Shown here piece by piece: positions 1 through 64,000 of a stretch of 64,000 bases of DNA. Under the pieces are notes generated by a model. That model saw only the letters and a list, made by a program, of their open reading frames with translations. It ran no database searches and was not told the origin of the DNA. Within the stretch, counting starts at the first letter, position 1. Every line of letters starts with the position of its first letter. Source of the stretch: Photobacterium sanguinicancri (GTDB lineage: Bacteria > Pseudomonadota > Gammaproteobacteria > Enterobacterales > Vibrionaceae); contig NZ_AP024850.1 in NCBI RefSeq assembly GCF_024346675.1, forward strand, positions 1,550,001-1,614,000. The letters are read 5' to 3'. A program made the translations under genes and the position numbers.

Positions 1-103
1 GCTCAGCAGTATGTTCTGACACCCAGCGATCGACAAGCAAACTGCTGCCAATTACAACAATGCCTATAACCGCAGAAACACGTACGATGGAAAACAGCTT
101 CAT
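1..103 (-). CDS. Partial CDS, N-terminus of a membrane-anchored protein (possibly SanA/YdcF-like)
   Basis: An open frame starts with ATG at 103 and runs off the left edge of the window, so only 34 residues are visible. They begin MKLFSIVRV and form one hydrophobic segment followed by a DRWVS sequence and polar residues, which looks like an uncleaved inner-membrane anchor with the rest of the protein in the periplasm. The hydrophobic anchor followed by DRW-S-TA recalls the start of SanA (a YdcF-family vancomycin-resistance protein), but so short a match is only suggestive. The gene reads in the same direction as the malic enzyme gene upstream of it, with a hairpin between them. Confidence 0.5.
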   Translation of the reverse strand, partial: MKLFSIVRVSAVIGIVVIGSSLLVDRWVSEHTAE

Positions 104-238
104 ACCAATCCAAATAATAAAGACTGAAAATATATTACCTTAATACCTTGATAATGTTAGGTAAAAAGCACGTCAAATGTGGTGTTTTTTCAGCCGATTA
201 TGTCAATTACTTTAAAAAGTATACCTCTGATACAAGAA

Positions 239-258
239 AGCCCGCATAAAAGCGGGCT
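239..258 (-). terminator. Hairpin terminator after malic enzyme gene
   Basis: A perfect 7-bp inverted repeat (agcccgc / gcgggct) with a 6-nt loop lies 25 bases downstream of the malic enzyme stop codon. On the minus strand it is followed by a short, imperfect T-rich stretch (tttctt). Confidence 0.7.
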
Positions 259-282
259 CATGTTTAAAGCTTTTAACCAATT

Positions 283-1971
283 TTAGAATGCTGTGCGCTT
301 GTAGCGACGGTACTCTGATTGCCAGAAGTTTGTATCAATTTTTTCTTTAATACGCTCATCTGTATTTTTCGGTGCTTTACGTTGCTCAATTGCTTTTTTG
401 GCGACAGCAAAGGCAATGTGGCGTGATACTTTTTGAATATCTTCTAATGGTGGTAGAAGAGCACCTGTGCCATTAATAGCCAATGGTGAACATTCTGCCA
501 ATGCGCGGCTTGATTCCATTAACATTTCATCAGTAACGCGACGAGCGTTAACTGCGAGTACACCTAGGCCGATGCCTGGGAATATGTAGCTGTTATTACA
601 CTGTGCAATAGGGTACGTTTTGCCATTGTAGATCACAGGTTCAAATGGTGAGCCTGTTGCAACGAGGGCATTTCCATCTGTCCACTCGATCAAATCAGCG
701 GGTGTTGCTTCAACACGGCTTGTTGGGTTTGATAGCGGGAAGATGATTGGACGTTCACAGTGTTGGTGCATTTCACGAATAACATCTTCGCTAAATAGAC
801 CAGGAACACCAGAAACACCGATAAGTACTGTAGGTTTCGCATTACGCATTACATCAAGCAGTGATACATTGGTGTTTTCAACATCCCACTTATTGATTGT
901 TTTACGTTTTTGAACCAGTTTGCTCTGGAAGTTAAGCAAGTTAGGCATGTCGTCAATTAACAAGCCCCAGCGGTCAACCATGTAAACTTGGCTACGCGCT
1001 TGTGCTTCAGAAATACCTTCAGATACCATTTGTGCAATGATGGCTTCGGCAATACCACAGCCGGCTGAACCTGCACCTAAGAAAGTTATACGCTGTTCTG
1101 ACAGTTTACTTTTTGCTGCTTTACATGCGGCAAGAAGTGAACCAACAGTAACTGCTGCTGTACCTTGGATATCATCGTTGAAACAACATACTTTGTTTTT
1201 GTAGCGTTCAAGTAAAGGCATCGCATTTTTCTGTGCGAAATCTTCAAATTGAATAAGCGCTTCAGGCCAGCGGTGTTTTACTGCTGTGATGAATTCATCA
1301 ACGAATTTGTCGTACTCTTGGCCTGTAATACGTGGATGACGCCAGCCCATGTACATTGGGTCTGATAGGCGTTGTGGGTTGTTTGTACCCACATCAAGTA
1401 CTACTGGTAATGTGTAAGCCGGGCTGATGCCGCCACACGCGGTGTAAAGTGATAGTTTACCAATTGGAATACCCATACCACCGATACCTTGGTCACCCAG
1501 ACCAAGAATACGTTCGCCATCAGTAACAACGATAACTTTAACGTTTTGGCGAGATGCATTGTTGATCATCTCTTCGATACGATCGCGGTTAGGATAAGAG
1601 ATGAAAAGGCCACGGCCACGACGGTAGATATTCGAGAAGTTTTCACACGCTGCACCAACAGTTGGTGTGTAAATAATCGGCATCATTTCAGTGATGTGAT
1701 TTTCAACCAAACGGTAGAATAGAGTCTCGTTGGTGTCTTGGATGTTACGCAGGTAAATATGCTTATCAATATCGTTTTCGAATTTTTGGTATTGCTGATA
1801 AGCACGTTCAGCTTGTTCTTCGATACTTTCAATCGCTTCTGGAAGAAGACCTTCCAAGTTAAAGAACATACGTTCTTCGACAGAGAATGCACTACCTTTG
1901 TTTAGCAGAGGTGTTTCTAGAAGCGCAGGGCCTGCGTAGGGGATGTATAAAGGTCTTTTATCGTTGTTCAT
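283..1971 (-). CDS. maeA: NAD-dependent malic enzyme
   Basis: Oxidatively decarboxylates L-malate to pyruvate with reduction of NAD+, linking the TCA cycle to pyruvate in the cytoplasm. The 562-residue product has the usual length of the E. coli MaeA (SfcA) type. Visible motifs are YTPTVG near residue 101, the malic-enzyme signature [14 protein letters not shown] near 159, FNDDIQGTA near 264 and the Rossmann loop GAGSAGCG near 299. The start [12 protein letters not shown] matches the usual short N-terminus of the family. It is monocistronic in appearance, with a hairpin terminator downstream and about 240 bases to the next gene upstream. NAD rather than NADP use is inferred from overall resemblance to MaeA; the multidomain MaeB type would be much longer. 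Confidence 0.95.
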
Positions 1972-2171
1972 GCAATAGACTCTGTTCTTGTTTGGAGAAT
2001 GAGAGAACGAAACACTTCGCTCTAAGGCCGTAATCCTAGTCCTTCAACACGGTGAATTCAAAGGGAGAACGCATTATTTTCGAGAAAGAGATCATGTTTC
2101 TACAGATTGGTGTGCAGATTTAATTGAGTTATCTATTTTTCGGCTAAAAGCTTGTTAAAAATTGCGTTTAT

Positions 2172-2204
2172 TTTGCACTCATTTGATGATCAAATGAGTG
2201 CAAA
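2172..2204. repeat. Perfect 15-bp inverted repeat between maeA and the DEAH helicase gene
   Basis: Arms of 15 bases (tttgcactcatttga and its exact complement) are separated by tga. It lies 6 bases past the helicase stop codon and about 200 bases upstream of the malic enzyme start, both read on the minus strand. It could be a terminator for the helicase gene, although no T-run follows it directly on either strand, or a symmetrical protein-binding site for maeA. Confidence 0.6.
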
Positions 2205-2209
2205 TATGT

Positions 2210-4657
2210 TCATCGAATGTCAATAATACGGCTCGCTTTTCGATATTTTATGCGCCAACCTTGCCAGCGAGGGAGCTCCCAACGTTGCGGATCTTGCTTA
2301 CGGCTACCACTTTGATAAACCACAGTAACTAACTTTCCTGCGGCGGCGTATTCGGCACTAAGATGCAAATCTGCAATATATATCTTGCGCGGGAAGCGTT
2401 CATCAAATTCAGCTTGTTCCCACTCGGGAATACCATCAAAGATAAAATCGTCGTTATTGAATAATGCTAAGTCATCCAGAGAGTCAAAACCAAGAGCTTC
2501 AATTTGCTCGTTAAGCCATAGGTTAAGGTCGGCAGGGTTATTACGGGTGCAAAGCGTTGGATCAGCAAGGCCTAACTTGAGAAAAAGATTCCATTGCTCA
2601 ATTTGGTGCTCACGTTCGGTAGCTAATCCTGGAAAGATTTGATTGTTTTGTATCATTTCTACAATCATTGCCGTTGTCACAAGATCACTGACGCTTTGTG
2701 TTTGCTCGTCAATCACTCTGCCACTATAAATACGTTGTGTAGTTGATATACATTGCCCATCGATTATTTTGCTTTCATGGTGGTACTGTTCGCCTAATTC
2801 TAGATCGACAAGCATTGATAATGGGATAGGTGATGTACATGTTGCTAAATTGAGGGTTTGTTTGACCCCTTTGCCTGGAAGACTAAATTGATCAAACACG
2901 ACGGCAGCTTCTGCTTTATCTGATAAGCGGCTATCACGCCCTAAGGTGACTTCGCAGTAGCCATTCCCCAAGGCTTGTCGACGTTTTTCTCTTCGAACAA
3001 ATGCTAATTCTGGTGCCGCTTTTATGACAGCAGCAAGCCAAGCATCTCGCTTAACTGATGTCGCGACATCAAGTTGAGGTAAAGATAAGGCTTCTCTAAT
3101 TTGTGCTGATATTTGACGTGCTTCTTGTAAGCGATCAGCATCGACAGTCAGAAAATCAGGCGTTGGTTCACGCAAAAGTTTAATCAATAGCATTGCATCA
3201 CAATGGTGTTTTTCCCATTGTTCGAGCTGTTCTACTACTTCTTCATTGTTTGTTTTTTGCCACAGTTTATTAGAGACAGACAAGGCTGCCGCAAGGTCAA
3301 CCATCGCTTCGGTTGCAGCCTTATTTGGCATTGCTGTGATTAAGTGAGCAAAAAGGGCATCAATAGGTAATGGGTATAGATGCTTGCCATGTTCTGTGAT
3401 CAGGCCGTTATCATCAATGGCCTGCATAGATGTGAGCCTTTCTTGCGCTTGAGTAAGCGCCTTCTCTGGTAAGGTATCTATAAAGACTAAATCTGTAAGG
3501 CGATGGTCGCAACAGGCAGCCGCAAGCATGGGCTCAGTGAGTTCTTCGCGGTGTAATTCTGGAGGCGTGATCAACTCTAATGGCGCAGCACTGCCATATA
3601 GCCGTATGCAGTGGCCAGCAGAAATACGACCTGCTCGTCCTTTTCTCTGTTCAGCACTTGCGCGTGAAATTGCGTGCAAACCAAGGACCGTTCGACCATT
3701 ACGCTGGTGGGTGCGGCGCTCTAGTCCTGTATCAATAATTAAGGTTACGCCGGGAATAGTTAATGAGGTTTCAGCAACATTGGTTGCGAGAATAACGCGT
3801 TGATGTTCGCTGGCTGTCAGGGCGCGCTGTCTATCGGTATCAGAGACGGAAGCATGAAGTGGAATCACATCAATACCAAAATTAAGACTAAGCGGTTTTA
3901 GCTTGCTTTGGCACTGGGCAATTTCTTTCCGGCCGGGTAAAAAAACAAGAATGTCGCCTTGGTTCTGGCCTAGCGCTTGTTGGTTATTGAGATAGGTTTG
4001 AATTGTACCGAAGACTTTGTTTTCTATAGACCGAATATCAGGGCTATGTCTGTTGTCCACAGCAATATGCTCAACCGTCACAGGGAAATTACGCCCTTCA
4101 GCTTTTAGGTGTTCAGCACCTAAGTATTGGGTTAGGCGTTGGCTATCAATGGTGGCAGAGGTAATGACTAAGCGCTGTTTTTGTGATGAATTTGACGTGT
4201 TGCTGGAGCTATCTTTGAGTAAAGCGAGTAGTAAATCTGTGTCCCAGCGACGCTCATGAAATTCATCAATGATAATGGTTTTAAATTTAGTTAGTTGCCC
4301 TTCGCTTAACCAGCGTAATGCCACACCAGGAGTGGCAAATATAATGTCTGTGTTTTCGTCAAAATGTGCTTCAAAACGAATAGCGTAGCCAATACTTTTA
4401 CCTATTGTTTCACCTTTCTCTGCGGCTAAGAATTCAGCCAGAGAAGAGCAAGCAATACGACGTGGCTCAATCACTAATACTTTACCTGATTCAGCGGCCC
4501 ATAATGGTAAACGTGTGGATTTGCCTGACCCTGTTTCTGCCTCAACGACCAAGTGGTGTTGAGCAAGTTTTTCAATAAAAAGAGGTTTTAGCGGGTCGAT
4601 AGGTAATTGCACAATGTTATCCGAAGGTGATGAGAAGCTGGCACGATCATAAAGCAC
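2210..4657 (-). CDS. DEAH-box ATP-dependent helicase, HrpB-like
   Basis: A cytoplasmic superfamily 2 RNA-type helicase. Of 815 residues, the N-terminal half carries Walker A AETGSGKST (40-48), the DEAH-family Walker B box DEFHER (131-136), motif III SATID (166-170), motif V TNVAETSLT (about 292) and motif VI QRKGRAGR (337-344). The DEFH variant box is also found in HrpB. The C-terminal region has the helicase-associated part but ends with a short basic sequence (RIKYRKASRIIDIR). I do not see the HrpB C-terminal domain, so I call it HrpB-like rather than hrpB. A full HrpA is encoded separately at 22851-26765. The start is taken at the first ATG; a later start is possible because the first 20 residues are not conserved helicase sequence. 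RNA target and role are unknown. Confidence 0.85.
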   Translation of the reverse strand: MLYDRASFSSPSDNIVQLPIDPLKPLFIEKLAQHHLVVEAETGSGKSTRLPLWAAESGKVLVIEPRRIACSSLAEFLAAEKGETIGKSIGYAIRFEAHFDENTDIIFATPGVALRWLSEGQLTKFKTIIIDEFHERRWDTDLLLALLKDSSSNTSNSSQKQRLVITSATIDSQRLTQYLGAEHLKAEGRNFPVTVEHIAVDNRHSPDIRSIENKVFGTIQTYLNNQQALGQNQGDILVFLPGRKEIAQCQSKLKPLSLNFGIDVIPLHASVSDTDRQRALTASEHQRVILATNVAETSLTIPGVTLIIDTGLERRTHQRNGRTVLGLHAISRASAEQRKGRAGRISAGHCIRLYGSAAPLELITPPELHREELTEPMLAAACCDHRLTDLVFIDTLPEKALTQAQERLTSMQAIDDNGLITEHGKHLYPLPIDALFAHLITAMPNKAATEAMVDLAAALSVSNKLWQKTNNEEVVEQLEQWEKHHCDAMLLIKLLREPTPDFLTVDADRLQEARQISAQIREALSLPQLDVATSVKRDAWLAAVIKAAPELAFVRREKRRQALGNGYCEVTLGRDSRLSDKAEAAVVFDQFSLPGKGVKQTLNLATCTSPIPLSMLVDLELGEQYHHESKIIDGQCISTTQRIYSGRVIDEQTQSVSDLVTTAMIVEMIQNNQIFPGLATEREHQIEQWNLFLKLGLADPTLCTRNNPADLNLWLNEQIEALGFDSLDDLALFNNDDFIFDGIPEWEQAEFDERFPRKIYIADLHLSAEYAAAGKLVTVVYQSGSRKQDPQRWELPRWQGWRIKYRKASRIIDIR

Positions 4658-4717
4658 TCAGGTGACTCGATACCAGCGCTTTCCCGTGTCATCTGGCGGT
4701 TGTGTATAAATCGAAGG

Positions 4718-4744
4718 CAAAAAAAGATGCAGCAGAGCTGCATC
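4718..4744 (-). terminator. Rho-independent terminator of the LruC/lipoprotein pair
   Basis: A 7-bp stem (gatgcag / ctgcatc) with a 5-nt loop is followed on the minus strand by a run of seven Ts. It lies about 80 bases downstream of the lipoprotein stop codon. Confidence 0.75.
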
Positions 4745-4822
4745 AAAGAGGCAATAGTGAGGGAATACACTACGCATCGGGCTAGAAATAAGTAATACCA
4801 GCGAGTTTAGTTATGGCGACTT

Positions 4823-5275
4823 TTAATCGGTAATGACTATTTCATTTGTTGGTAAGGAAATAATCTGGCGAAATGGCTGTCGGGTTCCATCCTGAAACCA
4901 AGCCTCTACGAGTAAGCTGGTACGTTGACTGGTGATGGTGAGTTTTCCCTTGAATTTACCCTCTTGCATGGGCCCTGAAATTAAGCGGCTGCTTGAATCG
5001 GGAATAGGCGTACCGTCTGTTGCCTCGCTATATCGGCCATAAATATTGAGAAACATGGTTTCACGGGTATCAAGGTCAATATTGACAGTGACAGGGTAGG
5101 CACTCTTAAACTTAAACCCTTCTGGAATAACCAGATCCTCAAATTTACTCTCACTAGTTGCCGCGGGGGCTGATGGCTGTGAACCGCCTGATGATCCTGA
5201 ATCATCGCCCCCTCCGCCGCCGCCACATGCGACGAGTTGTAAGCTAAGTAAAATCAGTAAGCATTGACGTATCAT
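4823..5275 (-). CDS. Small lipoprotein, partner of the LruC-domain protein
   Basis: A 150-residue predicted lipoprotein of unknown function. The start MIRQCLLILL is preferred because a GAGGGT ribosome binding site sits 8 bases upstream; longer starts at 5281 and 5296 have poorer spacing. A signal peptide ends in the lipobox LVAC with Cys at residue 17, followed by a run of six glycines and a Ser/Gly/Asp/Pro-rich linker, which would tether a C-terminal beta-rich domain of about 100 residues to the membrane. It lies 82 bases downstream of the LruC-domain gene on the same strand and ends at a terminator, so the two are probably co-transcribed. I recognise no domain. Confidence 0.8.
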   Translation of the reverse strand: MIRQCLLILLSLQLVACGGGGGGDDSGSSGGSQPSAPAATSESKFEDLVIPEGFKFKSAYPVTVNIDLDTRETMFLNIYGRYSEATDGTPIPDSSSRLISGPMQEGKFKGKLTITSQRTSLLVEAWFQDGTRQPFRQIISLPTNEIVITD

Positions 5276-5356
5276 GAACATACCCTCGTGAGTCATTTAA
5301 TATTCGTTATAAATCGTTTGTTAAATTGGTCGCTATCGTTCGTCGTGTTATTTCGT

Positions 5357-7519
5357 TTATTCAAACAGTTTGGCTTCAACTGCTTTGCTACGAATAAACC
5401 AGTTTTGATTACTGCTACCACCTGATGTCGCGTAACCTTCAAGTTCAGGGTAAGCCGTCAGAATATTGATTCGCTCACTGGGGTGCATCCAGTTATCTTC
5501 AATGACAAGTCCCCAAGGTGTGCCATTACTTGTGCGGTAACTGTCGCAATTTGGACCCGGGCAATTGGCGACGCTGTATGAAGAAGTATCTTCTTGAGTA
5601 GAGAAGAAGCTCTCTGACGCGAGTGATGTTAAACAATCGCCTTTCAAATGGATTTCGAGGTCGCGTCCTGGGAACTCTTCACTAAAGCTACTTCCGTGAT
5701 AGCGCCCTTCAGGTGCAAAGATAAATGGGTTAAGGGGCATTTCAGGACCGGATGCCAGCGGTGTTGTGAATGGAATACTGACTTCAAAGGTGAATTGGTC
5801 TGCTGCGTCGTCATTACAACCACGCCATACGCGGTAATAGGTGCCTGAGCTTCCTGAACAGGTGGGAGCAGGAATTGCATCTTTTAAGTTGCTTGAAATG
5901 ATGGCAACAGCATTAGTTTGGCCTGCTTCTAATACATTTGCAGAATGTTGAGTCTTGTCACTAACCACGAGTTTAGTTAGTGCTTCATCAACAGCACCAC
6001 GTGGTATTTCATCTAGTTGAACAGCAAAACCATTGGAAAAGCTTGCGCCGTAGGCTTGAAGTTTACCGCTAATATCATAGCGAACAATATTACCATCTGA
6101 ATTAGAAACGGTATCTACGCGGTAATACAGTACGACATCATTAAAATCAAAGTCGCCTTTGTTTGGCCAATTATCTTCATAGGCCAAAGTTGCCCATTCA
6201 CCTTCACCGGGGTAGTACGAATGGGTGAGGGTTTGTTCTTCAATAGTTACACTGTAATCCTCGACTTCACCGTCTGTCACACCACCAAAAGATTTAAGTC
6301 CAGTATCTCTTCCGATTCGAAAACGTGCCCAAGTCGATCCTGCGACTGCCGTTTCTGGTACTCGAAATTTGATACTGTGTGGCCCAGGCGCTAACCATTC
6401 ATCAACAATGGCCTGCTCGCTCTCTTGATCAAATTTACCGTTTTGGTTCCAATCAAACCAGCCGCTGACATAGCCGTTCGCACCACCGCCAACAGTTATC
6501 TGAATAAGTGCATCAGACCCTTGTTTTAACTCAGAGTTAAAAGTAATACCGTCTTCATCATCGCTGCCATCGTTATCATCCGAACTTGGCGAGACAAGAG
6601 CTTCACCTTCGGTATCAACAATAGAACCTAAAATGAAATTTGGTCCTACAAAGTGGCGCGGCCCATTTTCTGTCAGCGATGTTTTATAGCTATCGGGTGC
6701 ATCGCCGAAATCCGTATTCGAAGCAACGACAGGGGCACTGGCACAGCGTGCACCATCATTTTGGTTTGATGAAGGGCCTTGAGCGAAAAATTCAGCGCTA
6801 GGTTTAAGGTCGCTGAGGTCACGTAAATCAATACGATAGATTATCCCATCACCATTATTACTAATATACATAAAACCGGATTTATCAAAGTATTGCGCGC
6901 CAAAGGTGGTTGTTCCACTCAGCCCTGTTGATCCAACAAGACTGAAAGATGCATTTCCTGCACCATCAAAACTGAATCGATAAAGGTTATTATTGGTATT
7001 TTCTACGGCAAACAGATCGCCTGTTTCTGGGTAAAAGGCAAAGTCAGTCAGTTGAAGCGTAGCACCTGAGCTAGTCATTATTTCTTGAGCAACAAGGCTA
7101 TCATCGCCTGCACTCAAATCAATTTTATACATCCCCGTGCCTTTCAAATAAACGTAATAATGGTTATCAAATACGTCACCAACAAAATAATTTTTATCGG
7201 GTAGGCCACTCAATACAGTGAGGTTCTCAACTTTAAATGCTTGGTTTATACGTGTAACAGTGCTGCTGTTTTTATTCCAACCATAAATATAACGATCTGA
7301 TTCGTTAAAACCGACAGCATTGATGGTGCCGCCAGCTCCTGTATCAGTCTGTTTTGTTGAGTAATTACCTGTAGAAAGATCAACGGCATAAACTGTCGCG
7401 GGATTACCTTGAAAAAGAATGGCTTCTGTTGGGCAATCATTAAAAGGGGCAACAGCAAAAGCAGGTGATGTAGCCGCAACCCCGCTAGCAATAACAAATG
7501 GAAGTAAAGGTGTCTTCAT
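5357..7519 (-). CDS. Secreted LruC-domain protein with GEVEDY domain
   Basis: A large exported protein (720 residues from the chosen start). The ATG at 7519 is preferred over one 39 bases upstream because it has an AGAGG ribosome binding site and starts directly with a signal peptide (MKTPLLPFVIASGVAA, cleavage near AFA). The first 270 mature residues repeat short blade-like segments with Tyr/Asn/Gly turns, resembling a beta-propeller. A GEVEDY-type domain follows (FGDAPDSY, an Asp-rich DDNDGSDDEDG calcium-like loop, then GEVEDYSVTI). The C-terminal part has the LruC signature around NKGDFDFNDVV. Several late cysteines suggest disulphides outside the cytoplasm. LruC proteins occur in Leptospira and many marine bacteria; their function is unknown. 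It pairs with the lipoprotein gene just downstream. Confidence 0.85.
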   Translation of the reverse strand: MKTPLLPFVIASGVAATSPAFAVAPFNDCPTEAILFQGNPATVYAVDLSTGNYSTKQTDTGAGGTINAVGFNESDRYIYGWNKNSSTVTRINQAFKVENLTVLSGLPDKNYFVGDVFDNHYYVYLKGTGMYKIDLSAGDDSLVAQEIMTSSGATLQLTDFAFYPETGDLFAVENTNNNLYRFSFDGAGNASFSLVGSTGLSGTTTFGAQYFDKSGFMYISNNGDGIIYRIDLRDLSDLKPSAEFFAQGPSSNQNDGARCASAPVVASNTDFGDAPDSYKTSLTENGPRHFVGPNFILGSIVDTEGEALVSPSSDDNDGSDDEDGITFNSELKQGSDALIQITVGGGANGYVSGWFDWNQNGKFDQESEQAIVDEWLAPGPHSIKFRVPETAVAGSTWARFRIGRDTGLKSFGGVTDGEVEDYSVTIEEQTLTHSYYPGEGEWATLAYEDNWPNKGDFDFNDVVLYYRVDTVSNSDGNIVRYDISGKLQAYGASFSNGFAVQLDEIPRGAVDEALTKLVVSDKTQHSANVLEAGQTNAVAIISSNLKDAIPAPTCSGSSGTYYRVWRGCNDDAADQFTFEVSIPFTTPLASGPEMPLNPFIFAPEGRYHGSSFSEEFPGRDLEIHLKGDCLTSLASESFFSTQEDTSSYSVANCPGPNCDSYRTSNGTPWGLVIEDNWMHPSERINILTAYPELEGYATSGGSSNQNWFIRSKAVEAKLFE

Positions 7520-8745
7520 TCTGGCCTCTGCGTTATCTGTAAATTTGCTGATTTTCAAAACAGCTAAATGACTAGGTGACTTGCTTAGAGGTTATTCAAA
7601 ATGGTTGCCAAAAATTAAAACGTTGCGAATTTGCATTTAAGTTAATGTTTTTAAATGGTTATTTCTAGGTGCTGTTAGTGGCAAATGCAGATGCTTATCT
7701 TGGCTAAATTCAAAATTCGCATTTTGCTAATGAAATGAATAATTATTAATAGACAGCTATATCAAGGAAAAAGGGCAAAATATTTTGGAGTAAAGAAAGG
7801 TCAAGAAGGTCTGCGTAAAATAGATATAGGAATACATAGTTATTGACGTTCAAGAAAGTTTAATAAATTACATCAACTGTTGATATGTGTGACAAAATTA
7901 ACTGCTGGACAACAGATATTTATTAAACATATAAAGTAAAAAGTAGCGTGACATCCCTAATCTTGAGATAAGCGGGGTGGATATATATTTAGAATAATGA
8001 CTGTTTAGCAAGGTAGTCATGTTGAATCTCTTACTCTAAAAGTCCAGTATCATTTACTATTAAAACTGAGATATTCAAAGATTAAAAGGCTTCACCTGAT
8101 AATCATCCACTTTTAACTATTTTAATGACCTCGTAATGATGAGCATGTACTTATCAAAAACCCAAATGTAACTAGTAAAAGTCAAACCGTTAAAATGAGT
8201 AATTTTAAAAGACAGATGTCAACAGATTTTACGATTGTAACTTAAAGGGACTATCGATATTTGTTGAATTAAAGGTGTGTAGTATCCTACTTATTGCTTG
8301 GCAGTATCGATTTGTGGTAGCTGTATTTTCACTCTTCATCAAGAGTAATGTCACTATAAATTCATAAAATGTGATTTGATATTCGGTAGTGAAAGGAAAA
8401 GGTAGGCGGTAAATGTAAAAAGGGAAATTGATAGTGCAATATTAATATATAAATAGGAAGTGGGCGGGGGAATAATATTGTATGGAAATTAAACAAAAAA
8501 AAGACATTGAGGTGACATTCGTTGCATATTTTCATTTATATTTCTTTAGAAAATTTTATATTTTTTATCATTGTAAAACAGGGGGTTACATTGCTGTTTC
8601 CTTGTAGTGTGATCTGTTTCATATAAGTATTCCTTATGGGTAAATAATAAGAAAATAATTGTCATACAAGCATGAGGCTGATAACTTCCGTGCCGTAATT
8701 GGGATTAAGTTACGTTTGTCGAAAATAAAAATAAGAATACTAATA
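7520..8745. other. Long AT-rich intergenic region
   Basis: About 1.2 kb lie between the divergent LruC-domain gene and the LysR-type regulator gene. I see no convincing open frame, RNA gene or strong hairpin. The promoters of both flanking genes must lie here. Its AT-richness matches the Tad region to its right rather than the helicase and malic enzyme genes to its left, so it may mark the left edge of the acquired block. Confidence 0.5.
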
Positions 8746-9633
8746 ATGAAAAAGAGAAATCAACTTGTAGAGAATAAGTACCTGTTTACTTTTTCTCAGG
8801 TGGCTAAATACAAGAGTTTTACAATAGCAGCGGAAGCTCTTTATATGACTCAGCCAGCAGTTTCACAGCACATCAAGAAAATTGAAACGAAATTAGGTGT
8901 TAGTCTATTTGACCGTTCAGATGGCTTTGAATTGACTAAAGAGGGAGATATTCTACTAAAACATGCAGAAAGAGGTTTAAAAATTATTGATGATTTATAT
9001 GATGATTTGGAGAGAGTAAGAAGTAAAAGTTTTTTTAAAATTGCAGTATCAAATTATTTTTGTAGTGAGAGTTTTGAGAAAGTCATTCGTGAATTTCATT
9101 GTTTAGAAAATTTGGATGTAAATGTTATTTACTATCATGCCTTAAACACTATAAATATTGAAGACTATGATTTGATTTTTTCAGTCAATCACGCCCCCGA
9201 TTCATTAGGCCGTAGTTTTAAAGCAAGAAGTAATAAATATGTTATTGCGTCTATTGAAAATATAGATGAAGGATTCAGACCAACTAGAATAGTATCGTGC
9301 AGTAGTATAGAAAAAAGAACGCTGTTAGCCTTACTAGATGGATATAATATTGATTTAAGAGATGTTACTGGCTGGCTGTCGGCGCCTTCTTCAGAAATTA
9401 TTAAGTGTGAACTAAATAACGCACAAACATTAGTCGTAACTCCTAACGCTGATATGGTAGGGCCTGAATGTTCGATGATAGAAACAGATCTAGATATTTC
9501 TATGTATGTATGGGGAAACAAAAAATCGATTCCCGATATCAAACGTTTTGGTCTTACTGAAGGCATAAAGAAAATTTTGCTAGATACAGCTCAAGATGGA
9601 AATGATACCGCTAAATTACGTTTTATCGCTTGA
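8746..9633 (+). CDS. LysR-family transcriptional regulator near the Tad locus
   Basis: A DNA-binding regulator of 295 residues from ATG 8746 (MKKRNQLV); an in-frame TTG at 8659 would add 29 residues with no sign of conservation. Residues about 15-70 form the LysR winged helix-turn-helix, with FTIAAEALYMTQPAVSQHI as the recognition part. The effector-binding half is weakly conserved and ends within the usual family length. It is transcribed toward the Tad genes but is separated from flp by the convergent tadV gene. Its base composition is as AT-rich as the Tad genes. A role in controlling the Tad locus is an inference from position only; the effector is unknown. Confidence 0.85.
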   Translation: MKKRNQLVENKYLFTFSQVAKYKSFTIAAEALYMTQPAVSQHIKKIETKLGVSLFDRSDGFELTKEGDILLKHAERGLKIIDDLYDDLERVRSKSFFKIAVSNYFCSESFEKVIREFHCLENLDVNVIYYHALNTINIEDYDLIFSVNHAPDSLGRSFKARSNKYVIASIENIDEGFRPTRIVSCSSIEKRTLLALLDGYNIDLRDVTGWLSAPSSEIIKCELNNAQTLVVTPNADMVGPECSMIETDLDISMYVWGNKKSIPDIKRFGLTEGIKKILLDTAQDGNDTAKLRFIA

Positions 9634-9637
9634 GGAG

Positions 9638-9657
9638 GGAGCTCTTTTGAGAGCTCC
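9638..9657. terminator. Hairpin between convergent LysR and tadV genes
   Basis: A perfect 8-bp inverted repeat (ggagctct / agagctcc) with a 4-nt loop lies 4 bases after the regulator's stop codon and 8 bases before the end of tadV. There is no T-run, so it is a weak terminator at best, possibly serving both strands. Confidence 0.5.
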
Positions 9658-9665
9658 ACTGAGTT

Positions 9666-10100
9666 TCAGGATAAAATTATAGATAAGAAAATAGCTAGTA
9701 ATCCTGAAAGTGAAATAGCTATACCGTATGGCACACCTTTATCAAAAGGTGTTTTTTTGTTTTTTATAATACAGTATAAATACTCCATTGAAAGCTGCAC
9801 CCCACCGAAAAAACCAATCATTATGAAAAATAGCCAAATTACATCCCCATGTATTGCCAGAGACAGCGTTGAAATTAATTTTATATCACCACCACCTATA
9901 ATCTTTATCTTTGTTAAGAAAAAACCAATAACAAAGATTAGGAAAGATATTTTAATTGATTGGATAAAAAAACCATACTTGATAGATAAGCTAGAGCTTA
10001 ATAAGAAAACACATAGTATGGCTTTATTTGAAATTTTCCTATATTTGAAGTCAGAATAACAAATGATAGCACTTACAATAGTTAGAAGAAGGTAAATCAT
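9666..10100 (-). CDS. tadV: Tad prepilin peptidase (TadV/CpaA, A24 family)
   Basis: An inner-membrane aspartyl protease that cleaves the leader peptides of the Flp pilin and of the TadE/TadF pseudopilins. The 144-residue length is that of the short A24 peptidases without a methylase domain. Both catalytic aspartate motifs are visible: YSDFKYRKISN near residue 16 and GGGDIK near residue 70. The rest is hydrophobic with several transmembrane segments. Unlike the rest of the locus it lies on the minus strand, divergent from flp across about 220 bases that must hold both promoters. Confidence 0.92.
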   Translation of the reverse strand: MIYLLLTIVSAIICYSDFKYRKISNKAILCVFLLSSSLSIKYGFFIQSIKISFLIFVIGFFLTKIKIIGGGDIKLISTLSLAIHGDVIWLFFIMIGFFGGVQLSMEYLYCIIKNKKTPFDKGVPYGIAISLSGLLAIFLSIILS

Positions 10101-10317
10101 TATTTATTAATGTGTTATTGGCAATGTTTGCATTATACATTCTATAGTTGAAAATAGTACATCAAGCGTATTTCCTTTACTTATAATAATATAATTAATT
10201 ACAAGTCTATATTGTATAAATATGACTTATGCACCTATAATTTTTAAAAAATTGAATTTAAACCCTAAAGTTAGTAATTTGTATCCGTCTTTTAATGAAC
10301 AATTTATAGGTATTAAA

Positions 10318-10521
10318 ATGGTTACTGAAATTTATTTAAAAATTAAAAATCTTATCGCAGATTTTATTGAAGATGAAAGTGGTGTTACTGCTGTTGAGTA
10401 TGCTGTTATTGCAGTTGCTATGTCAGCTGTTCTGTTGGCTGTCTTTAAAACAGGAATGATGACTGAAATTTTGAATAATGCGATGACAGCAATTAAAGCC
10501 AATGTGGATGCTGCTAAGTAA
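10318..10521 (+). CDS. flp: Flp-type pilin
   Basis: The major subunit of the Tad pilus, 67 residues from ATG 10318; an upstream in-frame ATG at 10222 would add 32 residues not typical of Flp leaders. The prepilin cleavage site is visible as ESG followed by VTAVEYAVIAVA, with the conserved Glu at +5 and Tyr at +6 of the mature protein and a hydrophobic helix after it. The mature pilin would be about 46 residues. It is the first gene of the plus-strand Tad unit and is followed after about 50 bases by the rcpC-like gene. Confidence 0.93.
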   Translation: MVTEIYLKIKNLIADFIEDESGVTAVEYAVIAVAMSAVLLAVFKTGMMTEILNNAMTAIKANVDAAK

Positions 10522-10575
10522 TTGTTAAATTTAGTCGGTCAGTAAATGGCCGGCTTCAGATGGGTAAAGGTTGGG

Positions 10576-11352
10576 ATGAACAGAAAAATAATCTTATTAA
10601 CAGTTTTTGTAATACTTGCAAGTGTTATTTTCTACATCAAAGGAGTCATTTCAATCGAGGATGATAATAGTGTAGTTCAAGAGTCTCAAATTGAGTTAGT
10701 TAGCGTTTTTAAATTAAAAAATAGCGTACTTAAAACCCATAAAATTAAATCTTCAGACTATATTGTCTTTGATCTTGAAGAAAGCCAGGCCCGTAGCCAG
10801 GGATTGTTGCTTGTATCAAATGGCAAACTTGAATTAGGGAGCATTTACCGAAAAGATCTAGCAAAAGATAGTTTTATTTTATCGACTGATATTGCAAATC
10901 CCGAAGATGATGACTACATCTATTTATCTTTAGGAAAAGATAAAATACCTTATTACTATGAAGTTGAAAATAGTGGTGTTTTAGAAGCCATACCACTAGT
11001 TGTTGGAGATAGGGTGAGCTTCGTTGCTACAGCATCTTCAAATCTAAATATTAGAGAACAGGGCTATAGAGACCTTGGGACATTAGAAAGCCGAGTTATC
11101 ATTAGCAATGCAAAAATCATCAAAGTAAATAGATTTGAGAGTGTTGATGGTGGTGAGATTGAAGGTAAAAAACTCAGCATAATTATAGCATTAAGTTCTA
11201 GAGATGTGCTTAAGCTAGAAATGGCTCAGAAAATTTCAGAGGTGACACTTGTTCCATCGAATATTTCAAATAACTACATGTTTGTTGGGAGCAGCGATAT
11301 TGTAGACGGAATTCATGGTGTAAGAGAACTAAGGGCAGGGGTTGATGAATAA
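10576..11352 (+). CDS. rcpC: Tad pilus assembly protein RcpC/CpaB
   Basis: A periplasmic component thought to work with the RcpA secretin at the outer membrane. It has 258 residues from ATG 10576, chosen because a GG-rich binding site lies just upstream and a hydrophobic N-terminal anchor (IILLTVFVILASVIFYI) starts at once; an ATG at 10546 would add ten polar residues. A SAF-like segment near residues 45-100 (KTHKIKSSDY, then ESQARSQGLLLV) matches CpaB architecture. The 3' end overlaps the start of the secretin gene. Sequence conservation is low, so the call rests on gene order as well as on the domain. Confidence 0.82.
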   Translation: MNRKIILLTVFVILASVIFYIKGVISIEDDNSVVQESQIELVSVFKLKNSVLKTHKIKSSDYIVFDLEESQARSQGLLLVSNGKLELGSIYRKDLAKDSFILSTDIANPEDDDYIYLSLGKDKIPYYYEVENSGVLEAIPLVVGDRVSFVATASSNLNIREQGYRDLGTLESRVIISNAKIIKVNRFESVDGGEIEGKKLSIIIALSSRDVLKLEMAQKISEVTLVPSNISNNYMFVGSSDIVDGIHGVRELRAGVDE

Positions 11353-12685
11353 AAAATTAATATCATTCTTAGTGATAATATCGAGCATGATATTTTCTAT
11401 TCCGAATGGTTACTCTTCGGAAGTTTTTAGTCTTGATAAAGGATCCGCAAAGACAATTAGAGTTAAACGGAACATAAAAACTGTTTTCATTTCAAATCCA
11501 AAAATAGCGGATTATAAAGTAATTGATGAAAATAAAGTAGTAATATATGGTGTGGATGTTGGTGACGCATCTGTAATTGTTTATGACCGGTCAGGTAACG
11601 AGTTATATAATGCGGAACTTATAGTAAATAAAAGTCTACGCTTATTAAAACAAACAATTGTAGCTAGATATCCAGATGAAGAAATCTCGATAATGAATAT
11701 CGGTGAACAGGTAGTCTTAGATGGTTTGGTTAGTAGCGACGAAATAAAAAATAGTATTTATGATGCTGTTGGTACGATGTTAAAAAAAGAAAGGATAACA
11801 TCAGTCATTAAAATACATGATAAAAATGAAGGTGATGTTAATGGATTGGAGTACTCCGCTAAAAACACCTATGTAGGTATAATAAATAATCTTAAAGTAC
11901 TATCAACGAATCAAATTAACGTAAAGTTAACTGTGGCCGAGGTTTCAAGCTCATTTTTAACAAAACTAGGTGTTAAATATAGTGATGCTTTTTCAACAGA
12001 TACCGCAGGCACTATAGTTCAAAGTGTTTTAGATTTTACAGCAAAAGATATTGTAGCCATCATTTCAGCTAAAGGTGATGATAAAATAGGCCAAGTACTT
12101 GCAGAACCAAATTTATCTGTGATATCAGGTGAAAATGCAAGCTTTTTGGTTGGTGGTGAAATTCCGCTGGCTGTAAGAGATCGCGATGGTATCAAAATAA
12201 TCTATAAAGAATATGGCGTTAAACTCTCTATGGTCGCTAAAGTGACAGATAGCGATAATATTAGATTAACACTGATGCCTGAAGTTAGTTCATTAGATGA
12301 ATCATTTACACAAAATAATGCTTTCGCAAGCTTACCGTCATTAAAGACGAGACGGGCACAAACAACAGTGCAATTACAAGATGGTCAGAGCTTTGTATTA
12401 GCCGGATTATTAACAACAGAAGAGATGGAATCTCTTAGCCGAGTACCGGTACTTGGTGATATTCCTTTGCTAGGTGCATTATTTAGCCATACTGAATCAA
12501 ACAAAGTAAAAACAGAACTCATCATTGTTGCAACAGTTAATCTTGTAACACCTGTTAAATCTGAAAAAATTAAATTACCAAGTTATAGAAGCACTAATGA
12601 TCTCAAGAGATTGTTTAGAATAAATTTTACAAGCGAAGATAGTAAAGAATTAGAAAGTACGATTGAGAGCGGAGGGTTTAATTAG
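11345..12685 (+). CDS. rcpA: Tad secretin (RcpA/CpaC, type II/III secretion family)
   Basis: The outer-membrane ring through which the Flp pilus passes. It has 446 residues and a signal peptide (LISFLVIISSMIFSIPNGYSS). An N-terminal pilus-assembly domain (FSLDKGSAKTIRVKRNIKTV, about 25-95) and a BON-like segment precede the secretin core, which has VLAEPNLSVISGENASFLVGGEIP near residue 265 in two adjoining stretches and RVPVLGDIPLLGALF near 370. ATG 11345 overlaps the end of rcpC by 8 bases; a TTG directly before it is less likely. Confidence 0.92.
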   Translation: MNKKLISFLVIISSMIFSIPNGYSSEVFSLDKGSAKTIRVKRNIKTVFISNPKIADYKVIDENKVVIYGVDVGDASVIVYDRSGNELYNAELIVNKSLRLLKQTIVARYPDEEISIMNIGEQVVLDGLVSSDEIKNSIYDAVGTMLKKERITSVIKIHDKNEGDVNGLEYSAKNTYVGIINNLKVLSTNQINVKLTVAEVSSSFLTKLGVKYSDAFSTDTAGTIVQSVLDFTAKDIVAIISAKGDDKIGQVLAEPNLSVISGENASFLVGGEIPLAVRDRDGIKIIYKEYGVKLSMVAKVTDSDNIRLTLMPEVSSLDESFTQNNAFASLPSLKTRRAQTTVQLQDGQSFVLAGLLTTEEMESLSRVPVLGDIPLLGALFSHTESNKVKTELIIVATVNLVTPVKSEKIKLPSYRSTNDLKRLFRINFTSEDSKELESTIESGGFN

Positions 12686-13143
12686 TGAATAAGTCTATTT
12701 TTTTCATATTTGTTGGTTTGTTTTTGTCTGCATGCTCTAACACAAGTTTTGAAAATAAAGTTGAATATAAAAAAATTCAAGAAAAACTTGAATTTAATAT
12801 TGTCGATGAAAGTAAAGCTTTAGATCAAGTGGATGACTTTTTTAAAAAAATAAAGGATAAAAATAAAAAAACGAACATTGTTATAAGTTATAAAATAGAT
12901 AAAAGTTTCTTTGTTGATAAAGTGTCAAGAAGTTTGAAATCGAAAATGTTTGACATGAACGCAGTCAAAAAAATCGTTACGGATGACGATGTTCAAAAAG
13001 ACATACTCATATCAGCTACATATTTTGTTGTTGCTGATAAAAAATGTGGAATATTGGAAATTTCTTCAGCAGCACAATATAAATTTGGCTGTTCTTCGGA
13101 ATACAACAGAGCATTAAGCATTCTTAATGCACCAGTGAAATAA
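12685..13143 (+). CDS. Small Tad-locus lipoprotein (RcpB/CpaD-like)
   Basis: A 152-residue predicted lipoprotein starting with GTG at 12685, which shares one base with the secretin stop codon. The signal peptide ends in the lipobox LSAC. It is Lys-rich, and near the C-terminus has a CGIL...FGCSSEYN pattern with two cysteines and a following Asn, reminiscent of the conserved end of CpaD/RcpB pilus lipoproteins. In Tad loci a protein of this kind sits between the secretin and TadZ genes and helps the secretin assemble or gate. The assignment rests mainly on position; sequence similarity is weak. Confidence 0.7.
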   Translation: MNKSIFFIFVGLFLSACSNTSFENKVEYKKIQEKLEFNIVDESKALDQVDDFFKKIKDKNKKTNIVISYKIDKSFFVDKVSRSLKSKMFDMNAVKKIVTDDDVQKDILISATYFVVADKKCGILEISSAAQYKFGCSSEYNRALSILNAPVK

Positions 13144-13144
13144 A

Positions 13145-14341
13145 ATGAATTTAGACAATCTATTTAAATCATCATCGAATAAGGGTAAGTCTGGCATTAA
13201 AGAGCAAGACTTAATTATATCCGAATCAGCAGACATTATTTCTTCAATTGAAGAGATGTATGCAATTGAAGGTTTTTCAAAACCAATCTTTTCTAAAGAT
13301 ATGAAAGAGGATTTTTGGTCGGATAAAAGCTTAAAAATAAGAAATGTTATTATAGATCTTCGTGATAAAGAACATATTAATGAAACCATTTCAGAATTAT
13401 CGACAAAACTGAATGTTGATATTAGCATTATTGTCATCGGTAATTATGATTCGATAAAATTAAAAAGTCAATTGATGGCGCTTGGTGCAAACTATGTTCT
13501 TTGGGATAGTGAGCTGAATGAACTGCTGTCAGCAATATTGTCTGTAACTGGAAAAAAAGTTGCTACTGAAAATAAAAAAACTAGAATTGCAAAAAGAATA
13601 TTAATTCTTGCATCTAAAGGTGGTGTAGGCTTATCCACGATCAGTTCACTTTTGTGTTATGCGTTAGCAAAAGAATCGAATCTTAAAACACTAATGGTCG
13701 ACCATGATTCTGGTGCTCTTAATGCAGACATGTTTCTTGGAATTAAAGGGTTGAAAGTTAGACAAGAATCTAACGATCTAACAAATCGAGAGGTAGATAA
13801 TGCCATCGCTAAAACTTATCTAAGTAAGTCGATAGATAAACTCGACTATCTTATGCTAGAAAAAAACCCAGAGATTTCAAGCTGTCATTCAGAAACGCTA
13901 TATAATTTATCTAATACGCTAGTTGATGAGTATAACTTTATTATTGACTCAATGTCGCTATCAAGTTTTGATGAATTAGATAAAGCCACATTTCAAGAAC
14001 GTTACCATCGTGTATTCATTGTGTGTGAGCAATCAGTTTCTTCTTTACGTTCTTATAATTTGATTAAAAAACGTATTGATAAGTTGGAACACAAAATTGT
14101 ATTTAGCCAAACTCGACCGGCTAAAGATTATGTTATCCCGTTGGATAACGCGAAGGTTCGGATTAAGCAAAAAGAAAGTATTGATGTTTTTTACGAATCT
14201 GGCCTTGAAAAAGTCTTTGTTCATAAAGGACCTGATGGTGTGATGGAAACGAAATTTTCAGATCCTATTAGAGAGATTCTTTCTATCTTGACTGGAAAAA
14301 CTATCCAGCGTAAAAGAAAATTTAAGTTGTTTAATAAATGA
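13145..14341 (+). CDS. tadZ: TadZ/CpaE pilus localisation ATPase-like protein
   Basis: A cytoplasmic MinD/ParA-superfamily protein that marks the cell pole where the Tad machine assembles. Of 398 residues, the first 140 form a receiver-like domain, followed by a MinD-like domain with a deviant Walker A, ASKGGVGLSTISS, near residues 156-168. The lysine expected before Ser/Thr in a true P-loop is Leu; replacement at this place is common in TadZ and may mean weak or no ATP hydrolysis. It starts one base after the lipoprotein stop codon, and its stop overlaps the tadA start. Confidence 0.88.
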   Translation: MNLDNLFKSSSNKGKSGIKEQDLIISESADIISSIEEMYAIEGFSKPIFSKDMKEDFWSDKSLKIRNVIIDLRDKEHINETISELSTKLNVDISIIVIGNYDSIKLKSQLMALGANYVLWDSELNELLSAILSVTGKKVATENKKTRIAKRILILASKGGVGLSTISSLLCYALAKESNLKTLMVDHDSGALNADMFLGIKGLKVRQESNDLTNREVDNAIAKTYLSKSIDKLDYLMLEKNPEISSCHSETLYNLSNTLVDEYNFIIDSMSLSSFDELDKATFQERYHRVFIVCEQSVSSLRSYNLIKKRIDKLEHKIVFSQTRPAKDYVIPLDNAKVRIKQKESIDVFYESGLEKVFVHKGPDGVMETKFSDPIREILSILTGKTIQRKRKFKLFNK

Positions 14342-15603
14342 ATCAATTTAATTCAGTATATATCACTATACGTGACGAAATTTTTGATGCCCTTGATGCA
14401 TCTAGCTTGATTGAAATTAGCGCTTCTGATCTCGAAACTCAATTAAGAGATTCAGTGAATATTTTGATTGATAAGCGTCAATTTCAAGTATCTAATTTAC
14501 AAAGAGTAGACTTAGTAAAAGCGTTACTTGACGAGCTCAAAGGTTTGGGTCCACTTCAAACACTGATCGATAATGATAATATATCGGATATTATGATTAA
14601 CGGTCCACAAAATATTTTTATCGAGTTAAACGGTAAAATTGATAAATCCCCAGTTCAATTTGTTAATGAAAAGCAGCTTAACACTATAGCAAAACGTATT
14701 GCAGCTAATGTTGGGCGTCGTGTTGATGAGACTAAACCAATTTGTGATGCTAGGTTAGCTGACGGTAGTCGCGTAAATATAGTTATTCCACCGCTTGCGT
14801 TGGATGGTACGTCTATATCAATTCGTAAATTTAAAAAGCATAAAATCAAGCTTGAAAACTTGGTTGAATTTGGCGCTATGTCAGTTGAAATGGCAAAATT
14901 ACTTTCTATTGCTGCTCATTGCAAATGCAATATATTGATATCAGGTGGTACGGGATCTGGTAAGACAACGCTGCTAAATGCTATGTCAGGTTTTGCTGGA
15001 AATACAGATCGCATTGTAACAATAGAAGATGCTGCCGAATTACAATTACAACAACCTCATGTTGTTAGGTTGGAAACAAGGCAAGCAAGTATTGAAGGAA
15101 CGGGGGAAATAACGGCTCGTGATTTGGTCATCAACTCACTACGTATGAGGCCTGATAGAATTATTGTCGGTGAGTGTCGTGGTGGTGAAGCATTTGAGAT
15201 GTTGCAAGCAATGAATACAGGACATGATGGCTCAATGTCGACGCTTCATGCAAATACACCGAGAGATGCGATTGCAAGGGTTGAAAGTATGGTCATGATG
15301 GCGACAAGCAGTTTACCCCTTGAAGCAATAAGAAGAACAATTGTGAGTGCTGTAGATCTTATTGTGCAAGTAAAAAGACTACATGATGGCAGCAGGAAGG
15401 TTATTTTTATTTCAGAAGTTATGGGGCTGGAAGGTGATAATGTTGTCTTAGAAGATATCTTTAAGTTCGTAAATGATGGTACAACTGAAGATGGTAAAAT
15501 CGAAGGGAAATTTAAAACACCAGGACTTTCAACACGATCAGTAGTATACGAAAGAGCGAAGTTTTTTGGATTAGAGAACACGGTTCGTGAGATATTTCAA
15601 TGA
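14338..15603 (+). CDS. tadA: TadA/CpaF secretion ATPase
   Basis: The hexameric cytoplasmic ATPase powering Flp pilus extension (and, in Tad systems, probably retraction too). The 421 residues show Walker A GGTGSGKTT near 203, the Asp box RMRPDRIIVGECRGGEAFE and the His box GSMSTLHANTPRDA, all in CpaF form. It overlaps the end of tadZ by four bases (ATGA) and the start of tadB by four (ATGA), consistent with translational coupling. This is the best conserved gene of the locus and the safest anchor for its identification. Confidence 0.96.
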   Translation: MNQFNSVYITIRDEIFDALDASSLIEISASDLETQLRDSVNILIDKRQFQVSNLQRVDLVKALLDELKGLGPLQTLIDNDNISDIMINGPQNIFIELNGKIDKSPVQFVNEKQLNTIAKRIAANVGRRVDETKPICDARLADGSRVNIVIPPLALDGTSISIRKFKKHKIKLENLVEFGAMSVEMAKLLSIAAHCKCNILISGGTGSGKTTLLNAMSGFAGNTDRIVTIEDAAELQLQQPHVVRLETRQASIEGTGEITARDLVINSLRMRPDRIIVGECRGGEAFEMLQAMNTGHDGSMSTLHANTPRDAIARVESMVMMATSSLPLEAIRRTIVSAVDLIVQVKRLHDGSRKVIFISEVMGLEGDNVVLEDIFKFVNDGTTEDGKIEGKFKTPGLSTRSVVYERAKFFGLENTVREIFQ

Positions 15604-16514
15604 TTCTGTATTTTATTGCTTTATTATTCGCTCTAATAATTGTCTTACTGCTTTTAGAAAAAAGTAAGAAGGAAAAAATTGATAATTTTGTAGAGTTTGA
15701 TGGTGATTTTGAGGGTGTTAAAGGTGTAAAGTCGGTAATTGATTCAAATAAATTCGATATTACGTTGGCTTTTAAAATTAAGTACTTTATTAGTACGATA
15801 AAAGCCGACCTATCTCCAGAACCTTTAAAGTTATTATTGTTTTTTTTAATCGGTAGTGTAGTCTCTATCATTGCGGTTAATGAATTTATACTCCAGCAAG
15901 ATATAGTTTATTGCTTGATTATTGGTGAACCACTCCTTTTTATTATATTTATGATTAAAATACGTGAACTTAGGCATAAGCGCTTTCAGAATGATTTTCC
16001 TGATGCACTTAATATACTATCCGGTGCTTTATCGGCTGGCCAAAGTATTGTTCATGCTTTTGATTATGTTGGAAAGCAGCTAGATAATGAAGTTGGTCGC
16101 GAGTTTATGTTTATGGGCGAGAGGCTTTTAATTGGTGAAGACCCTGATGATGTGTTATTAAGAAGTAGCACGAAATTCCCCTATATTGAATACTTCTTTT
16201 TTGCCGCGACAATACGCTTAAATCTTAGTCGTGGTGGACAATTGAAAGATATAATAACGAAAATAAATCGCATAATGTTTGAATCTAGGGCTTTAGATAA
16301 AAAGAAATTTGCATTAACATCTGAAGCCCGAGGTTCAGCAAAGATAATCGCATGTTTGCCGGTTATTTTCCTTATTATTTTAAAATTAACAAGTCCAGAA
16401 AACTTCAATTTCGTTATGTACGAAGATGGAGGGAAACCAATTTTTTATTATGTTCTTATTAGTGAGTTAATCGGATTTTTTTGTATATCTTTGATTTTGA
16501 GAGGGGTTGATTAG
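15600..16514 (+). CDS. tadB: TadB inner-membrane platform protein
   Basis: One of two GspF-like inner-membrane proteins forming the Tad platform. The 304-residue product has an N-terminal transmembrane helix, a cytoplasmic stretch, two helices near 85-125, the T2SSF domain (FPDALNILSGALSAGQSIVHA near 137-157) and C-terminal helices. Its start overlaps tadA and its end is followed one base later by the preferred tadC start. Confidence 0.9.
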   Translation: MILYFIALLFALIIVLLLLEKSKKEKIDNFVEFDGDFEGVKGVKSVIDSNKFDITLAFKIKYFISTIKADLSPEPLKLLLFFLIGSVVSIIAVNEFILQQDIVYCLIIGEPLLFIIFMIKIRELRHKRFQNDFPDALNILSGALSAGQSIVHAFDYVGKQLDNEVGREFMFMGERLLIGEDPDDVLLRSSTKFPYIEYFFFAATIRLNLSRGGQLKDIITKINRIMFESRALDKKKFALTSEARGSAKIIACLPVIFLIILKLTSPENFNFVMYEDGGKPIFYYVLISELIGFFCISLILRGVD

Positions 16515-16515
16515 T

Positions 16516-17388
16516 GTGGGGGATTATGAATATATAGTAACAGCTTTTGTTGTGTTTATTGCAATGTTACTAACATATTTATGTATGATTGCTTGGGATA
16601 GTCTTCAGGCTAGATTGAAAATAAATAATGTTATTGGATCTAGTGATCAAGATCAAAAAAAGCTTAAGATGTTAAATAGTCTAGTGGGCGCTGTCAGCTT
16701 TAATCATATAGAAAACAAAAAAAAGCTTATTTCCGCAGGAATTTATAGTGATTTCATTGCTAAAACATATTATTTATTTAAGTTGGTTCCTTTGGGGTTA
16801 ATGTTAATATTAATATTTATTTTTTATCTAAGTTCAACTATAGATCTGATGTGGGCTGTTGTTTATTCTGTTTTTTCCGTTTTAATCATATTAATAGGCC
16901 CTGATGCATACATTTCAATGAGAGGCAAAAAGATAACAAAAAGAATCAGTGGTAGGCTACCTTTTTTACTCGATCTAATGAATGTATGTGTTCATACAGG
17001 GATGACTATTGAATCGAGCTTAGATTATCTTTCCAGGGAAATTTCAACAGTAGATGAAAACCTTGGTTATGTGGTTTATAAAACTGTTGAGCGTTCTAAA
17101 GTTGTTGGTATAGAAAAGGCAATTGATGAGTTTCATCAAATGGTTCCAACAAGTGAAGCACAAAGCTTTGCAATGACTTTAAAACAAAGTTTGCAATATG
17201 GTTCTTCTATAGGCCCGGTATTATCTTCATTAGCCAGTGATATTCGTGAAATAAACATCATGGATTTAGAAGAAAAAATCGGTAAGCTGGGTGCGAAAAT
17301 GTCAATACCATTGATTGTATTTATTATGATTCCAATTGTGGTTTTGATTGCAGCTCCAGGTATATTAAGGATGATTAGTGATGCATAG
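16516..17388 (+). CDS. tadC: TadC inner-membrane platform protein
   Basis: The second GspF-like platform protein, 290 residues from GTG 16516. This start is one base after the tadB stop and has AGAGGGG about 9 bases upstream; a TTG at 16507 would overlap tadB and is less well placed. An N-terminal membrane helix, a hydrophobic pair near residues 90-135, the T2SSF domain (RLPFLLDLMNVCVHTGMTIE) and a C-terminal helix (PLIVFIMIPIVVLIAAPGIL) are visible. It overlaps the start of tadD. Confidence 0.9.
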   Translation: MGDYEYIVTAFVVFIAMLLTYLCMIAWDSLQARLKINNVIGSSDQDQKKLKMLNSLVGAVSFNHIENKKKLISAGIYSDFIAKTYYLFKLVPLGLMLILIFIFYLSSTIDLMWAVVYSVFSVLIILIGPDAYISMRGKKITKRISGRLPFLLDLMNVCVHTGMTIESSLDYLSREISTVDENLGYVVYKTVERSKVVGIEKAIDEFHQMVPTSEAQSFAMTLKQSLQYGSSIGPVLSSLASDIREINIMDLEEKIGKLGAKMSIPLIVFIMIPIVVLIAAPGILRMISDA

Positions 17389-18496
17389 ATATAAAATTAT
17401 TATTCCTATTATTTTAATTATAAGTGGATGCTCAACAGCACTAGAAGCCGATAAAGAGTTACAAACTAAAGAGAATATCTTAATTAGTTCAAATGATAAA
17501 ACGCAACTAGTTCAATTTTATAAACAAAATTTGAAGGAAGACGATAGCTATAAATTGAAGCTAGTAAAAGTATATCTTGACTTGCGTGATGTTAAATCAG
17601 CAGAGCTTTATACAAATACATTCAATGATGATGATTATGAAAGCACTGAATATTTTTACACGATGGCTAGACTTAATTATTTAAAACAGAATTATGGTCA
17701 ATCTTTTATATTTTTGTCTGATTACAGAGATGAAGGAGGAGATGAAGCTAAGTATTATCATTTAAATGGAAAAGTGCTCGCTGAACAAAAGAGGTATGAC
17801 GAAGCTATTTCTTCTTTTGAGAAAAGTAGACAATCAGGAATGCTTGATAGCGAAGTATTAAATGATATTGGTGTTGTCTACATCATGAAAGAAGATTATC
17901 AACATGCTGTTGAAATTTTGTATGGTTTATATGTTAACAATCCTGCAGACAACAAACTCAGATCTAACTTGATACTAGCATCGATTAAGGCAGGCCGGAA
18001 TGATATTGCACTAGATGCACTAAAATATGTATATTCCGAAAGTGAAGCAAGAGAAAATTTAATCAAATTATCAAAAAAAATAAAGCCTAAAGACATAACT
18101 ATAAAACAAACAAGTGAGAATTTTAACTCTGCTAAAAAAAATAAATTTTTATCCAGTAAAGACAAGGTTAATAAATTAAAGGATAAAAGTGTTAGTGATA
18201 ATAAAATTTCAATAATAAAAAGCAAGGATGTCTTCAATTCGGAACTTATCATGATGCCTAAAAATAGAAAATTTAGAATCCAAGTTCTCGCAACTTACAA
18301 ACTCATTACACCTGAGTATTTAGAATATCTTAAAAATAATTATGGCGAAGTTTACTCGTATACTCATGAGTTATGGAATCGTTATTGTATTGGTGAATTT
18401 GAATCATTAGATAGTGCTAAAAACTTCATGTCTTCACTAAATATAAAAGGCGCCTTTGTAGTTGATTATACTAATAAAAAACATGTGAAATTATGA
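17381..18496 (+). CDS. tadD: TadD-like TPR lipoprotein with a C-terminal SPOR-like segment
   Basis: A 371-residue predicted lipoprotein; the signal peptide ends in the lipobox ISGC near residue 17. The central part has TPR-like repeats (GKVLAEQKRYDEAISSFEKS, then NDIGVVYIMKEDYQHAVEIL), as in TadD, which is needed for pilus assembly. A Lys-rich linker (about 235-285) leads to a C-terminal segment of about 70 residues that begins FRIQVLATY and ends with SLDSAKNFMSSLNIKGAFVV, the beta-alpha-beta pattern of SPOR peptidoglycan-binding domains. ATG 17381 is preferred to the preceding GTG. The gene overlaps tadC upstream and tadE downstream. Confidence 0.85.
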   Translation: MHRYKIIIPIILIISGCSTALEADKELQTKENILISSNDKTQLVQFYKQNLKEDDSYKLKLVKVYLDLRDVKSAELYTNTFNDDDYESTEYFYTMARLNYLKQNYGQSFIFLSDYRDEGGDEAKYYHLNGKVLAEQKRYDEAISSFEKSRQSGMLDSEVLNDIGVVYIMKEDYQHAVEILYGLYVNNPADNKLRSNLILASIKAGRNDIALDALKYVYSESEARENLIKLSKKIKPKDITIKQTSENFNSAKKNKFLSSKDKVNKLKDKSVSDNKISIIKSKDVFNSELIMMPKNRKFRIQVLATYKLITPEYLEYLKNNYGEVYSYTHELWNRYCIGEFESLDSAKNFMSSLNIKGAFVVDYTNKKHVKL

Positions 18497-19014
18497 AAAA
18501 AATTAGAGGTTCAATTTCAGTCGAGGTGGCATTAGGCTTACCTGTTCTTATTTTAACAGTTTTTGCATGGTTTGATTTATGTGTTATGAGTTATGCCTTT
18601 GCTGTGAGTGATCATGCACTTAATGTTGCTACTTCAGAAACAAAAAAACTTGGAAAAGTTGGGGGAGGAACAGCTGAAGATTATGAAGGCTATGTTGAGT
18701 CAGCATTAGCGACTAGCAGTGGTATTCTTTTTCCCCTTGTAGTAAAGGCAGATTCTGTGAAGACGGATGTTCACTATTTCAAAAATATCGACTCGTTATC
18801 AACATGTAGTGATAAATATAAAAATATAGATGATTGTCCTGGTGTTAATAAAAAACCAAAGAATATGGCTATAGCTATATATAGTCTCAGTTTTCAGTAC
18901 AAACCAGTATTTTCATACTTTTTAGAACCTATGAACATCAAACGTGAAGTTATTGCTATACAAGAATATGAACGCTGTAAGTTTAAGGTCGGTCCAGGAG
19001 ATCACTGTGAATAA
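18493..19014 (+). CDS. tadE: TadE-like pseudopilin
   Basis: A minor pilin-like protein of 173 residues. The N-terminal segment RGSISVEVALGLPVLILTVF has the TadE pattern: a short basic leader, a Glu shortly after the likely cleavage site, then a hydrophobic helix. It would be processed by TadV. A Cys-containing region follows (CSDKYKNIDDC) and may form a disulphide in the periplasm. It overlaps tadD by four bases (ATGA) and its last codons overlap the tadF start. Confidence 0.87.
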   Translation: MKKIRGSISVEVALGLPVLILTVFAWFDLCVMSYAFAVSDHALNVATSETKKLGKVGGGTAEDYEGYVESALATSSGILFPLVVKADSVKTDVHYFKNIDSLSTCSDKYKNIDDCPGVNKKPKNMAIAIYSLSFQYKPVFSYFLEPMNIKREVIAIQEYERCKFKVGPGDHCE

Positions 19015-19552
19015 AGAAAGAGGCATCTTCACTATTGAACTTGCAATGATATTAGTTTTTGCATCTGGTTTATTTGTCATGCAAGTGAATAGCTCTATCT
19101 CAATTGCAAACAAAGGGAAATTGCAAAGGGTATCATACTCGTTAGCAACAATTTTATCAGAGAGAAAGCAGCTGTTTAATGATGAAGGTGATATGTGCAA
19201 AAATGAATCTAATTGCACTAATGCTATTAATATGATGCTTGATATAGCTAAATCATCTTTATCTAGAATGTCTGGTACATTTGATTCTAATAAATTAGGA
19301 ATCCAAGTTGAAGAACTAACTAAAGTAAACAATAAGGTTACTTATGTAAAAAAAACCAAAGGGCAGATAAAAGACTGTAATATTGTTGATATTAGTGGGT
19401 CGGGTCATTTGTTACCAAAAACATCTAACGATAGATATTTGCCGATTTACCAAGTTTCATTGTGTTATGAAACACCTTTTAATGTACTAGGTGTTGCTGA
19501 TAATGAAATGATGAATGTAGTTTCGTCATCAATTTCTTTTGCGAGGATATAG
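19007..19552 (+). CDS. tadF: TadF-like pseudopilin
   Basis: A second pseudopilin of 181 residues from GTG 19007. This start is chosen because AGGAG lies about 8 bases upstream and the leader then reads NKERGIFTIELAMILVF, with the expected Gly before the cleavage point and Glu at +5. An ATG at 18944 inside tadE would put the pilin-like helix too far from the N-terminus. Four cysteines in the periplasmic part suggest disulphides. It overlaps tadE by 8 bases. Confidence 0.85.
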   Translation: MNKERGIFTIELAMILVFASGLFVMQVNSSISIANKGKLQRVSYSLATILSERKQLFNDEGDMCKNESNCTNAINMMLDIAKSSLSRMSGTFDSNKLGIQVEELTKVNNKVTYVKKTKGQIKDCNIVDISGSGHLLPKTSNDRYLPIYQVSLCYETPFNVLGVADNEMMNVVSSSISFARI

Positions 19553-19553
19553 A

Positions 19554-20774
19554 ATGTATAATAGGCAAAAGGGTGCAGCTGCTGTGTTATTCATGTGTAT
19601 GCTTCCTGCAATGATTGGCTTCTTTGCTTTCACCTCACAGGTTGTTCAGCATTTACAATCAGATGCTAAGTTGATGGAAGCAACTGAGGTTGCAACATTA
19701 GCTTTAATCGCCACATCCACTGGGAAAAATAAACCTGATGATAGGCTTGCAGAGGCAATTGTCGATCGTTATATTCCGAATAATATAGATGGAATTGAAA
19801 TTAAAATCCAATCTGTAAAGTGTGACTATGATAATGGTTGTATGTCTCAGAATAAAGAGATATCACCATATAATGATTACACAGTTACTGCTAAATCAAA
19901 GCATAACTCATGGATTTCCTTTGGTAATATAGAGACATTAAAGCCTGAGTTTACAGTTTCTAGCTCTACTATAGCTCGAAAGTATCTTCCAAAACCTGTA
20001 GATATTTATTTTATTGTAGACATGAGTGAATCTATGGGTAGACCGTTTATGTCTGATCGTTCAAGAAAAAAAATTGATGTTGTTAAATCAACAATAAAAG
20101 CAATAACACAAGATCTTGAAAAATTTAATAAACATAGTAATGATAAGAGTAGAGTCGCATTTATTGGTTATAACCATTATAACGTTCAAAACGTAAATGG
20201 TGTTAATTACTTTACCGATCAAGTTGTTAATGACAATGCTTATGATACTGTCAGGGAGATGTTTGATGATAATAAAAAGTTATTCACTGACCATGGCTCA
20301 AACTCTAATTTTCATGATATAGACCTAACTGATGATTATGAACAGTTCAATAAAGAAATAAGCCCATTTATTGCAAAAGCTTATGGTTCAACACGCTCAT
20401 GGCAAGGCGTTATTCGTGCAGCACAGGTTACAGATTCTCAATCTGAATATAATGCAGAGCAGATAATTATTGTTATGTCTGATGGTTCAGATTCGAGTAC
20501 TGATAAGTTACCCAATACATTCTTAAAGTCTCTAGTCAAAAGGGGACTGTGTGAAAACATAGTCAGTAACCTTGAGGGTAAAGTAGATAGGCATGGTAAC
20601 AAACTTAATGTTATTTTTAGTGTGATTGGAATCGACTTTTATCTTGATGAAACTAAAAATGGTTTTTTCGACTGTGTTGGTAAAAATAACATTTATCAAG
20701 CTAAGCAGGGAGATGATGTATACAAATACATTATTAATTTATTGAGTGAAGAAACAGGAAGATTAAAACTATGA
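19554..20774 (+). CDS. tadG: TadG-like protein with von Willebrand factor A domain
   Basis: A 406-residue membrane-anchored protein of the Tad locus. The N-terminus (RQKGAAAVLFMCMLPAMIGF) has the TadG/Flp-like hydrophobic helix. From about residue 145 a vWA domain begins with DIYFIVDMSESMG, which carries the DxSxS metal-ion-dependent adhesion motif; a conserved Asp-Gly-Ser (MSDGSDSS) follows near 305. Such domains bind protein partners through a divalent metal ion. ATG 19554 follows GAGGA at good distance; an upstream TTG would overlap tadF. It overlaps the next gene by four bases. Confidence 0.87.
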   Translation: MYNRQKGAAAVLFMCMLPAMIGFFAFTSQVVQHLQSDAKLMEATEVATLALIATSTGKNKPDDRLAEAIVDRYIPNNIDGIEIKIQSVKCDYDNGCMSQNKEISPYNDYTVTAKSKHNSWISFGNIETLKPEFTVSSSTIARKYLPKPVDIYFIVDMSESMGRPFMSDRSRKKIDVVKSTIKAITQDLEKFNKHSNDKSRVAFIGYNHYNVQNVNGVNYFTDQVVNDNAYDTVREMFDDNKKLFTDHGSNSNFHDIDLTDDYEQFNKEISPFIAKAYGSTRSWQGVIRAAQVTDSQSEYNAEQIIIVMSDGSDSSTDKLPNTFLKSLVKRGLCENIVSNLEGKVDRHGNKLNVIFSVIGIDFYLDETKNGFFDCVGKNNIYQAKQGDDVYKYIINLLSEETGRLKL

Positions 20775-21346
20775 ATTTTTCAAACAAGTTGTGCTGTGTT
20801 TTTTTTGCATTAGGTTTTTTTCCAGTGCACGCCTCATGCATTGATGTTGATAATGCTTATAACCATACTGTTGCTGTAATTTCAAAGACAGAAGTAACTA
20901 CTCAAGTACGTGGTAATTTATTGAATAAAAATACCAAAGAAAAAATGCAAGTTTTATCTAGTGATAAGATTGTTAGCTCAGAAGCGCCATATTCTAATTC
21001 TTGCTTTTATAATGCTAATGATAAAATGCTTACTCTTATCTACGGATTTGATAGTGATAAGTTGTCTGTTAAGCACAAATCAAGTCTAAGAGATTATTTA
21101 GATAATGCAGGAAAGGTGACATCAATTGAGATTGAAGGTCATGCTGATTCAAGTGGTGATTCAAAATATAATGTTAAGCTTTCATCACGAAGGGCTAATA
21201 ATGTTGCTCAGTACATAAGAAATGAAATTGGTAAAAATGTTAAGATTTCAATGAAAGCATATGGTGAATCTCAACCGTCTTGCTCTGTTGAAATAAATAA
21301 AAGAAAGGGCTGTAATCGCCGTACAAGTTTGACAGTTTTGCATTGA
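20771..21346 (+). CDS. OmpA-like C-terminal domain protein of the Tad locus
   Basis: An exported protein of 191 residues with a signal peptide (VFFALGFFPVHA). The C-terminal 105 residues form an OmpA/MotB peptidoglycan-binding domain: YGFDSDKLS, then IEIEGHADSSGDSKYNVKLS, SRRA and YGESQPS, with RKGCNRRTSL at the end. Its N-terminal 70 residues are unrelated to OmpA barrels. Four-base overlap with tadG places it in the same unit. Anchoring the pilus machine to the cell wall is a plausible role, inferred from the domain and context. Confidence 0.85.
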   Translation: MNFSNKLCCVFFALGFFPVHASCIDVDNAYNHTVAVISKTEVTTQVRGNLLNKNTKEKMQVLSSDKIVSSEAPYSNSCFYNANDKMLTLIYGFDSDKLSVKHKSSLRDYLDNAGKVTSIEIEGHADSSGDSKYNVKLSSRRANNVAQYIRNEIGKNVKISMKAYGESQPSCSVEINKRKGCNRRTSLTVLH

Positions 21347-21353
21347 TGAGGAG

Positions 21354-22109
21354 TTGGTGATTGTTACTATGGTATGTAAACTATCTATTTTAAATAGAGC
21401 TATTACTTTCGTTTTTTTGTTACTTTTCAATTGCTTGTCTTTGGCTGGTAATGCTGTTGATTACAATGGCTCTGCTACTAAAGAAATTAAATTTAATAAG
21501 CTTCCTTTTTGGGATGAAAATGTAATTGATTCTGGTCCATTTGTTGTGGTGCAAAACACAAAGAATGGATATGTAATTGAATCTAGATTGTCATCTTTGA
21601 AATTAAATGAAAAGTATATAAATGCTCAAGCATATTATTCTAAGTTTATGTTACCATCGATTGACAATAACAAATATTTGAATAGCCTCAAATATAGCTA
21701 TGCATTTTTGTTAGAAATCCCAAAGGATAAATATGCTTTATTGACGATAGAGTCAACGCTTTGGTCCGAAAGCTACATTGGTATTATTGAGGCATTTAGT
21801 TTTAATGATGAAAATTATGATCGTATTGTTAAAGTAGACGAAAATCCTATTCGCTTAATTGGAAATGTTTTGCAAGAAGATGCAAAATATATAGCGGTTG
21901 TATATAACCCTATTGCTTATTCTTCTGAAGGTCATTTTTTTAGATTTGCGACAAGAGTTCGTTTTAGGCTTGATTTATACTCTTTGGCCACGTCTAAACT
22001 CAATAGACCTGAATGTGACGACTTTTATGATCAAAAGTTAGATTTATACTTGAGTGATAACTGTTATTTTAACGATATCGTAAGTACGTTTAGACGAGTC
22101 CTATTTTAG
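21354..22109 (+). CDS. Uncharacterised exported protein, last gene of the Tad unit
   Basis: I do not recognise this 251-residue protein. A signal peptide or anchor (ITFVFLLLFNCLSLAGNA) precedes a mature part rich in Asn, Tyr and Lys, with aromatic residues throughout; a Cys pair appears near the end. The start is uncertain: GAGGAG is directly followed by TTG (21354) and GTG (21357), while the ATG at 21369 lies about 15 bases beyond it. It begins 7 bases after the OmpA-like gene and the unit's terminator follows it, so it should be part of the Tad operon. Base composition matches the Tad genes. Confidence 0.75.
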   Translation: MVIVTMVCKLSILNRAITFVFLLLFNCLSLAGNAVDYNGSATKEIKFNKLPFWDENVIDSGPFVVVQNTKNGYVIESRLSSLKLNEKYINAQAYYSKFMLPSIDNNKYLNSLKYSYAFLLEIPKDKYALLTIESTLWSESYIGIIEAFSFNDENYDRIVKVDENPIRLIGNVLQEDAKYIAVVYNPIAYSSEGHFFRFATRVRFRLDLYSLATSKLNRPECDDFYDQKLDLYLSDNCYFNDIVSTFRRVLF

Positions 22110-22116
22110 TATTTAA

Positions 22117-22144
22117 AAACCACCCGATATATCGGGTGGTTTTC
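22117..22144. terminator. Bidirectional terminator at the end of the Tad unit
   Basis: A 12-base palindrome pair (aaccacccgata / tatcgggtggtt) is followed by Ts on the plus strand (ggtttt) and has As on its left that become Ts on the minus strand. It can end both the Tad unit and the convergent TerB-like gene. Confidence 0.88.
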
Positions 22145-22145
22145 A

Positions 22146-22595
22146 TTATATTTTTTTTGCCGCTAACTTCGCTTTAATAAACAAAGAGTGATCGATATAG
22201 ATAAGCTCGGCGACTTGTCTGATCACGGCTTCTTCTTGTGGGTCGATGACACCATCGGCGTACGCGACTTCCCACATTGCTTCAATTAAGGAGTAACGCT
22301 GCTCTGGCAAGAGTTCACGAAGCTTAGTTGTAAATTCATACAAGGACACAGACGCTTTGCTTTTAACCGTGGCCTCTTTGAGTAGACTGGCTGCTTCCGC
22401 TTCATTAATCTCCAGCAGCATGGTGAGCAAGTGTGCTTTTGCTTGTTCTTCACGAGGATCAATTTCGTGGTCAGCATTCGCGACTTCACACAACAACGAT
22501 GCCATAGCAAGGTGCATAGACGGGGTATCGACTGCACCACCATCTGTTCCCTCATGCATAACTTGGCGAAATAAAACACGTAACTGTTTGAACAT
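22146..22595 (-). CDS. TerB-family protein
   Basis: A 149-residue soluble helical protein of the TerB (tellurite resistance B) family. Two similar Asp-rich segments are visible, VANADHEIDPREEQ near residues 37-50 and VAYADGVIDPQEE near 108-120, which are the duplicated metal-binding motifs of the fold. TerB-type domains bind divalent metal; chromosomal single-copy members like this one have no settled function. No other ter genes accompany it here (the TerC-family gene at 56 kb is unlinked). It is convergent with the Tad unit and divergent from hrpA. Confidence 0.85.
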   Translation of the reverse strand: MFKQLRVLFRQVMHEGTDGGAVDTPSMHLAMASLLCEVANADHEIDPREEQAKAHLLTMLLEINEAEAASLLKEATVKSKASVSLYEFTTKLRELLPEQRYSLIEAMWEVAYADGVIDPQEEAVIRQVAELIYIDHSLFIKAKLAAKKI

Positions 22596-22850
22596 AGCAA
22601 TCTCTCTATTCTTTTAATTGTGTTGTGAGGTGAGCAAACGTCGTAGATGTAATCAGGTTAAGATGTCCTTTTTTGCACTCCGTCACAAGCTTAACTTTCA
22701 TTTTTCATAATAGTTGCATGGTTATCGGACATCAAAATTTCCAGATAAATCCCTTACGTTGAAGGTAATTGTTCGTGAAGATGAACAGACCTTTGCTCAA
22801 ATGTGGTAGAATCGCGCCAGTTTTTTTCGTGTTCAGAATCAGGAAATCCC

Positions 22851-25800
22851 TTGAGTCAGGATAACAACACCTCTTCAAGCGTTTTAAATAATGAAAAAAC
22901 GCTAAAAGCGGCGATCAAAGATTGCATGATGCGCGACCGTTTCCGTCTACAGAAACGTATCCAAGGCGCGGCCAGAATTAAAAATGAAAAAGCCAAGCAT
23001 ACCGTTTTTGATGAGATCGCTCTCGATATAGCCAAATCAATGCAAATTGTTCAGATGCGTCAAACGCAGCGTCCAACAATTTCATACCCAGAACTACTCC
23101 CTGTTAGTCAGAAAAAAGATGACATTGCAGAAGCCATTAAACATAACCAAGTGGTTATTGTGGCGGGTGAAACTGGTTCGGGTAAAACCACGCAGCTACC
23201 TAAAATCTGTTTAGAGTTAGGCCGTGGCGCATCAGGCATGATTGGTCATACTCAGCCTCGTCGACTTGCTGCACGTACTGTTGCCGCACGTATTGCAGAA
23301 GAACTCCAATGTGAGTTGGGCTCATACGTCGGTTATAAAGTTCGCTTTAACGATCAGGTGTCTGATCGTAGCCAAGTAAAACTAATGACCGATGGTATCT
23401 TGCTGGCAGAGATCCAAAACGATCGCTTCTTAAGCCAATACGACACCATCATTATCGATGAAGCGCATGAGCGTAGTCTGAATATCGATTTCATCATGGG
23501 TTACTTACGCGAATTGCTGCCTAAGCGCCCAGACTTGAAAGTGATCATCACGTCGGCAACCATCGATCCAGAACGTTTTTCTAAGCACTTTCTTGATGCG
23601 CCTATCATTGAAGTATCGGGTCGAACTTACCCTGTAGAAACACGTTACCGCCCAATTACTGAAGATGGCGATGATACAGATCGTGATCAGCTTCAGGCTA
23701 TTTTTGATGCGGTTGATGAACTGTGCGATGAAGGGCTAGGGGACATCCTGATCTTCATGAACGGTGAGCGTGAAATTCGTGATACCGCCGATGCGCTAGA
23801 AAAACGTAATCTGCGTGACACAGAAGTCTTGCCTTTGTATGCCCGTTTGTCTGCTAATGAGCAAAACCGTGTATTCCAATCGCATTCTGGCCGACGTATT
23901 GTTTTATCTACCAACGTGGCAGAAACATCGTTAACAGTACCGGGTATTAAGTACGTTATCGATCCGGGTACTGCGCGTATTAGCCGTTATAGTTACCGTA
24001 CTAAGGTACAGCGTCTTCCAATTGAAGCTATCTCGCAAGCGAGTGCGAATCAGCGTAAGGGTCGTTGTGGTCGTGTGCAGGAAGGTATCTGTATTCGTCT
24101 TTACTCGGAAGAAGATTTCTTATCTCGCCCTGAGTTTACCGACCCGGAAATTCTGCGTACGAATTTAGCGTCTGTTATTTTACAGATGACCGCGATTGGC
24201 TTGGGTGATATTCAAGCCTTCCCATTTGTTGAAGCGCCAGATAACCGCAATATCCAAGATGGTATTCGCCTGCTTGACGAACTGGGTGCAATCAATAATA
24301 AAGCGACCGATCCGCGTAAGCGTTTAACGCAACTGGGTCGTCAGTTAGCACGGCTGCCGATTGATCCACGTTTAGCGCGTATGGTGCTTGAAGCGCCAAA
24401 ACAAGGTGCGCTTCGTGAGGTAATGATCATCGCCTGTGCTTTATCTATTCAAGACCCGCGTGAGCGTCCGTCAGATAAGAAGCAAGCATCTGATGAGAAA
24501 CACAGCCGCTTTAATGACAAAGAATCTGATTTTATAAGTTATGTAAATCTATGGAATTACATACAAGAACAGCAGAAAGAATTATCGGGTAACCAGTTCC
24601 GTCGCCAGTGTAAAAAAGACTACCTGAACTACCTGCGTGTGCGTGAATGGCAAGATATTTACTACCAAGTATCTCAGGTAGTGAAAGAGCTTGATTTCAG
24701 AATTAACGAACAAGAAGCCAGCTACCAAGGTGTTCATACGGCACTACTGGCGGGTATGTTGTCGCACATTGGTTTGAAAGATCCTGAGAAAAATGAATAC
24801 CAAGGTGCTCGTAATGCACGCTTTAACATCTTCCCTGGCTCTGGGATTTTCAAGAAACAGCCAAAATGGGTGATGGTTGCTGAGTTGGTTGAAACCTCAC
24901 GTTTGTGGGGGCGTGTTGCAGCTAAAATTCAGCCTGAATGGCTTGAACCACTAGCACAACATTTGATCAAACGTAGCTACAGTGAACCTCATTGGGAAAA
25001 GAAACAAGCTGCTGTCTTTGCCTTTGAAAAAGTGATGCTTTACGGGATCCCTGTTGTTGGCAAACGTAAAGTGAATTACGGACGCATTGACGCACAAGTC
25101 TCTCGAGAGATTTTTACGCGTTCAGCGTTAGTCGAAGGTGATTGGGACACCAAGCACAAGTTTTTCCATCAAAACCGTAAACTATTACGTGAAGTAGAAG
25201 AACTTGAGCATAAATCCCGTCGTCGCGATATTTTAATTGATGATGATCAGCTGTTTGAATTCTACGATCAGCGTATTGAACACACGGTTGTTTCAGGTCG
25301 TCACTTTGATACGTGGTGGAAGGCGACTTCGAAAGAAAATAATGAGCTGCTTAACTTTGAACGAGAAATGTTGTTCAGAGGTGATGCAAGCCATGTTACA
25401 GATTTGGATTACCCGAACTTCTGGCATCAGGGCGGGCTAAAACTGAAGCTAAGCTACCAGTTTGAACCGGGTGAAGATAACGACGGTGTGACAGTTCACA
25501 TTCCATTGCCTATCTTAAACCAAGTTGAGCCTGACGGCTTTGACTGGCAGATCCCAGGTCTACGCCCAGAGCTTGTGATTGCATTGATTAAGTCGTTACC
25601 TAAGCCAATCCGTCGCAGCTTCGTACCAGCACCAAACTACGCTGATGCGTTTTTATCTCGTGTAGAAGCGCAGTCAATGCCACTACTTGATGCGCTTGAG
25701 AAAGAGCTGAAACGCATGACGGGCGTGACAGTACTGCGTGAAGACTGGAAACCAGAGCAAGTACCTGATCACTTGAAGATTACGTACCGCAGTGTTGATC

Positions 25801-26765
25801 ACCGCAACCGTAAGCTAAAAGAAAGCAAAGATTTATTTGGATTGAAAGAAAGCCTGAAAGATAAGGTGCAAGAAACCTTATCGCAAGTCGCAGATGATGA
25901 CATCGAGCAAGAAGGCTTAAAAACGTGGAGCTTTGGTGCACTGCCTGAACGTTATCAGCAAAAACGTGGCGGCTTTGAAGTGAAAGCTTTCCCTGCGTTG
26001 GTGGATAATAAAGATTCTGTCGGTATCAAGTTGTTTGAAACACAAGAAGAACAGCAAACGGTGATGCAGCAAGGTCTACGCCGTTTAGTCTTACTGAACG
26101 TGCCATCGCCGATTAAATACTTACATGCGAACTTGCCGAATAAGTCAAAGTTAGGTTTGTACTTTAACCCATACGGTCGGGTGTTAGATTTGATTGATGA
26201 CTGTATCGCTTGTGGTATTGATAAGCTGTTAGAGCAGCAAGGTGGACTTGTTTGGGAGCCAGAGAAATTTGAAGCAACCAAAGAATTCATTCGCGCTGAA
26301 CTTGGTGACACGGTTGTTGATGTGGCGAAGCAAGTGGAAGAAATTCTAACCATGGCTTTCTCTATCAATAAGCGCTTAAAAGGCCGTGTTGATCTGACGA
26401 TGGCGTTTGCCTTATCTGATATCAAAGCACAAATTGATGGCTTGATCTTCAAAGGTTTTGCAACTGAATGTGGTTGGAAACGTCTGCCTGATATTCTTCG
26501 TTACATGCGTGCGATTGAACGCCGCATGGAGAAGTTGCCGATTGATCCAAACAAAGACCGCGTTCATATCCTGAAAATTGATTCGGTAGTGAGCGATTAC
26601 AAAGAACTCTTGAACAAGATACCGAAAGGGCAGCCAGTGCCTGATCAGGTCAAAGAGATCCGCTGGATGATAGAAGAACTGCGTGTGAGTTACTTTGCTC
26701 AGCAGTTAGGGACACCATACCCAGTTTCTGATAAGCGTGTACGTAACGCAATTAACGAGTGTTAA
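22851..26765 (+). CDS. hrpA: ATP-dependent RNA helicase HrpA
   Basis: A large DEAH-box helicase; E. coli HrpA acts on mRNA and rescues stalled or collided ribosomes. From TTG 22851 the product has 1304 residues, close to the E. coli length. I prefer this start to GTG 22803 because AGGAAA lies just upstream and because bases 22807-22812 (tagaat) look like a -10 box. Motifs: AGETGSGKTT near 105, DEAHER near 203, SATID, NVAETSLTVPG and QRKGRCGR. The long C-terminal part includes the HrpA-specific domain (YPNFWHQGGLKLKLSY). It stands alone and ends at a terminator. Confidence 0.95.
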   Translation: MSQDNNTSSSVLNNEKTLKAAIKDCMMRDRFRLQKRIQGAARIKNEKAKHTVFDEIALDIAKSMQIVQMRQTQRPTISYPELLPVSQKKDDIAEAIKHNQVVIVAGETGSGKTTQLPKICLELGRGASGMIGHTQPRRLAARTVAARIAEELQCELGSYVGYKVRFNDQVSDRSQVKLMTDGILLAEIQNDRFLSQYDTIIIDEAHERSLNIDFIMGYLRELLPKRPDLKVIITSATIDPERFSKHFLDAPIIEVSGRTYPVETRYRPITEDGDDTDRDQLQAIFDAVDELCDEGLGDILIFMNGEREIRDTADALEKRNLRDTEVLPLYARLSANEQNRVFQSHSGRRIVLSTNVAETSLTVPGIKYVIDPGTARISRYSYRTKVQRLPIEAISQASANQRKGRCGRVQEGICIRLYSEEDFLSRPEFTDPEILRTNLASVILQMTAIGLGDIQAFPFVEAPDNRNIQDGIRLLDELGAINNKATDPRKRLTQLGRQLARLPIDPRLARMVLEAPKQGALREVMIIACALSIQDPRERPSDKKQASDEKHSRFNDKESDFISYVNLWNYIQEQQKELSGNQFRRQCKKDYLNYLRVREWQDIYYQVSQVVKELDFRINEQEASYQGVHTALLAGMLSHIGLKDPEKNEYQGARNARFNIFPGSGIFKKQPKWVMVAELVETSRLWGRVAAKIQPEWLEPLAQHLIKRSYSEPHWEKKQAAVFAFEKVMLYGIPVVGKRKVNYGRIDAQVSREIFTRSALVEGDWDTKHKFFHQNRKLLREVEELEHKSRRRDILIDDDQLFEFYDQRIEHTVVSGRHFDTWWKATSKENNELLNFEREMLFRGDASHVTDLDYPNFWHQGGLKLKLSYQFEPGEDNDGVTVHIPLPILNQVEPDGFDWQIPGLRPELVIALIKSLPKPIRRSFVPAPNYADAFLSRVEAQSMPLLDALEKELKRMTGVTVLREDWKPEQVPDHLKITYRSVDHRNRKLKESKDLFGLKESLKDKVQETLSQVADDDIEQEGLKTWSFGALPERYQQKRGGFEVKAFPALVDNKDSVGIKLFETQEEQQTVMQQGLRRLVLLNVPSPIKYLHANLPNKSKLGLYFNPYGRVLDLIDDCIACGIDKLLEQQGGLVWEPEKFEATKEFIRAELGDTVVDVAKQVEEILTMAFSINKRLKGRVDLTMAFALSDIKAQIDGLIFKGFATECGWKRLPDILRYMRAIERRMEKLPIDPNKDRVHILKIDSVVSDYKELLNKIPKGQPVPDQVKEIRWMIEELRVSYFAQQLGTPYPVSDKRVRNAINEC

Positions 26766-26796
26766 TGCGAAGCTAAAACGCGGGCAATAAAATAAG

Positions 26797-26832
26797 AACC
26801 GAAACCTTAGTAATGAGGCTTCGGTTTTTTTA
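26797..26832 (+). terminator. Terminator after hrpA
   Basis: An 11-bp stem with one mismatch (aaccgaaacct / aggcttcggtt) and a 7-nt loop is followed by a run of seven Ts interrupted only by the stem end. It lies 31 bases after the hrpA stop codon. Confidence 0.85.
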
Positions 26833-26945
26833 TGGGTTAAGATTGATCGCTCGTTCATCTGTGCAATGAACAAGTCTGTAATAACATTTTAGTGTTAGCC
26901 TAGTTTCAGATAATAGCTGCGGCACGCATGCTGCTTGATATACTA

Positions 26946-26969
26946 AAAGTGATAGAATAGTATCACTTT
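26946..26969. promoter_or_regulatory. Palindromic operator of the toxin-antitoxin pair
   Basis: A perfect 9-bp inverted repeat (aaagtgata / tatcacttt) with a 6-base spacer lies 24 bases upstream of the antitoxin start. The spacer and left arm contain tagaat (26953-26958), which resembles a -10 box. Binding of the antitoxin here would cover the promoter, the usual way such pairs repress themselves. The autoregulation is inferred. Confidence 0.65.
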
Positions 26970-26992
26970 AGAATTCTTTTGGAGCAGCTCTT

Positions 26993-27250
26993 ATGAAAGT
27001 AGAACTAGTCACCTCGCTGAAGCGTCAAGCAACTAAGATCCTCTCCGAGCTCCACGACACTAAAGAGCCAGTATTAATTACCGAACACGGTAAACCATCT
27101 GCATATTTAGTCGATGTGGATGATTACGAGTTTATGCAAAACCGTTTGGCAATTCTTGAGGGTATTGCGCGAGGGGAACGTGCGTTAGCAGACGGTAAAG
27201 TTGTTACTCACGAAGAAGCCAAGGACAAAATGTCAAAATGGCTGAATTAA
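26993..27250 (+). CDS. Antitoxin, Phd/YefM family
   Basis: The neutralising partner of the downstream toxin and probable repressor of the pair. The 85-residue product has the Phd/YefM N-terminal fold, with VTSLKRQATKILSELHDTKE and then EPVLITEHGKPSAYLVDVDDYE, and a C-terminal helix that would wrap the toxin. GGAG lies 9 bases before the ATG. It overlaps the toxin gene by 13 bases, the normal arrangement for coupled translation. A palindromic site upstream is the likely operator. Confidence 0.92.
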   Translation: MKVELVTSLKRQATKILSELHDTKEPVLITEHGKPSAYLVDVDDYEFMQNRLAILEGIARGERALADGKVVTHEEAKDKMSKWLN

Positions 27251-27540
27251 TCTGGACTGAACCAGCGTTATCCGATCTCAATGATATAGCTGAATACATC
27301 GCACTTGAAAACGTCGTAGCTGCAAAACAATTGGTTCAAACGATCTTCTCTAAAGTTGAGCGTCTAGAGGCTTTTCCTGAGTCTGGGCGTATTCCACCTG
27401 AACTAGAATATCTAAATTACCGTGAAGTTGTCGTTAATCCATGCCGTATTTTCTATAAGCAAGGCGGTGACAAAGTATTTATTCTGTTTGTTATGCGCGT
27501 AGAAAGAGATTTGCGAAAGTTCCTGTTGAGTAAGCAATGA
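27238..27540 (+). CDS. Toxin, RelE/ParE superfamily
   Basis: A 100-residue toxin that overlaps the antitoxin gene. Its sequence has the ParE/RelE pattern: WTEPALSDLNDIAEYIALEN near the N-terminus, then a helix, PESGRIPPELEYLNYREVVV in the middle strands and FYKQGGDKVFILFVMRVERD. The Asp-Leu-Asp-Ile-Ala-Glu-Tyr-Ile helix is more ParE-like (gyrase inhibitor) than RelE-like (ribosome-dependent RNase), but the target cannot be settled from sequence alone. The pair sits between hrpA and gsk, each with its own terminator, as a self-contained insertion. Confidence 0.9.
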   Translation: MAELIWTEPALSDLNDIAEYIALENVVAAKQLVQTIFSKVERLEAFPESGRIPPELEYLNYREVVVNPCRIFYKQGGDKVFILFVMRVERDLRKFLLSKQ

Positions 27541-27608
27541 TCTTTAGGACTGAGCGGCTATAAACTGTTCAATAGTTATGCGCAATGTGTGGCGTTTTGC
27601 TAATACAA

Positions 27609-27632
27609 AAAACGGAGCATGAGCTCCGTTTT
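27609..27632. terminator. Bidirectional terminator between toxin gene and gsk
   Basis: A perfect 10-bp stem (aaaacggagc / gctccgtttt) with a 4-nt loop carries T-rich ends on both strands and lies between the convergent toxin and gsk genes. Confidence 0.82.
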
Positions 27633-27665
27633 AAGTCTATTGATGATCTTGCTAAGATGCGGGGA

Positions 27666-28970
27666 TTAACGTTCCCAGTAATCTTCTTTTAGGCAGTCTT
27701 CACGCTCTGGTAGGCCGCGAGATAGGCGAGGAGCGTGCTGGGTTAGCACCTCGTAGCTTACTCGATTAGAGTAGCGACAGATTTGCGAGAATGAAGAGTA
27801 AGCCAAGAACTCAGCTTGGTGCTTAGATGAATTCGGCACATTCGCTTTATGGAAGCCGTTAGCAGACATATCGTGCAGTAATGCAGATAGCGCGGCATCA
27901 CCAGCACCGTTGGTGTTTTTGATTTCCACCGGACCACCTAGGTATGGTGCAATGTGCGAGTAAACACGTAGTGGTTTCACACAATCTGCTTTACGCATAG
28001 GGCGGCTGAATTCGTATTTATTGAATTCGGCAATTTGGCCAGGAAGCAGTGGGTGAGTAGACTCACGCTTTAATTCATCTTCAGTGTAGCCAGCCATGTA
28101 CAAGCCAACAGGGCCTGCAGTACATAACACCATATCAACCCACTCAAGTGCTTTGTCAGCAGCTAATAGTGGATCTTTCTCGCCAGTTAGGGCTTCACCT
28201 TCTTCTTCGTTCATTGCTACACAAGTAACGTGTTCTTTTAAGAACTCAATCCACCATTCTTTTTTATCTTCGATCACATATTTTGTGCCAAGTGTAAGAA
28301 CGACAGGTACGTTATGTTTTTTAGCAAATTCGATAGCACGTAGTGCGGCATCTTTCATTGGGTCGGTTGGTTTACCGCGCACAAGGTAAGATGAAAGCAC
28401 TAAAGCGGCTGCATTTTCAAATGCGCACTCAGGGATGCTGTCTGGACGAAGTTGATTCATATCACCTTCATTGATTGCAAACGTACGTTCGCCATCTTCA
28501 GTGATAAGGGTGTAGCAGCGACCAATTGGACCATCGACAGGCTGTAAATAATCTAAGTCCATACGGCTAGATGTATTACATAGGTAGCGGTAAGCGTAAG
28601 AACCAATTTTCAGGTCTTTGCTCATTACACCCAGTAAAATTGACTTGTCATCGGCTAATACAGAGTAGTTATGTAGGGTATTACCTATGGTATCGCCAGG
28701 GTACTCGTGGCTGATAAGGTTATGCTCTTTGAGTTCTTCGTAAAGCAATTCAGCTTTATCTTGATCAAGAACCAACGAGTGGCCTTTACTCAGAGAATGA
28801 CGAGCCAAAAACTCATCATCAACACGTGCTTCAATATCAACAATGGTTTGACCAACGCCAACAATGTGTGCGCGAGCAAGTGGATTTTCTTGTTGAATTT
28901 GAGCCATTAATGGATCGCGGGCATTGACTGGGAAGTAATGCTTTGACTTACGCTGACCAGGAAATTTCAT
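27666..28970 (-). CDS. gsk: Inosine-guanosine kinase
   Basis: Phosphorylates guanosine and inosine to GMP and IMP in purine salvage; a cytoplasmic ribokinase-family enzyme. From ATG 28970 the product has 434 residues, exactly the length of E. coli Gsk, and starts MKFPGQRKSKHYFPVNARDP; an upstream in-frame ATG at 29063 would add 31 Cys-rich residues without support. Matching motifs include IGNTLHNYSVLADD, IGSYAYRYLCNTSSR and the catalytic NTNGAGDAALSALLHD near residue 360. It appears monocistronic. Confidence 0.97.
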   Translation of the reverse strand: MKFPGQRKSKHYFPVNARDPLMAQIQQENPLARAHIVGVGQTIVDIEARVDDEFLARHSLSKGHSLVLDQDKAELLYEELKEHNLISHEYPGDTIGNTLHNYSVLADDKSILLGVMSKDLKIGSYAYRYLCNTSSRMDLDYLQPVDGPIGRCYTLITEDGERTFAINEGDMNQLRPDSIPECAFENAAALVLSSYLVRGKPTDPMKDAALRAIEFAKKHNVPVVLTLGTKYVIEDKKEWWIEFLKEHVTCVAMNEEEGEALTGEKDPLLAADKALEWVDMVLCTAGPVGLYMAGYTEDELKRESTHPLLPGQIAEFNKYEFSRPMRKADCVKPLRVYSHIAPYLGGPVEIKNTNGAGDAALSALLHDMSANGFHKANVPNSSKHQAEFLAYSSFSQICRYSNRVSYEVLTQHAPRLSRGLPEREDCLKEDYWER

Positions 28971-29162
28971 GCTGTAGTAAAGGCTATTTTGTTTGGGGGA
29001 TTTTGATTTGAGTCTACCACAGAAACAAAAGAAACAACCGTTTTCATCACAAAGTAATGACAAAAAGGTGCCTAATGGCTCTTTTTTAATCGACGTGGAT
29101 CACGTTTTGGGGGCGGGTGTGTATAAAAATAGAAATGCAAGAGGAAACAAATAGAAAGAACA

Positions 29163-29194
29163 AGCATCAGATGTCGGTTAATACATCTGATGCT
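29163..29194 (-). terminator. Hairpin after the DUF2786 gene
   Basis: A perfect 12-bp stem (agcatcagatgt / acatctgatgct) with an 8-nt loop lies 13 bases after the DUF2786 gene's stop codon. On the minus strand it is followed by tgttctttc, a weak T-run. Confidence 0.65.
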
Positions 29195-29206
29195 CTGTAA
29201 TACTAA

Positions 29207-29902
29207 TTATTCGAGTAGCAGCTTTTCAGCAGGGCGGCTGCCATCAACAGGGCGGTTTACCGAGATACTGCGGCCTTTCTTCATGCCTTTTTCATAATCA
29301 TCGGTGATGCCTTTCATCGCTTCTTGAAGCTGTTGCTTGAAGGTTTCACGATCGATGTTTTCGAATTCTTTATCGATATAGTTGCTTAGACGCTGTTCGT
29401 GATCATCGTTAGAACTTAAAACAGGAAGTTTCTCTAATGCGCCCTCTAACCAACCTGCAAGGAAAGATGATACACGGCGGGTAACTTCGCCTGAGCTTGC
29501 CCCTGTACCGGCAAAGCTATTGCGAAATTGCCCCGTTTGCTGGTTCATTTCACGGTAAACAATATCAAATGCAAATGCGGCAAAAATGGCGCGTTCTGCA
29601 ACACCGATAAACTCAGCTTCTTTTAGCCCTTTATAGTTTGTTAACACACATTCCACGCCAAAGCGGCGGTTAATACCACGGATAATTTTAAGAATCTGTG
29701 GGTTAACATTACTGGGTAATAGCGTTTTACTTTTGGTTTTACCCATTTTGATGAATTCAACATCGTCTTTGTCTAAGCCGTACTTCAACATCAGGCGGTG
29801 AGCCATGCGAATGGCTTGTGCGGCCTCATTGACGTTGGCAGAGTTACCAAGCTCTAAGCATTTAGCAATTTTTTTCAGTGCTTTTCGCTTATTTTCAGAC
29901 AT
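29207..29902 (-). CDS. DUF2786-domain protein
   Basis: A 231-residue cytoplasmic protein. The first 40 residues match the DUF2786 pattern (a short helical domain, RKALKKIAKCLELGNSANVN, then EAAQAIRMAHRLMLKYGLD). The remainder has a conserved-looking helical and basic segment (FAAFAFDIVYREMNQQTG, then SFLAGWLEG) as in the DUF7168-type extension found in phage and bacterial proteins of this family. The function is unknown. It is divergent from the zinc-finger-like gene at 30081. Confidence 0.82.
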   Translation of the reverse strand: MSENKRKALKKIAKCLELGNSANVNEAAQAIRMAHRLMLKYGLDKDDVEFIKMGKTKSKTLLPSNVNPQILKIIRGINRRFGVECVLTNYKGLKEAEFIGVAERAIFAAFAFDIVYREMNQQTGQFRNSFAGTGASSGEVTRRVSSFLAGWLEGALEKLPVLSSNDDHEQRLSNYIDKEFENIDRETFKQQLQEAMKGITDDYEKGMKKGRSISVNRPVDGSRPAEKLLLE

Positions 29903-30080
29903 TCAATCACACTCACTATAAAACGGGGGACGTATTTTAACTGTTTTTGCGTGAAATTTCAGAGAAAATTTTCGTCAAATAGGAAGACGTGATGTTCATT
30001 GGCTTGAGGAAACCGCAAAGGCTTAGCATAATGCGTCTATAACGTTATATATCGCCAATGGCGCAAGTGCAGATATTCTT

Positions 30081-31052
30081 ATGACAGACCATTATCAGTC
30101 AATCGATGTACCTTTTAATTATCGCCATACCTGCTGGTTTTGTGGTGAACCCTACTTTGAGTCGTTCGGGTTCATGCCATCGCCCAATTATGAGCATCAA
30201 GAGTACCCACTTATGTTGCCGTGTTGCCAGGAGTGCTTATCAAGTTGTAAATCAATAAAAGTTAGTAGCTTAGATTTACTCCGTGATCGAGTGAAAGAGC
30301 AATTACATAAGCGCTACGCAAAGCATTTACAAATTGGGGTGAATTGGACAAAAGAAGAACTGGAAGATTGCGAGTTTGAAGGCAAAGCACTAGAAGGTTT
30401 CCGCGAGAGCGCATGGGCAATGTTCGAGATTGCCAAAGAACGCGTGAACTACCAAGGCTGGCCTATCAGCATTGATGGAATACCTGTCGCGGGTATAACG
30501 AATGTATTCCAATTTGAATTTGATGGTATTTTTTATACAGGGCTAAACCATGCCGTGCAGCAGCTAGCATTAAAATATGGCATTCCTCAGCCATATTTAG
30601 AGCAAGTAGTGGAGCTCGTAGGGCGAAGTAAAATGGCCTATGCTTTGCGTTTTTGTAAGACCTCTTACGGTTATTCAGACGCACAAATCAAAGCAAGTTT
30701 AGAGAGTTTAAAAGCGCTGTTAGCCGAAGAAGTGGCTAACGACTCTGTAGCTGCTGTGAACAAGGGGGCAGTATTATCTCGCTCTTTCGCAATCAAAGAG
30801 ATTAAAGAGCTCATTCTTTATCGTACCCAAATTTCATCGTATGCCATTCAATGGGCGTTAGAACGAGAAATCGATACCTTGCAAAAACTTGCAGATCAAG
30901 AAGATGCGTTTTTTGAGCATTTTTCACAAGATTCTGAAGTGGTCGCTTTCACGTATTTTAATGGTTTGCAGATCTATTTAGAAAAGCGGGAAACAGACCC
31001 ACAATGGGCTGAACAGGAAGACCCAAACCGTGAGTTATTTGAACGTTTTTAG
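30081..31052 (+). CDS. Conserved unknown protein with two CxxC motifs
   Basis: I do not recognise a named family for this 323-residue protein. Cys18/Cys21 (CWFC) and Cys49/Cys52 (CQEC) could bind one zinc ion as an N-terminal zinc ribbon. The remaining 270 residues are mostly helical, with aromatic-rich segments (GWPISIDGIPVAGITNVFQF) and a long charged helix near the C-terminus. No signal peptide or membrane segment is present, so it should be cytoplasmic. It stands alone, divergent from the DUF2786 gene, with a strong terminator after it. Confidence 0.8.
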   Translation: MTDHYQSIDVPFNYRHTCWFCGEPYFESFGFMPSPNYEHQEYPLMLPCCQECLSSCKSIKVSSLDLLRDRVKEQLHKRYAKHLQIGVNWTKEELEDCEFEGKALEGFRESAWAMFEIAKERVNYQGWPISIDGIPVAGITNVFQFEFDGIFYTGLNHAVQQLALKYGIPQPYLEQVVELVGRSKMAYALRFCKTSYGYSDAQIKASLESLKALLAEEVANDSVAAVNKGAVLSRSFAIKEIKELILYRTQISSYAIQWALEREIDTLQKLADQEDAFFEHFSQDSEVVAFTYFNGLQIYLEKRETDPQWAEQEDPNRELFERF

Positions 31053-31085
31053 CCGTTGATAAATCACGATGATTAGCGATAATTA

Positions 31086-31112
31086 AAAACGCCCAGCAAT
31101 GCTGGGCGTTTT
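31086..31112. terminator. Bidirectional terminator
   Basis: A perfect 12-bp stem (aaaacgcccagc / gctgggcgtttt) with a 3-nt loop carries T-runs on both strands. It separates the convergent zinc-ribbon-like and DUF411 genes. Confidence 0.9.
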
Positions 31113-31128
31113 GTTCGGCGCTAATCAG

Positions 31129-31572
31129 TTATTGATTGTGGCGGGCCCAAACCATGGTCTTACCGTTCTTATCGAACGCCAACACTTCAAATGGCTGCTT
31201 AGTTGAGCCTTGTTCCATACCAGGTGATCCAATCGGCATTCCTGGTACCGTTAAACCAATCATGCGCTGAGGTTTTTCTGCTAAAAAGCGCTTAATGTCT
31301 TCTGCTGGTACATGACCTTCAAAGGTGTAACCGTCGATTTGCGCTGTGTGACAAGAGGCTAATGCTGGTTGTAGACCGAGTTTAATTTTAATCGGTGTCA
31401 TTTCAGCTGTTTTAACAACATCTAAGTCAAAGCCATTTTCTTCCATGTGCTCAACCCATGCGCCACAACAGCCACAATACGGAGATTGATAGTTTGTGCC
31501 TTGAATAACTTCGGCCATTGAGAAAGAACTAGCAATAAGTAGAGGTAGGGCAACTAAACGTGAAAATTTCAT
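31129..31572 (-). CDS. DUF411 exported metal-binding protein
   Basis: A 147-residue periplasmic protein with a signal peptide (VALPLLIASSFSMA) and the DUF411 hallmark YCGCCGAWVEHM near residue 32. Further conserved family parts are ALASCHTAQIDGYTFEGHVP near 70-90 and GLTVPGMPIGSPGME near 107-121. DUF411 proteins (CopG-like) often sit in copper and silver resistance clusters and bind metal through the cysteines. It follows the CopL-like gene on the same strand with about 150 bases between them. No copper ATPase or oxidase lies beside it. Confidence 0.9.
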   Translation of the reverse strand: MKFSRLVALPLLIASSFSMAEVIQGTNYQSPYCGCCGAWVEHMEENGFDLDVVKTAEMTPIKIKLGLQPALASCHTAQIDGYTFEGHVPAEDIKRFLAEKPQRMIGLTVPGMPIGSPGMEQGSTKQPFEVLAFDKNGKTMVWARHNQ

Positions 31573-31725
31573 GGTAACTCCAAATGTGACATCTAATACC
31601 CGTTCGATTAATCATCTGATAAACAGAAGGGGCATAAATCAATAAATAAGTAGCAGCCTGATTTTTGTGCTGCTAAAGCCTGCTGTGAGCAAAATGAACA
31701 CCGCAGTTATGACGTTAGAATTGAT

Positions 31726-32082
31726 TTAAGCTTGCACGGGAGGCCGTAGAATACGTTCGGAGTAGCTGAATAGCTGGCTAATAGGGTCACCATAATTATG
31801 GCTACCTGCCATTGTCGCCATTGTTAATTGATGGGCGAATAAAATGGCAGAGGCTGCCGCAGAATGGCAGTCACTATTTTGGCAGCTTGCTTTTGATTCA
31901 CCATCGTCTTGCATCGACATGCAGTGAGATTGTTGCATCATCTTATCGTTACAGCAGCTATCGATGTTATGTGCTGACATGGGATTATTCATAATAACAG
32001 AAGCGTTTGCCGCAAGCGGCAAGAAGGAGAGCAGAAGGGCTGCGATAACCCACTGGCATATAAAACGGTTAAGTTGTTTCAT
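31726..32082 (-). CDS. CopL-like small exported Cys/His/Met-rich protein
   Basis: A 118-residue protein with an N-terminal hydrophobic signal (WVIAALLLSFLPLAANAS). The mature part is rich in Met, His and Cys (DSCCNDKMMQQSHCMSMQDD and later CQNSDCHSAA), as in copper-binding proteins, and ends in SERILRPPVQA, a conserved end seen in CopL-like or DUF2946-like proteins. Upstream of the DUF411 gene and in the same direction, it probably belongs to one copper-response unit; this function is inferred from composition and neighbour. Confidence 0.7.
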   Translation of the reverse strand: MKQLNRFICQWVIAALLLSFLPLAANASVIMNNPMSAHNIDSCCNDKMMQQSHCMSMQDDGESKASCQNSDCHSAAASAILFAHQLTMATMAGSHNYGDPISQLFSYSERILRPPVQA

Positions 32083-32504
32083 ATTGCGCTCCTGTTGAAT
32101 AATGATGATGGAATACAGTGAATTATACGTGTGTTTTTGTGTTTAGGAAGGTAATTGTTATGAGAATTAAAATAGGCCCGTAAAATGCGTTTTATTGCAA
32201 CGCATTATTCGTTGATGCACTCGCGTTGGAACAGCGTACGAATTAACGTGGACTATGCTTCCATTCCTGATTGTAACCTCTTGTATTCTGACACCAGTTG
32301 ATTTGATGTCACCCTAAAAATTAGATTCTTTTTTCGGGTTTATAAACAAGTTGTAAGTTAGCGGATTATCCTTAGTGAAGGTTAGAAAATATAAGTGTAT
32401 TTATCGCACTGATAATAGCGATTTATCTTTATTTTTCCGACAGGTAACGACATAGATTCTAAGTATCACTCAATACAGCGTCGATATAAAAAGGATTTAA
32501 TCTA
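32083..32504. other. Intergenic region upstream of copper-like and chitinase genes
   Basis: About 420 bases lie between the divergent CopL-like and chitinase genes. I see no open frame or strong hairpin. It should contain both promoters, and AAAGGA is visible about 8 bases before the chitinase ATG. Confidence 0.45.
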
Positions 32505-34232
32505 ATGACTAAACTGAAACATCTTACCCTACTTGTGGGCTGTAGCCTTGCGGCAAGTAGCTTTACAGCAAGTGTTCATGCAATGAATATTCAACCCGAC
32601 CCACAAAATCCAACGGGTTATATTATTTCTCGTGCCGACGTACAAGCAGTCGAGAATACTAAAACTGCAGATCCTATGTACGGTGTGTGGGCGCAAGCTT
32701 TACGTACTTTACCCAATGTTCAAGTCGAAGCTATTGAGCCTGGCTTAGCAACCAACCCAGTAAATGTGAAACGTGCGGAACGTGTTTTTCCTTATGCTGA
32801 GTGGGATTTCCTGACCAAAATGGCAGCACCAGAATATACGTATACGCGTTTCTTACGTGCGATAGGTAAATTCCCTGCTTTTTGTGGTGACTACACTGAT
32901 GGACGAAATTCAGATGCGATTTGTAAAAAATCTATCGTGACTGCATTTGCGCATTTTGCACAGGAAACGGGTGGGCACATTGCAAAAGATAACCACTGGG
33001 ATAATCCTCTGGGTTTGGAAGAGTGGCAGCAAGCATTGGTACATGTTCGTGAAATGGGGTGGTCAGAAGGTCAAGTTGGATATACCACTGGCTGTGGTCA
33101 GAATGATTGGCAAAATAAAAAATGGCCATGTGCTGTAGGGCAAGGGTATTTTGGCCGTGGCGCGAAACAGCTCTCTTATCATTTTAACTACGGCGCATTT
33201 TCTGAAGTCATGTACGATGGCGATGCAAGTGTACTATTGAATAACCCTGGGTTAGTTGCCGACTCTTGGCTTAACCTCGCTTCTGCTATTTGGTTCTTCT
33301 TAACGCCTCAAGCACCAAAACCCGCCATGTTGCATGTTATTGATCGTACTTGGACACCTTCACAGCGAGAAAAAGATGCAGGCATTGGTTATGGGTTTGG
33401 TACCACAATCAACGTGATTAATGGTGGTATCGAATGTGGTGAGCAAAACAAAGATAAAGGCCAGCCTGTTAATCGAATTCGTTATTGGGAAGGTTTATCT
33501 TCGCATTACCAAATTCCAATTGAAGCAGATGAAACCAATACCTGTTGGCAGCAAACACCTTACGGTAGCTTAAACCTTAATGGTGCAACTGATGTGTTAT
33601 ATACCAACTGGGATGGTAACTGGAAGTACTATGCAGATCGCCCTGAAGGGTTCTCGTTTGAATGTTCGTTAGTGGGTTTCCAAACGGCTTATTCGGCATT
33701 GGTTGCTGGTGATTATGAGAAGTGTGTGACTAACTTATACGAATCACATGCAAGTTGGCCTGAAGTGCGTGTAGTGGATAACTTAGAGCCAGAACCACCA
33801 AAGCCGGGTCCAGATCCGACTCCAGGTGAATTTATTCCTTGGGTGCCAGGTAAAACTCAAGTGAACAATGGTGATCAAGTTATTTACCAAAGCAAATGCT
33901 TTACTGCTAAAAATAACCCAGGTACTTGGGATACACCAACCCAATCAAATTGGTTCTGGGATGAAATTTCATGTGGTTCAACACCAACCCCAGATCCGAC
34001 GCCAGATCCAACCCCGGATCCAACTCCTGACCCGACGCCAGATCCAACACCTGACCCTACACCCGATCCAACGCCGGGTGATTATATTCAGTGGCAAGCA
34101 GGTGTAACTAAAGTGTCAAATGGTGACAAAGTGACTAATTCAAATAAGTGTTTTGCTGCCAAGAATAATCCTGGCGTGTGGGAAACACCAACGGCATCGA
34201 ATTGGTTCTGGATTGAAGAAGTGTGTAAATAA
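32505..34232 (+). CDS. Secreted GH19 chitinase with two chitin-binding modules
   Basis: Hydrolyses chitin outside the cell. The 575-residue product has a signal peptide (cleavage near SVHA, residue 26). The glycoside hydrolase 19 domain occupies about residues 90-370, with FAQETGGH near 151 (the likely acid Glu154) and YFGRGAKQLSYHFNYG near 210, both diagnostic of the family. Two CBM5/12-type chitin-binding modules (about 448-490 and 528-575) share the pattern KCF-AKNNPG-W-TP-SNWFW and are joined by a DPTP-repeat linker. It is monocistronic with its own terminator. Regulation is not visible. Confidence 0.94.
   Translation: MTKLKHLTLLVGCSLAASSFTASVHAMNIQPDPQNPTGYIISRADVQAVENTKTADPMYGVWAQALRTLPNVQVEAIEPGLATNPVNVKRAERVFPYAEWDFLTKMAAPEYTYTRFLRAIGKFPAFCGDYTDGRNSDAICKKSIVTAFAHFAQETGGHIAKDNHWDNPLGLEEWQQALVHVREMGWSEGQVGYTTGCGQNDWQNKKWPCAVGQGYFGRGAKQLSYHFNYGAFSEVMYDGDASVLLNNPGLVADSWLNLASAIWFFLTPQAPKPAMLHVIDRTWTPSQREKDAGIGYGFGTTINVINGGIECGEQNKDKGQPVNRIRYWEGLSSHYQIPIEADETNTCWQQTPYGSLNLNGATDVLYTNWDGNWKYYADRPEGFSFECSLVGFQTAYSALVAGDYEKCVTNLYESHASWPEVRVVDNLEPEPPKPGPDPTPGEFIPWVPGKTQVNNGDQVIYQSKCFTAKNNPGTWDTPTQSNWFWDEISCGSTPTPDPTPDPTPDPTPDPTPDPTPDPTPDPTPGDYIQWQAGVTKVSNGDKVTNSNKCFAAKNNPGVWETPTASNWFWIEEVCK
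33990..34077 (+). repeat. Tandem repeat encoding the DPTP linker of the chitinase
   Basis: About seven to eight imperfect copies of a 12-base unit (gatccaacgcca and variants) encode a (Asp-Pro-Thr-Pro) linker between the two chitin-binding modules. The repeat is in frame, so copy-number change would alter linker length without a frameshift. Confidence 0.88.
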
Positions 34233-34572
34233 CGCTTACTCGGTCTGATAACTACCACTGGATTGAGTAGAAAAACAAAGCAGCTTTAAACTGAGTTTAA
34301 AGCTGCTTTCTTATTGGGTTCTCTGATTAAAAATGAGGCAGGAGAGTTGCAAAGTAATCATTGATACATTTTGTCATGATTTCCTTCTTGTTTAGGAGCA
34401 AGAAGCCCGCAAGCCTCACGTTGCGCTGACATTCGCTGGTGGTCTATCGGTTTTAATACCTAAGTGCGTTAACCGACACAGCTGTATTTTTTCAAGATGA
34501 ACTAAGTACAGAGTTAATAATAATCAGTCACTATAGATGAAGCCAACGGCTTAAACGCGGCAGGAATTTGGG
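34233..34572. other. Intergenic region after the chitinase gene
   Basis: It holds the chitinase terminator at its left end. The remaining 260 bases show no open frame or clear structure, apart from the presumed promoter of the helix-turn-helix gene. Confidence 0.4.
34277..34312 (+). terminator. Terminator after the chitinase gene
   Basis: A perfect 15-bp stem (aaagcagctttaaac / gtttaaagctgcttt) with a 3-nt loop lies about 45 bases after the stop codon. The T-run after it is short. Confidence 0.85.
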
Positions 34573-34938
34573 ATGCAATACACAGAAGAAGATCAACAAA
34601 TATTACATGACACATGGATGAGCTATAAAGCAAAAATGCGAGTGACGCAGATTGAAATGGCAAAAAAACTGGGCATGAGTCAGTTGGTTTTTTCCGATAT
34701 CTTACGAGGAAAGCTGCCTTTAGAGCATAAGTTCGTTAATCAGTTTTGTGATTTTATTGGTGTCGATCCTTTGCTAACGCTCCCTTCGTTACGTAAAAAT
34801 ATGGGTAGCGCAAACAGTGGCAGTGTACTACTTACCAACCGCTTTATTCTAGATGGCGAAATACGCAATGTACGCTATAGCGGTAATCAGCTGATTGTTG
34901 AGTATGAGCATGGCTCAAGTGAAACAACCGTCCAATAG
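34573..34938 (+). CDS. XRE-family helix-turn-helix protein
   Basis: A 121-residue cytoplasmic DNA-binding protein. Residues about 10-70 form a Cro/C1-type helix-turn-helix (MRVTQIEMAKKLGMSQLVFS, then DILRGKLPLEHKFVNQFCDF). The C-terminal 45 residues look beta-rich and may form a ligand or oligomer surface. Nothing next to it suggests a phage or a toxin partner. Its target genes are unknown; the neighbouring chitinase is only a possibility. Confidence 0.8.
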   Translation: MQYTEEDQQILHDTWMSYKAKMRVTQIEMAKKLGMSQLVFSDILRGKLPLEHKFVNQFCDFIGVDPLLTLPSLRKNMGSANSGSVLLTNRFILDGEIRNVRYSGNQLIVEYEHGSSETTVQ

Positions 34939-35321
34939 ATCATTCTCTCCGCTACTTTTTCATAACAGCCCTTATTCTCTTTATTCAGAGTAGGGGTTTA
35001 TTTGTTCACAATGAGAATAGACGAAGCTATTGATTATTAACTCCTCACTCATTACTATAAATCGGATAATACAGGGCTAAATTCATTCTATCTTGTAGTA
35101 ATTAGTTACATTTACACCGTCATGATTACATGCTGCTTTATCCGATATTCCCCTTCGCACGATAAACATCAATATTATTGTTTTATATTCATTCATCTAG
35201 TTGATATCGCTTTAAATGCATTGCTACTATTTAATCTAAGGGGTTATTTTAAGTAGTATGTATATATTCCGTATTTGTGCTCATTAAATTAATACTTGTT
35301 TTAAGTGCGCGAATATATGTG
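34939..35321. other. Intergenic region before the orphan pilin gene
   Basis: It contains the imperfect hairpin at 34969-34996 and then about 320 AT-rich bases with no open frame or clear structure that I can see. Confidence 0.4.
34969..34996 (+). terminator. Possible terminator after the XRE gene
   Basis: An imperfect hairpin (cccttattctct / agagtagggg, with a 2-base bulge and one G-T pair) about 30 bases after the stop codon is followed by tttatttg. Confidence 0.45.
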
Positions 35322-35822
35322 ATGAATATGAATAAAGAAAATGGCTTTACCCTTATTGAATTAATTATTGTCATAGTGTTATTTAGTACATTAAGTGTAA
35401 TTGCGTGGCCGAGGTTTATTTCTATTCAAGTGGATAGTCGTGTTGCAGCGATGAATGGGCTCAAAGCTTCCGTTCTGACGGCGAATGAACAGATTTTTGG
35501 TAAAGCTGCCATTGAAGGAGTAGAAAAGCTTCCAGAGCATAGGTTGTTAATAGATAGGAAGAATAACGTATCAGTCTGGGTTCGTTATGGGTACCCGGTC
35601 TGGCAGGGAATGAGTGTAGATCAGCTACTACATGTTAATTTGGATGAATGGTTTTATGGTATCAATTCAGGAGATGAAAAAGAGCAGACTCTTAGGTTTG
35701 GACTAAGTAATATATTTAATACGGCAAGAGATCTAATGAGTGATAATGCTAAAAGGTGCTTTGTTTTAGTTAAGAACACGCTGACAACGGTTAGCGTAGA
35801 GGTAATATCTGATGAATGCTAA
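35322..35822 (+). CDS. Orphan type IV pilin-like protein
   Basis: A 166-residue protein (from ATG 35322; ATG 35328 is equally possible and a GTG at 35277 less so). It has the class A type IV prepilin start, a short leader ending in Gly followed by FTLIELIIVIVLFSTLSVIA, with Glu at +5 of the mature protein. The globular part contains WVRYGYPVWQG and one C-terminal cysteine pair (Cys near residue 146 and the final Cys), the typical pilin disulphide loop. It resembles MSHA-type minor pilins but stands alone. It would need a peptidase of the PilD type encoded elsewhere; TadV prefers Flp-type leaders. Confidence 0.82.
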   Translation: MNMNKENGFTLIELIIVIVLFSTLSVIAWPRFISIQVDSRVAAMNGLKASVLTANEQIFGKAAIEGVEKLPEHRLLIDRKNNVSVWVRYGYPVWQGMSVDQLLHVNLDEWFYGINSGDEKEQTLRFGLSNIFNTARDLMSDNAKRCFVLVKNTLTTVSVEVISDEC

Positions 35823-36059
35823 ATAATTACTCTGGGAAGCTTAATAAATGAGCAATAAGCGTTGCGGTATTTTACTTGTAGGGTTTTATTTTTACTTCTA
35901 ATGACAAGCTAAACCGCTAGCTGACTTTGAAAATGAGAGAATGAGAGTAAAAAAAGTGCAATTTTGTACTAGTTCACCATTACAATTTGGTTTTTGATCT
36001 GTTACTTTAGTTTTGCACTTAGAGCTATTATTACATTTATCATTAGAAGTTGTTAAATA

Positions 36060-37154
36060 ATGAAATTAAAACTATCAGCAGTATTGATCCCAACCCTTTT
36101 ATTAGCGGGCCAAGCGTCTGCAATCACTGTTTATGAAGATGATCAGACTACATTTGATGTAGGTGGTGTATTTGTACTTGATGCATTTCAACCTAAATGG
36201 GGTGATGATGAAATTTTCTCTGCTGGCCGTAGTATTTTAAACTTTGGTTTTGAGCGTCAATTAACCGCAGATACCAGTATTGATGCAAAGCTAGAGTGGG
36301 ACCAATTCCTTAATTCGCCATCATCAGGTAAGTCGAACTTCCGTAATCGCTTAGGTTATGTGACAGTCAAAAATGATGCTTTGGGCAGCCTACGTTTTGG
36401 TAAACAATGGTCTGCGTACCACGATGTAGCGCGCTACATGGATAACATGGTTATCATCGATCCAGATGCGACACCGATTTACTCTGAAGGTACGGATGGT
36501 GGATTTGCTGCGACAGGGCGTGGTGATAACTTGGCGGCATACCGCTACAGCAAAGATGGCTTGAACGTTTCTGCACACTACGGCTTTACCAGTACAGGTG
36601 AAGCGGATTCGGCTGCTACAACTACTGTAAAACGTGACCATAACATTGCAGCATCAACCAGCTATGATTTTGATTTCGGTTTAAGCCTTGGTGCGGCCTA
36701 CCTTGAAAACAAGGTGAGCGTTGATAATACCGTTGGCGTCAATGGCCTGAAAGATGGCGATAAGCAAACAGCGACAACGGTTGGCGGTCAATATGTGCGT
36801 GGCGGTTTGAAAGTGGCGACAGCTTACACCAAGGGTGAAAAAATCCATAAAGCAGGTCTATTAGGTGGTGCTAGTACTGCTGAGTGGGCTGACGCAGATG
36901 CGTTCGATGTGTATGCGCATTACGTATTTGAATCAGGTTTCCGTCCATTTGCTTATGCGTCTAACGTGAACTTTAAAGAAGATGCTCGTGGTATTAGCGG
37001 TGACCGTCAAGTGTACGCGCTAGGCCTTGCTTACTCATTTACGCCAGAAACGATTCTGACGTTTGAAGCGAAGCAAAACAAACTGAATGAATTTAATGCT
37101 GATTCAAGCAAAACAGACAACGGCGGTGGTTTCAACTTCGTCTACTCGTTTTAA
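36060..37154 (+). CDS. Outer-membrane porin, OmpU/OmpC-like
   Basis: A general-diffusion porin of 364 residues. A signal peptide (LSAVLIPTLLLAGQASA) precedes alternating beta strands; RFGKQWSAYHDVARYMDNM near residues 115-133 leads into the L3 constriction-loop region, and the protein ends in the aromatic F (VYSF) used for barrel insertion. Codon use is that of a well-expressed gene compared with the pilin gene before it. It stands alone with a terminator. Solute preference cannot be told; Vibrionaceae porins of this class respond to osmolarity, ToxR or pressure, but no such site is identified here. Confidence 0.92.
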   Translation: MKLKLSAVLIPTLLLAGQASAITVYEDDQTTFDVGGVFVLDAFQPKWGDDEIFSAGRSILNFGFERQLTADTSIDAKLEWDQFLNSPSSGKSNFRNRLGYVTVKNDALGSLRFGKQWSAYHDVARYMDNMVIIDPDATPIYSEGTDGGFAATGRGDNLAAYRYSKDGLNVSAHYGFTSTGEADSAATTTVKRDHNIAASTSYDFDFGLSLGAAYLENKVSVDNTVGVNGLKDGDKQTATTVGGQYVRGGLKVATAYTKGEKIHKAGLLGGASTAEWADADAFDVYAHYVFESGFRPFAYASNVNFKEDARGISGDRQVYALGLAYSFTPETILTFEAKQNKLNEFNADSSKTDNGGGFNFVYSF

Positions 37155-37188
37155 TATTTGCTAAGCACTTTACCTTGAAGTGATGATT

Positions 37189-37219
37189 AAGCCCTCAACG
37201 TTGATGTGAGGGCTTTTTT
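37189..37219 (+). terminator. Terminator after the porin gene
   Basis: A 9-bp perfect stem (aagccctca / tgagggctt) with a 9-nt loop is followed by a T-run and lies 34 bases after the porin stop codon. Confidence 0.88.
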
Positions 37220-37287
37220 GATTGAGTTTGATTCGGTTACGAAAGTAAACTACTCGCTCTTTAATACAAAGTGATAGCTGTTTACCA

Positions 37288-38127
37288 TCAAACGAATGTG
37301 CCATTTTGGTAATCTTCAACGGCTTGATTTATCTCATCCATACTGTTCATCACAAACGGGCCGTAGTGAACAACAGGTTCATCTATCGGTGTACCTGCCA
37401 GTAATAAAACACCACAGTGTCCGTGAGAGGTAATAGCTAAGCTTTCCCCGTTAGATAGCAAGGCTAATTGACCTTGTTGAACAGAAAGGCCATCTACGGT
37501 TATTTCGCCTTGATAGACGTATAACATGGCTTGGAAATCTGGGTTTAGGCATGCTTGGATTTGCACATTATTGTCAGCTTGCCAGTCTGCGACGGTAAGA
37601 GGCACACCAGTTTGCTGTAATGGCCCAGCGAGCGTTTCCCCATGAATAGTGAGATCACCTGCGATGACGCGGATCAGACTATTGTCGCTGAGCTGTTTTT
37701 CAATAATCACATCAGATTGAAAATCGTGATATTGCGGTTCCTGCATTTTTTTAGACGCAGGCAAGTTAATCCAAATTTGAAAACCGTGTAGCTGTTCATT
37801 AGACATCATTGGCATTTCACTGTGTACAATGCCTTTACCTGCAGACATCCACTGCGCGCCGCCATCTCGTAACTCTCCCGTATTACCGAGGTGATCTTTA
37901 TGCTGAAAATGACCGCTGAGCATATAGGTTAACGTTTCAATACCGCGGTGTGGGTGGGGAGGAAAGCCACCAATATAATCATCAGGTGAGAGTGACTTGA
38001 GCTCATCAATCATTAAGAAAGGGCTGAAATGTGGGTTTTCAAAACCATGCACACGCTGGATACGCACACCGTCTCCATCTGATGATGGGTGTGATTTAAG
38101 AATTTGATTAACTGTTCGGTAGGCCAT
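37288..38127 (-). CDS. Pirin-family protein
   Basis: A 279-residue cytoplasmic bicupin. The N-terminal cupin has the pirin signature GGFPPHPHRGIETLTYM near residues 53-69, whose His residues bind a metal ion, and GGAQWMSAGKGIVHSEMP near 88-105. A C-terminal pirin domain follows. Bacterial pirins include quercetin 2,3-dioxygenases (YhhW) and regulators of pyruvate metabolism; which applies here is open. GGGAG lies 5 bases before the ATG. The DnaJ-related gene lies upstream in the same direction, 110 bases away. Confidence 0.92.
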   Translation of the reverse strand: MAYRTVNQILKSHPSSDGDGVRIQRVHGFENPHFSPFLMIDELKSLSPDDYIGGFPPHPHRGIETLTYMLSGHFQHKDHLGNTGELRDGGAQWMSAGKGIVHSEMPMMSNEQLHGFQIWINLPASKKMQEPQYHDFQSDVIIEKQLSDNSLIRVIAGDLTIHGETLAGPLQQTGVPLTVADWQADNNVQIQACLNPDFQAMLYVYQGEITVDGLSVQQGQLALLSNGESLAITSHGHCGVLLLAGTPIDEPVVHYGPFVMNSMDEINQAVEDYQNGTFV

Positions 38128-38237
38128 ATCTACTCCCTCGAGTCGCGATGTAATTCATATTGAGAGTGTAGGTGCAGCACAGGTTGGCGAAAAGAGGGCT
38201 AAGACGAACAGCTTGTTCTAAAAATTTGAATGATTGA

Positions 38238-38855
38238 TCAAGTCGAAGATAATTGTAATCGCTGCCAAGCCTCGCAAATGGCACGAAACTGAGCCGCATC
38301 ACCTGTTGGTCGATCTGGGTGCCAGCGTAGCGCGAGCTTACGCCATTGTTTACGTATTTGCTGCGGTGTGGCGTCGGCAGGTAACTCAAATAAAGCGAGA
38401 TCTTCCGGGCGAGCACGTAATAAGGTGATTTCACTTTCTTGATGACCAATATGATCTTGATAGCGTCGCCAAAAAGAGGAAAGTAACGCTTGAATCGTAT
38501 CACTATCAGCGTTGTAGTTTGCCCAATCTAAATAGTAACTACGGAGTGGGTCATCAGTATCAATCGCGTTATCTGCTGAATTCATATTGGGCATTAAGCA
38601 AATATCCATCGCATGAGCTTGTAGCCATTGCTTAGGGAGTAACATTTCTTGCAGTTGGTAAAGGGCGTTCATCAGCAGGAAGTTACGCTTGAACAGGTCT
38701 TTATCTGCGTCATCATCGAGTTGAGACCAAATACCACGCTGTTTTAATTCTTCTGATAGGGTATGGATCATCCAGCCTTTAGGTTGATGTTTCAAGATAG
38801 ATATCATCGGCCAAATGAGTGGATTGTCATATTCGGAATGCTGTTCAATCTGCAT
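38238..38855 (-). CDS. DnaJ-related protein with C-terminal J domain
   Basis: A 205-residue protein. The N-terminal 130 residues match the DNAJ-related domain of gammaproteobacteria (PLIWPMISILKHQPKGWMIH and NFLLMNALYQLQ). A compact C-terminal J domain follows: LPADATPQQIRKQWRKLALR and the HPD motif (ALRWHPDRP, His near 179), which stimulates Hsp70 ATPase activity. The J domain at the C-terminus rather than the N-terminus sets it apart from DnaJ and CbpA. The specific client or partner is not known. Confidence 0.87.
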   Translation of the reverse strand: MQIEQHSEYDNPLIWPMISILKHQPKGWMIHTLSEELKQRGIWSQLDDDADKDLFKRNFLLMNALYQLQEMLLPKQWLQAHAMDICLMPNMNSADNAIDTDDPLRSYYLDWANYNADSDTIQALLSSFWRRYQDHIGHQESEITLLRARPEDLALFELPADATPQQIRKQWRKLALRWHPDRPTGDAAQFRAICEAWQRLQLSST

Positions 38856-39075
38856 AAACGCTCTTCTTATTAATTATTCTATGTTCTACTTTGCTGGTTA
38901 AAATCACTGATAGCGGCATTATAGATTTTGTAGGTAGAGCAACTCGCTAACTGCAATCTATGCTTGGTTCTAAGTGTTTTTCCTTCGCACTATTCTGCTT
39001 AGTTAATTAGCGGTATTGGTATTACTTTAGCAGAGTTGTGCTTTTCTCTGATAACGATTACTGAAATTTGGCTAC

Positions 39076-39101
39076 AAAAAAGGCCATCAAATGATGGCCT
39101 T
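39076..39101 (-). terminator. Terminator after sdaC
   Basis: A 10-bp stem (aaggccatca / tgatggcctt) with a 2-nt loop lies 21 bases downstream of the sdaC stop codon and is followed by a run of Ts on the minus strand. Confidence 0.85.
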
Positions 39102-39121
39102 AGTATCGGTTGTCTTAAATC

Positions 39122-40417
39122 TTACTGTGCAAGAGAGTAGAAAATTGCAGAGATAGAAACTAGACCAATGATGGTTATAAAGACATTGCTCAGTGCGCCT
39201 GAGTATTTACGCATTGATGGTACTTTGTTGATAGCATACATCGGCATGATGAAAAGAATCATCGCGATGATAGGGCCACCAAGGCTTTCAATCATACCTA
39301 AAATACTTGGGTTGATAGTTGCAACAGCCCATGTAGTCAGTAGCATAAATAGTGCAGTGAAAGTGTTTAGCTTTTTAGGGCCAATTTCTTTATTACGGTC
39401 ACGTGCTAGTTTAACCACTAGGCCATTAAGACCTTCACTTGCGCCTAGGTAGTGACCAAGGAACGATTTAGTAATCGCAATGATAGCAACAACAGGGGCT
39501 ACGTAAGCAATAGTTGGTGCTTCAAAGTGGTTAGATAGGTACGTTAGGATTGAAACGTTCTGCGCTTTAGCTTCTGCAAGGTTTGCAGGCGAAAGGCTCA
39601 GCACACAGCTGAATACGAAGAACATAACTACCACAACCATCATAACGTGTGCACGAATCAGGATGCGTGAACATTGTTTTTCTGCTTGCTCACCGTACTC
39701 TTTTTGTTTCGCAACAGCGAAAGAAGAGATAACAGGAGAGTGGTTGAACGAGAATACCATTACAGGCAGGATTAACCACACAGCCATAAGGATAGTCGTG
39801 AAGCCACCTTCAGCAGGCATTACTTGTTCGAAAATAGCACCGTTCCAGTAAGGAACAAGGTAAAGTGCAAGCATTAGTAGAACAGCAACAAATGGGAATA
39901 CCAGTATGCTCATCGCTTTGATGATCAGTTGCTCACCAAGACGAACAACAGCCATTAGGCCGATGATCAATACAAGCGCAAGAATCGCACGTGCTGGTGG
40001 AACCATACCAAGCTGGTTAACCATGAAGCTTTCAACAGTGTTAGTCAGTGCAACGCTGTATACCAATAGAATTGGGTAGATAGCGAAGAAGTAAAGCAAA
40101 GTGATTACTTTACCCATACCAGCACCAAAGTGTTCTTCAACCACTTCAGTAATATCGGCACCTGGGTTAGAGCTTGAAAGTACAAAGCGTGTCATGCCAC
40201 GGTGCGCGAAGTAGGTCATTGGCAATGCAAGCAAAGTCATAACGATAAGCGGGATTAAACCACCCACACCTGCGTTAATTGGTAAGAAAAGCGTACCAGC
40301 ACCTACAGCAGTACCAAATAGGCCAAGCACCCAAATAGTATCGCTTTTGCTCCAGCCAAGTTTCTCAGAGCTGTTTACAGATGAAGAGTCAACAGTATTG
40401 TTTTTCACAGTGCCCAT
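39122..40417 (-). CDS. sdaC: Serine/proton symporter SdaC
   Basis: Imports L-serine with protons across the inner membrane. From ATG 40417 the product has 431 residues with eleven or so membrane segments. The start is chosen because AAGGAG lies 9 bases before it; the ATG at 40426 would begin directly at the binding site. The match to E. coli SdaC is extensive: GLFGTAVGAGTLFLPINAGV, NPGADITEVVEEHFG, LLYFFAIYPILLVYSVALTN and SILGMIESLGGPIIAMILF. No serine deaminase gene is adjacent, unlike in E. coli, where sdaB follows. About 850 bases without a gene lie upstream. Confidence 0.94.
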   Translation of the reverse strand: MGTVKNNTVDSSSVNSSEKLGWSKSDTIWVLGLFGTAVGAGTLFLPINAGVGGLIPLIVMTLLALPMTYFAHRGMTRFVLSSSNPGADITEVVEEHFGAGMGKVITLLYFFAIYPILLVYSVALTNTVESFMVNQLGMVPPARAILALVLIIGLMAVVRLGEQLIIKAMSILVFPFVAVLLMLALYLVPYWNGAIFEQVMPAEGGFTTILMAVWLILPVMVFSFNHSPVISSFAVAKQKEYGEQAEKQCSRILIRAHVMMVVVVMFFVFSCVLSLSPANLAEAKAQNVSILTYLSNHFEAPTIAYVAPVVAIIAITKSFLGHYLGASEGLNGLVVKLARDRNKEIGPKKLNTFTALFMLLTTWAVATINPSILGMIESLGGPIIAMILFIMPMYAINKVPSMRKYSGALSNVFITIIGLVSISAIFYSLAQ

Positions 40418-40568
40418 TATGGACATCTCCTTTATAGGTATATTGATATAGCCTTCAAAGGGTTTTCGCTAGTGATACTCATAACTGCCCAATTGATGAG
40501 TTGGACTAGAAAAAGTAATGCATCCATGTTTCGTCGAGGACGAATGATAACAAGCAGTGAACATTGCC

Positions 40569-40586
40569 GTGCAGTACGTACTGTAC
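40569..40586. promoter_or_regulatory. Palindrome upstream of sdaC
   Basis: An 18-base symmetrical site (gtgcagtacgtactgtac) contains a perfect 12-base core, cagtacgtactg. It lies about 150 bases upstream of the sdaC start and has the shape of a homodimer binding site. No known consensus is assigned. Confidence 0.4.
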
Positions 40587-40842
40587 AGACAAGAGAGAAG
40601 CAGATGGGTGATATTGCATAACGAGCGTGAATTAAGATAATTCACAAAGCTAAACAAGCGACGGTTCCTAGGTCTAACGAGCGTATCCATACGGCCAAAA
40701 AAACTGCTAATGCCAATGTGTGCGTGTATCTCTAATTAAAACCTTATAAATACTAATGAAACCCTGATGACGGGAAGGAGTATAGGGGATTAGCTGTGTT
40801 ACAACTATTGATTTCTGACAAGTTCTGTATCGTTTGAATAAA

Positions 40843-40871
40843 AAATATCAATTGTATAACAAATGATATTT
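40843..40871. promoter_or_regulatory. Long inverted repeat upstream of sdaC
   Basis: Two 12-base arms (aaatatcaattg / caaatgatattt) match at 11 of 12 positions with a 5-base spacer. The AT-rich arms and lack of a T-run favour an operator rather than a terminator. Confidence 0.4.
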
Positions 40872-41210
40872 GCTCGTCTGGTTTATATTTGGTCGATAAG
40901 TTTGGAATTTATTCTTTTTGAGTGAGTTTATGACAATGAATAAAAAAATATGAAATGTGTTTTTTATTTAAAGTGCACTGAAATCGATATTGATACGCTT
41001 AGGTTACTCAGTTTTCACCGAGGTGTAACTTGGATCAATCTCGTTGAATTGACCAAAAAACAGGCAGGTTGCAAATGATAAATTGTGGTAATGAATAGGG
41101 GGATATGACAACTTTACTGCAGATTAAAATGGCTAATCGTTAAAATTATCCAGTGGCTGCTTATTCTTTTAGCAATGGAATGTATTTTTTGGAAGCTTGC
41201 TTTGCCGAAT

Positions 41211-41240
41211 AAAAAAACGCGCAGGCTTTTAGGCCTGCGC
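41211..41240 (-). terminator. Terminator after yajQ
   Basis: A perfect 8-bp stem (gcgcaggc / gcctgcgc) with a 6-nt loop is followed on the minus strand by seven Ts and lies 29 bases past the yajQ stop. Confidence 0.9.
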
Positions 41241-41269
41241 ATTTTTAACGTATGAATCTATTTCAGCTT

Positions 41270-41752
41270 TTAGTCGCGGAAATTATCAAACTGTAGTGGT
41301 TGGCCTAGCTCTTCAGCTCGAATGGCTGCCATTGCTGCCTGAAGATCATCGCGTTTTTTACCAGTAACACGTACTTTATCGCCTTGGATAGATGCTTGAA
41401 CTTTTAGTTTGGCATCTTTGATCAACTTAACTACTTTCTTCGAGATAGTTTGATCAACACCTTGCTTGAATTCAACAACACAAGAGAACGATTTACCAGT
41501 ACGCGTTGTTGCTTGCTGATCCATTGACTGTGCATCAACATAACGCTTGGCAAGGTTACTACGTAGAATGCTGACCAACTGGCTAAGTTGGAAGTCAGAT
41601 TCAGTGGTGATTTTAACCGCCTCTTTTTCTAGTTTGATACTTGCGTCTACACCACGGAAATCAAAACGAGTTTCAACTTCGCGCGCTGAGTTATCGACAG
41701 CATTTCTTACTTCTACTAGATCAACTTCAGAAATAATATCAAAAGATGGCAT
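41270..41752 (-). CDS. yajQ: YajQ-family nucleotide-binding protein
   Basis: A 160-residue cytoplasmic protein with two ferredoxin-like halves. It starts [20 protein letters not shown] and shows [39 protein letters not shown] and [20 protein letters not shown], all typical of YajQ. Members bind nucleotides or RNA, and in some species cyclic-di-GMP, and influence transcription. It has its own terminator and lies 60 bases downstream of the DAHP synthase gene's end... in the opposite reading order: it is downstream of aroH's position on the chromosome and shares its minus-strand direction. Confidence 0.96.
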
Positions 41753-41812
41753 GTGTATAATCCTAATCTTATTTAGTTAACTAAAAGGGACTCGCCCTTA
41801 ATTTTAATACTT

Positions 41813-42865
41813 TTACTTATGTTTTACTGCGTCTGCAAGCATATCAAGCATTGTTGTTGTGTCTTCCCAACTGATGCATGGATCAGTAATCGACTGACCG
41901 TATGTGAGCTCATCTAGTTTGCAAGAGTTAACCGCTTGGTTACCTTCAACAATAAAACTTTCCGCCATAATACCAGCGATAGATGTGCTGCCATTACGAA
42001 TTTGTGTACAAATGTCTTCGGCGACATTGAGTTGGAGGCGGTGTTGTTTCTGGCAATTGCCATGGCTGAAATCAACCACTAATCGTGGCGGTAACTCGAA
42101 GCTTTCAAGCGTTTGACATGATTGTGCGATATCAGAGGCTTTATAGTTCGGCTCGTTACCACCGCGTAGAATAATATGACCGTGTGGATTGCCTGATGTG
42201 CGGTAGATAGTCATTTGACCATCTTTTGCTGGCGAGCAGAAAATATGAGACTCACGTGTTGCGCGAATCGCATCAACCGCAATTTTGATGTTGCCATCAG
42301 TGCCGTTCTTAAAACCGACAGGGCAAGAAAGGGCAGATGCCATTTCACGATGGATTTGAGATTCTGTGGTTCGTGCACCAATGGCACCCCAAGAGATAAG
42401 ATCTGCCAAATATTGGCCAGTGATCATATCAAGGAATTCTGTTGCCGTTGCAAGGCCAAGCTTATTGATATCAACAAGCAGTTTGCGGGCTTTATAGAGG
42501 CCAGTGACTAAATCAAGGCTGCCATCTAAATGGGGATCAGAGACTAAGCCTTTCCAACCTACAACAGTACGTGGTTTTTCAAAGTACGTACGCATCACAA
42601 TACAAAGTTCATCTCTATATTGGTCTTGAAGATCTGCCAGGCGTTGAGCATAGTCCATTGCAGCCTCGGTATCATGCACCGAACATGGACCAACAATAAC
42701 CAAAAGACGAGAATCTTTACCTGTGAGGATATCTTCAACTTGTCGACGACATTGAGCAACGTGCTCAGCAATATCATCCGTAATTGGGTAGGCCGCTTCA
42801 ACTTCAGCAGGAGCGGGCATAGCTCCTAAGCTAACGGTGCGGAGTTCATCGGTTTTCATTGGCAT
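41813..42865 (-). CDS. aroH: 3-deoxy-7-phosphoheptulonate (DAHP) synthase, AroH-type
   Basis: Condenses PEP and erythrose 4-phosphate to DAHP, the first step of aromatic amino acid synthesis. The 350-residue product carries VIVGPCSVHD near 57, MRTYFEKPRTVVGWKGL near 91, SWGAIGARTTESQIHREMAS near 158, and VVDFSHGNCQKQHR. Residues such as the QIHREMASALSC and GQMTIYRTSGNP stretches follow E. coli AroH (tryptophan-sensitive) more closely than AroG or AroF; the effector here is inferred from that. AAGGTAGG precedes ATG 42865; ATG 42859 is an alternative. It is divergent from a PEP-synthase-like gene, which may matter because PEP is its substrate. Confidence 0.92.
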   Translation of the reverse strand: MPMKTDELRTVSLGAMPAPAEVEAAYPITDDIAEHVAQCRRQVEDILTGKDSRLLVIVGPCSVHDTEAAMDYAQRLADLQDQYRDELCIVMRTYFEKPRTVVGWKGLVSDPHLDGSLDLVTGLYKARKLLVDINKLGLATATEFLDMITGQYLADLISWGAIGARTTESQIHREMASALSCPVGFKNGTDGNIKIAVDAIRATRESHIFCSPAKDGQMTIYRTSGNPHGHIILRGGNEPNYKASDIAQSCQTLESFELPPRLVVDFSHGNCQKQHRLQLNVAEDICTQIRNGSTSIAGIMAESFIVEGNQAVNSCKLDELTYGQSITDPCISWEDTTTMLDMLADAVKHK

Positions 42866-43159
42866 AATACGTGCGCCTACCTTGGTATCTCTTAAATTAA
42901 CGACGCGTTAAGATAGCCCAAAAGCCAACAGGAATAAACCAAACATGTGATATGTCATAGGTTTTTCCATAAAAATGCATCGGTTTGTTACGAATCGACA
43001 ACGCATTGCTAACTAAACGTTATTGAGCTATCTCACTATAGAATAGATAAGGTAAATAAAACCTTTCAATATTTCTTGATAAAAGAAGCCTTATGCGGCA
43101 TGTTGCCAATGTGTTTATTTTGTTTTCGTCATGGAAGATAGGAGTGAAATTAGAGCCTT

Positions 43160-44050
43160 ATGACTAACCCTGCTCAGTCTGTTATTGCTACCTCGGTAGT
43201 GTTTACTCAAGCCAGTCAACTCGATCAATCTGATACCATAGGCTTGTTCTCACTGGATGATATTGTAAAGCAACATTACTCATTTCATCCGTATGCTTAT
43301 GCTTTAACATCGTCTCTGACGCAAGAAGACCAAGCATCGATCGTTGCAGCGTGCGGTGATCTTCCTCCTGCGGAATATTACGTCACTGAGCTGACGAATA
43401 TATTGTTACAAGCTGCTAAACATCAAAATGGTCAGCCATTACGGGTTGCACTTTCTGGTGTCGAATCATCATCACGCCTTAATCGTGTAGGTTGCGAATT
43501 AGAACCAGCAGAAACTAACCCTGCAATGGGCTTACGTGGTGTGTCTCGCTATGCAAATAATGCCCATAGAAAAAGTTTTGCACTGGATTGTGAGGCGATA
43601 AAGCGTGCTCGTTTAGGGAAAGAATGCCAGAACATAGAGTTGGTGATCCCGTTTGTACGCACGTTCAGCGAGGCGGCAACCATTATTGATTTACTGGCAG
43701 AGCAGGGCTTATGCCGTGGTGCCCAAGGGCTAAAAGTGCATATCCTGGCCGAGCTGCCTGCTAATGCTCTATTAGCCGAAACGTTTTTGCAGTATTTTGA
43801 TGGCATGGTGGTGGATATTGATGTGTTGGCGCAATTCACCTTGGCATTAGATCCAGAACATGAAGCGTTAACGTATTTGTACGATGAGCAAAACGAAGCG
43901 GTACTGACGTTACTGCGTCAAGCTTTGAAAGCCGCTAAAAAAGCGGGTAAGCCATGTGAATTAATTAGTCGCCATCTTGATGATTCACCAAAGTTGGTTC
44001 GTTGGCTACACGAGCAAGACATAGCAACCGTCATCAAAGCAAAAGCGTAG
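43160..44050 (+). CDS. Stand-alone PEP-synthase-like C-terminal domain, probable pseudoenzyme
   Basis: A 296-residue protein resembling only the C-terminal PEP-binding TIM-barrel of phosphoenolpyruvate synthase (PpsA, about 790 residues). Shared parts are NPAMGLRGVSRY (from residue 120), FALDCEAIKRAR, LVIPFVRTFSEA (about 162), RGAQGLKVHILAELPANALLA (about 186 on, in two pieces) and FLQYFDGM. The N-terminal ATP-grasp and phosphohistidine domains are absent. Where PpsA has a Ser-Asn-Asp-Leu-Thr-Gln segment, this protein has DIDVLAQF, and where PpsA has the catalytic Cys-Gly-Gln, it has PCELISRHLDDSP. Catalysis of the PpsA reaction is therefore unlikely. It is intact and divergent from aroH, with its own terminator, so it looks like a maintained gene rather than debris. 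Confidence 0.83.
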   Translation: MTNPAQSVIATSVVFTQASQLDQSDTIGLFSLDDIVKQHYSFHPYAYALTSSLTQEDQASIVAACGDLPPAEYYVTELTNILLQAAKHQNGQPLRVALSGVESSSRLNRVGCELEPAETNPAMGLRGVSRYANNAHRKSFALDCEAIKRARLGKECQNIELVIPFVRTFSEAATIIDLLAEQGLCRGAQGLKVHILAELPANALLAETFLQYFDGMVVDIDVLAQFTLALDPEHEALTYLYDEQNEAVLTLLRQALKAAKKAGKPCELISRHLDDSPKLVRWLHEQDIATVIKAKA

Positions 44051-44078
44051 CGTAAACGTTAATATTAAAACGACATTG

Positions 44079-44112
44079 AAGCGACCAAGGTAACCTTGGT
44101 CGCTTTTTTTCT
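44079..44112 (+). terminator. Terminator after the PEP-synthase-like gene
   Basis: A perfect 12-bp stem (aagcgaccaagg / ccttggtcgctt) with a 3-nt loop runs into a T-tract 28 bases after the stop codon. Confidence 0.92.
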
Positions 44113-44225
44113 TCTTGTTATTCGTCACAGTAAGCTATGTTGGATCAGCCTTGTTATGCCAATTCAGCTAAGGAACGGATTGTTATCTGCGCAAGAGCCT
44201 GAGCCCTGACTTACCCTAATTGGTA

Positions 44226-45284
44226 TTAACGCAATAATAGATGACGTAAAGGTGTTCTCTCAATACCACGGGTAATAAGTAAAGATAGAAAGAACACAAG
44301 CGGCACAATCATAATATCTAACCAAATACTTTCAATGCTTAGCATAGTCGCAATGTTGAATACATAAATAATAATCAGTAAGTGGATAAGGTAAACGCCA
44401 AGTACATCTTTACTTGTATGCAAAATCGAATTTCTAATTACAGTCCTTTTTCCACCGAAATTGGGCTTTTTTAATAACATCATAAATAATCCCACCGCCC
44501 AAATAGGTGTGCCAATTAAAAAGTCATGGGTATTAAATGGCATATCATAATGTAATAAATAACGCGCTTCAGTGAAGTGCATAGCCATACCAAGTGCAGC
44601 CATCAGCATTGCAATATTAAACTCACAGCGCCAATTTACACGACGTATTTCAAAGCCGATTGCGACCAGTAAGCAGCTAAAGAATGGACCATTACGAGTG
44701 AATATTGGGGCTTCTAGTCCGAAGATTGGCTGGTAACTACCAGCAGCTAAACCATACATGTATAAGATGATAGCTATTGGTAATAACAGTGCTACTTTTT
44801 GATACTGATTTAAGACGGCAATTATTGCTGTTGCACAAATTAATGCTGGAACATACCAAAGGTGAACTAGTCCACCTTCAAAAAGGGTGTTCAAAGGCGT
44901 GCTCAATAAAAATTGCCAATAACCCTCACGCTCAGCAAGATAACCTTGTTCAAGCAGTAGTGTTAAGTTGTAAGGTGCAAGTAGGTAAATAATACTCCAA
45001 AAAAACCACACTTTTAAAAGAGGTAAGCTATAGCGTTTGAGTGTCTGCAGCGGGGCGCTGATGAGTTTAGGTGCAATGAAATAACCCGCTAATAAAAAGA
45101 AGAGGGGGACTGCAAAGCGGCCCGCTTGATTTAATACTAATGAGAGCCAAGGTTCGCCATTAAAAAGCGGGGTTGTTGAAAAGGGTTTTGCATGAATAGT
45201 AATAATCGCGATGAGCGCAATTATTCGCCCCCATTCTAAACTCATTATCTTGGTTGAAACAGTCGGTTGGCTTATCGTTTTCAT
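44226..45284 (-). CDS. Acyltransferase 3 family membrane protein
   Basis: An inner-membrane protein of 352 residues from ATG 45284 (MKTISQP; an ATG at 45296 adds four). About ten membrane segments are visible. The N-terminal part has the acyltransferase-3 pattern, SLEWGRIIALIAIITIHAKP with the catalytic-type His, then QAGRFAVPLFFLLAGYF. Such proteins (OafA, WecH) move acetyl or other acyl groups to surface sugars. No polysaccharide genes adjoin it, so the acceptor is unknown. It stands alone. Confidence 0.88.
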   Translation of the reverse strand: MKTISQPTVSTKIMSLEWGRIIALIAIITIHAKPFSTTPLFNGEPWLSLVLNQAGRFAVPLFFLLAGYFIAPKLISAPLQTLKRYSLPLLKVWFFWSIIYLLAPYNLTLLLEQGYLAEREGYWQFLLSTPLNTLFEGGLVHLWYVPALICATAIIAVLNQYQKVALLLPIAIILYMYGLAAGSYQPIFGLEAPIFTRNGPFFSCLLVAIGFEIRRVNWRCEFNIAMLMAALGMAMHFTEARYLLHYDMPFNTHDFLIGTPIWAVGLFMMLLKKPNFGGKRTVIRNSILHTSKDVLGVYLIHLLIIIYVFNIATMLSIESIWLDIMIVPLVFFLSLLITRGIERTPLRHLLLR

Positions 45285-45501
45285 GAAGTAATGCAATTAA
45301 AACTGAATTAAAGTAGGGCTGTCAGTATCCTGAATCCGCTTTAAATTACTAGTTTTATAAAACGCAAAATTGATTGAAATGACGAGATAACGAAGATGAT
45401 GTGTCGAGTTGTGAGTGAAGTCGATTTTTCGCACAGCAGCATAATGTTAGTAAGGTCATATTATGCTGCGTTCAGTGGGGTCGATTAATTCGATTCGTCG
45501 A

Positions 45502-47016
45502 TTAAGAGCTACAACTTATCGCTAAGGTTTTCCCCCATTCGGGTGGAAGCTGAGCCATTGCCTGATAGTTTTGGTGCTCATCAAAGGGGGATGACAGTAC
45601 CTCCATGAGTGATTCAATACGAGAATAGTCGCCTTGTTCTGCTTCTTGAATCGCGAGCTGTGCTAAGTAGTTACGCAAGATAAACTTGGGGTTCGTCGCT
45701 AACATCTTGTTTAGTCGTTCTGCATCACTAACGCTTATGTCTGTTTGATCTAGCTCTTGGATTACCCGTTGCTGGTATTGAGTAAGCCAAGTGGCTAATT
45801 GAGCCTGATTTTCATTGCTATGATACTTGTTGGTCGAAGAGGCTGTTAATAGAGCGGTGGTGTTTGAGGCAATATCTGTCACCGATATTGCTGACAATGT
45901 TCTAAAGAAGAGCGTGTAATCTAGCTGCAGCGCGGTTAAGCAGTTAAATAAGTTTTTAAATAAATATCCATCTTGGTCGTTGTGCGTTACCAGCCCTAAT
46001 TTAGCACGCATGTTCTTGCTATAGGCGGTTTGTAGCTGGGGTTCAAAGGTATCTAAAATAGCGTTGGCCGCATCAGATTCAATCAGTGGAGAAAGGGCAT
46101 AACCAAGCGCCGCTAAATTCCATAAGGCAATACTTGGCTGCTGGTTAAAAGCGTAACGACCCGAATAATCTGAATGGTTACAAATATAGTTGGGGTTATA
46201 GTCATCTAAAAAACCATAAGGGCCATAGTCAAACGTTAGCCCGAGAATCGACATATTATCGGTGTTCATGACACCATGAGCGAAGCCAACACTTTGCCAG
46301 TCGGCAATCAATGTCGTGGTCAACTCAATGATATTTTGATACATCGCAGCATAAGGAGCTGGGTGTGTTTGTAAATCAGGGAAGTGGTGTTCAATGACAT
46401 AATCAGCTAATAGCTTTAAATCACCGTGTTGTTGAGTATAAAAAAGATACTCAAAATGGCCAAAGCGGATGTGGCTTTCAGCAACCCTTATCAAGGTCGC
46501 ACCTTGCTCTACTTTTTCACGGTAAACCGGCGTTGTACTACTCAATACCGCTAGAGCATGGGTGGTTTTAATGCCAAGCCCTGCCATTGCCGCGCTAGCA
46601 AGGTACTCTCTAATACTTGAACGTAATACTGCGCGTCCGTCGCCCTGACGCGAATAGGGAGTAAGCCCTGAACCTTTTAAATGTAAATCCCATTTAGCCC
46701 CACTAGAAGTAACAACTTCCCCCAGTAACACGCCACGTCCATCGCCTAAATCTGGATTGTATTGACCAAATTGATGCCCGGTATATTTCATCGCAAGGGG
46801 GGTAAAACTAGGGTGGGGCAGGTTTCCCGTAAATATCTGTGCAAAGCGATCTGTGGCGACATCTTTCGTATTTAATTCGAGTAATTGGCACACATGAGGA
46901 TTAAAGCTGACTAAAAATGGATCGTTTAAAGGTTGAGGGGTAACCGCCGTATAAAAAGAGGCCGGAAGTTGGCTAAAGCTATTATTAAAAACCAATCGAT
47001 CAAGTGTGCGAGCCAT
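45502..47016 (-). CDS. selO: Protein adenylyltransferase SelO (YdiU)
   Basis: A pseudokinase-fold enzyme that transfers AMP to protein Ser, Thr or Tyr residues, linked to redox homeostasis. From ATG 47016 (MARTLDRLVFNNSF) the product has 504 residues; an in-frame ATG at 47088 would add 24 residues not typical of the family. Family motifs: MKYTGHQFGQYNPDLGDGRG, HLKGSGLTPYSRQGDGRAVL, RVAESHIRFGHFEYL, GVMNTDNMSILGLTFDYGP. The C-terminus CSS holds the conserved cysteine that is selenocysteine in some eukaryotic SelO proteins; here it is an ordinary Cys. Confidence 0.96.
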   Translation of the reverse strand: MARTLDRLVFNNSFSQLPASFYTAVTPQPLNDPFLVSFNPHVCQLLELNTKDVATDRFAQIFTGNLPHPSFTPLAMKYTGHQFGQYNPDLGDGRGVLLGEVVTSSGAKWDLHLKGSGLTPYSRQGDGRAVLRSSIREYLASAAMAGLGIKTTHALAVLSSTTPVYREKVEQGATLIRVAESHIRFGHFEYLFYTQQHGDLKLLADYVIEHHFPDLQTHPAPYAAMYQNIIELTTTLIADWQSVGFAHGVMNTDNMSILGLTFDYGPYGFLDDYNPNYICNHSDYSGRYAFNQQPSIALWNLAALGYALSPLIESDAANAILDTFEPQLQTAYSKNMRAKLGLVTHNDQDGYLFKNLFNCLTALQLDYTLFFRTLSAISVTDIASNTTALLTASSTNKYHSNENQAQLATWLTQYQQRVIQELDQTDISVSDAERLNKMLATNPKFILRNYLAQLAIQEAEQGDYSRIESLMEVLSSPFDEHQNYQAMAQLPPEWGKTLAISCSS

Positions 47017-47264
47017 GGCAGCGAATCCTGTGCAGTCTGAAATAGGCTGGAACTCTCTAAAACAATTTACTTGCTGAATTATGTGCATGCAGGCGTTTTG
47101 TTGAAGAGAAGTACTAACAATAGCTATAAGGTAGCAATATTTCAGCGGCTAACAAGGGACAAAAAGTAGGGTTATCTTAGGTTCAATAACAATAACCCTT
47201 ATTGTCTCAGCATTGTCTCAGCCTATTTTTTGGTGCTATACACTGAAAATAGCGGTGCTCTGCA

Positions 47265-48701
47265 TCAGAAAATAGGTAATTGAGATTCTTTTTCACTGGC
47301 CGTTTTATCTTTAATCGTTGCGTCTGTCCTTTCAGCGGTGGATTTTTTCTTTGGTGCAAGATCAATTGCTTCAATATCAACCACTTTTGAACGATTCATA
47401 ATGACTTTCCAGCGTTGAATGCGGACAGTATTATCTTCATCGGTTTCTTGGGTGATTAAATTGATCAAGTGGCGCTTTTCTACCGACTCTTTGGTGACTT
47501 GGCCGTCTTTGAGTTGGTAAATACGCTGAGATCCTTTTTCCATTAAACTCGCAACGACACGTAGATCAAGCATGATCGATTCGCGTGTTTGTTCATAACC
47601 ACTCAGGAACTTGATCGGTGACATTCGTGTTGTACTTTTATAGTGCAGTACGGCTTCTTCGCGTTGAGACACTTTATGCTTACGCGCTTTACGTATTTCA
47701 CTGTCGAGCTTACTGAACTGAGTGTATTCCAGCCATTCCAACTGACGGCCGATAAGATGCCCGCTATTGGCATCAAAAAATTGCTTACGCCACTTAGGTT
47801 TGTTTTTTCGGACTAAGCGCCATAGCACTTGTTTTAAATCGTCTTTAAAAACTTCACGTGCAGCATAAATGAAAGACAGAACAACGATGAAAGAGGCGGT
47901 AATATCGCCCAGTACACCACGTGCTTTTATTAGCATTATGGTGACAAAAATCATCACAAAGCCCGCGGCAAAACCGGTCACGATTTTTTTCGTGTTGTTA
48001 CCCAACTCGATGGTTTTTTCACTCATCGTGACAGGGTATTCGATCAAACGGCGTAATAAGCGCATTTTGTTCGACATACGAGTAGGGTCTTGCAGTGCTT
48101 TATTGGAGTTATAATTGTGCTTAGTACGGTGCTCGGATTCTTTATTGCAGACATCAAGCAACATATCGCGGATTTCATTGTAATCATTACCGCGGGGTAA
48201 ATGTGCCACTAATGCTAGACAGCGCTGCTCGGTAAACCAAGAGAGATAATTGTCGATGTTTTCGTAGTATTTCAGCAGCTTTTTATCGGTAGGAATACTT
48301 CGGCGTAAACGCTTTAGGATACGCACTGTCAGCTGTGCGACTTCCTCTACTTCTTCAATGGTGCGCTCTTGCTTGTCATCCAATAATTGCTCGGATGTTT
48401 TTTCTAACGCCAAGGCATATTGGTAAGCATAGAGGCTTAAGCTTAAGCGGTATTGTTCCGTGGATAATTTTCCACGGCTGGCTAAACGGCTATGAACCAG
48501 AGGAAGGTGGTTTACATCACTGTAGTAGGTACGTTTTCCATGAATTGCATTGTGGTAAAACTCGTCTTCACTCACGATTTTATCTGTGAGGCCAAGTTCA
48601 CCAGGCACGAAAATATAGAAATCTAACTGTCGATTAGTTGTTTCTTGAATAACATGGGAAATCTTAAGTTTATGCCCATCTTTTTTTTCAACAGTGATCA
48701 C
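47265..48701 (-). CDS. Conserved unknown membrane protein
   Basis: I recognise no named family in this 478-residue protein. It has one central hydrophobic region of two adjacent membrane segments (IVTGFAAGFVMIFVTIMLI and ITASFIVVLSFIYAA, about 240-285) between two large cytoplasmic-looking parts. Both flanks are rich in Lys, Arg and Glu, and a coiled-coil-like stretch (QERTIEEVEEVAQLTVRIL) occurs near residue 110. The C-terminus is highly charged. It is divergent from cvfB and upstream of selO in the same direction, but 250 bases apart. Confidence 0.8.
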   Translation of the reverse strand: MITVEKKDGHKLKISHVIQETTNRQLDFYIFVPGELGLTDKIVSEDEFYHNAIHGKRTYYSDVNHLPLVHSRLASRGKLSTEQYRLSLSLYAYQYALALEKTSEQLLDDKQERTIEEVEEVAQLTVRILKRLRRSIPTDKKLLKYYENIDNYLSWFTEQRCLALVAHLPRGNDYNEIRDMLLDVCNKESEHRTKHNYNSNKALQDPTRMSNKMRLLRRLIEYPVTMSEKTIELGNNTKKIVTGFAAGFVMIFVTIMLIKARGVLGDITASFIVVLSFIYAAREVFKDDLKQVLWRLVRKNKPKWRKQFFDANSGHLIGRQLEWLEYTQFSKLDSEIRKARKHKVSQREEAVLHYKSTTRMSPIKFLSGYEQTRESIMLDLRVVASLMEKGSQRIYQLKDGQVTKESVEKRHLINLITQETDEDNTVRIQRWKVIMNRSKVVDIEAIDLAPKKKSTAERTDATIKDKTASEKESQLPIF

Positions 48702-48899
48702 GCTGACAATATACCTCTTGGAGTTTTTCTTATTCTAGTTGATTTAAGTGCCGTTTAGCAGTTGATTTTACAGATGTAAAACTCAATAGCATGAAATTTC
48801 ATCAAAAATATTTCAGATTGGTCAGGCAGCAGTGTTTAACATCACGTATAATGCGCTCAGCAATACTATTGAAATTATTTACCCTGAGAGTGTCATAGA

Positions 48900-49742
48900 A
48901 TGATTAGAATTGGACAATACAACACATTAGAAGTCGTCAAATTAGTAGATTTTGGCGTTTTTCTTGATGGTGGTGATGACTTTGGCAATATCCTACTGCC
49001 GAAATCCTCTGTCCCTGAGGGCACTCAATTAGGTGATAAGCTCGAAGTATTTATCTACTTTGACTCTAATGATGAGATTATCGCGACAACAACGCAGCCA
49101 AAAGCAAAAGTAGGCGACTTCGCACTATTACGTGTTGTAGGTACATGCGAAATTGGTGCATTTGTGGATTGGGGCCTGATGAAAGACTTGCTGGTTCCAT
49201 TCAGCGAGCAACGCCGCCGTTTGGAAGTGGGCCAAGATGTGATGATCCGCATTTACACAGATAAAGCGTCTGGTCGTATCGTAGGTTCAACCAAGTTTAA
49301 CCGTTTTCTTGATAAATCACCGGCAAACTACCAAGTTGGCCAAGAAGTGCGTGTAACAATTGCAGAAGTAACCGATCTTGGCTTTAAAGCGGTGATTGAA
49401 GGCGAGCACTGGGGTTTATTATTTAAGACCGAAGCATTTGGTAAACTGTTTATTGGCAAGAGCCTTAAAGTTTACATTAAAGAAATCCGCGAAGATGGCA
49501 AAATTAACCTGTCACTGCAAAAAGCAGGTAAAGCCGGCGTGGATGACTTAGCAGACAAAGTGATCGCGACACTGGGCAAAAAAGATGGCTTTATCCCATT
49601 GAGCGACAAATCATCACCAGATGAGATTTTCAAAGAATTCCGTACAAGCAAGGCATTGTTCAAAAAGACAATCGGTGGCTTGTACAAGAAAGGATTAATC
49701 GTGATTGAACGAGAAGGTATTCGTTTAATCAACAACGATTAA
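48900..49742 (+). CDS. cvfB: S1-like RNA-binding protein CvfB (YitL)
   Basis: A cytoplasmic RNA-binding protein of 280 residues. It contains three S1-like beta-barrel modules (starting near residues 1, 70 and 145; for example EVVKLVDFGVFLDGGDDFGN and VGTCEIGAFVDWGLMKDLLV) and a C-terminal winged-helix (KALFKKTIGGLYKKGLIVIE). In Staphylococcus aureus the homologue affects virulence gene expression and shows RNA-binding; its targets in gammaproteobacteria are not established. It stands alone with a strong terminator. Confidence 0.93.
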   Translation: MIRIGQYNTLEVVKLVDFGVFLDGGDDFGNILLPKSSVPEGTQLGDKLEVFIYFDSNDEIIATTTQPKAKVGDFALLRVVGTCEIGAFVDWGLMKDLLVPFSEQRRRLEVGQDVMIRIYTDKASGRIVGSTKFNRFLDKSPANYQVGQEVRVTIAEVTDLGFKAVIEGEHWGLLFKTEAFGKLFIGKSLKVYIKEIREDGKINLSLQKAGKAGVDDLADKVIATLGKKDGFIPLSDKSSPDEIFKEFRTSKALFKKTIGGLYKKGLIVIEREGIRLINND

Positions 49743-50090
49743 TCATACCTTGATGTTAAAAAGCGCGCTTACTTGAGAAAGTAAGCGCGCTTTTTTGTGT
49801 CGCCAGTTTATGTGTTGAAACAGCCGCTATTCCTATCTCCATTTTCACGCAGAGCTATCCACTGCAAAGGTCGACCGCGAGTATGTGAGATGTCACTTAG
49901 ATGCAAAAAGAAGTATGCATAACACTTGTTTGTGATCTAAAAACTAGTCAAGTGTGCTTTTTATGTTATACATGTATGGGTATTTAGGCTTGTTCACATG
50001 ATTAATAGAAACAAGTGGTTATAACATGATGGATGAGTGTTGTACCTGTACGGGTAATTTAATTATTACGTAAACTTAAAAGGACTTAAT
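49743..50090. other. Intergenic region between cvfB and oppA
   Basis: It holds the cvfB terminator at its left end; the remaining 290 bases should contain the oppA promoter. AAAGGA lies 9 bases before the oppA ATG. No further structure is evident. Confidence 0.45.
49758..49797 (+). terminator. Terminator after cvfB
   Basis: A perfect 15-bp stem (aaaaagcgcgcttac / gtaagcgcgcttttt) with an 8-nt loop ends in a T-run. Confidence 0.94.
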
Positions 50091-51707
50091 ATGAATGCGT
50101 TAAAAAGCTCTGTAGTGGCAATAGCAGTAGCGATGGCTTGTACTGCAAATGTTCAAGCTGCTGATGTACCTGCTGGCGTAAAGTTAGCGAAAGTACAAGA
50201 AATTGTACGTGGTAACGGTGATGAAGTACCGACACTGGATCCGACGTTTTCGTCTGACACTGCAAGTTCACGCGTTATTCAAGACATGTTTGAAGGGCTT
50301 GTTTCTGAAGGTCTAAATGGCGACGTAATCCCTGCATTGGCTAAAAGCTGGGAAGTAGATGAGACGGGGATGGTTTATACTTACCACCTACGTGAAGATG
50401 CACTGTGGTCAAACGGTCAGCCAATCACCGCAAATGATTTTGAGTACAGTTTAAAGCGAGCAATAAATCCAGCAACGGCTGCACCGTATGCGTGGTATTT
50501 AACCATGGCCCGCTTTAAGAATGCAGAAGCCATCAATAAAGGCGAGAAATCTATTGATGAGTTGGGTGTTGAAGCCGTCGATGCTCGCACACTGAAAATT
50601 ACCTTAGATCAGCCTGTTCCATACTTTACCAAAATGATGGTTCACCCATCGACATACCCAGTTTACAAAGACGTCGTTGAAAAGTATGGCGATAGCTGGA
50701 CTAAGCCTGAACATATTGTGACTAGCAGTGCCTATAAACTGTCTAAGTGGGTATTGAATGAGCGTATTATTCTAGAGCGAAATGAGCGCTACTGGAATAA
50801 CGATAAAACGGTTATCAATCAAGTGACTTACTTACCAATTCAAGATTTGACCGCTGAATATAATCGCTTCCGTACAGGTGAAATTGATATCACTTCGTCA
50901 TTTCCGCTTGAGCAATATAAAGCGATTAAACAAGAACGCCCGAATGAATTGCTAACCATGCCTTCGCTAGGTACGTACTACTACTTGTTCAATATGGATA
51001 AAGCCCCGTTTGATGATGCGCGTGTGCGTAAAGCGTTAGCATACTCAATTGATCGTAATGTTGTGACTAACATTATTCTTGGTCAAGGCCAGCTTCCTGC
51101 TTATGGCGTAACGCCACCATCAGTATCGGGCTTCGAAGCACCGAAACTCGCATGGGGTGAAATTAGCCAGAAAGAGCGTAATAAGAAAGCGAAAGAACTG
51201 CTAGCAGAGGCGGGCTATGGCCCAAGTAATCCACTTGAGTTTGAACTGGTTTACAACACCAGTGAGTCACATAAAAAACTGGCGTTAGTTGTTTCTTCAA
51301 TGTGGAAGAAAAACCTAGGCGTTAATGTTGATCTAGCCAACCAAGAATGGAAAACTTTCCTAGAGAAACTGAGTGCGAAGGACTTTGAGTTGGCGCGTTA
51401 TGCATGGGTAGGTGACTACAACGAAGCATCAACATTCTTGTCGTACTTTGAAAGCCACGGTATGAACTACTCTGGCTGGAGTAATATTGATTACGATAAA
51501 GCAATGGCAGGTGCGATTAAAGCCCCTAGCGATAACAAACGTAACCAGTTCTACCAGAAAGCTGAGCAGGTATTTGCAGAAGAGATGCCTGCAATTCCAT
51601 TGTATTTCTATACACGTTCAGTGCTAAAACAAACAAAAGTCGGTGGTTATTCAATCGAGAATGCTGGCGATGCACGCTTTACCCGTGATATGTATATCAC
51701 ACAGTAA
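50091..51707 (+). CDS. oppA: Periplasmic oligopeptide-binding protein OppA
   Basis: The substrate-binding subunit of an oligopeptide ABC importer. The 538-residue product has a signal peptide (cleavage near VQAAD, residue 23) and family motifs: EVPTLDPTFSSDTASSRVIQ, DMFEGLVSEG, WEVDETGMVYTYHLREDALW and ANDFEYSLKRAINP. The end of the protein, IPLYFYTRSVLKQTKVGGY, is typical of OppA. No permease or ATPase genes follow; it is a stand-alone gene ended by a terminator, so it must use transporter subunits encoded elsewhere. Confidence 0.94.
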   Translation: MNALKSSVVAIAVAMACTANVQAADVPAGVKLAKVQEIVRGNGDEVPTLDPTFSSDTASSRVIQDMFEGLVSEGLNGDVIPALAKSWEVDETGMVYTYHLREDALWSNGQPITANDFEYSLKRAINPATAAPYAWYLTMARFKNAEAINKGEKSIDELGVEAVDARTLKITLDQPVPYFTKMMVHPSTYPVYKDVVEKYGDSWTKPEHIVTSSAYKLSKWVLNERIILERNERYWNNDKTVINQVTYLPIQDLTAEYNRFRTGEIDITSSFPLEQYKAIKQERPNELLTMPSLGTYYYLFNMDKAPFDDARVRKALAYSIDRNVVTNIILGQGQLPAYGVTPPSVSGFEAPKLAWGEISQKERNKKAKELLAEAGYGPSNPLEFELVYNTSESHKKLALVVSSMWKKNLGVNVDLANQEWKTFLEKLSAKDFELARYAWVGDYNEASTFLSYFESHGMNYSGWSNIDYDKAMAGAIKAPSDNKRNQFYQKAEQVFAEEMPAIPLYFYTRSVLKQTKVGGYSIENAGDARFTRDMYITQ

Positions 51708-52048
51708 ATACACAGGTTAAGGCTAAATAGGCATAGTTAACCAGTGCGATTAGGATGAAAGCCGAGCAGAAATGTTCGGCTTTTTCTATTTAGGATAAAG
51801 AGGAGGATTAATAGCATTGCATTCTTTAAATCATGCCAACATCTTAAACGTAGCGACACACTTCCAAAGGCATTTAAAACTGAAAAGCGCAACAAACGTA
51901 TTGTTAGGCGAATATCAATATTTCGCTTTTTCATCATGAAAACAGAAACTAATATTGCGAGGTGAATCCATATTACTTTTTATCTTCACTGCTGCTTTAA
52001 GTCCGATTTGTTACTGTTTGTTCTTATTTCACAGTAGGAAAAAGAACA
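51708..52048. other. Intergenic region between oppA and the OmpA-like lipoprotein gene
   Basis: It contains the oppA terminator. The remaining 260 bases show no gene that I can support; a short open frame on the minus strand at 51737-51937 has no ribosome binding site or family features. Confidence 0.4.
51758..51786 (+). terminator. Terminator after oppA
   Basis: An 11-bp stem with one G-T pair (aaagccgagca / tgttcggcttt) and a 4-nt loop is followed by a T-run. Confidence 0.87.
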
Positions 52049-52603
52049 ATGAAATGGATGAAGGTTGGTGCTCTGGCTATAGCATCTTTAGTTATGCTGG
52101 GATGCCAGTCGAATGGTGATGGTCAATCTCAGGCTCAAGAAACCTACAATGAATCAGCAGCTGATCGTTATATGAGTCAGCTATATACTAAAGCTGAACG
52201 CATTATTGAGCGAGAAGATGGTGTGATTAGTCGTAATGGCGATCAGATCACAATCTTACTCGATGGCGATCGAAGTTTTGATTACAACAGTGCGTACATT
52301 CGTAGCGATAGTCATAAAGTATTGAGTGCTTTATCTGCACTGATAGCAAAGAACGAAAAATCCAAAGTATTCATCGGTGGGCATACCGATAGCTTAGGTC
52401 GCGATGAGTACAACCGTTCATTATCCGATAAACGCGCGAAATCCGTTTCAAATTACCTCACATTACGCGGTGTTGATAAAGAACAAGTAAATACTTATGG
52501 TTTTGGTGAAGTGAGCCCAATTGCTGACAATGATACAGCCTCTGGTCGCCAGAAAAACCGCCGTATTGATATTCGAATTACACCGAACCTAGATGAATTT
52601 TAG
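52049..52603 (+). CDS. OmpA-family lipoprotein
   Basis: A 184-residue predicted outer-membrane lipoprotein. The signal peptide ends in the lipobox MLGC (Cys near residue 19). After a Gln/Ser-rich linker, residues about 70-180 form an OmpA/MotB peptidoglycan-binding domain: FDYNSAYIRSDSHKVLSALS, IGGHTDSLGRDEYNRSLSDK, RAKSVSNYL, YGFGEVSPIADN and GRQKNRRIDI. It is Pal-like but lacks the tol genes around it and is longer at the N-terminus. It probably ties the outer membrane to the cell wall. Confidence 0.9.
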   Translation: MKWMKVGALAIASLVMLGCQSNGDGQSQAQETYNESAADRYMSQLYTKAERIIEREDGVISRNGDQITILLDGDRSFDYNSAYIRSDSHKVLSALSALIAKNEKSKVFIGGHTDSLGRDEYNRSLSDKRAKSVSNYLTLRGVDKEQVNTYGFGEVSPIADNDTASGRQKNRRIDIRITPNLDEF

Positions 52604-52713
52604 TGAATGTAATGCGGCTATAACATGTAGCCGCTAACTTCATATCTACGTACTTTTAACTAGTCAAATCAATAACAATTTAATTGTTTTAGTCGTAATT
52701 ATAGGGAAATAAA

Positions 52714-52809
52714 ATGTCTGCAAATTCAGCAATGACTTGGGCGAGTTACTTTGTCAGTTTTGCTTTCTTTTTATCATTAGCATTGGGAATGATTGTGGCT
52801 CACGGATAG
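52714..52809 (+). CDS. 31-residue small membrane protein
   Basis: A short open frame with a good ribosome binding site (AGGGA, 7 bases before ATG) lies 110 bases after the OmpA-like lipoprotein gene. The product starts MSANSAMTWASYF and continues as one hydrophobic helix (VSFAFFLSLALGMIVA) ending in HG. This is the make-up of bacterial single-span small proteins, many of which bind larger membrane complexes. I do not recognise the sequence. Translation is inferred from the frame, the binding site and the amphipathic-to-hydrophobic pattern. Confidence 0.6.
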   Translation: MSANSAMTWASYFVSFAFFLSLALGMIVAHG

Positions 52810-52918
52810 GTAAGTAGAGTCGAGGATACACCAGCCGATAGAGTGTTTGAGTAAGTCAGAGTAAATAACGTAATTGAGGCAGTGTGTGTGATTACGATTA
52901 AAAGAAGAAAACACGATA

Positions 52919-52963
52919 TAAAAAAACACCGCGATGAAATGTCATTTCTCGCGGTGTTTTTAT
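52919..52963. terminator. Bidirectional terminator before moeB
   Basis: A long imperfect hairpin (aaaacaccgcg-tgaaatg / tcatttc-cgcggtgtttt, one small bulge) carries A and T runs so that it can act on both strands. It ends the moeAB unit on the minus strand. Confidence 0.85.
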
Positions 52964-53000
52964 TGGTGGGGCTAAAATTAATAGATGCAATATGAACGGA

Positions 53001-53747
53001 TTAGCTACAAACAGGGCAGCTTGGCTGCTTGCCTAATTTCATTTCTCGCCAATTCATCGACATCGCATCGAGCATCAAAATTTTACCGGTTAGTGGTGTT
53101 CCCATGTTTGCCACGACCTTAATGGCTTCCATCGCTTGAACAGCACCGACAATACCGACAACAGGTGACATGATTCCTGCTTCTACACAGGTTAATGCTT
53201 GTTGGCCAAATAAAGTACTTAGGCACTCATAACAAGGCTGATCGTCTTGGTAGGTATACACACTGATTTGACCTTCCATACGAATCGCCGCGCCAGAAAT
53301 TAGCGGTGTTTTGGTTTGGAAGCATAAGCGATTAAGTTGATTACGCGTATCGACATTATCACTACAATCAAGCACTAAGCTATGTTGTTCAATCAGCGTT
53401 AACAAAGCAGCATCGTCGAGACGCTTCGCAATGGTTTCAACGTGTAAGTTGGGATTAATCGTTTCGAGGGCGCGTTTTGCTGAATCAACTTTTAGCTGAC
53501 CCACAGTGCTATCGTTATGTAATACCTGACGCTGCAAGTTAGACACTTCAACTTTATCATCGTCAATAAGCGTGAGTTTGCCGACACCAGCTGCAGCAAG
53601 GTACTGCGTAGAGGCACAACCTAAACCACCAGCACCAAGAATAAGCATTGATGATGCTTTGAGCGCTTCCTGACCATCAAAATCAAACTGGCGCAGAATA
53701 ATTTGACGGTTATAGCGAAGCATTTCTGCATCGGTTAATTCAACCAC
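53001..53747 (-). CDS. moeB: Molybdopterin-synthase adenylyltransferase MoeB
   Basis: Activates the C-terminus of MoaD by adenylation so that sulphur can be added for molybdopterin synthesis. The 248-residue product starts with the usual LTDAEMLRYNRQIILRQFDF, then the nucleotide loop LGAGGLGCASTQYLAAAGVG near 37-56, DDDKVEVSNLQRQVLH near 61, and two zinc-binding CxxC pairs (CYEC near 172 and CPVC at the end). It follows moeA on the same strand, but about 150 bases away and across a repeat, which is more than in E. coli. Confidence 0.96.
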   Translation of the reverse strand: MVELTDAEMLRYNRQIILRQFDFDGQEALKASSMLILGAGGLGCASTQYLAAAGVGKLTLIDDDKVEVSNLQRQVLHNDSTVGQLKVDSAKRALETINPNLHVETIAKRLDDAALLTLIEQHSLVLDCSDNVDTRNQLNRLCFQTKTPLISGAAIRMEGQISVYTYQDDQPCYECLSTLFGQQALTCVEAGIMSPVVGIVGAVQAMEAIKVVANMGTPLTGKILMLDAMSMNWREMKLGKQPSCPVCS

Positions 53748-53835
53748 AGTAAATCCTATTAAACGTAACGTTTTAAATCATGGAATAAAGCGCATTGATG
53801 AAATACGCTCATTCAAAGTGAAGCGATATAACTAC

Positions 53836-53907
53836 ACTTAGTGCAAATGTATTGAGTACAAATGCATTTAGTACAAATTACCTAGTACAAAATATTTAGT
53901 ACATAGT
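53836..53907. repeat. Imperfect tandem repeat between moeA and moeB
   Basis: Five partial copies of a unit of about 15 bases around tttaGTACAAAT (cttagtgcaaatgt, ttgagtacaaatgc, tttagtacaaatta, cctagtacaaaata, tttagtacatag) follow each other. The last copy contains the final codons and stop of moeA, so the end of the protein (HTMY) is encoded by the repeat. Confidence 0.75.
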
Positions 53908-55131
53908 GTGATTGAATAGCTCAATCGTCACGTCTTCACCCGCTTGAACACGACCACGTTCAAGTTCTAGCACAACAAAACAGTTAGCATGGTGCATAGA
54001 ATTAAATGCGCCAGAACCTTGATTGCCCGTTGTTGCGACTTCAACTTGGCCGTTAGCGTTAATGCTGTAAATACCACGTTGGAAATCAGTACGGCCAGGG
54101 CGTTTTTTGAATAACGTTGTCGCTTTTGCTGTTAGGCGCTGTGGCGGTTGGTATTGCGTGTGGCCTGCAAGTTTAGCTAGCATAGGCTGCACTAATTGAT
54201 ACAGGGTCAGCATGGCTGAAACAGGGTTACCCGGTAAGCCACAGAACCAAGCATTATTGATGGTTCCGAATGCAAAAGGTTTGCCCGGCTTCATGGCTAT
54301 TTTCCAGAAACCAATTTCACCTTGTTCATCTAAAATATCTTTGGTGTAGTCAGCTTCACCGACACTAACGCCGCCAGATGTTACCACTACATCCGCTTCA
54401 GTTGATGCTTTATGGAAAGCTTCACGCAGTTGTTCTGGGCTATCAGGAATAATACCAAGATCTAAAACATCACAGCCGAACTTCTCAAGTAAGGCACGAA
54501 TACCGTAGCGGTTGCTGTCGTAGATTTGGCCAGCGGCGAGGGTTTCCCCTAATGGACGAAGTTCATCACCTGTCGAGAAGAAAGCCACTTTAGGGCGAAC
54601 AAGTACGGAAACTGTAGCTATACCCAAAGAGGCAAGCAGTGGCATTTCACGTGCAGTGACGCGAGAGCCTTTAGCAACTACCACATCATTTAAGCGCACG
54701 TCGTCACCGATAGGGCGGACGTTGTCATTGGCTGGTGGCTTTATCAAGAAACGAATATTGTCGCCATCGACTTCGGTTTCTTCTTGCATGATGACGGCGT
54801 CAGCACCTTCTGGCATTTGGGCGCCAGTCATGATGCGAATACATTGGCCTGCTTGCCACTCACCCTCGAAAGGGATACCTGCAAAAGATTTACCCGCAAG
54901 GGTTAGGGTATCGGCATTAGCCAGATCTGCGGTGCGAACAGCGTAACCATCCATTGCTGAGTTAGCAAAAGGTGGAACGTTAATTGGCGAGCGAATATCT
55001 TCAGCAATCACATGGCCCATTGCATCGGGTAGGGCAATGGTGTTTTTTGCTTCAAGTGCTGTTACTTGAGCAAGCATTTTTTCAAGAGCAGTTTCGATAG
55101 GCATTAGGCCCGGAGTATCGCAACATCCCAT
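53896..55131 (-). CDS. moeA: Molybdopterin molybdenumtransferase MoeA
   Basis: Inserts molybdate into adenylylated molybdopterin to form the molybdenum cofactor. The 411-residue product has family motifs: PPFANSAMDGYAVR near residue 53, GAQMPEGADAVIMQEE near 101, FFSTGDELRPLGE near 190, VVTSGGVSVGEADYTKD near 250, and GLPGNPVSAMLTLYQL. Its last few codons lie in a tandem repeat. It is divergent from folE, with about 380 bases between, and heads the moeA-moeB unit. Confidence 0.96.
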   Translation of the reverse strand: MGCCDTPGLMPIETALEKMLAQVTALEAKNTIALPDAMGHVIAEDIRSPINVPPFANSAMDGYAVRTADLANADTLTLAGKSFAGIPFEGEWQAGQCIRIMTGAQMPEGADAVIMQEETEVDGDNIRFLIKPPANDNVRPIGDDVRLNDVVVAKGSRVTAREMPLLASLGIATVSVLVRPKVAFFSTGDELRPLGETLAAGQIYDSNRYGIRALLEKFGCDVLDLGIIPDSPEQLREAFHKASTEADVVVTSGGVSVGEADYTKDILDEQGEIGFWKIAMKPGKPFAFGTINNAWFCGLPGNPVSAMLTLYQLVQPMLAKLAGHTQYQPPQRLTAKATTLFKKRPGRTDFQRGIYSINANGQVEVATTGNQGSGAFNSMHHANCFVVLELERGRVQAGEDVTIELFNHTMY

Positions 55132-55508
55132 AATCAGTCGTGTCCGTCGTTAGTGATGTACCCACAGAACTAAATCGGTGGGACTAAATGATAAGTCTTG
55201 GCTTATTTCGTTATTAGGAAAAGAACATCAAATAGAACAATGATTTCTCTATTGATTCCTTCTGGGTTAATTATGACAAAAAATCTGACTATGCCCTATA
55301 CCAAATATGGCTAAAATGTGGAATCTCTTGTTTTGTTAAGCTTATATATTGAGTCTCTTGAAGGGAAAACGTTTGCGAGTGTCTAAACACCTACTAATTA
55401 CGAGGTGTAATTCTTCTCATTTGGCGGTATCCTTCGGGGCAGATTTAAGCACTGGCATTGTAAATTAGGCTATTTCGCATTTAGGCCTGAGCCAAGTGGA
55501 GGGAAAGA
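55132..55508. other. Intergenic region between moeA and folE
   Basis: It must hold the divergent moeA and folE promoters. Two small overlapping inverted repeats occur at 55387-55412 (acacct / aggtgt and aattac / gtaatt), which cannot both form at once. I could not recognise a molybdenum-cofactor riboswitch or any other known element. Confidence 0.45.
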
Positions 55509-56162
55509 ATGACAGCATTAAGTGAATCCGCACTGTTAGTGCGCGACGCCCTAGCGGCACGTGGCCTTGAAACTCCGATGACCGAGAAGAAGGTTAGTCG
55601 AGAAGAGAAAAAAGAGAAAATTGAATTCCATATGCGTGAGATCTTAGAGTTGCTCTCGCTAGATTTAAGCGATGATAGCTTGATGGAAACTCCGCATCGT
55701 ATTGCGAAAATGTATGTCGATGAAGTTTTCTCTGGGCTAGATTATGCTAACTTCCCTAAAATTACCGTCATCGAAAATAAGATGAAGTGTGATGAAATGG
55801 TGCGGGTTAAAAACATTACCTTAACCAGTACTTGTGAGCACCACCTCGTGACTATCGATGGTAAAGCGACGGTGGCGTATATTCCGCGTGGTAAAATTAT
55901 TGGTTTATCCAAGATTAACCGCATTGTGCGTTTCTTCGCACAGCGTCCACAAGTACAAGAGCGCTTAACGCAACAGATCTTAGTCGCTTTACAGACGTTA
56001 CTGGAAAGTGATGATGTTGCAGTAACGATTGATGCGACGCACTACTGTGTGAAATCACGTGGTGTGATGGACGCAACCAGTGAAACGACCACCACAGCTC
56101 TTAGTGGTATCTTCAAAAAGAACCCTGCAACACGTGCTGAGTTTCTCCACGGTATTCGTTAA
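55509..56162 (+). CDS. folE: GTP cyclohydrolase I
   Basis: Converts GTP to dihydroneopterin triphosphate, the first step of folate synthesis. The 217-residue product has the zinc and catalytic residues in [20 protein letters not shown] (Cys near 116) and [15 protein letters not shown] (second zinc Cys), and the conserved [26 protein letters not shown] lies 6 bases before the ATG. It is a single gene ended by a strong terminator. Confidence 0.97.
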
Positions 56163-56210
56163 TCGCTAGCTATAGCGGCAATTTATAGAGATAAAAATAT
56201 CCAGATATAA

Positions 56211-56238
56211 AAAAACCGCGAATTTTCGCGGTTTTTTA
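56211..56238. terminator. Bidirectional terminator between folE and alx
   Basis: A perfect 12-bp stem (aaaaaaccgcga / tcgcggtttttt) with a 4-nt loop carries T-runs on both strands between the convergent genes. Confidence 0.92.
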
Positions 56239-56282
56239 TTACCTGATTTTAACCTCAGCAGATTAACTGCTAGCAGATAGGC

Positions 56283-57263
56283 TTATGATTCATTATTAGC
56301 GTTAACATCTGCTTTTACGACAACAGCTTGATCGCGTGTTTTCCACAAAGATGCTGAAATAGCGATCGTAATAGTCAGTGCAATAACAGCTAAAGATACC
56401 GGTGTAGGAATCGCGTAAGCCGTTTCCATTAATAGCATCTTGATACCAATGAAGCTCAGAATAAACGCCAATGCCACGCGTAGGTAGCAGAAACGCGTCA
56501 ACATGCCTTCCAGTACAAAGTACAGCGAACGTAAGCCCAATAGTGCAAATACATTTGCTGTTAGTACCAAGAAAGGTTCTTGAGTTACGGCAAAGATTGC
56601 AGGAATTGAATCTAGCGCAAACATCACATCGGTTAGTGCAATCACAGCGACGACGATGAGTAGCGGTGTAGCAATCCAGCCTGTTTTCCCTTTGAACAAC
56701 ATTTTGTTGCCGTGATATTCATCAGATACAGGTACACATTTCTTCACGAGACGAACAGGTAAGCTGTTTGAGAAATCTTCCTGTGCTTCATCTTCTTCAC
56801 GCCACAATTTGTAGCCTGTGTAGAGTAAGAATGCGGCAAAGATGTATAGCACCCAATGGAACTCAGCCAATAGCTGCGCACCCACACTGATCATGACTGC
56901 ACGCAATAACAATGCGCCGACTACACCTAACATGAGTACGCGAGGGCGTAAATGTTCAGGTACAGCAAACTGACCGAAAATCAATGCAAAAACAAACAAG
57001 TTGTCGACGCTAAGTGATTTTTCGAGCAAGTAACCAGTTAAAAATGCGGTTGCCGCTTCATTGCTTGTATAGCTACTGTCTGGTGCCATAACGGGCCAGT
57101 AGAAGTAGATAACAACATTAAAGATTAACGCGAGTGCAACCCAAAATAAGCTCCAAATAGCCGCTTTTTTAATGGTGATTTTACCACCACGGGTTTGATA
57201 TAAATCGAGCGCTAACATTAACAACGTTAGAACGGCGAAGCCTTCGTAAGAAAAAAGGCTCAT
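56283..57263 (-). CDS. alx: TerC-family membrane protein Alx
   Basis: An inner-membrane protein of 326 residues with about nine membrane segments, homologous to E. coli Alx. Conserved parts include AATAFLTGYLLEKSLSVDNLFV near residue 68 in two stretches, ALTDVMFALDSIPAIFAVTQ with the two Asp residues typical of TerC proteins, and LVLTANVFALLGLRSLYFVL. Alx and its relatives export Mn2+ (and respond to alkaline pH in E. coli). AAGGAG lies 8 bases before the ATG. The leader carries a yybP-ykoY riboswitch, supporting a manganese-export role. Confidence 0.93.
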   Translation of the reverse strand: MSLFSYEGFAVLTLLMLALDLYQTRGGKITIKKAAIWSLFWVALALIFNVVIYFYWPVMAPDSSYTSNEAATAFLTGYLLEKSLSVDNLFVFALIFGQFAVPEHLRPRVLMLGVVGALLLRAVMISVGAQLLAEFHWVLYIFAAFLLYTGYKLWREEDEAQEDFSNSLPVRLVKKCVPVSDEYHGNKMLFKGKTGWIATPLLIVVAVIALTDVMFALDSIPAIFAVTQEPFLVLTANVFALLGLRSLYFVLEGMLTRFCYLRVALAFILSFIGIKMLLMETAYAIPTPVSLAVIALTITIAISASLWKTRDQAVVVKADVNANNES

Positions 57264-57372
57264 AGGGTTTACTCCTTCCAGATCACGCGGAAGGCAAGAG
57301 CACTAATATAGATGGCTGACTTTGACCTTCCGCGCATTACGTACAGGTACACCTAGGGCGTACATCATTAAT
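57264..57372 (-). promoter_or_regulatory. Riboswitch expression platform over the alx ribosome binding site
   Basis: On the minus strand GCGGAAGG (57333-57326) can pair with CCTTCCGC (57294-57287), leaving the Shine-Dalgarno sequence TGGAAGGAG (57280-57272) free. If that pairing is not made, CCTTCC can instead pair with GGAAGG inside the Shine-Dalgarno sequence (57279-57274) and hide it. Two mutually exclusive hairpins directly between the aptamer and the start codon are the form expected for translational control. Confidence 0.65.
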
Positions 57373-57520
57373 GGCGTTGGTCTTGTCAAAGTTGATGATA
57401 GGTCATTAACTTACGGCTGCCGGGAGCAATGAGGCTCCGGGATGACGACAGGCGAACATTCACTTATGCGCTTAGCAAGCATCGCTAATTACAGTCAGTA
57501 GAGTGTGACTACTCCCCAAA
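57373..57520 (-). ncRNA. yybP-ykoY (Mn2+) riboswitch aptamer upstream of alx
   Basis: The minus strand opens with TTTGGGGAGTAGTC, containing the GGGGAGUA box of the yybP-ykoY family, continues with GTCGTCAT, a GC-rich hairpin (CCGGAGC ... GCTCCCGG), and closes with GACAAGACC, the other conserved box. The order and distances fit the family, and it lies upstream of an alx/terC gene, which is its usual target. Such RNAs bind Mn2+ and turn the gene on. Edges are approximate. Confidence 0.85.
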
Positions 57521-57743
57521 CAAGTGGATTCTATTCCTGAAAATGTATTCACGCCAGCGCTTTTTTCGATCTTAGCTATAAAGATAATTTCTATGACAGA
57601 AAAAAGACCAAAATGAATTTTCTGTGTCACTGATAGTGGATGTATTGAGCCTTAACCTCCATTTGGTAAAGTAGTAATCAGGGTGCTGGTCTATACCAGT
57701 GGGGTTGTCATTATGAGTCTGAATAGAAAGGGCGGTTCAGTTT

Positions 57744-59204
57744 ATGCAAACGAATACAGAAACAAAGCAGGTATTGGAATCAGATAAGACCAGCACATTA
57801 AATGACAGTCGTTTCCAGCCATATTGGTTCGATCAGGCAATGAAGCAAGAACCGCTTTCATCACCGAATGTACTGACGCGAGATACACAAACAGATGTAT
57901 GTATTGTCGGTGGTGGTTACACCGGGCTATGGACAGCTATTAATATTAAACAGCAGCAACCAGAGTTGGATGTGGTTGTAATAGACAAAGGCTTGTGTGG
58001 TAGTGGGGCATCTGGCCGTAATGGTGGATGCATGCTGACATGGTCCACTAAATATTTGTCGATGAAAAAGCTCTACGGTGAGCAAGAGGCGATTCGTTTA
58101 GTACAAGCATCAGAACAAGCCGTTTTTGAAATCGAACGCTTTTGCCAGCAGCATGACATTGATGCTGAGTTGCGTGTCGATGGCACTTTATATACCTCAA
58201 CAAATGCAGCACAACAAGGCGGAATGGATCCTGTGTTAGCGGCGCTTGACCGACATGAAATCAATAGTTGGCAGCAATGGCAGATAGATCGTGTTCAGCA
58301 AGACGCTGGGTCTCGTTTACCTTGTGAAGGCTATTATTCGCCTGCGGCAGCAAGTGTTCAACCGGCTAAGCTAGTGCGCGGCCTTAAACGTGTCGCTGAA
58401 AAAATGGGTGTCGTTGTTTATGAAAATACACCAATGGAAGATATTAATACCGATGTGCCTATTACGATAACAACACCAGAAGCTGATATTTACGCAGGGA
58501 AGGTTGTACTCGCCTTGAACGCATGGATGATGGAGAAGTTCCCAGAGTTTAAACGCAGTGTGGTATTGGTCTCTTCGGATATGGCAATCACAGATCCTAT
58601 TCCAGAAAAACTCAATGCGATAGGCCTTTCAGATGGTAAAACCGTCGTTGATTCGCGCATATTTGTTCATTATTACCGAACAACACGAGATGGACGATTA
58701 ATGTTAGGGAAGGGAGGCAACTACTTCTCGTTTGCCAATAAGATAAGCAAAGTATTTGATCAACCTAGCCAGTACACCAATATATTACGCCAGTCATTTA
58801 ATCGTTTATTCCCATCGCTGTCACAACAAGGTTTTGCAGCCACTTGGACAGGGGCGTCAGATCGCTCGACCACAGGGTTACCTTTCTTTGGTAAGTTGAA
58901 ACAGAACGCGAATATTTATTATGGTCTTGGGTATTCCGGTAATGGTGTTGCTCAAACATGGATCGGCGGAAAAATTCTGTCTTCTCTAGTACTAGGACAA
59001 GAGAATAAATGGAGCCAATGTGGACTGACTACTGGGCCTAAAGGGTATTTCCCACCTGAACCGATCCGCTGGATAGGTGCAATGATGGTACGTAATGCTA
59101 TTCGCAGAAAAGAAGCGGCAGAAGATGAAAATAAAAAACCGTTTTGGTTTGATAAGCAACTCGCAAAGTTTGCGAATGCAGCAGGTAAATCGGATAAAGG
59201 TTAA
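57744..59204 (+). CDS. FAD-dependent oxidoreductase of the AEP locus
   Basis: A DAO-family flavoenzyme of 486 residues. Its nucleotide-binding loop is DVCIVGGGYTGLWTAIN near residue 51, followed by VVVIDKGLCGSGASGRNGG, which holds the FAD-contacting GASGRNGG. The C-terminal GLGYSGNGVAQTWIGGK completes the FAD site. Proteins of this type beside phosphonate genes are described as putative aminophosphonate oxidoreductases that would oxidatively deaminate 2-aminoethylphosphonate to phosphonoacetaldehyde. Here a phnR regulator and phosphonate permease lie within 4 kb, which supports this role; PuuB-like polyamine oxidation is the main alternative. Confidence 0.85.
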   Translation: MQTNTETKQVLESDKTSTLNDSRFQPYWFDQAMKQEPLSSPNVLTRDTQTDVCIVGGGYTGLWTAINIKQQQPELDVVVIDKGLCGSGASGRNGGCMLTWSTKYLSMKKLYGEQEAIRLVQASEQAVFEIERFCQQHDIDAELRVDGTLYTSTNAAQQGGMDPVLAALDRHEINSWQQWQIDRVQQDAGSRLPCEGYYSPAAASVQPAKLVRGLKRVAEKMGVVVYENTPMEDINTDVPITITTPEADIYAGKVVLALNAWMMEKFPEFKRSVVLVSSDMAITDPIPEKLNAIGLSDGKTVVDSRIFVHYYRTTRDGRLMLGKGGNYFSFANKISKVFDQPSQYTNILRQSFNRLFPSLSQQGFAATWTGASDRSTTGLPFFGKLKQNANIYYGLGYSGNGVAQTWIGGKILSSLVLGQENKWSQCGLTTGPKGYFPPEPIRWIGAMMVRNAIRRKEAAEDENKKPFWFDKQLAKFANAAGKSDKG

Positions 59205-59635
59205 TTCTTGGGTAGGTTATATTATTCATTGCTAAATATTAACAACATGTCTATACCTAGGTGATTGAATTAGCTGGAGCCCTTAAATGTATATCGTTCA
59301 TGTTATTGATTTTTATTTTGTGAATAGTGTGAAGTTGCGAGTTAAGTAGCGTTATTTGAATAAATGTTAATGTATGATCAATATCAGAAGTGATTATAAG
59401 GAAAATATGCACAGATATTAATTGAATTTATCAGTCTGTTTTCTATATTACCACTCACACTGCTGTTTTTTAAATGCACCTCAATGCTTATCTGATGGGC
59501 GGGGGAAGTGATTTTAGAGTAATGATTCTACTCTAAGTGTTTGTAATTTAAGTATGTTAAAATTAATAAAAGTTAATTTGAGTATCTTTCCTTCACAAGA
59601 CAAACTAGCCTGCCTTAAACGACAGGAAGAGAAAA
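59205..59635. other. AT-rich intergenic region before the small-paralogue array
   Basis: About 430 bases without a gene. The one clear structure is the inverted repeat at 59514-59536; the promoter of the array should be nearby. Confidence 0.5.
59514..59536. promoter_or_regulatory. Inverted repeat upstream of the small-paralogue array
   Basis: Perfect 8-base arms (ttagagta / tactctaa) with a 7-base spacer lie 100 bases before the first gene of the array. The half-sites and spacing fit a dimeric repressor or activator; it is not a terminator because there is no T-run. Confidence 0.5.
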
Positions 59636-60004
59636 ATGAATAATAATAACGTTACTAATATCAAAGAAATGCTAGAGGTTATTCGAGGTGTTGGGATTAA
59701 GCTTGATGATAACAACGTTGAAGAAGCGTTGGAAACCCTTGAGATGAAATCTTACTTGAAAAGTGTTCTTGATGTTGCAAAGGCCTGTGAGTTAGATGTT
59801 AGTACAGATAAAGTTAAAGTCGCAATAACTATAGTTGCTATTAACTACAAAAAGTGTGAAGGTCAGATTGAATCAAACTTACATAGCGTCATAGAATCGC
59901 CAAGCCACTCATTATTTTTAACAACCATAAAAATGACTCCTCAATTTCACCAGTTACTTAATATTACTGGGGATTCTGTTTGTTATAGTAAATATCTTTG
60001 GTAA
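59636..60004 (+). CDS. Small-paralogue array protein 1 (unrecognised family)
   Basis: A 122-residue acidic protein, the longest of four related products encoded in tandem. Residues about 40-110 (YLKSVLDVAKACELDV, DKVKVAITIVAIN, then HSLFLTTIKMTPQFHQLLNI) align with the whole of the three shorter proteins. The first 35 residues (EMLEVIRGVGIKLDDNNVEE) resemble the N-terminal part of the same unit, so it looks like about one and a half copies. AGGAAGAG precedes the ATG. No signal peptide, membrane segment or catalytic motif is visible. Function is unknown. The next gene starts 43 bases later. Confidence 0.75.
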   Translation: MNNNNVTNIKEMLEVIRGVGIKLDDNNVEEALETLEMKSYLKSVLDVAKACELDVSTDKVKVAITIVAINYKKCEGQIESNLHSVIESPSHSLFLTTIKMTPQFHQLLNITGDSVCYSKYLW

Positions 60005-60047
60005 TAATACTTCCTATTATATAAAACCCTAACCGTTTAATAAAATT

Positions 60048-60320
60048 ATGATTGTTGATAAAATTAGAAAGTTAATTCACTTCGGTAAGATGATGGAAAT
60101 TAATCTTGCTGATGATAATGTGAAATCGTGTATTGTGGCTGTTTCTATGAATGAAAATATTCATGATAATCAATTGGGCGCAGCATTAATGTCTGCTTAC
60201 CGAACACAATCTTCGTTATTTATCAGTGCACTCAGTAGTACCTCTGAGTTTAATATGGTACTTGATATTCTCAACGGTGAAGTGGGTGATTTTATAAAAA
60301 CTAGCAAGGCTGAATATTAA
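60048..60320 (+). CDS. Small-paralogue array protein 2 (unrecognised family)
   Basis: A 90-residue protein that aligns with array proteins 3 and 4 over its whole length: MIVDKIRKLIHFGKMMEINL, DDNVKSCIVAVSMN, QLGAALMSAY, then FISALSSTSEFNMVLDIL. Shared positions are the basic N-terminus, the Ile-Val-Ala-Val-Ser-Met segment, a Gly-Ala-Leu stretch and the Thr-x-Glu-Phe near the C-terminus. It has a short extra tail. The ribosome binding site is poor, and it probably depends on the gene before it. Function is unknown. Confidence 0.75.
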   Translation: MIVDKIRKLIHFGKMMEINLADDNVKSCIVAVSMNENIHDNQLGAALMSAYRTQSSLFISALSSTSEFNMVLDILNGEVGDFIKTSKAEY

Positions 60321-60495
60321 GATGTTAGCTTAGTGATGATTGTGTCATTAATTGATGTGGTGATAATAGTTTGGGTCAAAATATGCTTCAATGACACATA
60401 ATTAGTGATATTGAGCAAAGTTACTGGATAACTTCGCGGTTAATTGATAAGTTCACACCTAATGGAAACAATGTTTTATTAATGGGTGAGTATCA

Positions 60496-60744
60496 ATGAT
60501 CCGTAATCGAGTAAAGTGGTTAATACAGTTTTGCCAAGAAATGAATGTAAATATTCACAATAACAAGGCTAAAGCAAGTATTGTTGCGATATCGATGAAT
60601 GATAACCTTCAAGATAGTGAATTGGGTGATTGTTTTATTCACGCATACCAAGCACCATCAAGCATCTTTATGGGTGCTCTTCAAACAACAGATGAATTTA
60701 ACGCTATCCTCAATATTCTTAATGAACAGTTGTTGGAAGGCTGA
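60496..60744 (+). CDS. Small-paralogue array protein 3 (unrecognised family)
   Basis: An 82-residue protein: MIRNRVKWLIQFCQEMNVNI, NKAKASIVAISMND, ELGDCFIHAY, FMGALQTTDEFNAILNILNE. It is closest to protein 2, with similar DNA in the middle of the gene. GGTGAG lies 8 bases before the ATG. There are 175 bases to the gene before it and 230 to the one after, so each may have its own promoter. Function is unknown. Confidence 0.75.
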   Translation: MIRNRVKWLIQFCQEMNVNIHNNKAKASIVAISMNDNLQDSELGDCFIHAYQAPSSIFMGALQTTDEFNAILNILNEQLLEG

Positions 60745-60974
60745 AGACCCTGTTGTTGGTGGGATAGGTTGCTTTTGTGTTCCGCAAATCTTTCCCATGG
60801 CCTTTAAGTGTTATATTAAACAGTTTTTGTAGATTCTCTTGAGTTTAATGGCGTTATTTTGCTATGGTTCGATGGAATTTAAACGATGTTTTATTTGTTT
60901 TTATAATAATAAAAATTAACCATCCTATTTAACCTTTAGGTTTTATTTAACTAGGATGTATGACAGGTTATACA

Positions 60975-61223
60975 ATGATTCAAAATAGAATAAGAAGCTT
61001 AATACAGTTATGCCGTGTGGTAGAACTAAACGTTAATGATGAAAAAGTACAAGCGTGCATCGCTGCTGTTGCGATGGATGTTAGCTTGGATGTGAACACG
61101 CAGGGAGAGGCTTTAATGAATGCGTTTCGTTCACAAACATTGCCTTTTATTAATGCGTTAAAACGTACTGAAGAATTTAGGGAAACAATTGCTGTTCTTA
61201 GCGGAGAGCTCAGCGTTAACTAA
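60975..61223 (+). CDS. Small-paralogue array protein 4 (unrecognised family)
   Basis: An 82-residue protein from ATG 60975, which makes its start (MIQNRIRSLIQLCRVVELNV) match proteins 2 and 3; an ATG at 60960 would add MTGYT. It continues EKVQACIAAVAMD, QGEALMNAF, FINALKRTEEFRETIAVL. It is the most divergent of the short three. AGG lies 7 bases upstream of the chosen ATG. A strong terminator follows. Function is unknown. Confidence 0.75.
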   Translation: MIQNRIRSLIQLCRVVELNVNDEKVQACIAAVAMDVSLDVNTQGEALMNAFRSQTLPFINALKRTEEFRETIAVLSGELSVN

Positions 61224-61244
61224 CCATAGATTATTATCGATTAA

Positions 61245-61282
61245 AGGCAAGAACGATGAGGGGATCTCGTTCTTGCTTTTTT
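61245..61282 (+). terminator. Terminator after the small-paralogue array
   Basis: A 10-bp perfect stem (gcaagaacga / tcgttcttgc) with a 10-nt loop is followed by a T-run of six, 22 bases after the last gene's stop codon. Confidence 0.88.
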
Positions 61283-61314
61283 AACCGACCACCTTGCCTG
61301 ACTTTATTTCTTGT

Positions 61315-62022
61315 TTAGCCTTTTGACAGCGTTGCGACAGACTCAATACTTAATGCGTCGTGTCGCCAATATTCCAAATCACAATCAATCATGCGGTCAT
61401 GCTGGTCGTAATTTAAACGCTCTATGAACATTGCAGGGCTGCCTGCCGTTGCTCGTAATGCTTGGGCTGTTTCCCCTAATAGAGATGTAGTGCTGACTCG
61501 ATAACGCGTTTTCGCGTACAAGGTATTGTAGTGTTCACGGTATGTGTCGGTAAGTGATGTCGTCACATCGAGTTCAAGCAAATTAGGGAAGTATTCTGGC
61601 AGTATAAAATTGGTGACTACCATAACGGGTCGCTCATCAAGAAAACGTAAACGATCAATGCGATAGACTTCCGTGAACGGAGAAACACTCAACAAAGATG
61701 CAGCCCGGCGACTTGCTGGCACTAATTTGGCGTCCAGTAATTCAGAACGTGCCACACGGCCTTGATCTGTAGCCATAGATGAAAAGTTTGTTGTTAATGT
61801 CGGGTCATAGCGAAGTGGTTCGGGTGACACAAACCAACCACGGCGATCCTCACGGTATAGCTTTCCTTCTGATTCAAGTAACGCCAAAGATTCACGTAAA
61901 GTGATCCGCGTGGTATTAAATGATTCAGCTAGCTTTCTTTCAGCAGGAAGCTTGTTTCCCGCAGTGAGTAACCCTGCGTCAATTTGCTCGTTGATCGCTT
62001 CCATGATTTTTATGTATTGCAC
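61315..62022 (-). CDS. phnR: PhnR-like GntR-family regulator of phosphonate use
   Basis: A transcriptional regulator of 235 residues. The N-terminal GntR winged helix spans about residues 1-65 (LPAERKLAESFNTTRITLRE, then SLALLESEGKLYREDRRGWF). A UTRA ligand-binding domain follows (VYRIDRLRFLDERPVMVVTN near 110-140). This is the HutC subfamily, to which PhnR of the Salmonella-type AEP locus belongs. The phosphonate permease gene lies upstream in the same direction and the FAD oxidoreductase gene beyond the array, so a role in AEP-responsive control is likely. The effector is inferred. Confidence 0.87.
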   Translation of the reverse strand: MQYIKIMEAINEQIDAGLLTAGNKLPAERKLAESFNTTRITLRESLALLESEGKLYREDRRGWFVSPEPLRYDPTLTTNFSSMATDQGRVARSELLDAKLVPASRRAASLLSVSPFTEVYRIDRLRFLDERPVMVVTNFILPEYFPNLLELDVTTSLTDTYREHYNTLYAKTRYRVSTTSLLGETAQALRATAGSPAMFIERLNYDQHDRMIDCDLEYWRHDALSIESVATLSKG

Positions 62023-62328
62023 AATTTGCCTTCTGGTTAAATGCCAATTCGATTACTCATTCTGTGATAACAAAATGTGGAGACAAAACATCGCCATACT
62101 GGTTTTGTCAGAGGCATCAATCGGATAAGCATTATGATGCCAAAGAGTGAAGCTTAATGGAATGTAAAATATAGCGTACCTATCAGCACCGCTAGTATCA
62201 CATTGCTGGAAAGCCGTAGGGTGGTTGAAGAAGTGGGGTAATGGATCTCGAATGCACATATATAGGCCGATTAGAAACACTGTAAGCCATTCACTCACAG
62301 TGTTTATCTATAAACTTGAAGAGTGTAT
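62023..62328. other. Intergenic region between the permease gene and phnR
   Basis: It contains the hairpin at 62275-62305 and the presumed phnR promoter. A minus-strand open frame (62053-62298) of 81 residues has no ribosome binding site or family features, and I do not call it a gene. Confidence 0.45.
62275..62305 (-). terminator. Possible terminator after the phosphonate permease gene
   Basis: A perfect 9-bp stem (aaacactgt / acagtgttt) with a 13-nt loop lies 24 bases after the permease stop codon. The T-run is weak, so some read-through into phnR is possible. Confidence 0.5.
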
Positions 62329-64000
62329 TTAGCGTTTACGCCACGCTTGGGTATGGTGATCGAGTGTTTTATTTAAACCCACATGCACCAATTTTATCAC
62401 TGCTGCAGTCAATAATATCATCACAGACATCGCCGCTGCGGGACCGGTTTGCCCTGCATCGTCCATGTTAAGAACGGAAACAGAAGCAGGCATAGTATCG
62501 GTCGCATATAAGAACACAATGGCAGAGGTTGTGGTCATCGCATTAACAAATAAGTACACCGCAATCTCTAAAATCGCAGGGGCGCATACCGGTACAGTCA
62601 CTTTAAAGAAGGTCTTGTACTGTGGCATTTTGATAGAGGCCGAAATAGCTTCTACCTCGGCAGGGAGCTGTTTAAGGGCTGTTAGCGCCGTCATATGACC
62701 CACAGTGTAGTAGTGAATAATGGTATTGATAACCAAAATCGCCATGGTGCCATACAGCATAGAAAACGGGTTAGCTTGGTGATTAAAGAAGAATATATAG
62801 CCCAAGCCCAGCACCAAACCTGGTACAGCCATTGGAATAATAGCGAACATTTGCAGTAAGCTACGTAATGCACCAAAGCTACGACCTTTCTCGATACAGT
62901 ACGCACCTAAGAAAATAACGATTGTTCCTATAACGGCAACTAAGCTACCCAGTTTTAATGAATTAAAGTACGGTTCCCAGCCATAAGTACTGAATTCCGC
63001 AAAGTTGTAGTTATTAAAACTTAGGGTTAAGTTCCATGGCCAAAAGGTAACGAGTGAGCCATAAACCGCCATGCCGATGATGGCCAAAATAGCGAAAGAA
63101 ATAACAGCACAAAAAGTAAAGCAAACACTATCACGCAGCGCACTTGGTGTCGGTACATAGGCGACGGAGCGTGAATCAAACATGCCTTTTTGTTTTTTCT
63201 GTACCCAACGATCGCCAACAAAGGCCAACACAGCTGGCAGCAATAGCACCACACTGGCTACCGCGCCCATTGAAAAGTTTTGTTGCCCAACAACTTGCTT
63301 AAAAATGTCTGTGGCTAATACGTTGTAGTGCCCGCCAATGACTTTAGGTACACCAAAATCACACACGACTAAGGTGAAAACGACGATCAAGGTACTGATT
63401 AAGCCGTATTTCGCGGCAGGTAGTGTCACCACAAAAAAGGTTTTGAAGGGGGAAGTGTCCAGCGCTCTAGCGGCTTCATACAAACGCGCATCGGATGTTT
63501 TTAGTGACGTTGACAATATCATCAGTGCATGAGGGAAGGTCCAAAAGATTAAACCCATCGAAATACCTATTGGGCCATAAATGGATTGGCCAAATAACAG
63601 CTCTTTGGCGATGCCTTGATTACCAAATAAGTAAATTAAACTGATGGCGGGTAAAAGTGACGGCGCAAGAATAGGCGCAGAACCTAATATGGTAAACAGC
63701 CCTTTAAATGGCATGCAGCTACGGGTTAACGCATACGCATAACCAAACGCTAAGATGCCAACACTCATGGTCACGATAAGCCCAATAGTCACCGTGTTTT
63801 GAACTGACTGCCACAGTGCTGGAGAGGTTAAATACTCGGCAAAGTTAGCCATCCCCACGTAATGGCCTTGGGTGTCCTGCACACTTTTTTGCAGCATACT
63901 GGCGAGCGGACCAAGGACAAATACTCCCATCATTAAAGTCAGTAAGATAAGAATGATCACCAAGGTGACGTTGTCACTGCTTAATTTGTTTTTTAGCTGA
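62329..64000 (-). CDS. 2-aminoethylphosphonate ABC transporter permease (5' end outside the window)
   Basis: An inner-membrane permease with two fused transport domains, each with about six membrane segments. The visible 556 or so codons include two EAA-type loops (YEAARALDTSPFKTFFVVTL and EVEAISASIKMPQYKTFFKV), the coupling helices that contact the ATPase. The frame stays open to the right edge past the TTG at 63963 (upstream residues NKLSSDNVT), so the start lies beyond the window. The double-permease form is that of the second type of AEP transporter, not the phnUV pair. Binding-protein and ATPase genes should lie to the right. Confidence 0.9.
   Translation of the reverse strand, partial: QLKNKLSSDNVTLVIILILLTLMMGVFVLGPLASMLQKSVQDTQGHYVGMANFAEYLTSPALWQSVQNTVTIGLIVTMSVGILAFGYAYALTRSCMPFKGLFTILGSAPILAPSLLPAISLIYLFGNQGIAKELLFGQSIYGPIGISMGLIFWTFPHALMILSTSLKTSDARLYEAARALDTSPFKTFFVVTLPAAKYGLISTLIVVFTLVVCDFGVPKVIGGHYNVLATDIFKQVVGQQNFSMGAVASVVLLLPAVLAFVGDRWVQKKQKGMFDSRSVAYVPTPSALRDSVCFTFCAVISFAILAIIGMAVYGSLVTFWPWNLTLSFNNYNFAEFSTYGWEPYFNSLKLGSLVAVIGTIVIFLGAYCIEKGRSFGALRSLLQMFAIIPMAVPGLVLGLGYIFFFNHQANPFSMLYGTMAILVINTIIHYYTVGHMTALTALKQLPAEVEAISASIKMPQYKTFFKVTVPVCAPAILEIAVYLFVNAMTTTSAIVFLYATDTMPASVSVLNMDDAGQTGPAAAMSVMILLTAAVIKLVHVGLNKTLDHHTQAWRKR

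What the first reader, a model, noticed from the sequence alone, without database searches (positions are those of the whole stretch)
59636..61223. Four tandem genes for a small, unrecognised protein family inside a phosphonate locus
Four open frames on one strand encode proteins that align along their whole length: a basic start (MI-x-x-[KR]-[IV]), an I-x-A-[IV]-[AS]-M core, and F-x-x-A-L-x-x-T-x-E-F near the end. The first has an extra N-terminal half unit. They are flanked by an inverted repeat upstream and a strong terminator downstream, and sit between an AEP oxidoreductase gene and phnR. Unequal spacing and divergence point to repeated duplication with retention, the pattern of immunity, binding or adaptor proteins. 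I cannot name the family and see no effector beside it.
Basis: partly seen in the sequence, partly recalled or inferred. Interest (0 to 1): 0.75.

Follow-up and report, generated by a model that had tools for sequence, protein, structure and literature searches.

The report
Small-protein pair beside ToxR-type regulators
The four genes are real members of an undescribed family of small helical proteins found so far only in Vibrio-type marine bacteria; they tend to occur together with ToxR/TcpP-like membrane gene regulators, so they are probably helper proteins for those regulators, and their position in a phosphonate locus looks accidental.

Summary
In detail: four same-strand, related small genes at 59636-61223, under purifying selection (dN/dS 0.15-0.45). 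Pfam, NCBIfam, PHROGs and PADLOC give no credible match; an 82-aa model (pLDDT 92.8) finds no clear PDB relative. The family has two subtypes: A (~120 aa, with an N-terminal extension) and B (~85 aa), both present in 19 of 29 loci clustered. It was found only in Vibrionaceae: 26 of 296 genomes; in 394 genomes of the order only the window's own matched. The phosphonate setting looks incidental: a related species has the A-B-B-B array without the neighbouring phosphonate genes, and a same-species strain has a different one-gene cassette between 95-98% identical flanks. Elsewhere A/B recur near a ToxR-like membrane regulator and its partner, an aldehyde dehydrogenase, thiol-peroxidase homologues, SgrR or AraC regulators, and some T6SS clusters. 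A/B and the partner co-occur in 19 genomes (2.0 expected), also when not neighbours (7 of 14 versus 4 of 270), although the partner profile was built from A/B-linked loci. Best reading: A/B are cytosolic helper or adaptor proteins of these regulators. Binding and regulation are inferred. Immunity is not supported.

The parts
59636..60004 (+). A-type gene, 122 aa: N-terminal half unit plus full helical unit
   Evidence: ORF; separate profile hits to the half unit (2.9e-5) and full unit; pLDDT 85.2, pTM 0.75; dN/dS 0.145
60048..60320 (+). B-type gene 1, 90 aa; has the conserved Cys (KSC)
   Evidence: pairs with the same-position gene of G050, 99/99; dN/dS 0.446
60496..60744 (+). B-type gene 2, 82 aa; Ser at the conserved Cys position; the B structure modelled
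   Evidence: five helices, pLDDT 92.8, pTM 0.84; pairs with G050, 96/96; dN/dS 0.179
60975..61223 (+). B-type gene 3, 82 aa (alternative ATG at 60960, 87 aa); has the conserved Cys
   Evidence: groups with the same-position genes of G050 and G019, 99/97; dN/dS 0.18
61243..61280 (+). hairpin with T-rich end, possible terminator of the array
   Evidence: 14-nt arms, 93% complementary, 10-nt loop; not flagged by the terminator scan, whose loop limit is 8
59198..61313 (.). variable cassette interval: 33% GC (59205-61230) against 40% in the window; replaced as a whole in a same-species strain
   Evidence: G037 flanks 98.3% and 95.0% identical up to 59197 and from 61314; inside only 240 nt align, at 67.5%; GC
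57744..59204 (+). flank, not part of the system: FAD-dependent oxidoreductase
   Evidence: PF01266, E 1.8e-58
61315..62022 (-). flank, not part of the system: GntR/UTRA regulator ('phnR')
   Evidence: PF00392 and PF07702

Best explanation
The four genes are an array of an undescribed two-subtype (A and B) family of small all-helical proteins with no recognised DNA-binding or enzyme domain, probably cytosolic. A and B are often encoded together and probably form a complex. They are accessory proteins of ToxR/TcpP-like regulator modules: a membrane-anchored winged-helix activator plus a small membrane partner (TcpH-like in position), linked to an aldehyde dehydrogenase and a thiol-peroxidase-like gene, and in some genomes to AraC or SgrR regulators or a T6SS cluster. 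Proposed mechanism: the A:B complex binds the cytosolic part of such a regulator, or a regulator it acts with, and tunes its activity; additional B genes supply alternative subunits that change partner choice or dose. Shown: family, A/B kinship, frequent pairing, conservation, linkage and co-occurrence with the regulator module, a whole-cassette difference between two strains. Inferred: cytosolic location, A:B complex, binding to the regulator, effect on transcription, role of extra B copies.
For: A and B are homologous by profile-profile comparison (prob 98.7, E 3e-16) yet form separate groups in the tree (84/89). Pairing: both subtypes in 19 of 29 loci, B alone in 7, A alone in 3; A and B overlap by 11 nt on V. 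crassostreae p2. A ToxR-like regulator with partner lies within 7 kb of A/B in 9 of 29 loci, by my count about four independent arrangements. The ToxR-like DNA-binding part matches ToxR of solved structures (E 5e-12). Co-occurrence in 296 genomes: A/B 26, partner 23, both 19, expected 2.0, p 1.3e-20; inside the genus 7 of 11 against 1 of 41; where the two are not within 10 kb, 7 of 14 against 4 of 270. G037, same species, has no A gene and also no partner or XS match. Other regulators recur: SgrR-type in 8 of 29 loci (PF12793 checked in two); AraC/DJ-1 type in L006, L114, L167 and V. crassostreae p2 (Pfam). In L039 the order is XS - A - B - Tpx-like on one strand, the B stop overlapping the possible Tpx start.
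Against: No experiment shows any binding. The partner profile (A7) was built only from loci near A/B, which favours co-occurrence. Genomes are related, so Fisher p-values overstate independence. Seven of 26 A/B genomes have no detected partner (G027, G033, G037, G049, G184, G236, G267). The window's own array has no such regulator beside it; the modules found are on the other contig. The AldA-XS(-Tpx) modules beside a ToxR-like pair at L187-L190, L192 and L193 contain no A/B gene, so A/B are not a fixed part. In 16 of 29 loci neither a ToxR-like nor an SgrR-type regulator lies within 7 kb. SgrR-linked and T6SS-linked copies may have other partners.
Confidence: 0.45

Rival explanations
1. A/B are accessory or redox-relay components of the aldehyde dehydrogenase/thiol-peroxidase stress genes themselves (for example a chaperone or thiol carrier), and co-occur with the regulators only because these control those genes.
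For: XS-A-B-Tpx-like and XS-B-Tpx-like gene orders in L038, L039, L040; AldA divergent from A-B in L006, L167, L170 and V. crassostreae p2 (Pfam for L006 and L167); a Cys in the DDNVKxC motif in 22 of 25 B rows.
Against: Several A/B loci have no AldA or Tpx near (SgrR-linked L105, L106, L116; the window array). The Tpx copies beside A/B in L038-L040 have lost the active-site Thr and in L040 the peroxidatic Cys. The window's third gene has Ser instead of the Cys.
Confidence: 0.22
2. Immunity or competition array: B genes are immunity or decoy proteins against an injected or diffusible toxin, accumulated by duplication.
For: Tandem B array; replacement of the whole cassette in a same-species strain by one close to the P. 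kagoshimensis type between 95-98% identical flanks; T6SS genes beside A/B on V. tubiashii p251 and within 5 kb in G026 (TssM-type protein by Pfam).
Against: No effector recognised beside the window array (other loci were not searched systematically for effectors); frequent A partner (19 of 29 loci); dN/dS well below 1; regulators recur near A/B (13 of 29 loci); no PADLOC match and only weak PHROG matches.
Confidence: 0.12
3. Toxin-antitoxin or addiction pair spread on plasmids.
For: Two small overlapping genes, on plasmids and in variable places.
Against: A and B are homologues; no toxin or DNA-binding domain recognised; B alone in 7 and A alone in 3 of 29 loci; the arrays carry one A and three B.
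Confidence: 0.05
4. Component of phosphonate (2-aminoethylphosphonate) uptake or its regulation, as the location suggests.
For: Location between an oxidoreductase and phnR in G000, G050 and G037. Broad relatives of these genes lie within 7 kb of A/B in some other loci: ABC-transporter parts in L036, L038, L039 and L041, a GntR-type regulator in L105, L106 and L116, an oxidoreductase in L041.
Against: G019 has the array at the matching site, and none of the G000 phosphonate genes has a match in the 19 kb fetched (the rest of G019 was not searched for them). The broad relatives elsewhere are large common families. GC differs from the flanks.
Confidence: 0.02

Closest known systems
V. cholerae VPI-1 set aldA, tpx/tagD, tcpP, tcpH with AraC-type toxT (PMC7574455, passages of Table 2 and text seen)
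   Same: The same kinds of genes recur around A/B and XS: aldehyde dehydrogenase, thiol peroxidase, ToxR-like membrane regulator with partner, AraC-type regulator.
   Different: The table passages seen list no gene described like A or B, but two are hypothetical; V. cholerae was not searched by name here. Shared descent of these modules and VPI-1 was not tested.
HbtR/HbtC of V. fischeri, TcpP/TcpH homologues with a non-virulence role (PMC7468203, abstract and passages seen)
   Same: Shows that TcpPH-type pairs outside V. cholerae regulate lifestyle genes, as would be expected for these modules.
   Different: The words aldehyde, peroxidase and tagD do not occur in its main text. Whether hbtRC belongs to the partner family used here was not tested.
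ANR family (Aar, Rnr): small proteins under 10 kDa that act on AraC-type regulators and H-NS by contact (PMC10148876, abstract and passages; PMC5570504, search listing)
   Same: The closest working analogue: small proteins made near virulence-type regulators and acting by protein-protein contact.
   Different: No NCBIfam or Pfam match links A/B to ANR. A/B are two homologous subtypes, and the regulator most linked to them is ToxR-like.
Px3 region of V. crassostreae pGV1512, whose AraC-type activator switches on the plasmid T6SS (PMC6863884 section 4 read)
   Same: On V. crassostreae p2 the A-B pair lies between tssM and the tra genes, with AraC/DJ-1, ToxR-like and AldA genes, the place described for Px3.
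   Different: That p2 corresponds to pGV1512 or that A/B lie in Px3 was not checked; Bruto 2017 is not held and Piel 2019/2020 was not looked up by id.

Membership tests
Any named protein family (Pfam, NCBIfam, PHROGs, PADLOC) | score at or above a curated cut-off, or a clear E-value | tested here: not met
   Pfam: four window proteins, two relatives, 25 B and 19 A rows; NCBIfam: four window proteins and 25 B rows; PHROGs and PADLOC: two window proteins. Best traces: DUF2067 in 4 of 19 A rows (best E 7.4e-4), DUF211 15.8 bits against cut-off 22.1, NCBIfam Hda E 0.0047 in 1 of 25 B rows and an SDR model E 0.011.
Known fold in the PDB | Foldseek or VIA-align match well above background | tested here: inconclusive
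ANR (AraC negative regulators) | sequence match to an ANR model | tested here: inconclusive
   No ANR match at E 0.01 among 25 B rows in NCBIfam; that the library holds an ANR model is recalled, not checked.
ANR (AraC negative regulators) | direct binding to an AraC-type regulator | not testable with these tools
   needs experiment
Accessory protein of TcpP/TcpH-type modules | linkage and co-occurrence with ToxR-like regulator and partner | tested here: met
   9 of 29 loci; 19 genomes with both against 2.0 expected; profile built from A/B-linked loci, so biased upward
Accessory protein of TcpP/TcpH-type modules | changes regulator output or binds it | not testable with these tools
   needs experiment
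TcpH/ToxS family (for the partner protein) | sequence match to a known partner | tested here: inconclusive
   no Pfam family and no credible solved relative (best E 0.49); the name TcpH-like rests on gene order and topology
Type II toxin-antitoxin | unrelated toxin and antitoxin with known toxin or DNA-binding domain | tested here: not met
   A and B are homologous; no such domain found
Immunity array | cognate effector adjacent | tested here: not met
   window flanks are an oxidoreductase and a GntR regulator; tested for the window array only
Phosphonate gene cluster | array conserved with phosphonate genes across species | tested here: not met
   G019 array without matches to them in 19 kb

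The most novel reading that the evidence does not exclude
A/B are an unrecognised third, cytosolic layer of TcpP/TcpH-type signalling: a thiol-bearing helical adaptor (Cys in DDNVKxC), working with a Tpx-like protein that in some loci has lost catalytic residues and so may act as a sensor, which couples aldehyde or peroxide state inside the cell to a membrane-bound transcription factor. The swappable B arrays would let strains retune which regulator is heard.
Probability: 0.1. Interest if true: 0.8.

Novelty: new variant of a known kind. Interest (0 to 1): 0.5.

Why it matters
TcpP/TcpH and ToxR/ToxS are textbook membrane-bound regulators, and the signals feeding them are still debated (my own knowledge). 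Small proteins that co-occur with such modules across Photobacterium and Vibrio, on chromosomes and on plasmids of shellfish and coral isolates, give a concrete new candidate component to delete and assay. It also adds a protein family without a name or an assigned fold, and an example of a strain-variable cassette whose first-glance context (phosphonate genes) misleads.

Tried and rejected
Phosphonate role: rejected because G019 has the array at the matching site without the neighbouring phosphonate genes. Phage origin: no phage record matches one Vibrio B protein and PHROGs give only weak hits. RNA element: no Rfam match in 58500-62500. Fold identification: nothing convincing in PDB or BFVD; a missing match does not show a new fold. 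Close plasmid relatives of the window's own gene 2: none. A first idea that the L106 neighbours (159 and 237 aa) are a secretion chaperone and effector was a guess from appearance; Pfam, NCBIfam and PADLOC gave no match, so it is dropped. XS as a strict companion: it is commoner than A/B (38 of 296 genomes) and often alone; outside the genus its link to A/B is weak (5 of 15 against 23 of 229, p 0.018). X-big (307-327 aa): 11 of 296 genomes, 7 of them with A/B; no family match. Loss of Tpx active-site residues as a mark of A/B loci: rejected, since the Thr is also replaced in L190, L192 and L193, which have no A/B. Recent transfer of the cassette between G000 and G050: synonymous divergence of the four genes (0.14-0.60) is below that of both flank genes (1.04, 1.73), but the leader at 59251-59550 is only 70-72% identical, so this stays open. 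Rows dropped before counts: G293 (E 5.8e-4, inside a 487-aa frame), G032 and G008 (E 0.057) were not counted as A/B genomes. The A/B set of 26 is the union minus G293; alone gives 21 of 296 and alone 25 of 296. The within-genus test assumes that all 52 genus genomes are among the 296; the handle numbers fit this but no answer says so. The strongest half-unit value (1.8e-10, L043) was dropped, because that frame is N-masked and repeats part of itself.

A claim that nothing is in print on this family rests only, in an open-licence library; none searched for the family by a name, as it has none.

Full report
What is there. The window is contig C1 1550001-1614000 of a 5.5-Mb two-contig genome; the closest named relative of its second gene is from Photobacterium swingsii (81% identity), so I take the genus to be Photobacterium. 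Four same-strand frames lie at 59636-60004, 60048-60320, 60496-60744 and 60975-61223. They align along their length, and gene 2 detects the other three at E 4e-17 to 7e-4 in the genome. Against G050 they show dN/dS 0.145, 0.446, 0.179 and 0.18, so they are genes under selection. They are small (9-14 kDa) and acidic (pI 4.8-5.3); across the family pI runs from 4.8 to 8.8.

Two subtypes. Gene 1 is type A: an N-terminal half unit (helix, loop, helix) in front of a full unit; genes 2-4 are type B, the full unit alone. The iterated profile hits the half unit separately at 2.9e-5 in gene 1 and at 1.2e-7 to 3.7e-4 in four relatives, but not significantly in five other intact A rows. A and B profiles match with probability 98.7, and in a tree of 40 rows the 14 A rows and the 26 B rows separate (support 84/89). 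AlphaFold gives five helices for B (pLDDT 92.8, pTM 0.84); in A one long helix (25-50) joins the half unit to the full unit (pLDDT 85.2). No library names them, and no solved structure resembles them clearly.

Distribution. Searches of 5.8 billion proteins return, where a name is given, only Vibrionaceae hypothetical proteins. In 296 Vibrionaceae genomes 26 carry A or B; in 394 genomes of the order (115 genera, some of them Vibrionaceae) only the window's own matched. Plasmid records hold them too: 10 and 13 records for two B queries, 15 different ones, all Vibrio.

The phosphonate context looks incidental. In G019 the A-B-B-B array sits between terC and two genes that in G037 lie beyond the phosphonate cluster, and the G000 phosphonate genes have no match in the 19 kb fetched; the rest of G019 was not searched for them. 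In G037, called the same species, flanks are 98.3% and 95.0% identical to G000 up to 59197 and from 61314, yet the interval is replaced by about 1 kb with a single B gene, 62.5% identical to gene 3 and 81% identical to a P. kagoshimensis protein. Exchange by recombination in the flanks is the simplest reading; one strain pair was compared.

What it lives with elsewhere. Of these 29 loci 19 hold both A and B, 7 B alone, 3 A alone. Clustering the neighbours within 7 kb shows as recurrent: thiol-peroxidase homologues (10 loci), ToxR-like winged-helix membrane regulators (9) with a small membrane partner (9), SgrR-type proteins (8; the cluster also holds one substrate-binding protein in L115), a small protein here called XS (7, plus L110 and L111 by profile), and a 307-327-aa protein, X-big (3). 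Many loci are syntenic copies; by my count the ToxR-like pair is in about four independent arrangements. A ToxR-like or SgrR-type regulator is near in 13 of 29 loci and absent within 7 kb in 16. Common families also cluster (LysR regulators, ABC-transporter parts and others), including broad relatives of phosphonate-locus genes in seven loci (L036, L038, L039, L041, L105, L106, L116). The ToxR-like DNA-binding part matches cholera ToxR structures at E 5e-12. The partner has no Pfam family and no credible solved relative; calling it TcpH-like rests on gene order and topology.

Module. In L187 (G000), L188 (G050), L190, L192 and L193 a same-strand run aldehyde dehydrogenase - XS - Tpx-like lies beside a ToxR-like gene and its partner; L189 (G019) lacks the Tpx (aldehyde dehydrogenase by Pfam in L187, L189, L190, L193). 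None of the stretches L187-L199 holds an A/B gene at E 0.001. In L039 A and B sit between XS and Tpx-like; in L038 and L040 B does. In L006, L167, L170 and V. crassostreae p2 (the contig of L169 has the same length as p2) the A-B pair is divergent from an aldehyde dehydrogenase; in L006, L167 and p2 an AraC/DJ-1 regulator and a ToxR-like gene are near too. These gene kinds are those of VPI-1 (aldA, tpx, tcpP, tcpH, with AraC-type toxT; PMC7574455, passages). Common descent was not tested. In L038-L040 the Tpx-like protein has lost the Thr of the TxxC motif, and in L040 also the Cys; the Thr is also replaced in L190, L192 and L193, which have no A/B.

Co-occurrence. The partner profile finds 23 of 296 genomes; 19 of them have A/B (expected 2.0; p 1.3e-20). 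Inside the genus: 7 of 11 A/B genomes against 1 of 41 others; outside: 12 of 15 against 3 of 229. Counting only the 14 A/B genomes without a partner within 10 kb of A/B, 7 have it elsewhere, against 4 of 270 genomes without A/B. XS and A/B share 14 genomes (expected 3.3), X-big and A/B 7 (expected 1.0). Cautions: the partner profile was made from A/B-linked loci; genomes are related; 7 of 26 A/B genomes lack the partner.

How it may work. The frequent pairing, the small helical build, the lack of any recognised enzyme or DNA-binding domain and the regulator company make an adaptor or modulator of those regulators the best reading (0.45). Working analogues are ANR proteins such as Aar, which act on AggR and H-NS by protein contact (PMC10148876, abstract and passages); A/B are not shown to be ANR members. 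A Cys in the DDNVKxC motif is kept in 22 of 25 B rows, and an N-half position of A has Cys in 11 of 19; the window's third gene has Ser. A redox role is therefore possible but not general.

Open points: what the extra B genes do; whether the window array still serves the modules on the second contig (partner matches at C2 1189860, 1191145 and 1281042; A-B pair on C2); whether the cassette was exchanged recently between species.

Noticed in passing
L187 7980-12525 (G000:C2, about 1277-1281 kb): Tpx-like, XS and aldehyde dehydrogenase genes on one strand, divergent from a ToxR-like regulator and partner, in the window's own genome; gene kinds as in cholera VPI-1.
   Followed up: partly
L006 3143-9673 (G000:C2, about 1189-1196 kb): Two ToxR-like/partner pairs, an AraC/DJ-1 regulator, a second A-B pair and an aldehyde dehydrogenase; G037 (same species) has no match to the partner profile and no such A-B pair.
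   Followed up: partly
L038 8573-9121, L039 9707-10243, L040 6108-6656: Thiol-peroxidase homologues beside A/B whose active-site Thr is lost; in L040 the peroxidatic Cys is Trp. The Thr is also replaced in L190, L192, L193. Possible non-catalytic sensor peroxiredoxins.
   Followed up: partly
L041 9889-10824, L115 9170-10141, L113 7553-8533: X-big, an unnamed 307-327-aa family next to A/B in three arrangements, two of them near T6SS genes; 11 of 296 genomes.
   Followed up: partly
L036, L038-L040, L044, L110, L111 and others: XS, an unnamed small-protein family in 38 of 296 Vibrionaceae genomes, often alone, in some genomes between aldehyde dehydrogenase and Tpx-like genes.
   Followed up: partly
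L120 15001-20825 (V. tubiashii p251), L119 1-15276 (V. crassostreae p2): A-B pairs on plasmids beside or near T6SS genes; on p2 between tssM and tra genes.
   Followed up: partly
L043 14046-16206: Repeated, partly N-masked sequence with a second fragment of a B gene near a contig end; looks like assembly duplication or a repeat.
   Followed up: no
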